Shown here piece by piece: positions 1-38,967 of a stretch of DNA of 38,967 nt. The position numbers were made by a program, and so were the translations under genes. This DNA is from an uncultured Lachnospiraceae bacterium. GTDB taxonomy: Bacteria > Bacillota > Clostridia > Lachnospirales > Lachnospiraceae. Position 1 is the stretch's first letter. Each line of letters opens with the position of its first letter. The stretch covers positions 1 to 38,967 of the forward strand of contig CANREG010000024.1 of the NCBI GenBank assembly GCA_947629565.1. Direction: 5' to 3'. The notes below the pieces were generated by a model. That model searched no databases. It saw nothing but the letters and a program-made list of their open reading frames with translations, and had not been told where the DNA came from.

Positions 1-754
1 TAATGTCATCTTCTGTGGTGATTCCTGTGTCATTTACAATCAGGAGATCATGGAGTATGGATGGTGAAGAAATGGAGTCGGTATCATATTCCAGATTCAT
101 ATATTCCCGATAGGACAAATCGACATTTTTCAGGAGGGTAAACGGCGTGTCCGGATAAAGCTCGTTAAAATAATTTTCCATAAGAATATGCCAGGAGGAG
201 GAAAGGCCGGTTATGGTATCCTGCGACTGGTTATTTTTAATGGCTAAAAGCGTTCCATTTTCTGTAAGTAATATTTCGTGGATTTCATCGGTATCATAAC
301 GATAGAAGGTAATTTTCCAACAATATGCGGAATAGGTGTTAAAAGAGGTTTCTGTAAACTGATAGCAATGCGCTTCCCAGGAATACCAGTTGTCATAGGA
401 GGAATCAAACCGGTAAGGGTAGGCGCCTAAGTCGTTAAGCTTTCCGACGGCAGCTCTTGCCAAATCTACCGCTTCTACCTCGCTGATGTTGAGCTGGGCC
501 GGTTCTGCTTCCGTCATTGTGCTCTCCCAGACATTGGATATCATTTTAATGCGGTCATATTCAGAAAGTTTTTGAGATGCATTTCTGGAAATGGCAGAGT
601 TGGAGGTAGTATATAAATCGGGGGATACTGTGTTTACAGAATCAAGCTTAGCTGAAAATGTGGTATGCAGTAAAATCCCCGGAAGGAAAATTCCAAGAAA
701 AGTGATGATTACAAATCCTGCAATAAGTAATTTTTTATAGCGTACAAACTTCAT
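1..754 (-). CDS. Partial secreted or membrane-anchored protein of unknown function
   Basis: An open frame runs on the minus strand from an ATG at 754 to the window edge, about 251 codons with no stop, so the C-terminus is missing. The start at 754 is preferred over an in-frame ATG at 760 because the AAAGGAG ribosome site (762-768) is 7 nt from 754 but only 1 nt from 760. The product begins MKFVRYKK, then a hydrophobic stretch (about residues 9-28) typical of an uncleaved signal anchor, so most of the chain is probably outside the membrane. A helix near residues 75-95 (SEVEAVDLARAAVGKLNDLG) and a later segment around YCWKITFYRYDTDE loosely resemble the MTKEEA and PVWCLS/INAIDG segments of the lipoproteins across the intergenic region. 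That likeness is weak, and a shared PepSY/YycH-like fold is only a guess. No function is recognised. Confidence 0.75.
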   Translation of the reverse strand, partial: MKFVRYKKLLIAGFVIITFLGIFLPGILLHTTFSAKLDSVNTVSPDLYTTSNSAISRNASQKLSEYDRIKMISNVWESTMTEAEPAQLNISEVEAVDLARAAVGKLNDLGAYPYRFDSSYDNWYSWEAHCYQFTETSFNTYSAYCWKITFYRYDTDEIHEILLTENGTLLAIKNNQSQDTITGLSSSWHILMENYFNELYPDTPFTLLKNVDLSYREYMNLEYDTDSISSPSILHDLLIVNDTGITTEDDI

Positions 755-780
755 ACCCATACTCCTTTATAACCTTTTGA

Positions 781-1077
781 CTCATTAAGTGCTCATATTA
801 TATCGTGTCAACTAAGCTCACATAGCTCGCTAAGGTGCCAGATATTACTCGCACTAAATTTGCGTTTCACGCTCATTAAGTGCTCATATTATATCGTGTC
901 AACTAAGCTCACATAGCTCGCTAAGGTGCCAGATATTACTCGCACTAAATTTGCGTTTCACGCTCATTAAGTGCTCATATTATATCGTGTCAACTAAGCT
1001 CGCATAGCTCGCTAAGGTGCCAGATATTACTCGCACTAAATTCGTGCTTCGCACTCATTAAGTGCTCATATTATATC
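781..1077. repeat. 91-bp tandem repeat, three full units plus a partial fourth
   Basis: Units begin with CTCATTAAGTGCTCATATTA at 781, 872, 963 and 1054, an exact 91-bp period. The last is only about 24 bp long. Units 1 and 2 are almost identical; unit 3 differs by one base near 1002 and by a block at 1041-1053. The array fills most of the 755-1193 gap between divergently transcribed genes. Across each unit junction lies a hairpin: GCGT-TTC-ACGC at 862-872 and the equivalent next junction, but GTGC-TTC-GCAC at 1044-1054. Both arms changed together. An outer GCACT/AGTGC pair encloses it. There are no unique spacers, so this is not a CRISPR array. On the minus strand every unit carries a TATAAT-like sequence. 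Confidence 0.95.
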
Positions 1078-1091
1078 ACATAATTGGGGGT

Positions 1092-1120
1092 TTGATAACT
1101 TTTTGATGCAAGAGCATTAT
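1092..1120 (+). promoter_or_regulatory. Candidate sigma-A promoter for the lipoprotein tandem
   Basis: TTGATA (1092-1097) and CATTAT (1115-1120) are separated by 17 bp, about 70 bp upstream of the first lipoprotein start. It lies just after the 91-bp repeat array. The -10 element is only a moderate match. Confidence 0.45.
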
Positions 1121-1193
1121 ATGATTGCAGTATAGCAGGTATATGCAAAATGACATTATGTTGTGAAACGGCTGAGTAAAAGGAGGAGTTTGT

Positions 1194-2516
1194 ATGAAGA
1201 AAAGTATATTATGCATGGTGACTTTCCTGATGATAACTGCCCTGTGGGGCTGTGGAAAAAAAGATGTTGTCTATGATGAGGGAAAGAATACGCAGACGCA
1301 GGAAAAGGCAAACGGCGGTTCCCTTTTGGATACCCTTGGCGTAGGCGAGGAGAAAATGTGGAAGGAGGACGTTCAGGGAGTGGAAGTAAGCGCCACCTAT
1401 CACATTCCGGACACAACGAATCTTTATACCATGGAGGCAGAAAAATATTATGTGACCAAAGAGGATAAAAAGAGGATTGCCGAATATTTTATGGATCCGG
1501 ATACCATTAAGGTGGATAAGGATTTGCTGCCTACCAGGGAAATTATTCAGCAAAAGATTGACAACATTAAGGAATATATAAAAGAATCCCCTGATTTAGA
1601 TGAAGATACCCTTGCCCTGTATGACAGTGAGGAAGCGCTTTTAACACAACAGCTCGAAACGGTGAAGGCCCCGGAGGAAATCAGTGAAGATGCAGGAGAT
1701 TACAGTGAGGACTTCTATATTGGCAGCAAGGACGGAACGGAATATTCCCTGATATTTTTTGCAGATAAAGACCGGAACCGTTCCCGCTGGCAGATCTATG
1801 CTGATACACAGGATATGGATTATGGAGCAGATGGCTCTCCGGTGGAGACAGAAAATAAATGTTCCATGTCCAGAGAGGAAGCGGAACAAAGAGCAGTAAA
1901 GATTTGTCAGGAGTTAGGAATGCCGGAAATGACGCCATTTTGTGTGTATCCGCTGCTTTGGACAACCTATGATGAGGAGGCGGAGAACGGCATTGGAACA
2001 GAGGAAAGAAACGGATATGTGATAGAACTTTCCAGATCCATAGAGGGAGTTCCGGCGGATATTATGAGATATTTCGAGTGGAATGCTACCACATCCGTGC
2101 TTCATTACAGCATTGAGCAGGTGGAGGTTGCCCTGACGGACGATAGGGTGATTGATGTATTTTACGATGGCATGATGACGGAGGGAACGGCGGAGGGGCC
2201 GGTAAAAATCCTCAATATGGAACAGATAAAAGATGTGTTCCGTCAGGAGATTGCTAAAAATCCGGAGAATGAGGACATTCAATGGAGGGATTTATCCCTG
2301 AAGTATGTCCGTATGAACAACCCGGACAATCCGGACGGATTCCGGTATATACCTGTGTGGTGCTTAAGCCAGGAATATCAGGAAGATACAATAAAAAGTA
2401 CGATTTGGACGAGTACCAGTCCTTATATTATGATTAATGCCATGGACGGCAGCCGGATTGATCTTGAGAAAGAGGGGACAGTTCTTTATGAAAATTCGCA
2501 GGGTTTGCAGTGGTAA
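1194..2516 (+). CDS. Lipoprotein paralogue 1 of an uncharacterised family
   Basis: The 440-aa product has a short signal peptide ending in a lipobox (ALWGC, Cys20), so it should be lipid-anchored on the outer face of the membrane. AGGAGG lies 7 nt before the ATG. Landmarks shared with three other genes here are GCGKKDVVYDE after the lipidated Cys, a YYVTKEDKKRIAEYFMD block near residue 85, a charged helical stretch (about 105-160), the MSREEAEQRAVKICQELG helix near 225, an EQIKDVFRQEI helix near 345, and the C-terminal YIPVWCLS and MINAMDGSRID motifs. The layout recalls a small family of Lachnospiraceae lipoproteins of unknown function, possibly DUF6034 (unchecked). It heads a run of three tandem paralogues, 71 bp before the next start. 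The link to the ABC exporter downstream rests on a fourth paralogue in that operon. Confidence 0.9.
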   Translation: MKKSILCMVTFLMITALWGCGKKDVVYDEGKNTQTQEKANGGSLLDTLGVGEEKMWKEDVQGVEVSATYHIPDTTNLYTMEAEKYYVTKEDKKRIAEYFMDPDTIKVDKDLLPTREIIQQKIDNIKEYIKESPDLDEDTLALYDSEEALLTQQLETVKAPEEISEDAGDYSEDFYIGSKDGTEYSLIFFADKDRNRSRWQIYADTQDMDYGADGSPVETENKCSMSREEAEQRAVKICQELGMPEMTPFCVYPLLWTTYDEEAENGIGTEERNGYVIELSRSIEGVPADIMRYFEWNATTSVLHYSIEQVEVALTDDRVIDVFYDGMMTEGTAEGPVKILNMEQIKDVFRQEIAKNPENEDIQWRDLSLKYVRMNNPDNPDGFRYIPVWCLSQEYQEDTIKSTIWTSTSPYIMINAMDGSRIDLEKEGTVLYENSQGLQW

Positions 2517-2587
2517 CGTCATGGCAGCGGATAACGTAAGTGGCGGCGCTTGATGAAAAATGTGCAGGGTTTACAAGGAGGGAGCAG

Positions 2588-4054
2588 ATGAAAAATCTTT
2601 TGTTGGCAGGTATCATACTTGGCGTTATGCTGACCGGCTGCGGAAAGCGCAATGTCGCTTATAATCAGGACGATAACGGCGCGGCTGTGGAAGAGGGCGC
2701 CGGCGGGGAAAGCTTATCAGAAGCTTTGGGCGCAGGAAATACCTGGCAGGAGCAGATAGGCTCCGGGACGGATACGATATTTGTGAATGCGAAGGTACAG
2801 ATTCCCGGGGGAAAGAGTATGTATACCCAAGAGGTTTCCGAGCATTATTATACGCCGGAGGAACAGAAACAGATTGCCGGGTATTTTATGGATGCGGATA
2901 CCTTAAAGGTAAATAAGGAAAAAGTGGTGACAAAGGAATGGCTGCAAAAGAGGATAAATTATTGTGAGCAGCGGTTGGAGGCTGAGGAGGAAAGCGACAG
3001 CGCCTATAAATCCCCTAAGGAATATCTTACCATGATATCCAATGAGAAAAAGAGGTTAGAAGGGCTTATGGACAGCGCGCCTTCTATCAATGATGTATCG
3101 GAAACCATAAAAGACTTCAGCGAGAATGATTATGTGGGAAAGAAAGGGGAAATCGAGTATACGCTTTCCTTTGATATGGACGAGGCGACCAATACTTCTT
3201 ATTGGAAATTAGAGGCGGCGGACGGAAATGATTTTACGGACGGGGAAATTTCCACAGAGTATTATTTCGACTGGCGGGTGGCAGCGCCGCTTTATGAGGG
3301 GGACAATCTTTGCCAAATGACGAAGGAGGAGGCAGGGAAAAAGGCGGAGCAAATCTGTCAGGAGCTTGGACTGACCGGATTAAAAGCAGTAGAGGTCAGC
3401 AATCTGGAAATTTTCCTGAAGGGGGAACGGCCTGAAATGATGAATATTCCCTCGGATACATGGGATGGACAAAGCGCCGGGTTTGAAATGAATGGATATT
3501 ATGTCATGCTGACCCGCGAGATTAACGGCGTACCGGTAGCCAATAGCTTGTACCATGGGGACAGCATGTATTTAAACACGGAAGAGACCGAAAAGCCATA
3601 TGACAGGGAAATGGTAATTTTAGAGTTCAACGACAAGGGAATTATTTCTATGACCTGTGAAGGAGCAATGCAGGAGAAAGCGACGGGCAAACCGGTCAAG
3701 CTGTTAAGCTATGAGCAGGTGACAAAGCTGTTTCGCCAGGAGCTTATGAAGCTTGAGGAAAAGACGGATACATGGAGATACCTGTCCCTTGTGTATATCC
3801 GGACAAAAAGTGAAGAAGATCCCAATTCGCACTGTTATATTCCGGCCTGGTGCTTAAGTTTGGATAAGATATACGGCGGAACCGTATATGGTGATGACGG
3901 TGAGGGCACCCTCGACTCGACTTTGGTCTCGCATACGATATGGATTAACGCCATAGACGGAAGCCGGATGGACCCGGACAAGGCGGGCTTTGTACATTAT
4001 ATTACGGCCCAGGAGGAACTGCGTGAGATGGAACTTTATTTTGATGAGGAGTAG
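2588..4054 (+). CDS. Lipoprotein paralogue 2
   Basis: This 488-aa lipoprotein is the longest of the family here. I start it at the ATG at 2588 because AAGGAGG (2575-2581) sits 6 nt upstream and the signal peptide then begins at residue 1 and ends in a clear lipobox (MLTGC, Cys18). An upstream GTG at 2540 would put an unlikely charged leader before it. It keeps the family landmarks: RNVAYNQD after the Cys, HYYTPEEQKQIAGYFMD, a coiled region ending in MISNEKKRLEGL, EIEYTLSFDMDE, MTKEEAGKKAEQICQELG, LLSYEQVTKLFRQEL, YIPAWCLS and WINAIDGSRMD. It also has an insertion around the GEGTLDSTLVSHT segment before the last motif. It probably shares a transcript with the paralogues on either side. Function is unknown. 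Confidence 0.9.
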   Translation: MKNLLLAGIILGVMLTGCGKRNVAYNQDDNGAAVEEGAGGESLSEALGAGNTWQEQIGSGTDTIFVNAKVQIPGGKSMYTQEVSEHYYTPEEQKQIAGYFMDADTLKVNKEKVVTKEWLQKRINYCEQRLEAEEESDSAYKSPKEYLTMISNEKKRLEGLMDSAPSINDVSETIKDFSENDYVGKKGEIEYTLSFDMDEATNTSYWKLEAADGNDFTDGEISTEYYFDWRVAAPLYEGDNLCQMTKEEAGKKAEQICQELGLTGLKAVEVSNLEIFLKGERPEMMNIPSDTWDGQSAGFEMNGYYVMLTREINGVPVANSLYHGDSMYLNTEETEKPYDREMVILEFNDKGIISMTCEGAMQEKATGKPVKLLSYEQVTKLFRQELMKLEEKTDTWRYLSLVYIRTKSEEDPNSHCYIPAWCLSLDKIYGGTVYGDDGEGTLDSTLVSHTIWINAIDGSRMDPDKAGFVHYITAQEELREMELYFDEE

Positions 4055-4096
4055 GTAAGACGGTATATATGTGTGATTGCTGAGAGGAAAAAGCCA

Positions 4097-5356
4097 ATGA
4101 GAAAATATTTATGCATGATTTTAACGGTGTGCGCCTTGTGCCTGACCGGCTGCGGTAAGGAAGAGGTTGCTTACGATACAAAAGAGATAACAGATGCAGA
4201 GAGGAATGAAGGGCAAGAGATTCAGGAAAAGGACAATGAAACGGATTTAAAACAGGTTCTGGGGATTGAGGAGACACAGTGGAAAGAAGATGTCGCTTCC
4301 GATACAGGTACGGTATATATATCAGCTGATATTGAAGTTCCGGAAACGACAGTTATGTATACCCAGGAGGTATCAGAGCATTATCTCACACAGGCTGAAC
4401 AGGAGGAAATTGCCAGGTATTTTATGGATACCTATGATGTGGATAACGAAGCGGAATCAAAGGAACCCGGAAGAACGAATTATACTGGCAGTAAGGGAGA
4501 GATACAATATACTCTTTGCTTTGATATGGATGAGGAAAGCAACACATCAGCCTGGGAGTTAGAAGCCGTAGACGGGAATGATTTTTCAACGGCTAAGATT
4601 TCAGAAACCGAAAAAGTTTGGAAAGAGGCCGGAGGTTATCCAAATGAAAACAGTGATAATCTTTGTGGAATGACAAAGGAACAGGCGGGCCGGAAGGCGC
4701 AGGAAATATGTGAGCAGTTGGGGATTTTAAATATGAAACCGGTGGCGGTGATGGATTTAGTAATCTGGCTGAATGAGTTTCAGGACAGCGCCGCAAAGGA
4801 GGCGGCAAAGTCAGAATATGGAATACCTCACGAAAAGAATGGTTATTCTGTTGTAATGTTGAGAGATGTAAATGGCGTGGCAGTAGACGGCGGGAATTAT
4901 TCCCTTGGCCGTTATGACAATGGGACAGCCGAATCTCCCTATCGTACCAGGGAAGGAAAGCTTTTTGATAAGGAAAAAATAAGGATTGAATTTAATGATA
5001 AGGGGCTCATTTCTATGACCTGCACAGGAATTATGACTGCGAAGGAGATTGGCAATGAAGTTAAGTTGTTAAGCTATGACCAGATTAAAGAAATGTTTCG
5101 CAAGGAATTAAAAGATCTACCGTTGCAGGAAAAATATTTTAAATATCTTTACCTTATGTATGAAAGGGTTGTAAATGAGGAAAATCCAGACGAGTATTGC
5201 TATATTCCGGTGTGGTTCTTGTGTTCAAAGGATCTTCATAAATACGGGGATACCAACGGAATCAATTCGGGCGCATATGCAGATGAAATGGTCTGGATAA
5301 ATGCCATAGACGGAACAAGGATTGACCCGGAGGAGTCCGGCATTATTGAACAGTGA
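4097..5356 (+). CDS. Lipoprotein paralogue 3, with internal deletion
   Basis: This 419-aa family member has a signal peptide and lipobox (CLTGC, Cys19) when started at the ATG at 4097. A GTG at 4073 is in frame but would add eight charged residues ahead of the signal. GAGAGGA lies about 8 nt upstream. Compared with its three relatives it lacks about 60-70 residues between the IARYFMD block and the TGSKGEIQYTL block, which in the others is a charged, probably coiled-coil stretch. The remaining landmarks are intact: MTKEQAGRKAQEICEQLG, LLSYDQIKEMFRKEL, YIPVWFLCS and WINAIDGTRID. The reading frame is continuous, so this looks like an in-frame loss of a helical arm rather than decay. It ends the tandem array, 240 bp before the next gene. 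Confidence 0.9.
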   Translation: MRKYLCMILTVCALCLTGCGKEEVAYDTKEITDAERNEGQEIQEKDNETDLKQVLGIEETQWKEDVASDTGTVYISADIEVPETTVMYTQEVSEHYLTQAEQEEIARYFMDTYDVDNEAESKEPGRTNYTGSKGEIQYTLCFDMDEESNTSAWELEAVDGNDFSTAKISETEKVWKEAGGYPNENSDNLCGMTKEQAGRKAQEICEQLGILNMKPVAVMDLVIWLNEFQDSAAKEAAKSEYGIPHEKNGYSVVMLRDVNGVAVDGGNYSLGRYDNGTAESPYRTREGKLFDKEKIRIEFNDKGLISMTCTGIMTAKEIGNEVKLLSYDQIKEMFRKELKDLPLQEKYFKYLYLMYERVVNEENPDEYCYIPVWFLCSKDLHKYGDTNGINSGAYADEMVWINAIDGTRIDPEESGIIEQ

Positions 5357-5434
5357 CTGCGGCTGATTAAGGAATGAAGGTCAGTTTCATGACTGTCAAA
5401 GCGGAAAATGAGGCGGAATGGATTAAATTTTCTG

Positions 5435-5549
5435 CCAAACTGAGGATTAAAATATTGCTAAACTGCGGATTAAATTCGTGCCAAACTGCGGATTAAATTC
5501 GTGCCAAACTGCGGATTAAATTTGCGCCAAACTGCGGATTTATATTGCG
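5435..5549. repeat. 23-bp tandem repeat, five units, abutting a promoter
   Basis: Units start at 5435, 5458, 5481, 5504 and 5527, each exactly 23 bp. The consensus core is AAACTGCGGATTAAATTCGT. A decayed partial unit (GGATTAAATT) can be seen just before, near 5420. Units 2 and 3 are nearly identical; units 1, 4 and 5 diverge. The final unit runs into the -35 element of the promoter at 5545. Direct repeats placed this way can be a multi-copy protein binding site, but slippage expansion would look the same. Confidence 0.93.
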
Positions 5550-5573
5550 GACAATAAAAGCATATGCTATACT
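5545..5573 (+). promoter_or_regulatory. Sigma-A promoter of the DUF4143 ATPase gene
   Basis: TTGCGG (5545-5550), a 17-bp spacer and TATACT (5568-5573) lie 23 bp upstream of the ATG, with AAGGAGGT between. The -35 hexamer is built from the end of the last 23-bp repeat unit, so anything bound to the repeats would touch RNA polymerase. Confidence 0.7.
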
Positions 5574-5596
5574 AAATCTGTAAAGGAGGTGTTTTT

Positions 5597-6874
5597 ATGT
5601 CAGTATATAAAAAGCGGGTAGTGGACGGTATTTTGGAGCGTCGCCTGCAAAACAAAGGCGCAATCCTGATTGAAGGGGCTAAGTGGTGTGGGAAAACGAC
5701 AACGGCGGAGCAGCATGCCAACAGCATTCTTTATATGTCAGATCCGGATTACAGGGAACAAAATTTGCAGATGGCTGAAATTACTCCTAAAATGCTTTTA
5801 AAAGGTGAAACGCCTCGTTTGATTGATGAATGGCAGCTTGCGCCTAAACTGTGGGACGCAGTACGCTTTGAAGTGGATCATAGAGAAGGGTTTGGTCATT
5901 TTTTACTGACGGGTTCCGCCGTTCCGGCCAATACGGAAGATGTTTTCCATACCGGTACAGGGCGATTTACCTGGCTGAAAATGCGCCCTATGAGTCTGTG
6001 GGAATCGGGGGAGTCGAATGGTGAAATCAGTTTAAAAAAGCTGTTTGATTCTCAAGGTGAGGATATTTTTGCTCAAAATGAATTGGATCTTTCGTCCATT
6101 GCATATTTAATCTGTCGAGGCGGATGGCCGTTGGCAACTCAACTCGAAGGAGAAGATGCCTTGGAGCAGGCATTTGATTATTATGATGCGGTTGTTAAAT
6201 TTGATATTTCTCGCGTAGATGGCGTTAAAAGGAATGAAGAACGGGTAAAGAGACTGATGCGTTCTTATGCGAGATTTCAGGGGGCACAGGCAAATAATTC
6301 TGCTATCTGCGCAGATATCAGGGTAAATGATGACGAGGAATTGAGCCGGGATACGATTCTGACTTATACCAATGCGCTCCGTAAAATATTTGTTATTGAA
6401 GATATGGCTGCGTGGAATCCCAATCTCCGTTCTAAAACCGCCATCAGGACTTCAGATACCAGATATTTTGTTGATCCTTCCATCGCTGCCGCCGCTCTCG
6501 GCGCAGGCCCCAATGATTTGATGAATGATTTAAAAACATGCGGGCTTCTATTTGAAACTATGTGTATCCGCGATCTCCGCATTTTTGCAGATGCGTTGAA
6601 TGGGAATGTTTTTCACTACAGGGATAAATCTGATCTGGAATGTGATGCAGTAATACATCTCCGAAATGGTTCCTATGGTCTGGTTGAGATTAAATTAGGG
6701 GGAGATAAATGGATTGAGGAAGGAGCTTCCACATTAAAAAAACTCGCCAGCCTGATTGACACAACCAAAATGAAAACCCCTTCTTTTCTTATGGTTTTAA
6801 CAGGGGCGGTTCCCTATGCCTACCGCCGGAAGGACGGGGTGTATGTAGTTCCGATTGGCTGTTTGCGGGATTGA
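5597..6874 (+). CDS. AAA family ATPase with DUF4143 domain
   Basis: The 425-aa product matches the widespread AAA_14 plus DUF4143 architecture. Near the N-terminus is a Walker A motif (EGAKWCGKTTT, about residues 26-36). A DEW sequence (RLIDEWQLAPKLWDAVR, about 75-91) stands where the Walker B/arginine region of this family lies, followed by FLLTGSA. The C-terminal half carries the DUF4143 landmarks, including GLLFETMCIRDLRIFADAL, a YRDKSDLECDAVI stretch and GLVEIKLGG, which resembles a nuclease-like core. Cellular function is not established; such genes are often carried as solitary cargo and spread sideways. This one has its own promoter, and its stop is 7 bp from the convergent kinase gene stop. 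Nothing links it functionally to the lipoproteins. Confidence 0.93.
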   Translation: MSVYKKRVVDGILERRLQNKGAILIEGAKWCGKTTTAEQHANSILYMSDPDYREQNLQMAEITPKMLLKGETPRLIDEWQLAPKLWDAVRFEVDHREGFGHFLLTGSAVPANTEDVFHTGTGRFTWLKMRPMSLWESGESNGEISLKKLFDSQGEDIFAQNELDLSSIAYLICRGGWPLATQLEGEDALEQAFDYYDAVVKFDISRVDGVKRNEERVKRLMRSYARFQGAQANNSAICADIRVNDDEELSRDTILTYTNALRKIFVIEDMAAWNPNLRSKTAIRTSDTRYFVDPSIAAAALGAGPNDLMNDLKTCGLLFETMCIRDLRIFADALNGNVFHYRDKSDLECDAVIHLRNGSYGLVEIKLGGDKWIEEGASTLKKLASLIDTTKMKTPSFLMVLTGAVPYAYRRKDGVYVVPIGCLRD

Positions 6875-6881
6875 GATATCC

Positions 6882-8369
6882 TTACGAAAGCGGCGCCGCC
6901 TTTAATGGAATTACCACCGTAAATATGGAACCCTTTCCCGGTTCGCTTTTAATTTCTAAGGAAAAGCCATGCTTTTGGATAATAACTGAGGATAGGGACA
7001 TGCCAAGTCCCGCGCCGCCCTCTGCCCGGGAGCGGGATTTGTCCGCCATATAAAATTCGTCGCAGATATGTCTTGTGGTTTCCGCATCCATGCCGCACCC
7101 ATGATCTTCCACCTCGAACAGATAAAAGTCCTCTTTCCGGTACCCCCGGAAGTAGATCTTCGATTTTGGCTCTGAGGCTTTTTTGGCATTGTCAATCAGG
7201 TTGATAAAGACGGTTTTTAACAGTTCCAAGTCGCCATAGATGACAGCGGGAGCAACATTTGTGATAAGCTGGATTTCTTTCCGGTCTAAGATTGGCTGCA
7301 TGCTGCCGGTGATTTCCTTTGCCATATCCGCAGTCTGGATTTCCGATTTCACCAATTCATTGTCCCTCAAATAAATCAGGTCAAACAATTTCATAGACAT
7401 AGTTTCCAGCCGTTTTCCCTCGCTGTAAATATAATCGTAGGCGAGCTTCTGGCGGTCGGCGGACAGGGGTTTGGAACGGAGGGTATCCGCATAGCCGATG
7501 ATAGTAGTCATAGGCGTTTTAATTTCATGGGTAAAATCGGCGACAAACTGTTCCCGTTGTTTCACCATTAAGTTCAGTTCTTCAATGTGCCGGGAAATCG
7601 CCAAAGTCATGGCATTGAATTTTTCCGCCAGCATACCGATTTCATCATCAGAGGCAATCTCTGCCTGGATATGATAGTCCCCCTGGGCGATGTTATCCGT
7701 TACCGCATTTAACTGCTCCAAGGGCTGCGTCAGTCTTGTGCTGATAAAATGCAGAAAGACCGAGCAGACCACCAGAACAATAATCATAAGCAGAAGGAAG
7801 GAGCGTATCTGGCTGTCGAGCAGGGCATAGGTATCGCTTACATTCCGCTTTGTGATGATGTAAAGATCATTTTCTTCCAAAATGCTTCTGGCTGCAATAT
7901 ACAGATAATAGGAATTATTTTCCTGCATAGTGATGTAATCCTTGTTCCCAAGCTCTAAGGAGGAAAGCAGGGATTTTGGGATAAAGGTCTGTTCGGACAG
8001 TTCCACTTCGGCGGCTGTCGCCTGGCTGTTTTCGGATATACCCTGGGGCTGTATGGCAGAATCATTGGTGCAGCATAATGCGTCTTTGTAAAAAATGTAC
8101 AGATAAGAGCCGCCTGTAAGAAGCTGGGAAGCCGTATCCTTTCCGGCCTCCGCAAGCTGCTTTGATAAATTGATATTGTTCTGGTTTAATGAGTCTAATA
8201 GCTGATATTCTATCGAGGACTGGATTAGGTTGTTTTCTGCAATGGCGTAATCCATCTGTATGCGAAGGGCCTGATTGAAATTTTTATATATCATGATAAA
8301 GCCCAGAATCCCCAGGGCAAAGGACAGAAAGGCAATATTAATCATGATTACTTTGTATCGAAAACGCAT
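6882..8369 (-). CDS. Sensor histidine kinase (HAMP, HisKA, HATPase)
   Basis: The 495-aa sensor kinase has one transmembrane segment at residues 8-28, an extracellular region of about 160 residues, a second membrane segment at 191-209, a HAMP linker, then a HisKA box with the phosphorylatable His281 (FTHEIKTPMTT). The catalytic domain shows the N box (INLIDNAKKAS, 389-399), G1 (DHGCGM, 422-427) and G2 (GGAGLGMS, 451-458). The ATG has AAGGAG 8 nt upstream. It follows the response regulator gene by 15 bp in the same operon and is divergent from the adaptor/ABC genes, so control of that exporter is the obvious inference. The sensing domain is not recognised and the ligand is unknown. Confidence 0.96.
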   Translation of the reverse strand: MRFRYKVIMINIAFLSFALGILGFIMIYKNFNQALRIQMDYAIAENNLIQSSIEYQLLDSLNQNNINLSKQLAEAGKDTASQLLTGGSYLYIFYKDALCCTNDSAIQPQGISENSQATAAEVELSEQTFIPKSLLSSLELGNKDYITMQENNSYYLYIAARSILEENDLYIITKRNVSDTYALLDSQIRSFLLLMIIVLVVCSVFLHFISTRLTQPLEQLNAVTDNIAQGDYHIQAEIASDDEIGMLAEKFNAMTLAISRHIEELNLMVKQREQFVADFTHEIKTPMTTIIGYADTLRSKPLSADRQKLAYDYIYSEGKRLETMSMKLFDLIYLRDNELVKSEIQTADMAKEITGSMQPILDRKEIQLITNVAPAVIYGDLELLKTVFINLIDNAKKASEPKSKIYFRGYRKEDFYLFEVEDHGCGMDAETTRHICDEFYMADKSRSRAEGGAGLGMSLSSVIIQKHGFSLEIKSEPGKGSIFTVVIPLKAAPLS

Positions 8370-8384
8370 AATGCTGCTCCTTTG

Positions 8385-9053
8385 CTATGCTTTACTGTCT
8401 AAGCGGTAGCCGGATTTGTAAAGCGTCTTTAAGTGCTTTTCCAGACCAGCCTTTTTTCTGAGACGCTGGATGTGAAGCTCTAAAGTTCTGGTGTTGCCGT
8501 CGTATTCCGTCTCCCAGACATTTTCATAAATGGTATCTCTGGTAAGCACCATGTCCTTGTTGCGGACAAGGAAAACCAAAAGGTCAAATTCTTTGGGTGT
8601 CAAATCGACCAGCCTGTCGTTTTGTGTTACGGTCTGCCTGTCAAGGTCAATTACCAGATCATGGAAGGCAAGAATCTGTTCATTTTTGTGGAACCGGCGC
8701 AAAACCACATTCACCCTCGCTAACAGCTCGGAAATCTCGAAGGGCTTTACAATATAATCCTCAGCGCCCAGATTTAATCCTTTCACCCTGTCGTTTAACG
8801 CCGCCTTGGCCGTAAGAAAGATAACCGGAATATGGAGGGGCTTGATATAGTCAAGCAGCTCGTAGCCGTCAATAAAGGGAAGCATAATATCTAACAGAAC
8901 CAGATCGTAAGTATGCTCCTCTAGTAAATCTGCGGCTGCCGCTCCGTCGTACACGCAGGTACACCGGTATCCTTCGTCTTCTAAATTCATTTTAATCAGG
9001 TCTGAAATTGGACGCTCGTCCTCTACAACTAAAATATTTGCCTGTCCTGTCAT
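8385..9053 (-). CDS. OmpR/PhoB-family response regulator
   Basis: The 222-aa product has an N-terminal receiver domain (acidic pair ED at residues 11-12, phosphoacceptor Asp55 in VLLDIMLPF, and a later FLTAKA Thr and IVKPF Lys) and a C-terminal winged-helix domain (LTPKEFDLLVFLVRNKDMVLTRDTI). I place the start at the ATG at 9053 because GGGAGA lies about 7 nt upstream and a promoter at 9087-9115 overlaps the region that a longer reading from 9116 would use. It is first in a two-gene operon with the kinase. Its probable targets are the divergent exporter operon and perhaps itself. Confidence 0.96.
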   Translation of the reverse strand: MTGQANILVVEDERPISDLIKMNLEDEGYRCTCVYDGAAAADLLEEHTYDLVLLDIMLPFIDGYELLDYIKPLHIPVIFLTAKAALNDRVKGLNLGAEDYIVKPFEISELLARVNVVLRRFHKNEQILAFHDLVIDLDRQTVTQNDRLVDLTPKEFDLLVFLVRNKDMVLTRDTIYENVWETEYDGNTRTLELHIQRLRKKAGLEKHLKTLYKSGYRLDSKA

Positions 9054-9086
9054 AACGGATTCTCCCTGGTATATATTTTCTGATGA

Positions 9087-9115
9087 AGTATAATCAGACT
9101 GACATATATTGTACA
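9087..9115 (-). promoter_or_regulatory. Promoter of the two-component operon
   Basis: Read on the minus strand, TGTACA (9110-9115), a 17-bp spacer and TATACT (9087-9092) give a good sigma-A match. Transcription would begin near 9080, about 27 nt before the ATG at 9053. This position argues against any start codon upstream of 9080. Confidence 0.7.
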
Positions 9116-9218
9116 TAATTATTTTATCAGAAATGCATCATTTTACAATAGGTTCTGCTTTGCGTTAAACGGTTGCAATTTTTATCCGGCGGGCATATCA
9201 CTTCCGGATAACTTTTAG

Positions 9219-9231
9219 ATGCAATGTGCAT
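9219..9231. promoter_or_regulatory. Candidate operator dyad upstream of the exporter operon
   Basis: ATGCA-ATG-TGCAT is a perfect dyad 35 bp upstream of the first adaptor start. It touches a TAGAAT hexamer (9233-9238) that could be a -10 element, though no good -35 precedes it. An alternative pair, TTGCAA (9173-9178) with TATCAC (9196-9201), is also weak. A site for the neighbouring response regulator is plausible but unproven. Confidence 0.3.
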
Positions 9232-9265
9232 TTAGAATGAAGATAGTAAAACAAGAGGTGGTAGT

Positions 9266-10282
9266 ATGGGAAAAACAGCAGGATATAATTGGAAAAGCAT
9301 TTTATATGGCAGCGGCTTAGTTTTGGCGGCCTGCATTATGTGGGGCTGCAATGGGGAAAGCGGGAATGAGGCTGCGCCTGTCGTTACCATTGAGGAATAC
9401 CGGAAAAATGTATATCAGACCACTGCCGTCAAAAAAGGAACGATTGAACCTGCGCTCACCCTTACCCTGACTCCGGACCAGTTTGAAATCAAGCAGTATT
9501 CGATGGATACGGAGGAAATGCTGAAAGTGGCAGAGCTTCATGTAGAGGAGGGAAGCCATGTGACGGAAGGTCAGGTGATGGCGGTCTTTGAAAATGACGG
9601 ATTACAGGAAAAGATTGATGAGTATGAGCAGCGGAAGGAAGAAGACAGGCTGTTGGCGGAGCATTACCAAAAGCTGGCTAAGATTGATTCGGCACAGGAC
9701 TATGCCAAAGATATCAAGAAGCTTAAGGAGGATATATCCTTAATGGATATCTATATCGAGGAGACAAAGGCGGAGCTTAAGGATTTTCAGTTGATTGCCT
9801 CCAAGGCAGGGACGGTGACAAAGATTGAGGAGGATTTAAAGAAGGGATTTGTTACAGGAAATTACAGTCTGATTAGCGTGGTCTCCGGTTCCTCTGATTA
9901 TATCGCAGAGACCTCTGATGATTATGTGTTTCAAATTGGAGATACCTATGAAGCAGCCTTTCAGCTTGCAGTCTATGAAATGAAGGTAATTGCAGTGGAG
10001 GAGACGGAGGGGAGACAGAGGATTACCTTTGAGCCGGTTTCCGATATGACGGGAGTTGCCGAACAGGATAAGCTATCCATGACGATTAAAAAAACGCCAA
10101 TCAGAAATGCAGTTTATGTGGAACAGACAGCCATTCATACGATTGACGATAAGGATTATGCATTTACTGTAGATGAAAACGGCTACCGCCATGCGGTTTT
10201 GGTGACAGTGAAAGAGGTTGTTGACGAGTATGCCATTATCGCCGACGGATTGAAAGAGGGAGAGCAGGTGACGCTGAATTGA
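9266..10282 (+). CDS. Lipoprotein HlyD/MacA-type adaptor subunit
   Basis: This 338-aa product has a hydrophobic leader ending in a probable lipobox (IMWGC, Cys28), so it is likely a membrane-tethered periplasmic-adaptor-type protein. The order of parts fits the family: a lipoyl-like half (LHVEEGSHVTEGQVMAVFEN, about 92-111), a short coiled coil (about 115-170), the second lipoyl half (IASKAGTVTKIEEDLKKGF, about 175-193), a beta-barrel portion, and the terminal GLKEGEQVTLN typical of membrane-proximal domains. AAGAGGTGG lies just before the ATG. It is first in a unit with a second adaptor, a permease and two ATPases. In Gram-positive cells such adaptors accompany MacB-like exporters without an outer-membrane channel. 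Confidence 0.9.
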   Translation: MGKTAGYNWKSILYGSGLVLAACIMWGCNGESGNEAAPVVTIEEYRKNVYQTTAVKKGTIEPALTLTLTPDQFEIKQYSMDTEEMLKVAELHVEEGSHVTEGQVMAVFENDGLQEKIDEYEQRKEEDRLLAEHYQKLAKIDSAQDYAKDIKKLKEDISLMDIYIEETKAELKDFQLIASKAGTVTKIEEDLKKGFVTGNYSLISVVSGSSDYIAETSDDYVFQIGDTYEAAFQLAVYEMKVIAVEETEGRQRITFEPVSDMTGVAEQDKLSMTIKKTPIRNAVYVEQTAIHTIDDKDYAFTVDENGYRHAVLVTVKEVVDEYAIIADGLKEGEQVTLN

Positions 10283-12636
10283 TTGACAGAAAAAGGAAAT
10301 TGGCTTTTATTATGGCTTGGTTCCTGCTGTTAGCCGGCTGCGCAAAGGAGCAGGATGTACCGGAGCTCATAGAGCCTGTAGTAAATAATGAATCTTACCG
10401 ACCGGTAGAATACGGCGGAGTTGCAAAAACGGAAACCGCAATGGCGGATGTGGTGCCGGAGGAATACTGCCATTTTATGAAAGAGGCGGCAAAGGTATCG
10501 GAAATTACTGTGGATTTAGGCCAGCATGTAGAAGCAGGGGAATTATTGGCTGTGATGGATGTGACCGGGCTTAAGGCGGAGCTTTCGGCAAAGGAAAAGG
10601 AACTGGAATTAGAGCAGACCTTGTATTCCTACCAGAAAAAAATCTGCGACGAACAGGTGAAGGAGCAGAAATTAAAGAAGCAGGATTGTAAAAAAAGCGG
10701 AGCAAAAGAGGAGGCCGCTGCCTGTGACACGCAGATTGCCCTGTTGGAAGAAAACAGGCGGTATGACGCCCTGCTTGAAAAGCATAAGGAGACCATGCTA
10801 CGGGAGGAGATTGCCGGCTTGCAGGAGCGGGTAGAGGAGGGGAGCGTTAAGGCGTCCCATGCCGGATATGTAACCTATGTCAAGAATTTAGAGATATCCG
10901 ATCAGGCGGCAGCCTATGAAAATGTCGTTATTGTTTCCGATTATGATGCGCTGCACTTAGAATTACAGGAGGATATATCAAATGATTTATATACGGAGGG
11001 CAGGGACGGTACCTATGATGAGATATATACGCTTTTAAATGGCAGGCAGTGTAACGCAGAGATTTATACCTACTCCAACCAGGAGCTGATTGCCATTCAG
11101 AGCGCAGGATTGTATCCGAAAATCCGGCTGGAAACCGATGATCTGGAAAAGAGCGTCTCACCGGGAGACAAAATTCCGGTTTATTTCAAAAGCTCCAGTG
11201 CAGAGCACATTTTAAGGATTGGCATGGATTCTCTGTACAATACAGGCAATCACAACTTTGTATATGTAAAAAATGGAGATGGCAGGGAAAAACGGGAAGT
11301 TCAGATTGGATATCACAATGACATTTATGCCGAGGTGACGGAGGGGCTGAAGGAAGGGGAATGGGTATATTATTCCTCCAATGCGATTATGCCGGAGCAG
11401 TACGAAGAGTTGACGGTGGAAAAACAGGATTACGCCCCTTCAGGCAGCGGCCTTGGCGTCAGGGGAGAACCGGCGTATACCCAAATTTATTCCTATACCC
11501 AGCAGGAGGATGCTGTGGTAGAGTCCGTATATTTTGCCAAGGGGGACAAGGTCAACAAGGGAGATGTAATCTGTACCCTGAAGACCAAACCGGGTAAGGC
11601 GAAGTTAAAGGAGATGGAACAAGGTCTGTCTGCGCTGCGGGAGGAACACAAGGAAGCGCTTAAGGAATACGACAGACAGCTTAAGGAGTTAGACGGGCAG
11701 ATTGCCAAAGCAAAAAAAGATTATGCAAGACAAAAGAAGCAGGAGAAAGAGGAAACACAGACAGAGCAGACAACGGAAGAGACTGTGGAGGAAATAATGG
11801 AACAGGCGGCAGAAGAGGTGCAGGCAGAAGGGACAGAAGACGGACAGGCAGAAGACGAAAAAGAGTCTGCAAACGGACAAACCGTTTCTGAGACGTTTGC
11901 CCGGCAGTTGGAATGTCAGAAAAATGTAGTGTTATACGAGAAAAAAAGCGCCCAGGCCCAGTACGATTATTCCTATTCTGATATGCAGCGGGAATATGAC
12001 AATGCGGTAAAGGTAAACGACGGTTCCGGAAAGCAGGATATATGTGCAAAGCAGAGCGGTATCCTTGGCAATCTGAACATATATGAGAATAAGAAGATAA
12101 AGGCGGAAAAGGACCCCAATCTGTTTCAAATCTATGCGGAGGACAGCAAAAAGTATTCGGTAAATACAAAGAGCGACTATGTGGGCGCGGGCAGTAAGGT
12201 GACAATTCGGATAAAGGACAGCGGAAAGGAATATGAGAGCAAAGTAATCGGCAATTCCGCTGCGCGGGGCAAAGTGTATGTTACCACAAGGGAGCAGAAG
12301 GTATATGTTACCAGCAGCGATTCTCTTGCGGAGGGTAGCTATGCCTATATCACAATACCGGAGGATATTCCGGAGGAGACGGAAGGGGCAGAGATTTCTT
12401 ATGCCAGCGTAAGTTTGCGCGATGTAGTGGTGCTTCCGGCGGGTGTAGTCAATGAGGAGGTAAACGCCTTAAATCCGGATATTACCCGGTATTATGTATG
12501 GAAAATTGTGGAGGGCAGTTTTGTAAAACAGTATGTGCAGCTTGCGGAGACGGTGAATACAGAGGAGCAGGTCTGTGTGTTAGAGGGGTTAGAAAACGGA
12601 GATGTTTTAGCAAATCCCGTTGTAAATCAGGAATAG
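10279..12636 (+). CDS. Large lipoprotein adaptor with two HlyD-type modules
   Basis: The 785-aa product is over twice the usual adaptor length. Module 1 (about 60-385) has a lipoyl half (VDLGQHVEAGELLAVMDVTG), a coiled coil with several Cys residues, the returning half (VKASHAGYVTYVKNLEIS) and a terminal GLKEGEWVYY. Module 2 (about 395-785) repeats the order: VYFAKGDKVNKGDVICTLK, a long coiled coil interrupted by a Glu/Gln/Thr-rich insert (about 490-540), ICAKQSGILGNLNIYENK, barrel strands, and VLEGLENGDVLANPVV. I start it at TTG 10279, which overlaps the previous TGA by 4 nt, because this gives a signal peptide with lipobox (LLAGC, Cys21). The ATG at 10312 would truncate the signal. Translation is probably coupled to the first adaptor. 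Confidence 0.88.
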   Translation: MIDRKRKLAFIMAWFLLLAGCAKEQDVPELIEPVVNNESYRPVEYGGVAKTETAMADVVPEEYCHFMKEAAKVSEITVDLGQHVEAGELLAVMDVTGLKAELSAKEKELELEQTLYSYQKKICDEQVKEQKLKKQDCKKSGAKEEAAACDTQIALLEENRRYDALLEKHKETMLREEIAGLQERVEEGSVKASHAGYVTYVKNLEISDQAAAYENVVIVSDYDALHLELQEDISNDLYTEGRDGTYDEIYTLLNGRQCNAEIYTYSNQELIAIQSAGLYPKIRLETDDLEKSVSPGDKIPVYFKSSSAEHILRIGMDSLYNTGNHNFVYVKNGDGREKREVQIGYHNDIYAEVTEGLKEGEWVYYSSNAIMPEQYEELTVEKQDYAPSGSGLGVRGEPAYTQIYSYTQQEDAVVESVYFAKGDKVNKGDVICTLKTKPGKAKLKEMEQGLSALREEHKEALKEYDRQLKELDGQIAKAKKDYARQKKQEKEETQTEQTTEETVEEIMEQAAEEVQAEGTEDGQAEDEKESANGQTVSETFARQLECQKNVVLYEKKSAQAQYDYSYSDMQREYDNAVKVNDGSGKQDICAKQSGILGNLNIYENKKIKAEKDPNLFQIYAEDSKKYSVNTKSDYVGAGSKVTIRIKDSGKEYESKVIGNSAARGKVYVTTREQKVYVTSSDSLAEGSYAYITIPEDIPEETEGAEISYASVSLRDVVVLPAGVVNEEVNALNPDITRYYVWKIVEGSFVKQYVQLAETVNTEEQVCVLEGLENGDVLANPVVNQE

Positions 12637-12645
12637 GGGATGGAT

Positions 12646-15465
12646 ATGAGATTATTGGTAATAAGGAAATTACAGAATAAAAAAATATTGAACGGATGCC
12701 TGCTTTTAGGAATTACGCTGTTTATCGCCATTGCCGCCTGCACGCCTATGTTTAAGCAGGGTTCTTTGAATATGCTCATACGAAGCAAATTTGAAAAGAA
12801 GATAGAGACGCAGAATGTCTATCCTGCCGTATTATCCCGGAGCGCCGCCGTAGAAGGGGAAGGGCTTTCTTATCCGGCTGTGGCGGAGAAAATGGAAGGC
12901 TATTTGAAGACATGGAAAAGCTATATAGAGATTCCCCAAAAAGATGTCCAAAAGCATATCTGGTTAAAAGGCTCGAATATCAAGCGGCAGTATGGCACAA
13001 ATGACGACTGGACAGCCATTGGCTGCATACCGGATATGGAGGAACATATAAAGATTTTGTCGGGGGAATCCTTTGACGGCAAAACGGAGGACAACAGGGT
13101 ATATCCCTGTGTGATGACGGAAAAGACCATGGACAGCATCGGTCTGGTAGTGGACGAGGAGATAGAATTTACCGGAATCGCAGACGAACAGGGAAACGCC
13201 CTTAAGCTGCGGGTAGTAGGGATTTTTGACGAAAAGGACAATGTGGATGCTTTCTGGCATGTGAATGCAGATGAGTATGACCGGCAGCTTTTTGTCAGTG
13301 AAGACGCCTTACGGGAAATGATAGAATACTATTCCGTGGAGGAAGTGGATTATGAGGAATATCTGCTTCTTGATTACAAAAAAATATACGGCAAAAATGT
13401 ATCAGATCTTGCTTATTATCTTCAGCAGTTTCATGAAAAGGACGACAAATTTGCAGATAATTTCAGCGACCTCCTTGCAGATTACAGCAGGGACAAGAAA
13501 TTTGTGGATACCATTTTCTGGGTGTTGGAGCTGCCGGTTTTTGTGCTGCTTTTGGCATTTATCTATATGGTTTCAAGCCAGATTTTAGATATGGAGACCG
13601 GAGAAATCGCAATGTTTGGCAGCCGGGGATTTTCCAAAAACCAAATTATGGCAGTGTATCTCTGGCAGTCCGGTGTTCTGGCAGGAATTGGCGTTGCGCT
13701 CGGCCTGCCGCTTGGGTATGTGCTCTGTAAGACTGCCGCCTCGGCCGATGGTTTCTTAAAATTTGCCATGAAATCTACCGCAGTTTACCGGCCTGTGGCC
13801 GGAATGGTTTTGTATGCGTTAGGGGCGGCGGCTTTGGTGGTTGCGTTCCTGACTATTCCGGCAGCCCGTTACGCAAAGGCTTCCATCGTGGAGCAGAAGC
13901 GGAAAACAGACCAAAATGACAAGGATTCGCCTTTTGGAAAATATTTTATCGATGTGGTTATGCTGTTGCTCTCCCTCTATCTGTTATACAATTACAGCAG
14001 GCAAAAGCCCCTTTTGACTGCGCAGGTAATGACCGGGGAGAAACTGGATCCCATGGTATTTTTAAATGTCAGTCTCTTTCTCTTTGCCTGCGGGCAGTTG
14101 GGGCACCGGCTTTTAAAGTATCTGGTGCATTGTATCTATTCTCTGGGAAAGAAAAAATGGAAACCGCATATTTATGCCGCTTTTTTGCAGATAATTCGCT
14201 CCGGGGCAAGGCAGAGGTTTCTCTCCGTATTTTTAATCTTTACGATTGCCATGGGTATTTTTAATGCCAATGCAGCGGGAACCATTAATGAGAATAACGA
14301 GCAGAGAATCCGTTACCGGGTGGGGGCGGATGTGGTGCTGTCCGAACACTGGGCGCCCCAGTCGTATATGCGTGATTTTCAGGTGATACATTATTACGAG
14401 GAACCGGATTATCAGCGGTATGCCGGGCTTCAAAAAGCTTCGGTTTCCCGGATGACCAGAGTGGTAAGGGATGATGAAGTGCGGCTCTCGGCAGGGGGAA
14501 ATTCCCTGTCAGACTGTAGTATGCTGGCAGTACAAACGAAGGAGTTCGGAGAGACGGCGCGGCTTAAGGAGGACTTAAATGAAACGCACTGGTATCATTT
14601 CTTAAATGCCCTGGCAAAGAATGGCTCCGGCATACTCATATCCAGAAACACAGCGGAAAAGTTCGGGCTAAAGGAGGGCGACCAGATGCGCTACACCCGC
14701 TTAAATAAGCTGGCTTCGGGGGAGGAAAAGCAGGAGATTACCTGTACGGGAACGGTGTGCGGTATTTTTGACGCCTGGCCGGGATACGAACAGTACGCCT
14801 ATGGCTACAACGAAGACGGGGAATGGGAGGAAAGGCAGCAGTATATGATTGTTGTAAATTATGCCTATGCTTTAAATGTCTTTGGTCCCACGCCCTATCA
14901 GATTTGGATGGATTTAAAGCCGGAGGGAACAGTTTCAGAGATAGAGGATTTTTTATCTGCAGAGGAGATTACAGCAGATTCGCTGGTAAGCACCCAAAAG
15001 GAGCTTGAGGAAACCAGAAACTCCGCAATCGTGCAGATTACCAATGGATTGTTCTCGCTAAGTTTTCTGGTGAGTATTCTGCTATGCATGGTGGGCTTTT
15101 TGATTTATTGGATTACCTCTATGAAGCAGAGGGAATTGTTGTTTGGCATTTACCGCGCCATGGGAATGAGCATGGGGGAGGTAAACCGGATGCTGTTTGC
15201 CGAGCAGATCTTATCTTCCCTGCCAGCGGGAATATTTGGCGGCGCCGCAGGCATTTTGGCTTCCCTGCTCCATACCCGGCTGCTGGCCCTTGTGTATCTG
15301 CCGGGAAATCACAATATTCCGCTTAACATCTATATGGACGGCGCAGATATGGGGAGATTGATGCTGTTAGTGCTTGGCATGATTGGAATTTGTCTGGCAA
15401 TTTTGCGGAGGCAGATGAAAGGTTCTGATATGTTACAGGCAATTAAGTTAGGGGAGGATTCGTAA
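12646..15465 (+). CDS. ABC exporter permease with duplicated FtsX domain
   Basis: The product is about 939 aa. One membrane segment near the N-terminus (LLLGITLFIAIAACTPMF) is followed by a roughly 250-residue extracytoplasmic domain, then a cluster of three membrane segments (about 295-410), two or three more (about 435-540, including FLSVFLIFTIAMGIF), a second large external domain (about 555-780), and a C-terminal triplet (SLSFLVSILLCMVGFLIYW, SSLPAGIFGGAAGILASLL, LMLLVLGMIGICLAIL). That is two MacB/FtsX halves in one chain, about ten segments. ATG 12646 is preferred because AGGGG (12635-12639) is 6 nt away and overlaps the preceding stop; ATG 12640 is the alternative. It is the only permease gene here and should pair with the two ATPases that follow. 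Confidence 0.92.
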   Translation: MRLLVIRKLQNKKILNGCLLLGITLFIAIAACTPMFKQGSLNMLIRSKFEKKIETQNVYPAVLSRSAAVEGEGLSYPAVAEKMEGYLKTWKSYIEIPQKDVQKHIWLKGSNIKRQYGTNDDWTAIGCIPDMEEHIKILSGESFDGKTEDNRVYPCVMTEKTMDSIGLVVDEEIEFTGIADEQGNALKLRVVGIFDEKDNVDAFWHVNADEYDRQLFVSEDALREMIEYYSVEEVDYEEYLLLDYKKIYGKNVSDLAYYLQQFHEKDDKFADNFSDLLADYSRDKKFVDTIFWVLELPVFVLLLAFIYMVSSQILDMETGEIAMFGSRGFSKNQIMAVYLWQSGVLAGIGVALGLPLGYVLCKTAASADGFLKFAMKSTAVYRPVAGMVLYALGAAALVVAFLTIPAARYAKASIVEQKRKTDQNDKDSPFGKYFIDVVMLLLSLYLLYNYSRQKPLLTAQVMTGEKLDPMVFLNVSLFLFACGQLGHRLLKYLVHCIYSLGKKKWKPHIYAAFLQIIRSGARQRFLSVFLIFTIAMGIFNANAAGTINENNEQRIRYRVGADVVLSEHWAPQSYMRDFQVIHYYEEPDYQRYAGLQKASVSRMTRVVRDDEVRLSAGGNSLSDCSMLAVQTKEFGETARLKEDLNETHWYHFLNALAKNGSGILISRNTAEKFGLKEGDQMRYTRLNKLASGEEKQEITCTGTVCGIFDAWPGYEQYAYGYNEDGEWEERQQYMIVVNYAYALNVFGPTPYQIWMDLKPEGTVSEIEDFLSAEEITADSLVSTQKELEETRNSAIVQITNGLFSLSFLVSILLCMVGFLIYWITSMKQRELLFGIYRAMGMSMGEVNRMLFAEQILSSLPAGIFGGAAGILASLLHTRLLALVYLPGNHNIPLNIYMDGADMGRLMLLVLGMIGICLAILRRQMKGSDMLQAIKLGEDS

Positions 15466-15466
15466 G

Positions 15467-16276
15467 ATGAGAAAAGAGATATCCCGGGCAGAGGGCGTTA
15501 TACAGAAGGACAATCTGATGCGGACGGTAGGCGTAATACAGGAAGATAATCTGATACAGACGGTGGGCATTATACAGGAGGAGAATCTAATACAGGCGGA
15601 AGGCGTCGTGCGTAGCTTTCCTGTGCCGGGAGCGGAGGATTTCTGGGCGTTAAAGGGAATGGATATCACAATTCCAAGAGGAAGACTTACCATGTTAAAG
15701 GGACGCTCCGGCTCCGGAAAAACCACCCTGTTGAATATATTGAGCGCATTGGATTTACCAAACGAAGGCCGGGTTTCCTTTGAGGGACGCATTATAAATG
15801 AGATGAGCGAGGGGGAACGGGAGGAGCTTCGCAGGTATCAGATGGGCTTTGTGTTTCAGTCGGTGGCTTTGATTCCCATAATGAGCGCATATGAAAATGT
15901 GGATTTTGGCCTTCGGCTTTCCGGTTATCCAGAAAATCATGGGGAGCGGATAAGGGAGGTGCTGAGTCTGGTGGGGTTAGAGGAGCGGATGGCTCATTTG
16001 CCCCGGCAGATGTCCGGCGGAGAACAGCAGAGAGTGGCGATTGCAAGGGCGATTGCCCATAAGCCCCGGATTATTTTCGCCGACGAGCCGACAGGGGCGC
16101 TTGATACGGCAACCGGGCTGGCGGTAGTGAAACTGTTTCGGACTTTATTGGAAAAACAGGAGCTTACCATTGTAATGTCTACCCACGATCCTAATCTGAT
16201 GGAGCTTGGGGATTTGGTATATGAGATAGAGGACGGTGAGATTGTTGGACGAGAAGAACATTTTAATCCGCTGTGA
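15467..16276 (+). CDS. ABC exporter ATPase A, with triplicated N-terminal 12-mer
   Basis: The 269-aa protein is a LolD/MacB-class nucleotide-binding subunit. Visible motifs are Walker A (GRSGSGKTT, 79-87), Q-loop Gln131 (FVFQS), signature MSGGEQQR (182-189), Walker B (IIFADEPTGALD, 202-213) and H-loop His240 (STHD). AGGGGAGGA lies 8 nt before the ATG, and the start is 1 nt after the permease stop. Odd feature: residues 9-44 are three copies of a 12-residue unit, EGVIQKDNLMRT, VGVIQEDNLIQT, VGIIQEENLIQA, followed by EGVVRS. The conventional domain would begin around the third copy (NLIQAEGVVRSF), so the first two look like insertions by DNA duplication. Confidence 0.95.
   Translation: MRKEISRAEGVIQKDNLMRTVGVIQEDNLIQTVGIIQEENLIQAEGVVRSFPVPGAEDFWALKGMDITIPRGRLTMLKGRSGSGKTTLLNILSALDLPNEGRVSFEGRIINEMSEGEREELRRYQMGFVFQSVALIPIMSAYENVDFGLRLSGYPENHGERIREVLSLVGLEERMAHLPRQMSGGEQQRVAIARAIAHKPRIIFADEPTGALDTATGLAVVKLFRTLLEKQELTIVMSTHDPNLMELGDLVYEIEDGEIVGREEHFNPL
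15491..15598 (+). repeat. 36-bp in-frame tandem triplication inside an ATPase gene
   Basis: Three 36-bp units occupy 15491-15526, 15527-15562 and 15563-15598, and the first half of a fourth follows to about 15616. Units keep the pattern GGCRTWATACAG-GAnrAnAATCT with third-position changes, so the duplication is not brand new. Reading frame is preserved throughout. Confidence 0.92.
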
Positions 16277-17141
16277 CGGACTGGTAAAAATCTATCAATC
16301 AGAGGACATAGAGGTTATGGCGCTACAGGGGCTTGATTTGCAGGTCGAGCGGGGCGAGATGTTGGCCATTATCGGAAAAAGCGGAAGCGGAAAAAGCACG
16401 CTGATGAATATGCTCGGCGGCTTAGAGCAGCCCACAGCCGGTAAGCTGTTTGTAAATGGGGAAGATTTGTTTCTTAAAAATGAACAGGAGATGACTAGAT
16501 ACCGGAAAGAGCAGGTGGGTTTTGTGCGGCAGATGAGTACCAGGAACCTGCTGCCGTATTTGACGGCGGCAGAAAATATTGAAGTGCTGCTTGACGGAAA
16601 GGGAAAGGGCCGGAAGCAGGTGAGGGAACAGGCGTTAGACCTGTTGGCGCAGGTCGGCATTTTGCATAAGAAGGACGCTTATCCGGGCCAGATGTCCGGC
16701 GGGGAACAGCAACGGGCGGCGATAGCCGCAGCTTTGGCGAACGGGCCGGAAATCCTGCTGGCGGATGAGCCTACCGGCGCAGTGGACACCAAAACCTCTG
16801 GCGAGATTTTTGATCTGTTCCGCCGTTTGAACGAGGAGCTTGGCCTTACCATTCTGATTGTGACACACGATATGAAGCTGGCCGGGCGGGTAAACAGGGT
16901 GCTGATGATTTCTGATGGGAAAATCAGTACGGAAAAGATTATGCGAGAGGATTACCGCAGGGCATTAGAGGCGTTGGAGACAGAATCTTCATTAGGGCAG
17001 CGCACCCATGAGGAATATTCCGTATTGGATCAGGCAGGACGGTTACAGTTGAATGAGGAGATTCTGTCCCAGGCAGGAATTGACAGCAGGCGGGTAAAAG
17101 TGGAGGTCGTAGACGGAAAAGTGGTTATCACAAAGGAATAA
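16236..17141 (+). CDS. ABC exporter ATPase B with C-terminal extension
   Basis: The product is about 301 aa with Walker A (GKSGSGKST, 47-55), a Q-loop position (FVRQMS, Gln99), signature MSGGEQQR (153-160), Walker B (ILLADEPTGAVD, 173-184) and His211 (VTHD). It differs from ATPase A throughout, and it carries a C-terminal tail of roughly 65 residues ending in RRVKVEVVDGKVVITKE. The start is uncertain: GTG 16236 and TTG 16242 are both in frame, and AGAGG (16228-16232) favours the TTG by spacing. Either way the gene overlaps ATPase A by 35-41 nt, implying translational coupling. Two unlike ATPases beside one double permease suggest a heterodimeric motor. Confidence 0.93.
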   Translation: MRLLDEKNILIRCDGLVKIYQSEDIEVMALQGLDLQVERGEMLAIIGKSGSGKSTLMNMLGGLEQPTAGKLFVNGEDLFLKNEQEMTRYRKEQVGFVRQMSTRNLLPYLTAAENIEVLLDGKGKGRKQVREQALDLLAQVGILHKKDAYPGQMSGGEQQRAAIAAALANGPEILLADEPTGAVDTKTSGEIFDLFRRLNEELGLTILIVTHDMKLAGRVNRVLMISDGKISTEKIMREDYRRALEALETESSLGQRTHEEYSVLDQAGRLQLNEEILSQAGIDSRRVKVEVVDGKVVITKE

Positions 17142-17163
17142 AAGGAAAAGGAGATGCTTGATA

Positions 17164-18567
17164 ATGAAATCAGTAAACAGGATATGCGCGGCAGGAATGT
17201 TGTTATTGGCGCTGGGACTGACCGGCTGCGGGAGACAGGAAGTAGAGTATGAGGAGGAAAATATTAAAACGGAGGCGGATACCGGGGGAAAGGCGGAGTT
17301 TGCGGATACGGTAGAGAATTTGCAGATACAGGATACCAATAACAGGTGGAAAGAAACCATTGAGACGGAGGGAGAGCCGGTAGATGTGAGCGCAGAGCTT
17401 GAAATTGACCTTCAGGGAGAGTTGTCTACGCTGGAGGTAACAGAACATTATTTTTCTGCCGACGAGAAACAACAACTGCTGGAATATTTTTTTGAGCCGG
17501 AGAGCATACGCATTGACCGGGATACTTATCCCACAAAGGAGTTATTGCAGGAAAAGCTGGAGTTATACGAAAATACGTTCAAGGAGGCGCAGGACAATCA
17601 GCTTGTCTCCACAGGGGAAGAAGAAACAAAAATGATTTCCAATGAAGAAAAAAGACTGACCAATCTGATTTCCGGGGCGCCGGCCTATGAGGAGGTGCCG
17701 GAGCAGGCTGCCGGCTATGACGAAAATTATTATAAGGGAACCAGAGATGGCGCGGAGTATAGTCTTTCTTTTGATATCAACCAGGACGAAAACCGTTCCG
17801 GGTGGACTTTACAGGCGAAGGACTACAGCAGCTTTCTTGTCAGCGGGGAAGCGGTGACGGGCTGCCGGAAGGAGTATGTTACGGAATACGAAAACCTGTG
17901 TAAGATGACAAAAGAGGAGGCGGTCAATTACGCAGAAAAGATTTTAAATGAACTGGGGCTGCCGAATCTGAAACAAAATTCAGATCCTAAGTATCTGATC
18001 TGGAATCTGGAAAATGGGGAAAAGGAATGTAACGGATATTATCTGCAATATGGCCTTGATATAAATGGGAATGTTATGCCGGATTCCTTTTTTGCAGAAG
18101 GAGTTAAGCGGGGAGGCTGTTTTGATGCGGACAGGGATATAAGAAGCTATGATGAGACCTGTGTAACCTTTATGATTAACGACAAGGGGCTGATTCATAT
18201 GGAATATAATGGAAGCATAAGCGCAGGAGAATGTTCTTCCATTAAACTTTTGAGTTATGAAAGGATTAAAGATTGTTTCCGGGAAATCCTGAAAAAAGAA
18301 AACAGCGGGGATAAGGATTGGGAGCAGTTAACCCTGACTTATGCCAGGCTGTCCTATCCGGATAAAACGGATACTTATGTGTATGTCCCTGTCTGGATAC
18401 TGAACAATGGCACAAGTGAGATTACCAATAATATTATGATTAATGCGATTGACGGAACCCGCATCGATATGGATACCCAGGTGTATGTGGTTTATGAGAC
18501 GCCGGAATCATGGCTGGAAACCTATCAGACTGCGGCGCTTGAACAGGAGGACATATCAACGCAGTAA
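17164..18567 (+). CDS. Lipoprotein paralogue 4, in the exporter operon
   Basis: This 467-aa product belongs to the same family as the three tandem lipoproteins at 1194-5356. It has a signal peptide and lipobox (GLTGC, Cys22), then RQEVEYEEEN, a HYFSADEKQQLLEYFFEPESI block, the charged helical stretch that paralogue 3 lacks (ending KMISNEEKRLTNLI), AEYSLSFDINQDENRSGW, MTKEEAVNYAEKILNELGLPNL, LLSYERIKDCFREIL, YVPVWIL and MINAIDGTRID. ATG 17164 is chosen over TTG 17158, since AAGGAG (17148-17153) is 10 nt from the ATG and only 4 from the TTG. It follows ATPase B by 22 bp with no visible terminator, tying the lipoprotein family physically to the exporter. Confidence 0.9.
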   Translation: MKSVNRICAAGMLLLALGLTGCGRQEVEYEEENIKTEADTGGKAEFADTVENLQIQDTNNRWKETIETEGEPVDVSAELEIDLQGELSTLEVTEHYFSADEKQQLLEYFFEPESIRIDRDTYPTKELLQEKLELYENTFKEAQDNQLVSTGEEETKMISNEEKRLTNLISGAPAYEEVPEQAAGYDENYYKGTRDGAEYSLSFDINQDENRSGWTLQAKDYSSFLVSGEAVTGCRKEYVTEYENLCKMTKEEAVNYAEKILNELGLPNLKQNSDPKYLIWNLENGEKECNGYYLQYGLDINGNVMPDSFFAEGVKRGGCFDADRDIRSYDETCVTFMINDKGLIHMEYNGSISAGECSSIKLLSYERIKDCFREILKKENSGDKDWEQLTLTYARLSYPDKTDTYVYVPVWILNNGTSEITNNIMINAIDGTRIDMDTQVYVVYETPESWLETYQTAALEQEDISTQ

Positions 18568-18616
18568 GCCGCTAGGAAAACCACCCATTGTCTAAAGCCG
18601 GCAAGAAATGAATGAC

Positions 18617-18645
18617 TTGCTGCCAAAATTGTGATACACTACAAT
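18617..18645 (+). promoter_or_regulatory. Sigma-A promoter of prmA
   Basis: TTGCTG (18617-18622), a 17-bp spacer and TACAAT (18640-18645) lie 25 bp before the prmA ATG. AGGAG (18657-18661) follows. Confidence 0.7.
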
Positions 18646-18670
18646 AAAATTGAAGCAGGAGTGATAGACA

Positions 18671-19630
18671 ATGAAGTGGAAGAAGCTGACAATTGAGACA
18701 ACCACCCAGGCTACAGATATGTTAAGCTATGCGCTGGGAGAATACGGAGTGCAGGGAATTGAGGTGCAGGATAAGATTCCTCTTTCTGAGGCAGACAAGA
18801 AAGCCATGTTTATTGACATATTGCCGGAACTGCCGCCGGACGACGGCGTGGCTTATGTGTCCTGCTATCTGGACGAGGGTATGGATGTAGCGGCTTTATC
18901 GGAATATATCAGGGAACAGCTTGAGGAAATGTCCGCCTATATGGATACCGGCGCCGGACGGATTACCCTTGGGGAGACCGAGGATAAAGACTGGATTAAC
19001 AACTGGAAGGAATTTTTTCACCCTTTCCGTTTGGAGGACAACATTGTGATTCAGCCGACATGGACGGAAAATGCGGATATTAAGAAGGAGGATATTGTGG
19101 TCTATATTGATCCGGGAACGGCTTTTGGCACCGGTTCCCATGAGACCACCAGATTGTGCATATCCGGCCTTAAGCGGTATGTTCGCGCCGGGGCCGGGGT
19201 AAGCGTGTTAGACCTTGGCTGCGGGAGCGGCATTTTATCCATTATTGCGGCAAAGCTTGGAGCCGGTAAGATTTACGGCGTGGATATAGATGAATTGGCC
19301 GTAGCCGCAAGCCGGGAAAATATGGAGCGCAACGGCGTCAAACCCGACCAGTATGAGATAAGCCGGGGAGATGTGATTGGGGATAAGGATTTTGCAGATA
19401 ACATTGCAAAGACAGGCTCCTTTGATATTGTGATTGCCAATATCCTGGCAGATGTGATTATTCCGTTGTCGTCTGTGGTGAAATCATTTTTAAAGAAAGA
19501 CGGGGTATTTATTTCCTCCGGAATCATTCAGGAAAAGGAGGAGGCGGTACGGGCGGCGCTGCTTGCCAATGGATTTGAGATTCTTTTTACGGACCGCCTT
19601 GGAGAATGGGTTTCCTTTACCGCCCGGTAA
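18671..19630 (+). CDS. prmA: Ribosomal protein L11 methyltransferase
   Basis: The 319-aa product has the two-part PrmA build: an N-terminal substrate-recognition domain (about 1-105), the linker DWINNWKEFFHPFRL, then a class I SAM-dependent methyltransferase. Diagnostic motifs are DPGTAFGTGSHETT (about 147-160), the SAM loop DLGCGSGILS (about 180-189), the acidic GVDIDELAV strand and the catalytic-region NILADVI. It methylates ribosomal protein L11 in the cytosol. The gene has its own promoter, and rsmE follows 97 bp later, a pairing common in Firmicutes. AGGAG is 9 nt before the ATG. Confidence 0.98.
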   Translation: MKWKKLTIETTTQATDMLSYALGEYGVQGIEVQDKIPLSEADKKAMFIDILPELPPDDGVAYVSCYLDEGMDVAALSEYIREQLEEMSAYMDTGAGRITLGETEDKDWINNWKEFFHPFRLEDNIVIQPTWTENADIKKEDIVVYIDPGTAFGTGSHETTRLCISGLKRYVRAGAGVSVLDLGCGSGILSIIAAKLGAGKIYGVDIDELAVAASRENMERNGVKPDQYEISRGDVIGDKDFADNIAKTGSFDIVIANILADVIIPLSSVVKSFLKKDGVFISSGIIQEKEEAVRAALLANGFEILFTDRLGEWVSFTAR

Positions 19631-19727
19631 AAGCATTTGTGCAGATGAATGGAAACCTGGAAGGCGTTGATTAAGCTAGGCGTCATATCAAAGCCGGAAG
19701 TATTTTCAGATAGAAAAGGAGAGAGAC

Positions 19728-20465
19728 ATGCATCGTTTTTTTGTGTCCCCAGAGCAGTTAAAGGAAAGCCCGGTATTAATCGGGGGAGAGGATTACAACC
19801 ATATCCGGAATGTGCTGCGGATGAAGGCGGGGGAGGAAATATTGTTAAGCGACGAGAGTGATAAGGAATATCTGTGCCGGATTGCCGGGTATACCGGGGA
19901 GGCGGCAGAGGTGGAGATTATCGATATTTTTGGAAACGCCAGAGAGCTGCCCGCTAAGATTACGCTGTTTCAGGGTTATCCGAAGGGAGATAAAATGGAG
20001 CAGATTATACAAAAAAGCGTGGAGCTTGGCGTAGCGGAGATTGTGCCGGTAATGATGAAGCGGTGCGTGGTAAAGCTAGATGAGAAGAAGGCGGCAAAAA
20101 AGACAGAGCGGTTTAATGCAGTCGCCTTAAGCGCCGCCAAGCAGTCAAAGCGGGGCAGGATTCCGGAGGTAAGACCGGTTATGACTATGGAGGAGGCGGC
20201 GGTCTATGCCAAAGAGATGGACTATCTCCTTCTGCCCTATGAGCAGGCGGAAGGCATGGCGTATTCTAAGAAAATATTAGAAAAGGCAAAGGGAAAATCT
20301 TCCATTGGGGTATTTATCGGACCGGAAGGAGGCTTTTCCGAGGACGAGGTGGCTTTGATTGAAAAGGCCGACGGAAAGACAATCAGTCTTGGACATAGAA
20401 TACTAAGGACCGAGACGGCGGCGGTTACCATGCTGTCGCTATTGATGTATCTTCTTGAAGAATAA
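19728..20465 (+). CDS. rsmE: 16S rRNA (uracil1498-N3)-methyltransferase
   Basis: This 245-aa protein matches RsmE, an SPOUT-class enzyme that methylates N3 of U1498 in 16S rRNA. It begins with the typical MHRFFV, has an N-terminal PUA-like portion (about 1-70), then the SPOUT domain with QGYPKGDKMEQIIQKSVELG, the IGPEGGFSEDE loop (about 197) and the C-terminal LGHRILRTETAAVTML knot. AAAGGAGAG precedes the ATG. It probably shares the prmA transcript. A strong hairpin lies 20 bp after the stop. Confidence 0.98.
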   Translation: MHRFFVSPEQLKESPVLIGGEDYNHIRNVLRMKAGEEILLSDESDKEYLCRIAGYTGEAAEVEIIDIFGNARELPAKITLFQGYPKGDKMEQIIQKSVELGVAEIVPVMMKRCVVKLDEKKAAKKTERFNAVALSAAKQSKRGRIPEVRPVMTMEEAAVYAKEMDYLLLPYEQAEGMAYSKKILEKAKGKSSIGVFIGPEGGFSEDEVALIEKADGKTISLGHRILRTETAAVTMLSLLMYLLEE

Positions 20466-20486
20466 CCGTAACAATAATGTAAAGAG

Positions 20487-20522
20487 CAACAACCGCCACT
20501 TGGCCGAGTGACGGTTGTGTTG
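20487..20522. terminator. Hairpin after rsmE, possible terminator
   Basis: CAACAACCGCCACTTGG pairs with the complementary stretch ending GACGGTTGTGTTG, about 15 bp with one mismatch and a bulge. No U-run follows on the plus strand, so this may be an RNA-processing or rho-type end rather than a classic intrinsic terminator. Confidence 0.4.
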
Positions 20523-20620
20523 TAAGTAATTATTAACACTACCAATACAAAAGCCAACCGCCTGTCGCAGTGCTTTTATATTTTCATTATAAGCAGACAA
20601 TAACTAAAAGTCAAACAAAA

Positions 20621-20822
20621 GTTTTGCGGTTTATAATCGCAAAACAAATTAACTTTTATAGATTTTGCGGTATAATATTTTGCAGGCGGGAATTATGAGG
20701 GCATTAAGACAATGCACATAGCAGATTTTCTGCTCAGCTCTGAATATTGAAACCGAATAACGCAAAGACGCTCGCAATAAAAACATTAAAATTTACGCAA
20801 TTAAAACTTTTTTGACCATGAA
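20621..20822 (+). other. Non-coding stretch with hairpins and an orphan promoter-like site
   Basis: The 446-bp gap between rsmE and pyrE holds more than the pyrE promoter. GTTTTGCG (20621-20628) and CGCAAAAC (20638-20645) form a perfect 8-bp stem. Thirty bases later TTTTGCGGTATAAT repeats the same start and contains a consensus -10 (20671-20676) with TTAACT 16 bp upstream. Downstream lies a perfect AGCAGA-TTT-TCTGCT hairpin (20719-20733), and no reading frame longer than a few codons. A small RNA or an upstream pyrE leader is possible; nothing more can be said. Confidence 0.35.
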
Positions 20823-20851
20823 TTGATAAGACCGGATTTTTGTGGTAAAAT
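20823..20851 (+). promoter_or_regulatory. Sigma-A promoter of pyrE
   Basis: TTGATA (20823-20828), 17 bp, TAAAAT (20846-20851). The predicted 5' leader is about 54 nt and shows no attenuator hairpin with a U-run. Confidence 0.7.
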
Positions 20852-20911
20852 AACGAAGTGTTTAGGGATATATGAGATATTTACAGGATAAAATGAGGAG
20901 GATTATACACA

Positions 20912-21586
20912 ATGGAGCAGTATAAGAAAGAGTTTATCGAATTTATGATTGACTGTAATGTACTGAAGTTTGGCGACTTCGTGACAAAGAGCGGGCGAAA
21001 GACGCCGTTTTTTGTAAACACAGGATTTTACCGCACAGGTTCCCAGTTAAAGCGTTTGGGAGAGTATTATGCGGAGGCGATTAACAGTGAATTTGGCATG
21101 GACTTTGATGTGCTGTTCGGACCGGCTTATAAGGGAATCCCCCTGACGGTGGCAACCACCATGGCGATTGCTGAGATGTATGATGAAGATATCCGGTACT
21201 GCTCAAACCGGAAAGAGGTAAAGGACCATGGAGATAAAGGAATTCTGCTTGGAAGTCCCATTGAGGACGGAGACCGGGTGGTGATTATCGAGGATGTGAC
21301 CACTGCCGGAACCTCCATTGAGGAAACCCTGCCGATTATCAAGGCGCAGGGCAATGTGGAGATGGTGGGAATGGTGGTTTCTGTTGACCGCATGGAGCGG
21401 GGGCAGGGAAAGAAATCCGCCCTGTTGGAGATTCAAGAAAAATACGGTTTCCAGACGACTTCCATTGTGACCATGGAAGAGGTGGTGGAGCATTTATACA
21501 ATAAGCCCTATAAGGGAAAGATTATAATTGACGACCAGTTAAAATCTGCGATTGATGCATACTATGAGCAGTATGGCGCACAATAG
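20912..21586 (+). CDS. pyrE: Orotate phosphoribosyltransferase
   Basis: The 224-aa enzyme converts orotate and PRPP to orotidine 5'-phosphate in pyrimidine synthesis. Visible landmarks are KSGRKTPFFVNTG near residue 25, the FGPAYKGIPL segment (about 69), the flexible-loop stretch NRKEVKDHGDKG (about 99) and the PRPP-binding signature VIIEDVTTAGTS (about 124-135). Length fits the family. The start follows GAGGAGGATT. It stands apart from other pyr genes in this window and is followed by small genes that may be co-transcribed. Confidence 0.98.
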   Translation: MEQYKKEFIEFMIDCNVLKFGDFVTKSGRKTPFFVNTGFYRTGSQLKRLGEYYAEAINSEFGMDFDVLFGPAYKGIPLTVATTMAIAEMYDEDIRYCSNRKEVKDHGDKGILLGSPIEDGDRVVIIEDVTTAGTSIEETLPIIKAQGNVEMVGMVVSVDRMERGQGKKSALLEIQEKYGFQTTSIVTMEEVVEHLYNKPYKGKIIIDDQLKSAIDAYYEQYGAQ

Positions 21587-21618
21587 CAGATAATCTATGG
21601 AATAACGGAGGTATTGTT

Positions 21619-21771
21619 ATGAGCGAGAAAGTATATAACACAATGAAGCAGGCGGGCGCATGGAGCATTGTCTTTGGCGTGATTCTCATTACCCTTGGCG
21701 TGGCAATGGGCGTTATGCAGATTGTACAGGGCGGGAAACTGCTCCACGATAAAAAGGAAATCACATTTTAA
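21619..21771 (+). CDS. Small membrane protein, 50 aa, unknown function
   Basis: A 50-codon frame starts at ATG 21619 with GGAGGT 6 nt upstream, a strong ribosome site. The product is MSEKVYNTMKQAGAWSI..., with one membrane segment (about residues 14-37, FGVILITLGVAMGVMQIV) and a short basic tail KLLHDKKEITF. It lies 32 bp after pyrE and 26 bp before the Dabb gene, all on one strand, so co-transcription is likely. Short one-helix proteins of this kind are common in Clostridia; no function is assigned. Confidence 0.8.
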   Translation: MSEKVYNTMKQAGAWSIVFGVILITLGVAMGVMQIVQGGKLLHDKKEITF

Positions 21772-21797
21772 AGGATAACAGGAAAGGCGGAATCTGT

Positions 21798-22100
21798 ATG
21801 GTTAAGCATATCATTTTATGGAAGTTAAAAGAAAGTCTGTCAGAGCAGGAGAAAGCGCAGGTTATGGCGGCAATGAAGGAGAATCTGGAAAGCCTTGTGG
21901 GTAAGGTGCCGGGGCTGTTGCGCTTACATGTGGTAACGGAGAAACTTCCGTCCTCTAATGCAGATGTGATGTTAGACAGTGACTTAGAAAGCGATGAGGC
22001 GCTGAAAGGGTATCAGACGCATCCGGAGCATGTAAAGGTGGCCGACACCTATGTGCGGCCTTATGCGGAAATCCGCCTTTGCATCGACTACGAGGTGTAA
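21798..22100 (+). CDS. Dabb (stress-responsive A/B barrel) domain protein
   Basis: The 100-aa product matches the Dabb family: it begins MVKHIILWKLKE, has a central amphipathic helix with VGKVPGLLRLHVVTE, and ends with YQTHPEHVKVADTYVRPYAEIRLCIDYEV, in which the conserved HP.H motif is plain. These are small dimeric ferredoxin-like-fold proteins of mostly unknown role. The stop overlaps the ribosome site of the next gene, which starts 4 bp later, so the two are translated together. Confidence 0.93.
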   Translation: MVKHIILWKLKESLSEQEKAQVMAAMKENLESLVGKVPGLLRLHVVTEKLPSSNADVMLDSDLESDEALKGYQTHPEHVKVADTYVRPYAEIRLCIDYEV

Positions 22101-22103
22101 GCG

Positions 22104-22829
22104 ATGAAGGTTACCTATATATACCATAGCGGCTTTTTTGTAGAAATGGAAAATGTCTGTTTTCTGTTTGATTATTACAAGGGGACGATTCCGGACCATG
22201 TGCCGGAAAAGCCCCTTGTTGTCTTTGTGAGCCACCGCCATGGAGACCATTACAATCCGAAGATTTTTGAACTGGCGCAGGAAGGAAAAGGCGTGCATTA
22301 TGTCATACCGAAGGATGTACCCTATAAGCGGGAACTGGACATGTATGAGAAAAAAGGCGTTCCTCTGGCGGAATATATCACTGTGGTAAGAAGAAATGAA
22401 ACACAGAGCCTTGCCCTTCCAAACGGGGTAACGGTGGATATGGAAATGTTAGCGTCTACGGACGAGGGCGTGGCATATCTGTTAAAATGCGAAGGAAAGA
22501 CCGTATACCATGCCGGGGATTTGAATCTATGGGTATGGCGGGAGGAGAGCAAACAATATAACCACAATATGCAGGCCAATTATTTTCGGGAACTTAATAA
22601 GTTGAAGGATATGAAAATAGACGCCGCCTTTGTTCCTTTAGATCCGCGACAAGGGGAAGATGCATTCGGGGGACTGGAAGCCTTTATGGAATATGCCAGA
22701 CCGGAGAAGGTCTACCCTATGCATTGCTGGAAAAAATACAGTATTATCCGGCAGTTTTTGGATAAGCACCCGGAATATGCGGGGCAGATTGTGAAGATTG
22801 AAAGAGAAGGACAGGAATTTTTGCAGTAA
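22104..22829 (+). CDS. Metallo-beta-lactamase-fold hydrolase
   Basis: The 241-aa protein has the metal-binding motif HRHGDH at about residues 44-49 (H-x-H-x-D-H), a later HAGDLNLW in which His and Asp provide further ligands, and a C-terminal MHCW histidine. This resembles the UlaG-like branch of metal-dependent hydrolases. The substrate cannot be told from sequence. GAGGTG 6 nt upstream overlaps the Dabb gene stop, so the genes are coupled. The last codons form one arm of a terminator-like hairpin. Confidence 0.93.
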   Translation: MKVTYIYHSGFFVEMENVCFLFDYYKGTIPDHVPEKPLVVFVSHRHGDHYNPKIFELAQEGKGVHYVIPKDVPYKRELDMYEKKGVPLAEYITVVRRNETQSLALPNGVTVDMEMLASTDEGVAYLLKCEGKTVYHAGDLNLWVWREESKQYNHNMQANYFRELNKLKDMKIDAAFVPLDPRQGEDAFGGLEAFMEYARPEKVYPMHCWKKYSIIRQFLDKHPEYAGQIVKIEREGQEFLQ

Positions 22830-22853
22830 TTTGTGCAGTAATTCCTGTCCTTC
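22806..22853 (+). terminator. Hairpin spanning the stop codon of the hydrolase gene
   Basis: GAAGGACAGGAATT (22806-22819) is the perfect 14-bp complement of AATTCCTGTCCTTC (22840-22853), with the stop codon in the loop. An A/T-rich tail follows but there is no long U-run. The loop contains a direct repeat of TGCAGTAATT. It probably ends the pyrE-side transcript. Confidence 0.55.
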
Positions 22854-23000
22854 AATTTATAAAATATATTTTATAGTCTTGAAATTTTATTCGTGAAAAA
22901 GACAGTTTTTTGCATTTTATTTCTTATAGTAATTCGATAACAGTTCTGCATAATTCAGTATTTCCCATTCCATACTAATCTATATAAGAATAAGGTAATT

Positions 23001-23180
23001 GCGAAATGCCCAATCACTTATATTATGTTATGCAAATAGAACAAATACCATAAGCAGGGTTTTTTACGCACGCCGGTACTTAATGAGTGCAAAGCACGAA
23101 TTTAGTACCGCTGCGTGTGTAAATAAGTGAAAACGCCCCTGCGTTGGTATTGTTCTATTCATATAATTAAAGCATTTCGC
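23001..23180. repeat. Structured palindromic element, copy A
   Basis: This fills much of the 22830-23200 gap. It can fold as one long branched hairpin. GCGAAATGC (23001-23009) pairs with GCATTTCGC (23172-23180). Next AATAGAACAA-ATACCA pairs with TGGTATTGTTCTATT, GCAGGG (23054-23059) with CCCTGC (23137-23142), and ACGCACGC (23066-23073) with GCGTGTGT (23113-23120). Then come CGGTACT (23074-23080) with AGTACCG (23104-23110), and finally GTGC-AAA-GCAC (23087-23097). Copies C and B share the unpaired bases and the pairing scheme but not the arm sequences. A TATAAT lies in the right arm (23162-23167), 34 bp before the next start codon, so the element may include or flank that gene's promoter. Confidence 0.85.
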
Positions 23181-23200
23181 ACACAAGGAAGGTTGATTGT

Positions 23201-24292
23201 ATGGAATATCAGGTAACTCTGCCGGTTAAAAATGAAAACGGTTATTATGAAATCCGCTTGGAAAGCATTGGCGGATTAGGCGCTAACCTCTGCGGAAAAA
23301 TGTTAGGGGAGTTAGGGGCATTGTACATGGGGCTCAATGCGGCCAGCTTTTCCAGTTACGGTTCGGAAAAGAGAGGTTCGCCGGTAAAGGCATTTATCCG
23401 CTATAGCGGGCGGGAGCAGGAAATCGGAATCAATTCTCCTGTGGAAAAACCACATATTTTAGGCTTGTTCCACGAGGCTATGATTGGAAAAAGCGCTGTG
23501 ACTGCGGGCGTGACAGGGGACACAAGGATTGTCATTAACACAGACGCGTCACCGGAAAATATCAGGAAGCGGCTTAAGCTGAAGGAGGGGACAATCTGTT
23601 GCATTGACGCCCTTAGCATTGCCATGGAATCCAAAACAAGGATTAATATGGTCATGTTGGGTGCGATTGCAAAGGCTTCTGAATTTATACCCTTAGATGC
23701 TGTGTCAGAGCTTGCAAAGAAAACTATCGGAAAAAAATATCCGGCAATGTGGGAGGCCAATTTAGAAGGCATAAGGCGGGGCTATGAGGAGTTAAAATCA
23801 CAGTATTTTGCAAAAGACGAAAGCGGTGAGGAGGAATATCAGGAAATCAAAAATGAATGGGGCTATGCAAATTCTCCTATTGGCGGCGTAAATCCCTGTA
23901 TCGGCTCTACGGTCTCCAATGATTTGTCAGCTTCAAGGGAAGGCTATATTCCGCTGTTTATAAAGGAAAGGTGCATTAACTGCGGCCTCTGTGATAGCAC
24001 CTGTCCCGACATGGTATTTCAGTTTGCAAAGGGGGAGTATCAGGGACGGGAAGCCATGGTGAATATGGGATTAGATTATCATCACTGCAAGGGCTGTCTG
24101 CGGTGCGTGGACGTGTGTCCGGTAAATGCGTTAGTAGCCGGGGTGGAGCGGGAGCATCCTAACCCGGAATATGCCATGAGAAATCAGGATTTGCTGCCGG
24201 AGCAGCTTGACTATGAGGCGTTAGGCCCCAATTCCTATGTAACCAGCGAAGCCTATCTGACGGAGAACCGGGTTGACGGCGGTCTGGTGTGA
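23201..24292 (+). CDS. 2-oxoacid:ferredoxin oxidoreductase, fused gamma-delta subunit
   Basis: The 363-aa product joins two subunits. Residues about 15-205 are the gamma domain (YEIRLESIGGLGANLCGKML, SYGSEKRGSPVKAFIR, PHILGLFHEAMIG). Residues about 245-315 are a delta ferredoxin domain with two [4Fe-4S] motifs: CINCGLCDSTCP (about 257-268) and CKGCLRCVDVCP (about 296-307). The enzyme oxidatively decarboxylates a 2-oxoacid to an acyl-CoA while reducing ferredoxin. The alpha-beta partner follows 164 bp later. The ribosome site is AAGGAAGG. This two-chain split differs from the single-chain pyruvate:ferredoxin oxidoreductase usual in Clostridia. Confidence 0.93.
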   Translation: MEYQVTLPVKNENGYYEIRLESIGGLGANLCGKMLGELGALYMGLNAASFSSYGSEKRGSPVKAFIRYSGREQEIGINSPVEKPHILGLFHEAMIGKSAVTAGVTGDTRIVINTDASPENIRKRLKLKEGTICCIDALSIAMESKTRINMVMLGAIAKASEFIPLDAVSELAKKTIGKKYPAMWEANLEGIRRGYEELKSQYFAKDESGEEEYQEIKNEWGYANSPIGGVNPCIGSTVSNDLSASREGYIPLFIKERCINCGLCDSTCPDMVFQFAKGEYQGREAMVNMGLDYHHCKGCLRCVDVCPVNALVAGVEREHPNPEYAMRNQDLLPEQLDYEALGPNSYVTSEAYLTENRVDGGLV

Positions 24293-24293
24293 G

Positions 24294-24380
24294 CCCGCCG
24301 GTATTTAGGTGGTGCGTAGCAGCACCTTATGTACCGTTGCGAGGCGAGGGTGCGCAAGCGTTCCTGCGTTGGTATTGTTC
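24294..24380. repeat. Structured palindromic element, copy C (partial)
   Basis: Between the two oxidoreductase genes lies a degenerate copy: CCCGCCGGTA beginning right after the stop codon, a core hairpin GGTGGTGC-GTA-GCAGCACC (24308-24326, one mismatch), GTACCG (24331-24336), and CCTGCGTTGGTATTGTTC (24363-24380), which is identical to the right arm of copy A. The left outer arm is missing, as expected if the upstream gene occupies that space. Confidence 0.7.
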
Positions 24381-24456
24381 AGTTTGTACAACAGTTACGG
24401 TATAAAAAGCGTTTCGGATCACCTTGTTAATGCAAACATAGAAGGGAGTGCAGAAA

Positions 24457-26751
24457 ATGGAAGAACAACAGATTTTATTTGAAAGCGGAAACGAACTGGC
24501 CGCCCATGCGGCAAAGCAGATTAATTATCATGTGATGGGGTATTATCCGATTACGCCCTCTACCCAGATTGCGGAGCTGTTAGACCAGATGAAAGCGGAG
24601 GGGGAGCATGATATTTCTTTGATTGCGGCGGAGGGAGAACACAGCGCGGCGGGAATCTGTTATGGCGCTGCTGCCGGCGGGGGCAGGGTATTTAATGCCA
24701 CCAGCGCCAATGGTCTGTTATATGCGTTAGAGCAGCTTCCGGTCCAGTCCGGCACCAGACTGCCTATGGTCTTGAATGTGGCCTGCCGTACAGTGTCGGG
24801 ACCGCTCTGTATCAAGGGAGACCACAGCGACATCATGTATACCTTAAACACAGGATGGCTGATTTTCTTTGCCAATACGCCCCAGGAGGTGTACGACATG
24901 AATCTGTTTGCCTTAAAGCTGGCGGAGCGGGTGAAACTTCCGGCTATCGTGGCCTTCGACGGATTTTTCACCAGTCATCAGAAGCGGAACAGCCAGGTGT
25001 TTAAGGAGGATGCGGTCATAAGAAAATTTATTGGGGAATATCATGCCGATTATTCCGCATTGGATTTAGAGCATCCGGTTTCTATCGGTTCCTATATGAA
25101 CGAACCGGACATTTTGAACAATAAATATCAGCTTCATCTGGCAATGGAGCAGGCGTTAAAGGAACTGCCGGATATCCTGGAGGAATTTCATCATTTATCC
25201 AGCAGACGCTATGAGCTGGTCCAGGGGTATTGCACTGAGGACGCGGAGGTGCTTTTGTTTATACTCGGCTCCGCTTACCATACGGCGAAAGTCGCTGTGG
25301 ACAAGCTGAGAAAGGAGGGAAAAAAGGTGGGGGTGTTCACCACAAAACTGCTGCGCCCTTATCCGGCGGACGACCTCTACAAAATGTGTAAAAATGCAGG
25401 CACCATTGTGGTGGCGGACCGTCAGGACAGCTATGGAGCCGGAGGCGGCAATCTTTCCCTTGAACTGAAAGCCATGATACAGGGGAGATTCCCGGATCAT
25501 CAAAATGAGGACTACGGGCAGCCGGAGGCAGGCTCTTTGTTAAACAGCCAGACGCATATCCGGGTGTTAAGCCGGATTTACGGTTTAGGCGGGAAGGATT
25601 TCTATGAGGAGGACGCCAGAAATCTTCTGCTCTTGGGCTTTGAGGACCGGGCAAAGGCGTTTGATTATACCGGAATCTATCCCGGCAGCGAGGATTACCG
25701 TCCGCCGGAATATTTTGCGCCGATAACGAGGGAGCAGTCAGCGCCGGGCTGTACCCGGACCCAGTGGAAAAATGAGAAAGGCGTCAGCCGGGTAGTGGTT
25801 CAGGGAGGAATGATCAACGAGGTAACGGCCATGCCGAAAAGGCTGGCGCCGGGCCATGGCGCTTGCCCCGGCTGCGGCATACCGGTCAATGTGAACCTTT
25901 TGTTAAAGGGCATAGAGGGAAACGTGGTATTGCTGTTCCATACCGGCTGCGGCATGGTCGTGACCACCGCTTACCCTAAGACGGCCTTTAAGGTGCCGTA
26001 TGTTCACAACCTGTTCCAAAACGGGGCGGCCACATTATCCGGTCTGGTGGAGATGTTTCATCAAAAGCAGAAGCGGGGGGAATATCCGGAGGGCGAGATT
26101 ACCTTCATCATGGTAAGCGGCGACGGCGGCATGGATATCGGCATGGGTTCCGCCCTTGGAACCGCAATCCGCAATGAGCGGCTTATCATTTTTGAATATG
26201 ACAACGGCGGTTATATGAATACAGGCTATCAGCTTTCCTATTCTACGCCTAAGGGCGCCAAAAGCGCCACCTCCCATGTGGGAGCCTTACAGTACGGAAA
26301 GAGATTTTTTCATAAGGATTCTCCCATGCTGATGGCGGCGACCAACCTGCCCTATGTGGCGACGGTGGCGGAATCCAATCCGGCGGATTTTGTGAAAAAA
26401 GCGGCTAAGGCGAAGCTGTATGCCAATGAATTTGGAACGGCATATTTAAAGGCTCTTTCCGCCTGTCCTTTAAACTGGAACGACCAGCCGAATACGGAGC
26501 GGAAAGTGATTGCGGCGGCAGTGGATAGCTGCTATTTTCCTCTCTTTGAAATTGAAAACGGTATCACCACCCTGTCCTATAATCCGGAGGGCGCCCACAA
26601 GAAAATCCCTGTGTTGGATTGGCTTTCCATGATGGGGCGGACGAAGCATTTAAAGAAGGAGGAATATAAGAGCGTGGTGGCGGAAATCCAGCAGGAGGTG
26701 GACAGAAGATGGGAACGGTTAAAGGCGAGGGCAGAGCACCCGCTTTTGTAA
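24457..26751 (+). CDS. 2-oxoacid:ferredoxin oxidoreductase, fused alpha-beta subunit (pyruvate-type)
   Basis: The 764-aa product begins with an alpha region (YYPITPSTQIAELL near residue 30, AEGEHSAAGICYGAAAGG, the pyruvate-type RTVSGPLCIKGDHSD near 113 and VAFDGFFTSHQ) and a domain II (about 260-350). A beta region follows, with APGHGACPGCG near 464 and the thiamine diphosphate/Mg motif GDGGMDIGMGSALG near 555. The ATG at 24457 is chosen because GAAGGGAG lies 8 nt upstream; GTG 24448 is in frame but overlaps that site. With the gamma-delta gene it makes a complete enzyme. The DHSD region suggests pyruvate; related branched-chain oxoacid enzymes cannot be excluded. pta lies 1.6 kb downstream, consistent with acetyl-CoA use. 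Confidence 0.92.
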   Translation: MEEQQILFESGNELAAHAAKQINYHVMGYYPITPSTQIAELLDQMKAEGEHDISLIAAEGEHSAAGICYGAAAGGGRVFNATSANGLLYALEQLPVQSGTRLPMVLNVACRTVSGPLCIKGDHSDIMYTLNTGWLIFFANTPQEVYDMNLFALKLAERVKLPAIVAFDGFFTSHQKRNSQVFKEDAVIRKFIGEYHADYSALDLEHPVSIGSYMNEPDILNNKYQLHLAMEQALKELPDILEEFHHLSSRRYELVQGYCTEDAEVLLFILGSAYHTAKVAVDKLRKEGKKVGVFTTKLLRPYPADDLYKMCKNAGTIVVADRQDSYGAGGGNLSLELKAMIQGRFPDHQNEDYGQPEAGSLLNSQTHIRVLSRIYGLGGKDFYEEDARNLLLLGFEDRAKAFDYTGIYPGSEDYRPPEYFAPITREQSAPGCTRTQWKNEKGVSRVVVQGGMINEVTAMPKRLAPGHGACPGCGIPVNVNLLLKGIEGNVVLLFHTGCGMVVTTAYPKTAFKVPYVHNLFQNGAATLSGLVEMFHQKQKRGEYPEGEITFIMVSGDGGMDIGMGSALGTAIRNERLIIFEYDNGGYMNTGYQLSYSTPKGAKSATSHVGALQYGKRFFHKDSPMLMAATNLPYVATVAESNPADFVKKAAKAKLYANEFGTAYLKALSACPLNWNDQPNTERKVIAAAVDSCYFPLFEIENGITTLSYNPEGAHKKIPVLDWLSMMGRTKHLKKEEYKSVVAEIQQEVDRRWERLKARAEHPLL

Positions 26752-26805
26752 TCCGGCGTAAAAATGTGCGTTTTCAAATCGAAACATTTGCTTTTATAAA
26801 AAATA

Positions 26806-26834
26806 TTGACATCGCCCGTATCGTGAATTATTCT
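26806..26834 (+). promoter_or_regulatory. Sigma-A promoter of the lipase-like gene
   Basis: A perfect TTGACA (26806-26811), a 17-bp spacer and TATTCT (26829-26834) lie 35 bp before the ATG. This is among the best promoter matches in the window. Confidence 0.75.
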
Positions 26835-26868
26835 TAAAACAGAATGTTAAATTCAGGGGGAAATACAA

Positions 26869-28209
26869 ATGAAGATTTTATCACGCATATGGGATATCAT
26901 TCTTATTTTTTATCTGGCAAATGCGCCTACTTTAGTGGCTATGTGGGGACATGGGATTTTTGTTGCCGTGGCAGTTTTGCTGTTCCTTGTTATCAATGTG
27001 GCGCCCTGCCCTGCCAACCGAAAACTGTTGAGCAGGCGGCTTAAGATTTGTGGAAACGGATGCGAGCTTTTAATCGTATTTATCATTTCTGCGGTGATAA
27101 TTACCGTCTATTCCATTGCAGGATTTTTCGGTGCCTTTCCGGTAGGCTCCATAACAGAAAATTTAAAATTATGGCTTATCAACACACTGGTTGCCATACT
27201 TGTGGAGGCGATTGTATTCTGGAACGGAATTATACGGGTGTACATGACTTCCCAGCAGTTAGGATTAAGATGGCGTGTGGTGGGTATTATCTGCGGAATG
27301 ATTCCCATTGCCCATTTAGTAGCGCTGGGAATTATTATCAGGACCGTATCCTTTGAGGTTTCCTTTGAAAATGAAAAGCTTGAGTTAAACCGCCGACGGG
27401 AGGCAGAGCGCATCTGCGCCACCAAATATCCGATTTTGATGGTGCATGGCGTGTTTTTCCGGGATTATCGTTTCCTCAATTATTGGGGGCGGATTCCCAA
27501 GGAGTTGGAAAAAAACGGAGCAGTGGTGTATTATGGCAACCACCAGTCTGCCGAATCGGTGGAGGAATGTGCGAAGGAGATTGCCGCCCGGATTGAGGAA
27601 ATTGTCCGTACAACCGGCTGCGAAAAAGTCAATATCATCGCCCACTCCAAGGGAGGTTTGGATAGCAGATATGCGATTTCCCTTTTGGGGGCCAGCCGGT
27701 ATGTGGCGTCCTTAACCACCATTAACACGCCTCACCGGGGCTGTGAGTTTGCGGATTATCTGCTGTCCAAAATGGCGGAGTCACAGAAAAATATGCTGGC
27801 AAAGACTTATAATGCCGCCCTGAAAAAGTTAGGGGATACCAGCCCGGATTTCTTAGCGGCGGTAAGCGACCTGACTGCCTCTGCCTGTAAAGACCGCAAC
27901 GAACTTGTAAAAGATGTGCCGGAGGTGTATTACCAGAGTGTGGGTTCTACCCTGAACCATGCCTCAAGCGGCAGGTTTCCGCTTAATTTTTCCTATGAAC
28001 TGGTTAATTACTTCGACGGTTCGAATGACGGCTTAGTGGGTGAAAAATCATTTCCATGGGGGGAGAAATTCCAGATGATTCAGGTGACGGGAAAACGGGG
28101 CGTTTCCCATGGTGATATGATTGACTTAAACCGGGAAAATATCAGGGACTTTGATGTGAGGGAATTTTTTGTCCAGCTAGTCAGCAATCTGCGGGAAATG
28201 GGATTTTAG
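26869..28209 (+). CDS. Membrane-anchored alpha/beta-hydrolase, triacylglycerol-lipase-like
   Basis: The 446-aa product starts with about four membrane segments (residues 5-160; for example GIFVAVAVLLFLVINVA and LLIVFIISAVIITVYSIAGF). A lipase-type hydrolase domain follows. It has the oxyanion-region YPILMVHGVFFRD (about 185-197), the nucleophile elbow AHSKGG (Ser at about 260), LTTINTPHRG and a late VSHGDMIDL with the probable catalytic His. AGGGGGA lies about 9 nt before the ATG. A fused multi-pass anchor is unusual for a secreted lipase and suggests action on membrane lipids or an esterase at the membrane face. It has its own promoter, so it is probably not part of the oxidoreductase operon. 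Confidence 0.88.
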   Translation: MKILSRIWDIILIFYLANAPTLVAMWGHGIFVAVAVLLFLVINVAPCPANRKLLSRRLKICGNGCELLIVFIISAVIITVYSIAGFFGAFPVGSITENLKLWLINTLVAILVEAIVFWNGIIRVYMTSQQLGLRWRVVGIICGMIPIAHLVALGIIIRTVSFEVSFENEKLELNRRREAERICATKYPILMVHGVFFRDYRFLNYWGRIPKELEKNGAVVYYGNHQSAESVEECAKEIAARIEEIVRTTGCEKVNIIAHSKGGLDSRYAISLLGASRYVASLTTINTPHRGCEFADYLLSKMAESQKNMLAKTYNAALKKLGDTSPDFLAAVSDLTASACKDRNELVKDVPEVYYQSVGSTLNHASSGRFPLNFSYELVNYFDGSNDGLVGEKSFPWGEKFQMIQVTGKRGVSHGDMIDLNRENIRDFDVREFFVQLVSNLREMGF

Positions 28210-28269
28210 GCTGTCTGGCAATTGTTTGAAAAAAAATCCAAATTTTACCTGAATTTTGTTAAAAATTCC

Positions 28270-28297
28270 TTGTGAAATCTTAAAAAAATTATATAAT
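28270..28297 (+). promoter_or_regulatory. Sigma-A promoter of pta
   Basis: TTGTGA (28270-28275), a 16-bp A/T-rich spacer and a perfect TATAAT (28292-28297) lie about 60 bp upstream of the pta ATG. Confidence 0.65.
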
Positions 28298-28357
28298 AGA
28301 AATAAGGGATTTATCAGTCCGACAATAAAGGATAAGCAGAGAATGGAGGAGAGAGTA

Positions 28358-29341
28358 ATGTTTGGTTTTGGGCAGTTGATTGACATTTTGAAACATAATC
28401 CGAAGAAAATTGTATTTACAGAGGGCAACGACCCCCGTATTCTGGAAGCGTCCTCAAGACTTTTGGCAAGCAATTTCCTGCATCCGATTTTAATCGGCGA
28501 ACCGGATGAGATTTATCAGGTGGCCGGGGACAGCGGATTTAATATCCGGGGCTCCGAGATTATCAACCCTAAGGATTTTCCGGATATGGAAAAGATGGTG
28601 GAGGAGTTTTGTGAGATTAGAAAGAGTAAAGGGGTAACGCCGGAACAGGCGAGGGAATATCTTTTACAGAATAATTATTTCGGAACGATGCTGGTAAAGA
28701 TGGGATATGCAGATTCCCTGTTAGGCGGGGCAACCTATTCCACAGCCGACACAGTCAGGCCGGCCTTGCAGTTGATTAAGACAAAGCCGGGGAATACTCT
28801 GGTATCCTCCTGTTTTATTCTGGTGCGCCCTTCTGCTACCGGTGACAACGAGGTGTTAGCCATGGGAGACTGCGGTATCAATATCCGCCCTTCAGAGGAT
28901 GAATTAGTGGAGATTGCCGAGGAGACCATACGATGCGCCAAGGTGTTCGGCGTAGATCCGAAGGTCGCGTTTTTAAGCTATTCTACCGACGGCTCCGGCC
29001 ATGGCGAGGATGTGGATAAGATGCGGAATGCGGCAAGAAAGACCAAGGAGCGTAACCCGGATGTGCCGATTGACGGCGAGATGCAGTTTGATGCGGCGGT
29101 TTCCCCGAAGGTTTCCCAGAAGAAATGTCCGGATTCCGAGGTGGGCGGCCATGCCAATACCTTTATTTTCCCGGATATCAATGCGGGTAATATCGGATAT
29201 AAAATTGCGCAGAGAATGGGTAATTTCGAGGCTTATGGTCCCATTTTATTAGGACTGAATTCGCCGATTAATGATTTGTCAAGAGGCTGTACAGCCACAG
29301 AAGTCTACTCTATGGCAATTATTACAGCGGCGTTGGCGTAA
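28358..29341 (+). CDS. pta: Phosphate acetyltransferase
   Basis: The 327-aa product is the short, catalytic-domain-only form of phosphotransacetylase, which interconverts acetyl-CoA and acetyl phosphate. Family motifs include KKIVFTEGNDPRILEAS near the N-terminus, the GGATYSTADTVRPALQ stretch (about 127-142), FLSYSTDGSGHGEDVDKM and DGEMQFDAAVSP, HANTFIFPDINAGNIGYKIAQR and the C-terminal GPILLGLNSPINDLSRGC. ATG 28358 is chosen because GGAGGAGAG lies directly upstream; ATG 28343 has no comparable site. No acetate kinase gene follows. The transcript ends at the terminator at 29440, so ackA must lie elsewhere. Confidence 0.97.
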   Translation: MFGFGQLIDILKHNPKKIVFTEGNDPRILEASSRLLASNFLHPILIGEPDEIYQVAGDSGFNIRGSEIINPKDFPDMEKMVEEFCEIRKSKGVTPEQAREYLLQNNYFGTMLVKMGYADSLLGGATYSTADTVRPALQLIKTKPGNTLVSSCFILVRPSATGDNEVLAMGDCGINIRPSEDELVEIAEETIRCAKVFGVDPKVAFLSYSTDGSGHGEDVDKMRNAARKTKERNPDVPIDGEMQFDAAVSPKVSQKKCPDSEVGGHANTFIFPDINAGNIGYKIAQRMGNFEAYGPILLGLNSPINDLSRGCTATEVYSMAIITAALA

Positions 29342-29386
29342 TATAAGAAGTGTCTGCTTCAATGAATATCAGGTATGTAACATTTA

Positions 29387-29417
29387 GCCGGATGCACGCC
29401 CTGAAGGCGCGTCCGGC
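29387..29417. repeat. REP-like palindrome after pta
   Basis: GCCGGATGCACGCC and GGCGCGTCCGGC form a stem of 6 bp, an internal loop and 4 more pairs around CTGAA. No U-run follows on either strand, so it is not by itself a terminator. It may protect the pta mRNA 3' end. Confidence 0.45.
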
Positions 29418-29432
29418 CAAATATCTCAGGGA

Positions 29433-30863
29433 TTAGATGCCCCGCTGTAGATAGCGGGGTTTTTTGATTGGGAAAGAAATCCCTCCTAACTGACGGTAGG
29501 TGCGGCAGATAAGAACGCCTGCAATGACAAAGGTAAAGATGTCTGAAACCGGCATAGAGTATAAAACGCCGTCTAAGCCGAAAAATACGGGCAGCAGCAA
29601 GGCAAAACCTACGCCGAATACAATTTCCCGCACCATGGAAAGCAAAGTGGATTCTAAGGCTTTTCCCATAGCCTGTAAGAAAATGAAGCAGGCCTTATTC
29701 ACGCAGGCAAAGACAAGCATGCAAAGGTAGATGCGGAAGGCTTTGACAGCAAAGTCGGTATAGTAGCTGCTCTCATTGGCTGCGCCGAAAATCTGAATAA
29801 GCTGGCGGGGGAAGAGCTCCACAATGCATAATGCAGTCAGACCGACGGCTGCTTCAGCGGCTAACAGTTTGGTAAACAGGCTTTTTACCCTTTTCGTGAG
29901 TTTGGCGCCCATATTATAGCCGACAATGGGGATGCAGCCTGCGGCCATGCCGACAACAATGGAGATGACAATCTGGAAGAATTTCATTACAATGCCGACT
30001 ACAGCCATGGGAATCTGGGCAAACTGCTCCTTTCCAAATACCGGATGCAGGGCGCCGTATTTTCTAATCATGTTGTTGATGGCGGCCATGGCGGCAACAA
30101 GGGAAATCTGGGAAAGAAAGCTGCATATTCCCAGTATCAGAGTTTTCCTTGCAATGCTTAAATCAATGCGGTAATCTGCCTTTTGCGGCTTTACCGTCTT
30201 CATATGAAACAGATACCATACGGCCAAAAGAGCAGTGACAATCTGGCCGATTACGGTAGCAACCGCCGCTCCCATCATTCCCCATTTGAACAGGAAAATA
30301 AAAATGGGATCAAGAATGATATTCAGCGCGGCTCCGGCCAGCGTAGACACCATGGCAAATCTGGGATTTCCATCGGCGCGGATGATGGGGTTCATCGCCT
30401 GCCCGAACATATAGAAGGGAATACCCAGGGAAATGTAAAAGAAGTACTCTTTGGAGTATCGGAAGGTTTCCTCATTGACAGTGCCGCCGAACATGGCAAT
30501 AATCCGGTTGCTTAAAAGCAGGTAAACGGCGCATAATATGATACTGCATGCAATGCTTAAGACAACGGAATTGCCTACGCTTTTCCTTGCCCGGTCAGAT
30601 TCCTTTTTTCCGAGGCTTAAGCTGACAAAGGCGCAGCAGCCGTCCCCAATCATAACCGCTATGGCAAGGGCGATTACCGTCAGGGGAAATACCACTGTGT
30701 TTGCAGCATTGCCATAAGAGCCAAGATAGGCGGCGTTTGCAATAAAGATTTGGTCCACAATATTATACAGCGCGCCAACTAAAAGAGAGATAATACAGGG
30801 AACAGCATATTTTTGCATCAGTTTTCCGATTCGTTCTGTTCCTAAAAATTGATTTGTTTCCAT
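29433..30863 (-). CDS. MATE-family multidrug/Na+ antiporter
   Basis: The 476-aa protein has about twelve membrane segments and MATE landmarks: IGKLMQKYAVPCIISLLVGALYNIVDQIF at the N-terminus, GDGCCAFVSLSLGKKE, NPIIRADGNPRFAM (about 142) and a later AAGCIPIVGYNMGAK segment. Such proteins export cationic compounds in exchange for Na+ or H+; the substrate here is unknown. AAAGGA lies about 9 nt before the ATG. Its leader appears to begin with a long terminator-like hairpin (30892-30938). The last residues, PRYLQRG, are encoded by DNA that on the other strand is the pta terminator. Confidence 0.95.
   Translation of the reverse strand: METNQFLGTERIGKLMQKYAVPCIISLLVGALYNIVDQIFIANAAYLGSYGNAANTVVFPLTVIALAIAVMIGDGCCAFVSLSLGKKESDRARKSVGNSVVLSIACSIILCAVYLLLSNRIIAMFGGTVNEETFRYSKEYFFYISLGIPFYMFGQAMNPIIRADGNPRFAMVSTLAGAALNIILDPIFIFLFKWGMMGAAVATVIGQIVTALLAVWYLFHMKTVKPQKADYRIDLSIARKTLILGICSFLSQISLVAAMAAINNMIRKYGALHPVFGKEQFAQIPMAVVGIVMKFFQIVISIVVGMAAGCIPIVGYNMGAKLTKRVKSLFTKLLAAEAAVGLTALCIVELFPRQLIQIFGAANESSYYTDFAVKAFRIYLCMLVFACVNKACFIFLQAMGKALESTLLSMVREIVFGVGFALLLPVFFGLDGVLYSMPVSDIFTFVIAGVLICRTYRQLGGISFPIKKPRYLQRGI
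29440..29465 (+). terminator. Intrinsic terminator of pta
   Basis: CCCCGC (29440-29445), an 8-nt loop, GCGGGG (29454-29459), then six Ts (29460-29465). It is unidirectional: on the minus strand the hairpin has no U-run. It lies inside the final codons of the convergent MATE gene. Confidence 0.85.
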
Positions 30864-30883
30864 TTTATTTCGTCCTTTCTTAC

Positions 30884-30938
30884 AAAAAAATAAACGAGCG
30901 GCAGATAACTGGATTTACGCAGTATCTGCCACTCGTTT
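30884..30938 (-). terminator. Terminator-like hairpin in the MATE leader (candidate attenuator)
   Basis: On the minus strand AAACGAGTGGCAGATACTG pairs with CAGTTATCTGCCGCTCGTTT: 19 pairs including one G-U, one bulged T, loop CGTAAATC. An A and seven Ts follow. This has full intrinsic-terminator form yet sits between the promoter and the MATE start codon. The predicted transcription start (about 30938) coincides with the first base of the stem. Most transcripts would end here unless something prevents folding. No obvious alternative antiterminator pairing is seen. Confidence 0.75.
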
Positions 30939-30944
30939 AAGATT

Positions 30945-30973
30945 ATTTTATGAATTTGCACCTTGAAAGTCAA
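30945..30973 (-). promoter_or_regulatory. Sigma-A promoter of the MATE gene
   Basis: On the minus strand TTGACT (30968-30973), a 17-bp spacer and TAAAAT (30945-30950). The rest of the stretch up to 31100 shows no gene. Confidence 0.7.
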
Positions 30974-31099
30974 AGGTATTTTTCAACAAAAAACAGGGAA
31001 AAAAACGAGGTGTCCATGTCAAAAATGTGCAGGGTTTGTAAAATGATTATTGATTCTCCAGGTGGATTAGAAATTGTTAGCAGATAAAATAGAAATAGG

Positions 31100-31128
31100 T
31101 TGAATTTATCCTAGAATTGACATATACT
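31100..31128 (+). promoter_or_regulatory. Sigma-A promoter of the antitoxin gene
   Basis: TTGAAT (31100-31105), 17 bp, TATACT (31123-31128), 32 bp before the antitoxin ATG. Overlapping TATAAT at 31128 is an alternative -10. Phd-type antitoxins normally bind this region of their own operon. Confidence 0.6.
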
Positions 31129-31160
31129 ATAATCATCAAAACAATGCGGAGGTATATATA

Positions 31161-31403
31161 ATGACAATAGATACAAATACAATGGTTTCCATTACAGAAG
31201 CAAATCAAAATTTTTCAAAAGTGGCCAGACTTGTGGATGAACATGGAACAGCGGTAATCCTGAAAAACAATGTTCCCCGATACCTTGTGATTGATTTTAG
31301 TAAAGCAGAGTCAGAGTGTGAAGCAGCGGATGAGGATGTATTAAACATATCAAAAAGGTTATTGGCGAAGAATAAGGAAGCCTACGAGGTATTAGCTCAA
31401 TGA
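31161..31403 (+). CDS. Phd/YefM-type antitoxin
   Basis: The 80-aa product has the Phd/YefM N-terminal DNA-binding fold pattern: SITEANQNFSKVARLVDEHGTAVILKNNVPRYLVIDF, then a Glu-rich, probably flexible tail that would bind and neutralise a toxin. CGGAGGT precedes the ATG. Its TGA overlaps the ATG of the truncated toxin frame (ATGA at 31400-31403), the usual coupled order antitoxin-toxin. With the toxin broken, this is likely an orphan antitoxin that could still act as an autorepressor or counter related toxins elsewhere. Confidence 0.9.
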   Translation: MTIDTNTMVSITEANQNFSKVARLVDEHGTAVILKNNVPRYLVIDFSKAESECEAADEDVLNISKRLLAKNKEAYEVLAQ

Positions 31404-31522
31404 TTAGACTGACTAAGAAACAGATTCTGATGCTTCATTCCCAGATGATTAGGGTTTACGGCGGCAGTGACGGGATCAGAGATGAAAAATTGCGCATTTT
31501 ACAGGCACTCAACCTACGGTAG
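31400..31522 (+). pseudogene. Truncated Doc (Fic-fold) toxin remnant
   Basis: The frame overlapping the antitoxin stop encodes 40 residues: MIRLTKKQILMLHSQMIRVY, then GGSDGIRDEKLRILQALN and a TAG stop. The beginning closely matches the start of death-on-curing toxins (RLTKEQILMLH..., GGSDGIRDEGLLDSAL...). Full-length proteins run to about 125-140 aa, with an HxFxDGNKR-type catalytic motif. No such motif is found in any frame of the 80 bp before the next gene. The break follows the DGIRDE helix, where LLDSAL is replaced by LRILQAL. The toxin is therefore very probably inactive. A short regulatory peptide cannot be excluded. Confidence 0.8.
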
Positions 31523-31603
31523 AGTACGCAGAAATCAACTGCCGGTTCGTGTTAATTCGCATCAATTTCAGATATATTTTAGCTATGAAAGGAGGTGCCC
31601 GAT

Positions 31604-32218
31604 ATGGATCAAATCAAAATAGGAAAATTCATAGCGTCATGCAGAAAAGAACAGGGAATGACCCAGGCAGCCCTTGCCGAGAAGCTCGACATAAGTGACC
31701 GGGCGGTATCAAAATGGGAAACGGGAAAATCCATGCCGGATTCCGGAATTATGCTGGAATTGTGTGATTTTCTGAAAATCAATGTCAATGAACTCCTGTC
31801 GGGCGAAAGAATTATGGCAGAATCATATGATAAGTGGGCAGAAGAAAATCTGCTGGCAATGAAAAGGGAAATCGAAGAAAAAAACAGGCAGATGTTAAAG
31901 ACGGAATACTGGATTGTCCTTCCGGCTGTCCTTGCCGGACTCGTCATGGTATTTGTGGCTTCATTTGTTGTGATGCCTGCATGGCTGCGAGGGACGCTTA
32001 TTGTATTTGCTGCTGCATTGATAGTTACAGTTGCTTTCGTTGCAGTAGAAATTGAGCAGAAAACCGGATACTATGAGTGCCAAAATTGCGGTCACAGACA
32101 TGTACCGACTTACTGGCAAACCAATCTTGCGCCGCATGCCGGCAGGACGAGATACATGAAATGCCCGGAGTGCGGAAAACGAAGCTGGCAGAGGAAAGTA
32201 TTGACAAAGGAAGATTAA
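31604..32218 (+). CDS. XRE-type HTH membrane protein with C-terminal zinc ribbon
   Basis: The 204-aa protein has an N-terminal helix-turn-helix (RKEQGMTQAALAEKLDISDR and AVSKWETGKSMPDSG, about 12-48). A coiled stretch and two adjacent membrane segments (about 100-142) follow, and the tail carries two CxxC pairs (Cys159/162 and Cys187/190) that should bind zinc. ATG 31604 has AAAGGAGGT 8 nt upstream. It may be a membrane-tethered transcription regulator. This architecture is common in Lachnospiraceae, and its targets are unknown. Transcription ends at the bidirectional terminator at 32249. Confidence 0.9.
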   Translation: MDQIKIGKFIASCRKEQGMTQAALAEKLDISDRAVSKWETGKSMPDSGIMLELCDFLKINVNELLSGERIMAESYDKWAEENLLAMKREIEEKNRQMLKTEYWIVLPAVLAGLVMVFVASFVVMPAWLRGTLIVFAAALIVTVAFVAVEIEQKTGYYECQNCGHRHVPTYWQTNLAPHAGRTRYMKCPECGKRSWQRKVLTKED

Positions 32219-32248
32219 ATTTCTGTTTCGATTGTATTAAATTTACAA

Positions 32249-32335
32249 AAAAAATAACCGGAACCCCTTTTACAGGTTATCCCAGAATATGGCGGTCTTC
32301 ATGGGAAAGATGTAAAGGGGTTCCGGTTATTTTTT
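32249..32335. terminator. Long bidirectional terminator
   Basis: AATAACCGGAACCCCTTTTACA (left arm, 32249-32274 with flanking As) pairs with the right arm TGTAAAGGGGTTCCGGTTAT (32311-32330) over about 25 bp with one bulged T. The loop has an inner TCCCA/TGGGA stem. T-runs follow on both strands: six on the plus, eight on the minus. It serves the XRE gene and the convergent DtxR-type gene, whose stop codon lies in the right arm. Confidence 0.85.
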
Positions 32336-32701
32336 CGTAAAATTCGGAATATTTTTCTTAATTGCCTCGAAACTTTTCTTGCTGATTACATGCTCCATCT
32401 TACATGCGTCTTCGGCGGCGGTTTTTTCGTCTACCCCAAGGCTGACCAGCCAGGAGGTAAACAGCTCATGTCGCTCGTAAATCATCTCGGCAATCTCCCT
32501 TCCGGAGGAGGTCAGCGTGATATAACCGGCGTCCGAGACGGTAATGTGTCCCTTTTCCCGCAGATTCTTCATGGCAATGCTGACGCTGGACTTTTTAAAT
32601 CCCAGTTCTGTTGCAACATCTACAGAGCGCACTACAGGCAGGGATTTACTAAGGATTAATATGGTCTCTAAATAATTTTCCGCTGATTCGTTAATCTTCA
32701 T
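32327..32701 (-). CDS. DtxR/MntR-family iron-type metal-dependent repressor
   Basis: The 124-aa product has an N-terminal winged helix (VDVATELGFKKSSVSIAMKNL, about 27-47) and the metal-binding dimerisation domain, but no SH3-like third domain, as in MntR. Ligand positions point to iron: His78 (ERHELF) and Cys100-x2-Glu103-His104 (DACKMEHV) match DtxR's His79, Cys102, Glu105 and His106, whereas MntR has Glu in place of the Cys. I use ATG 32701, as GGGAGGA is too close to the ATG at 32704. It is divergent from the feo genes, which it should repress when Fe(II) is plentiful. TTAG/CTAA arrays before feoA and feoB are its likely sites. Confidence 0.93.
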   Translation of the reverse strand: MKINESAENYLETILILSKSLPVVRSVDVATELGFKKSSVSIAMKNLREKGHITVSDAGYITLTSSGREIAEMIYERHELFTSWLVSLGVDEKTAAEDACKMEHVISKKSFEAIKKNIPNFTKK

Positions 32702-32781
32702 CATATCCTCCCAGGTATTTCCGATAAAATGTAATATTATTGTACCATAAATAATGAAGAGAGGGAAAATTTTTTTATTTT

Positions 32782-32826
32782 TTAGAAAAAAGTTATTGAC
32801 AACTAATCAAAGTTAGAATAAACTAA
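32782..32826 (+). promoter_or_regulatory. feo promoter with overlapping TTAG/CTAA operator array
   Basis: TTGACA (32796-32801), 17 bp, TAAACT (32819-32824). Half-sites lie at TTAG 32782, CTAA 32803, TTAG 32813 and CTAA 32823. The last three alternate orientation with 6-bp gaps, placing one half-site per 10-bp turn across the promoter spacer and the -10. TTAG-N6-CTAA (32813-32826) is a dyad of the kind DtxR-family repressors bind. Binding would block polymerase. Confidence 0.7.
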
Positions 32827-32898
32827 CAAAGAAAGCAAATAAAAGCCAGTGGTGTTTTCCGCCATTTATATGTGCGCATATGGGAAGGAGATGGTGAT

Positions 32899-33108
32899 AT
32901 GCCTCTTACAATGGCAAAGGAAGGAGAGCCGAACATTATAAAGCATATCGGCGGTAAGGAGGAGACCAGACAGTTCTTAGAGAATTTGGGTTTTGTATCG
33001 GGCGGTACGGTAACGGTTGTGTCTATGATTAATGGCAGCATGATTGTCAATGTCAAGGATTCCAGAGTTGCCATTGGAAAGGATATGGCCTGTCACATTA
33101 TGGTTTAG
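32899..33108 (+). CDS. feoA: FeoA-domain protein 1
   Basis: The 69-aa product is a small SH3-like FeoA protein: MPLTMAKEGEPNIIKHIGG, then TRQFLENLGFVSGGTVTVVS and NGSMIVNVKDSRVAIGKDMACHIMV, the last being the usual RVAIGxxMAxxIxV end. ATG 32899 is preferred since AAGGAG (32885-32890) is 8 nt upstream; an earlier ATG at 32872 would overlap that site. FeoA acts in the cytosol as partner or regulator of FeoB ferrous iron transport. It is the first gene after the promoter at 32796, with a second feoA 88 bp later. Confidence 0.93.
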   Translation: MPLTMAKEGEPNIIKHIGGKEETRQFLENLGFVSGGTVTVVSMINGSMIVNVKDSRVAIGKDMACHIMV

Positions 33109-33111
33109 TTT

Positions 33112-33144
33112 CCCATCGAGAGAACACGAAGTGTTCGCGAGGGG
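33112..33144 (+). other. Hairpin between the two feoA genes
   Basis: GAACAC-GAA-GTGTTC (33122-33136) is a perfect 6-bp stem with a GAA triloop, extended outward by TCG/CGA and CCC/GGG pairs after small internal loops. No U-run follows. It could be a processing or partial-termination site. The GAA-closed stem resembles the core of the dispersed structured elements, but the flanks do not match. Confidence 0.5.
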
Positions 33145-33196
33145 CACGGCTTAACAAAAAAATGATATCGTATTCATTTAGTAAAGGAGTGTTTAC

Positions 33197-33418
33197 ATGA
33201 AGACATTGAAGGAGGTTCCCTGCGGGGAGACGGTAACAGTGAAAAAACTTACCGGCGACGGTCCGGTAAAGAGAAGAATCATGGACATGGGCATTACAAA
33301 GGGCGTTCAGATTTTTGTGCGTAAGGTTGCGCCGTTAGGCGATCCGGTAGAGGTAACGGTAAGAGGCTATGAGCTGTCCCTGCGCAAAGCAGACGCCACT
33401 ATGATAGAAGTAGAATAA
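33197..33418 (+). CDS. feoA: FeoA-domain protein 2
   Basis: The 73-aa product is a second FeoA: MKTLKEVPCGETVTVKKLTG, then KRRIMDMGITKGVQIFVRKVAPLGDPVEVTVRGYELSLRKADATMIEV. The MDMGITKG and APLGDPVEV motifs are typical, and this copy is closer to the canonical FeoA than copy 1. AAGGAG precedes the ATG. Two separate feoA genes ahead of feoB are seen in several Clostridia and suggest a heteromeric complex with FeoB. A second operator-like array and a structured element separate it from feoB by 323 bp. Confidence 0.95.
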   Translation: MKTLKEVPCGETVTVKKLTGDGPVKRRIMDMGITKGVQIFVRKVAPLGDPVEVTVRGYELSLRKADATMIEVE

Positions 33419-33438
33419 CAAATTTTTTTACCACCAAG

Positions 33439-33493
33439 TTAGTCGCAACTAATAACAAATAGCAATAACTAACAAAAACATAGTCAAAACTAA
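33439..33493 (+). promoter_or_regulatory. Second TTAG/CTAA array, upstream of feoB
   Basis: TTAG (33439-33442), N6, CTAA (33449-33452) repeats the dyad seen before feoA. Further CTAA half-sites lie at 33469 and 33490, that is 20 and 21 bp apart or two helical turns each. No clear -35/-10 pair is seen beside them, so the array might control an internal promoter or act at a distance. Confidence 0.55.
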
Positions 33494-33548
33494 CCCAACA
33501 CAACAAGTAATAAAAACCTATGGATAAAACATCATCAAACCGTAGATT

Positions 33549-33692
33549 GCTGTGTAATTTTAACCAATACCATAAGCAGGCGTTTTTTATGCCCGCCGGT
33601 ACTTAATGAGCGCAAAGCGCGAATTTAGTACCGCTGCGTGGCATAACCAAGCGGGAGCGGCGCCTGCGTTGGTATGGTTAAAATCACACAGC
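33549..33692. repeat. Structured palindromic element, copy B
   Basis: This occupies most of the rest of the 33419-33741 gap. GCTGTGTAATTTTAACC (from 33549) pairs with GGTTAAAATCACACAGC (to 33692). Then come ATACCA with TGGTAT, GCAGGCG (33576-33582) with CGCCTGC (33661-33667), ATGCCCGC (33589-33596) with GCGTGGCAT (33636-33644, one bulge), CGGTACT (33597-33603) with AGTACCG (33627-33633), and GCGC-AAA-GCGC (33610-33620). Same plan as copy A, with most differing arm positions changed on both sides. Confidence 0.88.
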
Positions 33693-33741
33693 TTAAAAAA
33701 GGTAAATCATGTTTCATCCATCCCCAAGAAAGGAGTAGAAA

Positions 33742-35889
33742 ATGTCAGTAAAAATTGCACTCGCAGGAAATCCAAACTGCGGTAAAACAACATTATTTAA
33801 TGCCCTGACCGGCTCTAACCAGTTTGTAGGAAACTGGCCGGGCGTTACGGTGGAAAAAAAGGAGGGAAAATTAAAGGGCAACAAGGATGTAGTCATCATG
33901 GATTTGCCGGGTATTTACTCCCTTTCCCCCTATACATTAGAGGAGGTAGTAGCCAGAAATTATCTGATTGCAGAGCGTCCGGACGCGATTATCAACATTG
34001 TTGACGGCACGAATATCGAAAGAAATCTGTATCTGTCCACACAGATTATGGAGCTGGGAATCCCGGTTGTTCTGGCGGTCAACATGGCGGATGTGCTGGA
34101 AAAGACAGGGGAGCAGGTATACATAGATAAGTTAAGCCGGCACTTAGGCTGTGAGGTGGTTGAAATTTCCGCCCTTAAGGGAACGGGAATTGAGAAGGCG
34201 GCGGCCAAAGCGGTGGAGCTTGCCGGAAAGAAACAGGGAAAGTCCCCGGCTGCCGTTTTTGATGAGAGGGTGGAAAACGTAATACAGAGAGTGGAAGAAA
34301 GGCTTAGCGTACCGGAGGAGCAGAAACGGTTCTTCGCCATTAAGCTGTTGGAAAAAGATGACAAGATTGCAGAACAGTTAGACCAGGCGCCGGATGTGTC
34401 GGCGGAAATAAAAGAATTAGAGGATATGTTTGATGATGATACGGAAAGCATTATCACCAATGAAAGATATGTCTATATTGCCTCTGTGATTGGCGACTGC
34501 GTGAAAAAGAAACAGGGCGCCGGATTATCCATATCGGATAAGATTGACAAGGTGGTTACAAACCGTTTTCTTGCCCTGCCGATTTTTGCTCTGGTTATGT
34601 TCATTGTATATTATGTGTCTGTGACTACGGTAGGCGACTGGGTAACCGGCTGGACTAACGACACGCTTTTCGGGGAATGGATTGTTCCGGCAGTGACATC
34701 GGCCTTAGAGTCTGTCAACTGCGCAGACTGGTTGACGGGACTGGTCGCAGATGGTATTGTATCAGGTGTGGGCGCTGTGCTTGGATTTGTACCGCAGATG
34801 TTGATTTTGTTTCTTTTCCTTGCGTTTTTGGAAAGCTGCGGGTACATGGCGAGGGTTGCCTTTATCATGGACCGTATTTTCAGAAAGTTTGGTCTTTCCG
34901 GTAAATCCTTTATTCCCATGCTGATTGGAAGCGGCTGCGGCGTACCGGGAATTATGGCTTCCCGTACCATTGAAAATGACAGGGACCGCAAAATGACCAT
35001 TATGACCACCACATTTATTCCCTGTGGCGCAAAGCTGCCAATCATTGCCCTGATTGCCGGTGCATTTTTTGACAATGCAGGCTGGGTGTCATGGAGCGCT
35101 TACTTTGTGGGAATTGCAGCCATTATCTGTTCCGGAATCATCTTAAAAAAGACAAAGATGTTTGCAGGGGAACCGGCGCCTTTCGTTATGGAGCTGCCTG
35201 CCTATCACTGGCCGACAGTTGGCAATGTGCTCAGAAGCATGTGGGAGAGAGGCTGGTCCTTCATCAAAAAGGCCGGTACGATTATTCTTCTTTCCACCAT
35301 TGTGCTGTGGTTTTTACAGGGCTTTGGCTGGGTGGACGGAAGCTTTGTCATGTTAGAGACAGAGCAGCTTGACAGCAGCATTTTGGCGGGCATCGGCAAT
35401 GTGATTGCGCCCATATTCACACCTTTGGGATTTGGAAACTGGAAGATGGCGGTTGCCGCAGTATCCGGCCTGATTGCGAAAGAAAATGTGGTGGCAACCT
35501 TCGGCATTTTATTTGGTTATGGCGAGGTGGCAGAGGACGGAGCGGAAATCTGGGGCCAGCTTGCAGCGACTATCACCCCGATTGCCGCTTATGCATATAT
35601 GGTATTTAATCTTCTCTGCGCTCCCTGCTTTGCAGCCATGGGCGCCATTAAGAGAGAGATGAACAATATCAAATGGTTCTGGTTTGCGATTGGTTATCAG
35701 TGTATTCTCGCATATATTGTAGGACTTTGTATTTTCCAGATTGGTTCGCTGATAATTACGGGAACCTTTGGCGTGGGAACAGTGATTGCATTTTTATTTG
35801 TACTGCTTTTTGTCTATCTGCTGTTCAGGCCGTATAAGGAGAGCAATACCTTAAATGTCAATATGAAAAATGTTGTCAGTGTAAAGTAG
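33742..35889 (+). CDS. feoB: Ferrous iron transport protein B
   Basis: The 715-aa protein has an N-terminal G domain: G1 GNPNCGKTT (9-17), G2 region NWPGVTVEKKEG, G3 DLPG (54-57), G4 NMAD (114-117) and G5 SALKG. A helical regulatory segment (about 170-270) follows, then a membrane part of roughly 8-10 helices. The latter contains the conserved GSGCGVPGIMASRTIENDRD and FIPCGAKLPI stretches, whose Cys residues lie in the proposed metal path. It imports Fe(II) across the cytoplasmic membrane. AAAGGAG lies 7 nt before the ATG. The gap from feoA2 and the array at 33439 suggest that feoB may have extra control of its own. Confidence 0.98.
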   Translation: MSVKIALAGNPNCGKTTLFNALTGSNQFVGNWPGVTVEKKEGKLKGNKDVVIMDLPGIYSLSPYTLEEVVARNYLIAERPDAIINIVDGTNIERNLYLSTQIMELGIPVVLAVNMADVLEKTGEQVYIDKLSRHLGCEVVEISALKGTGIEKAAAKAVELAGKKQGKSPAAVFDERVENVIQRVEERLSVPEEQKRFFAIKLLEKDDKIAEQLDQAPDVSAEIKELEDMFDDDTESIITNERYVYIASVIGDCVKKKQGAGLSISDKIDKVVTNRFLALPIFALVMFIVYYVSVTTVGDWVTGWTNDTLFGEWIVPAVTSALESVNCADWLTGLVADGIVSGVGAVLGFVPQMLILFLFLAFLESCGYMARVAFIMDRIFRKFGLSGKSFIPMLIGSGCGVPGIMASRTIENDRDRKMTIMTTTFIPCGAKLPIIALIAGAFFDNAGWVSWSAYFVGIAAIICSGIILKKTKMFAGEPAPFVMELPAYHWPTVGNVLRSMWERGWSFIKKAGTIILLSTIVLWFLQGFGWVDGSFVMLETEQLDSSILAGIGNVIAPIFTPLGFGNWKMAVAAVSGLIAKENVVATFGILFGYGEVAEDGAEIWGQLAATITPIAAYAYMVFNLLCAPCFAAMGAIKREMNNIKWFWFAIGYQCILAYIVGLCIFQIGSLIITGTFGVGTVIAFLFVLLFVYLLFRPYKESNTLNVNMKNVVSVK

Positions 35890-35919
35890 CAGATGTTTGT
35901 AACCTTAGGAGGGATTTGT

Positions 35920-36054
35920 ATGGGAACAATTCTTATCGGTGCATTGGTCATTTTAATGGTGGCAGCGGCAATCCGTAGCATGGTAAGGGATAAAAAGAAC
36001 GGGAAATCCCTGCAATGCGGGGGCGACTGCTCAAAATGCAGAGGGTGCCACTAA
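35920..36054 (+). CDS. FeoB-associated Cys-rich membrane protein
   Basis: A 44-codon gene starts at ATG 35920 with TAGGAGGG upstream, 30 bp after feoB. The product has one membrane helix (about 3-19, TILIGALVILMVAAAI), a basic linker RSMVRDKKNGKS, and a Cys cluster CGGDCSKCRGCH (Cys33, 37, 40, 43) at the tail. It matches the short proteins that follow feoB in many Firmicutes, which may take the place of FeoC or handle iron at the inner face. The four Cys residues could bind Fe(II) or an Fe-S cluster; this is inference. Confidence 0.9.
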   Translation: MGTILIGALVILMVAAAIRSMVRDKKNGKSLQCGGDCSKCRGCH

Positions 36055-36156
36055 GGAGGAGTTGTGCGATAACTGCCCTTTTATATAAATGTATGGTCTC
36101 AATTTTCCGATATACATAATAAAGCAATCGGGAACGGATTGAGCAGGAGGGCGGAT

Positions 36157-36702
36157 ATGAAGATTAATCAGGCGATGGACCAAAAGGGTACACAGACAAA
36201 TTATATTACCGGACAGGCGGCGGGCGGCGCAGCAGCTTTAGAAGCGGGAAATCCTTTAGCGGAAAAGGAGAAATCAAAGGAACGGGAGCAGGTAACCGTT
36301 GAGATTTCCGATGAGATGAAGGATATGTGGCAGCAGGAGATAGAGGCGCAGAAGGAGTCTGCAAAAGCGCAGGGAAAGGCGATGGAGGACTTAGGGAAGA
36401 TCATGGAGATTGCCAGACGGATTTCCAAGGGGGATCGCGTACCGGCAAAGGACGAGCGGAAGCTGATGGAGTATAGTAATGAGCTATATCAGGCCGCCAA
36501 GATGTCCGCAGCCCTTTCCCAGAGCCGGAAGCATAAAAAACACAAATCTTTGTTTGAAGAAGAGGAAGACAAAGAAATGCGGGATAAACTGCGGGCATTG
36601 GAGAACGAGTCGGCTTCAGAAGGTGCAGAACCGGCTGCGGAAGCGGCCGGTGAGACGGCAGATACAGCAGAAACCGGAGGCGAGGCAGCACCGGAGGCAT
36701 AG
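36157..36702 (+). CDS. Hypothetical charged helical protein
   Basis: The 181-aa product has no signal or membrane segment, so it is probably cytosolic. The first 45 residues are polar and low in complexity. A helical, charged middle follows (about 50-150, with VTVEISDEMKDMWQQEIEAQ and EIARRISKGDRVPAKDERKLMEYS), then a Lys/His patch (SRKHKKHKSLF), an acidic stretch (EEEEDKEMRDKL), and a Glu/Ala-rich tail. ATG 36157 has AGGAGG 6 nt upstream; a TTG at 36139 would overlap that site. It lies 102 bp after the feo genes and before the chemoreceptor, on the same strand. I do not recognise the family. Confidence 0.8.
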   Translation: MKINQAMDQKGTQTNYITGQAAGGAAALEAGNPLAEKEKSKEREQVTVEISDEMKDMWQQEIEAQKESAKAQGKAMEDLGKIMEIARRISKGDRVPAKDERKLMEYSNELYQAAKMSAALSQSRKHKKHKSLFEEEEDKEMRDKLRALENESASEGAEPAAEAAGETADTAETGGEAAPEA

Positions 36703-36744
36703 GCTTATGTCCCTTATAGAATGAAAATGACTGGTAAAAAGTTG

Positions 36745-36773
36745 TTGAAAAAGCGTATTAAAAGTAATATAAT
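36745..36773 (+). promoter_or_regulatory. Sigma-A promoter of the chemoreceptor gene
   Basis: TTGAAA (36745-36750), a 17-bp spacer and a perfect TATAAT (36768-36773), 35 bp before the ATG. The form is sigma-A, not the flagellar sigma-D type often found before chemoreceptor genes. Confidence 0.72.
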
Positions 36774-36808
36774 TACGCATATAACATAAAAAGAAAGGGA
36801 CATGGCTA

Positions 36809-38809
36809 ATGAGAAAGACAATTAAAGGGAAGCTGACCACCAGCGTAATTTTAATCGTGGTGGCAATTATTATTTTGACAACTTTTGGTATCGTTATGAT
36901 TGCCAGCAATACGCTTACGAAGAAATCGGAAAATGAGTTACAGCTTCAGGCGGATAAATATGCAGAAGCAATCAATACATGGATTGTGGATGAGAAGATG
37001 ATGGCGGAAGGTACGGCCAACAGCATTGAAGCGGCAGGAGATATGGCAGAGGACTTTTTGCAGAAGGTAGTCAACACCCATGCAGAGGGACGGGACGAAC
37101 TTTTGAATCTGTACTGTGGAACGGCAGATTCCCGTTTTTATCAGTCAAACCCGGAAGCAGAGATTCCGGAGGGCTATGACCCGGTAGAACGTGGCTGGTA
37201 TCAGCAGGCGGCAGATGCGGGGATTACAGTGGTGACAGATCCCTACTGGGACGTGCTGACGAACCAGATGTGCGCCACCATTGCGTCACCGGTGTATGTA
37301 GATGGAGAACTGGCAGCAGTAATCGGTGCTGATGTAACGCTGACTACGGTTACAGATTTAACTGCCAGCATTAACTATGAACAGGGTGCGTACGGATTTT
37401 TGGTAGACAGCAGCAATAATTATATTGCGCATAAGAATGATACATATGAACCTACGGAGGAGACGGCAACGGCTGTCAAAGACGTCATGCCGGAATTGGA
37501 TTCTCTGGTGAGCAGTGCCGGCGGTGAAATTGTAAAGACCAAGGATTATGATGGAACCAAGAGCTATTTTGCGATAGGGGCGGTTGACAGCTGTAACTGG
37601 AAGTTAGGAGTTGCCGTGCCGTCTGCGAATGTGAAAAGCGCATTGAATGCCATGGTTTTAGTGGCAGTGATTATTGCGGTTGTGGCGATTGTGCTGGTAA
37701 TCGTAATTATGGCGGGCGTAATCGGCAAGCTGTTAGAGCCGATACAGACCTTGAAGCAGTTTGCTTCCGGCGATTTTTCTGAGAATGTCGTGACACAGGA
37801 TACAATACCGGCAGAATTTAAAGATGAGACGGAGCAGATTACCGTTGCAACGGCCAATGTCAAGGAGCAGATCCGGGGGATTATTTTGAATACCAAGGAT
37901 GAGGCGGACCGGATTGGGCGGATTACAGAGTCCGCATTTGGCGAGATGACAGAACTGCATGCCAGTATAACGGATATTACCGGTGCGGTTTCAGAGGTTT
38001 CCGGACAGACCGAGGAGGCAAGCTCTCTGGCAGAGACCATCAATGAGACAGGAAATGAGCTTGGCAATGCGATTGATACGATTGCGGATAAGGCCAGCGA
38101 GGCAGCGCAGCAGTCCAGTGATATCATGGCAAGGGCAAGGGAGTTGTATAATAATTCTCTTGAGTCCAGCAACCAGGCGAACCATCTGTATAATGAGACG
38201 AAGGGCGAGTTAGAGCGCGCCATTGCCAGCAGCAAGCAGGTAGATCAGATTAACACATTGACAGAGGAGATTTTGTCCATCAGCGCTCAGACCAATATGC
38301 TGGCGTTGAATGCATCAATTGAGGCGGCGAGAGCCGGAGAGGCAGGAAAGGGCTTTGCGGTGGTGGCAGAGGAGATTCGTGTTTTGGCGGATAATTCCAG
38401 GGAGGCTGTGGATAAGATTCAGCAGGTAACCGGAACCATTGTGAAAAGCGTGTCCAATCTGTCTAACTATTCCCAGAAGCTTTTGCAGTTCATGAATGAC
38501 AAAGTAGTGGCAGATTATGAGAATATGATTTCCATAGCAAGGCAGTATGAGCAGGACGCTGTATTTTATAATGAGGTATCCGCAGATTTGGGGGCTTCTT
38601 CAGAGGAAATGAGCGCAAGCATGACCGGAATCAATGAGTCAATCTCCGCTATTGTGGAATTGACCGGTAACATCGCAGAATATATGTCCACTATCGGCAT
38701 ATCTGCCCAGAAATCAGATACCAGTTCGGATGTTGTTTTGCAGAAGGTGAAAGAGCTTTCTGAGTTAAGCGAGGCGTTGAACGATACGGTAGATGCATTC
38801 AGGGTATAA
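36809..38809 (+). CDS. Methyl-accepting chemotaxis protein with double-Cache sensor
   Basis: The 666-aa receptor has a membrane segment at about 10-32, an extracellular double-Cache domain (about 40-270, with [16 protein letters not shown] and [21 protein letters not shown] as landmarks for the ligand-binding part), a second membrane segment at about 281-305 and a HAMP-like linker. The long cytoplasmic coiled coil carries the signalling tip [20 protein letters not shown] and [18 protein letters not shown] (about 490-528). It should signal through CheA/CheW. Cache receptors of this type often sense amino acids or small organic acids; the ligand is not known. No CheR-docking pentapeptide is seen at the C-terminus, which ends NDTVDAFRV. 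Confidence 0.96.
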
Positions 38810-38967
38810 GATTTATACTTTGTTGAAAATTATATTTTTGATGTGCGTCATCCTTGTTTTCTGAAAGAAAAATATTTTCAGTATCAGATGTGCTGGCGTA
38901 AAGTTTTTGTAGGAAAATAAAATAGAGAAGAGGATACCAACTTGTGTTAAAATATAAAAAAACCAAA
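38810..38967. other. A/T-rich non-coding end of the window
   Basis: The 158 bp after the chemoreceptor show a short CTGAAA/TTTCAG hairpin (38861-38881) without a U-run, and no reading frame. A promoter for a gene beyond the edge could start in the final 30 bp, but this cannot be judged. Confidence 0.4.

Follow-up and report, generated by a model that had tools for sequence, protein, structure and literature searches.

The window (the whole analysed stretch of 38,967 nucleotides, from an uncultured Lachnospiraceae bacterium) contains three copies of a mobile element of MITE-like build, whose RNA-like core is conserved. With moderate confidence, the element can be read as a member of a non-autonomous, MITE-like family of the Lachnospiraceae built around a conserved RNA fold, which would be moved by a transposase acting in trans, would be transcribed as part of leader RNAs and would bind a protein through its core. 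An earlier note had described a repeated folded element here, and this observation is confirmed as real. That note had left two options, selection on a fold or a hairpin-type mobile unit, and as a whole its account is partly supported, with evidence for both halves: the fold has been conserved, with strand-specific signs in favour of RNA, while inverted ends and target duplications are found in relatives and the site of one copy is empty in six related genomes.

Copies A, B and C were found where they had been placed, A and B being full and C truncated on its 5' side, and the shared unpaired segments and stems named for them are present in the sequence. The extent originally given for copy A was too small, the element spanning about 22992-23183 with its degenerate inverted ends, and the list of helices was short by one, a third small helix with a GNRA loop. 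The features are the following, bit scores being those of R1, a covariance model built from 20 full copies of the window's genome:

22992..23183, plus strand: copy A, complete, bounded by degenerate inverted ends AAGGTAATTGCGAAATGC ... GCATTTCGCACA
23127..23134, plus strand: P3 mini-hairpin of copy A, GT-GAAA-AC, with a GNRA loop (alignment A1)
23185-23192, plus strand: Shine-Dalgarno-like AAGGAAGG, directly outside copy A (from the sequence and the ORF list)
23201, plus strand: start codon of ORF 23201-24292, downstream of copy A (from the ORF list)
24294..24389, plus strand: copy C, 5'-truncated, between the co-directional ORFs 23201-24292 and 24448-26751
33552..33689, plus strand: copy B, core and paired arms (133.6 bits), with no inverted ends recognised by eye
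33594..33638, plus strand: P2 of copy B, sequence-conserved CGCCGGTACTT ... AGTACCGCTGCG flanking a variable apical hairpin
33651..33658, plus strand: P3 mini-hairpin of copy B, GC-GGGA-GC, with a GNRA loop

R1 matches copy A at 23030-23164 with 136.5 bits; the ends of this copy were read by eye against the type-1 end of relatives, TAGGYAATTGCGAAAC, and its P3 loop is drawn slightly differently in the minimum-energy fold, with a 3-bp stem. Against dinucleotide shuffles, the folds of copies A and B have z-scores of -9.06 and -8.03 (0 of 200 shuffles as good), and that of copy C alone (24294-24380) has -1.73 (12 of 200 as good). Copy C, matched by R1 at 24262-24389 with 51.7 bits, is present as claimed, with the partner of its outer arm missing.

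In the window's genome, BLAST of copy B gave 28 matches and R1 gave 75 at E<=0.01. Twenty-two of the latter score above 100 bits and are full copies, here called type 1; another 28, at 57-79 bits, represent a second, longer type sharing the core; and the matches beyond both types and copy C are antisense echoes or fragments. The second type (L051-L058 and 20 more places in G000; 31 in G020) consists of hairpins of about 260 nt, in which the core and P3 are as in type 1, the arms and ends differ, and the apical stem is larger.

The interior of the element is a three-way junction. P1 comprises a long outer arm, which varies between copies, together with TACC..CAGG/CCTG..GGTA; the sequence of P2 (CGCCGGTACTT..AGTACCGCTGCG) is conserved; P3 has a stem of 2 bp and a four-base GNRA loop. 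The covarying fold claimed previously is borne out both in the own-genome copies and in relatives. Among 20 own-genome copies, double changes are seen in 33 of the 47 pairs and pairing in 95.0% of 939 cells (80.3% when shuffled); the covariation score of 0.429, against 0.145 in shuffles, is reached by 0 of 500 of them and drops to 0.047-0.147 when the partners are slid by 1-3 columns. In alignment A2, with 90 distinct rows from relatives, double changes occur in 42 of 47 pairs (911 cells), 94.7% of 4200 cells are paired, and the score is 0.589 versus 0.201 in shuffles (0 of 500) and 0.049-0.124 with slid partners, values to be read with the fact that A2 was fitted to R1, leans towards it and contains one antisense row. 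The P3 loop is GNRA in 98 of 100 rows, with six loop types and closing pairs GC/GC, GT/AC and AC/GT, and the antisense row accounts for one of the two exceptions. Furthermore, in 90 distinct copies on named contigs, P3 carries a GNRA loop in 78 and another loop in 5, and the rule used recognised no hairpin in 7.

The evidence for mobility comes mainly from relatives, in which type-1 elements are about 205 bp long, with inverted ends TAGGYAATTGCGAAAC and direct repeats outside them. Two marks of MITEs are found in the type 1 of relatives: target-site duplications, and terminal inverted repeats, which are degenerate in copy A and unrecognised in copy B. Among type-1 copies of G016, taken from a score-ranked list, 18 of 20 have direct repeats at the expected place; in older-looking genomes most copies have no visible direct repeat. 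In 33 copies, 13 of which were chosen for having a repeat, 31 exact repeats of 10-16 nt were measured (79% A+T, bases shared with the ends counted in); corrected by eye for the shared bases, the target duplications are about 10-14 bp long, most commonly 12. The end TAGGYRWTTGCGAAAC occurs in G016, with at most one mismatch, 62 times forward and 63 times in reverse, the reversed control giving 0 and 1. Other versions with type-1 ends measure 524-577 bp, 260 bp and, with no core match, about 50-140 bp. The longest ones (L281 and L282 in G016; 524-577 bp) have the core match near the middle and arms that look complementary by eye.

Site C is empty in G008, G009, G018, G019, G021 and G025 (gap of -8 to 54 bp), the gap in the G020 orthologue being 157 bp. 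At site A, no core was found in the 377-400 nt upstream examined in G008, G009, G018, G019 and G021; an end-like remnant is present in G021, and 59 nt are visible in G025. Clean empty sites were also sought between G000 and G020, and the two differences checked (L037 and L305) are deletions within the palindrome. By flank, 16 of the 22 type-1 copies have a G020 orthologue, 5 have none among the fetched G020 loci, one of these being a deletion at the G020 site, and 1 lies near a contig end.

No autonomous partner with the same ends was found in 20 stretches of G016, the list of ends covering 100 of the 125, and none was convincing among the 113 stretches examined on named contigs. DDE_Tnp_1 (PF01609, IS4-type) is absent from G016, G013, G006 and G024, genomes with recent copies, and has 3 matches in G014; the Y1 transposase (PF01797) has 0 matches in the window's own genome (85% complete), the sole genome searched for it. 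The core has also been found between unrelated ends in other elements of the Lachnospiraceae. The idea that the arms are host palindromes entered by a jumping core was rejected for type 1, because the near-identical G016 copies have the same arms, with the direct repeats beyond the ends. CAJTEN contigs, from one genome (35 of the 80 listed loci, e.g., L171, L172, L177), carry core-bearing palindromes with ends CAATGTCATTAAGTTAAG, and those examined lie, by eye, inside or beside another palindrome such as GTAACAGTTC or GTTACTATTCACGGC; for these elements, seen by eye inside another repeated palindrome, the host-palindrome reading may hold.

Type 1 lies at a near-fixed distance from a Shine-Dalgarno sequence, and this is a new observation. 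No such element and no Shine-Dalgarno-targeted insertion was found among the open-licence papers whose titles and opening lines of abstracts were examined. The ends could both be recognised in 66 distinct type-1 elements, of which 47 carry, 14-26 nt outside an end, a Shine-Dalgarno word with a start codon and open frame after it (left end in 30, right end in 17), i.e., in either orientation of the element, and control windows of equal width further out gave 3, 6, 3, 2, 1 and 6 of 66. At least 26 elements of this set come from G016 (20 hits), with 5 of 6 hits in G013, 3 of 5 in G006, and just 2 elements (1 hit) from the window's genome. The Shine-Dalgarno word mostly starts 17-18 nt from the element end, about 5 bp beyond the target duplication in most type-1 elements, and the commonest position of the start codon is 32 nt. 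A looser list of words puts 54 sites within the range of distances, with a profile that peaks at a purine run at positions 17-23, a peak that is partly built in, since such a list selects words of this kind. Consistent with the type-1 spacing, the distance between the core and a downstream sense start codon is 97-131 nt in 10 of 13 cases in the window's genome; moreover, some insertions appear by eye to lie between genes of an operon. The Shine-Dalgarno peak is absent in type 2 (7 and 6 copies), in 25 CAJTEN-like elements and in 22 loci of other genera, and 47 other named copies show a diffuse excess of Shine-Dalgarno sites within 50 nt. A -10 box was also considered as the target and is weak (near TATAAT in 13 of 31 duplications versus 8.1 in shuffles, 65 of 2000 as high; TANNNT in 16 of 31 versus 12.0, 163 of 2000 as high), the Shine-Dalgarno sequence being the better anchor.

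Within the genomes searched, the element is restricted to the Lachnospiraceae, mostly gut bacteria. R1 matches 40 of 98 genomes: all 26 of the genus (own included), 14 of the 34 drawn from other genera of the family, one of them only at E 9.8e-4, and none of the 38 that represent other families of the order. R2, a covariance model built from 98 matches of R1, has matches in 7 of the 291 genomes taken from the class, the own one among them; all 7 lie in the family, which had 10 members drawn, and none of the 281 genomes outside it is matched; stricter filters were used in the genome searches with both models, in which weak matches may be lost. A pattern scan of named genomes found at least 113 stretches, and the 80 listed belong by title to Lachnospiraceae or to loosely named Clostridia, Clostridium, Clostridiales, Lachnoclostridium and Eubacterium, with Oribacterium, Butyrivibrio, Pseudobutyrivibrio and Agathobacter among the genera. 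Viral contigs (exact pattern) and plasmids and phages (BLAST of copy B) gave no match.

Evolution in place is inconsistent between sets of orthologues. In 14 G000-G020 orthologues, substitutions per site fall from 13.0% in the outer flanks to 8.0% in the end zone and 8.1% in the outer arm, and further to 2.8% in the paired arm; the core has 1.6% where it is unpaired and 1.1% where it is paired. The slow core suggests constraint, a suggestion weakened by the fact that the G020 copies were drawn from a score-ranked list. No slowing of the core is seen in 4 G002-G005 orthologues, where it has 12.8% (52/408) versus 7.6% in the flanks (30/395). Regarding pairing, 16 G000-G020 pairs, one of them badly aligned, show 49 one-sided changes versus 3 double changes that keep it, and 4 G002-G005 pairs show 36 one-sided versus 15 double changes, the latter clustered as blocks of whole hairpins. 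Such blocks indicate gene conversion between copies, so that part of the covariation may be copying. The earlier note had held that its fold would fall if arm changes broke pairing as often as they kept it; across paralogues this is not the case, and between orthologues it partly is.

The orientation of the element to genes is random. Out of 133 copies, 23 lie inside predicted frames, which are possibly spurious; of the remaining 110, 40 are sense and 39 antisense, 21 lie between divergent and 9 between convergent genes, and 1 is unclear. In the absence of an orientation bias, a leader with the GNRA strand is expected at some sites only.

The pairing statistics favour an RNA made from the strand bearing the GNRA loop, and it is here that the reading of the palindrome as DNA alone has to be weighed. 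According to this fairly unlikely alternative, RNA is irrelevant, and the palindrome serves as a REP-like cruciform or single-strand hairpin for movement, or arises by arm-to-arm template-switch copying. The random orientation just described speaks for it, as do the arrival of changes in blocks, the wide variation in arm lengths and sequences, and the near-perfect Watson-Crick pairing of the own-genome arms (1 G-U in 100 cells, A1 columns 6-10). In a palindrome that matters only as DNA, G-T and A-C mismatches are mirror images and should be equally common. In the aligned cells, the G-U:A-C ratio is 21:13 in A1 (own genome), a weak excess (p 0.11), and 125:53 in A2 and 123:57 in A3, one antisense row having been left out of each of these two and the cells not being independent. 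A symmetric two-arm alignment of 215 elements, in which both mismatches are scored alike, gives 323:118, and 163:104 (p 1.8e-4) when each sequence context is counted once, against the equality expected from DNA. By unique context, the ratio is 29:16 in sense copies, 41:31 in antisense copies and 31:10 between divergent genes, and the excess is absent between convergent genes (5:5) and in copies inside predicted frames (15:16). The restriction of the P3 loop to GNRA also stands against the DNA-only reading, an argument weakened by the fact that some GNA or GNNA loops are stable in DNA too. Covariation and strand-specific pairing, two marks of a functional structured RNA, are found, with weaker evidence in some context classes and with the caveat of gene conversion.

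Under the preferred reading, that of a non-autonomous element built around an RNA fold, a transposase would act in trans on the element ends, and this putative enzyme would prefer the purine-rich Shine-Dalgarno sequence. After insertion, transcription would start from a host promoter and the element would form an added stretch of the 5' leader, its fold leaving the ribosome site free. The core (P2 and the GNRA-capped P3) may bind a host or transposition protein of the Lachnospiraceae, which would be the selected role of the RNA. Gene conversion would swap hairpins between copies and thereby allow the two sides of a stem to change jointly.

It is improbable, in our view, that the copies are dispersed small-RNA genes with their own promoter, spread by transposition and each making a trans-acting RNA. 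GNRA loops are equally common in antisense (37/39) and sense copies (39/40), and their retention in the antisense ones is expected from self-transcribed units; against this, features inherited from a source copy need no local transcription, and TATA-like letters at the base of the arms are seen by eye on both sides. A promoter in the left arm (TTGCGA and TATA-like letters, by eye) was considered and dropped, the spacing being variable and the letters present on both sides. A cis-regulatory, riboswitch-like leader RNA of the downstream gene is highly improbable: copies A and B are sense to an ORF and immediately upstream of it, copy A comes just after CATACTA, which by eye recurs upstream of the gene in relatives, and the core is slow between G000 and G020, but antisense copies are as numerous as sense ones, six genomes have an empty site C, five have no core at site A (377-400 nt), and near-identical G016 copies stand at many genes.

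A bolder version of the preferred reading, speculative and with little probability of being right, is that of an RNA-dependent mobile element, in which the junction RNA would be part of the transposition machinery, bound by a protein of the Lachnospiraceae and shared across different ends. Type 1 would then be guided by recognition of the Shine-Dalgarno sequence to the upstream edge of ribosome-binding sites, possibly via the nascent mRNA or the initiating 30S subunit, beyond what the DNA sequence alone provides.

That the element belongs to no catalogued RNA family, as the earlier note supposed, agrees with Rfam 15, which has 0 matches in the window at the gathering score. At E<=1, five loci gave 8 weak hits, all to microRNA or PK-repZ models and none reaching the gathering score of its model; six of the 8 fall outside copies A-C, on the hairpin at 32247-32335. 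The latter is long, near-perfect and terminator-like (AAAAAAAATAACCGGAACCCC .. GGGGTTCCGGTTATTTTTT) and follows the ORF that ends at 32218.

Bacterial MITEs are usually regarded as inert remnants of insertion sequences, and REP elements are associated with RAYT, a Y1 transposase. The element differs from REP in its size of about 205 bp with target duplications, and no Y1 transposase match was found in its own genome. In the part of the source consulted, REP elements are described as palindromic, extragenic, present in many copies and 20-40 bp long, and the element is likewise palindromic, extragenic and multicopy (PMC3733652). Prokaryotic MITEs are described, in the sections consulted, as short and intergenic, with inverted ends, target duplications and transcripts predicted to fold, features that the element shares; their locations are given as intergenic or 3'-UTR, the words "Shine" and "ribosome" being absent from the main text, and, unlike them, the element has a conserved junction common to elements with different ends and, in type 1, a position at the 5' ends of genes (PMC10969869). 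The pneumococcal BOX, RUP and SPRITE repeats, as far as the portion of the source used describes them, are also dispersed, strongly folded and thought to be mobile as MITEs, and in these respects resemble the element; transcription has been shown for BOX, whose modules boxA, boxB and boxC and over-representation between convergent genes set it apart by description (PMC3049150). Correia and ERIC elements, cited in the same portion as transcribed hairpins, reportedly cut by RNase, are alike as hairpin elements and differ in their hosts, a comparison made by description alone (PMC3049150).

The element represents a single RNA core carried between unrelated ends in many genera of one family, with a kept fold that bears strand-specific signs, and a candidate structured RNA with a GNRA junction and no Rfam match in the loci compared. 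It also offers a testable case of a mobile element that would limit harm by inserting in the gap ahead of the ribosome site. Should the copies be transcribed as leaders, an additional folded RNA would be carried by many genes of these bacteria. A further repeat lies on the minus strand of the window at 781-1077, a 91-bp tandem repeat of 3.3 copies with 97% matches, whose unit includes an apical hairpin (CACTTAATGAGYGC..GCRCGAATTTAGTG) resembling the one in the element, without the core; apical matches like that of this repeat are found on contigs C17, C23, C33 and C35 of the same genome.
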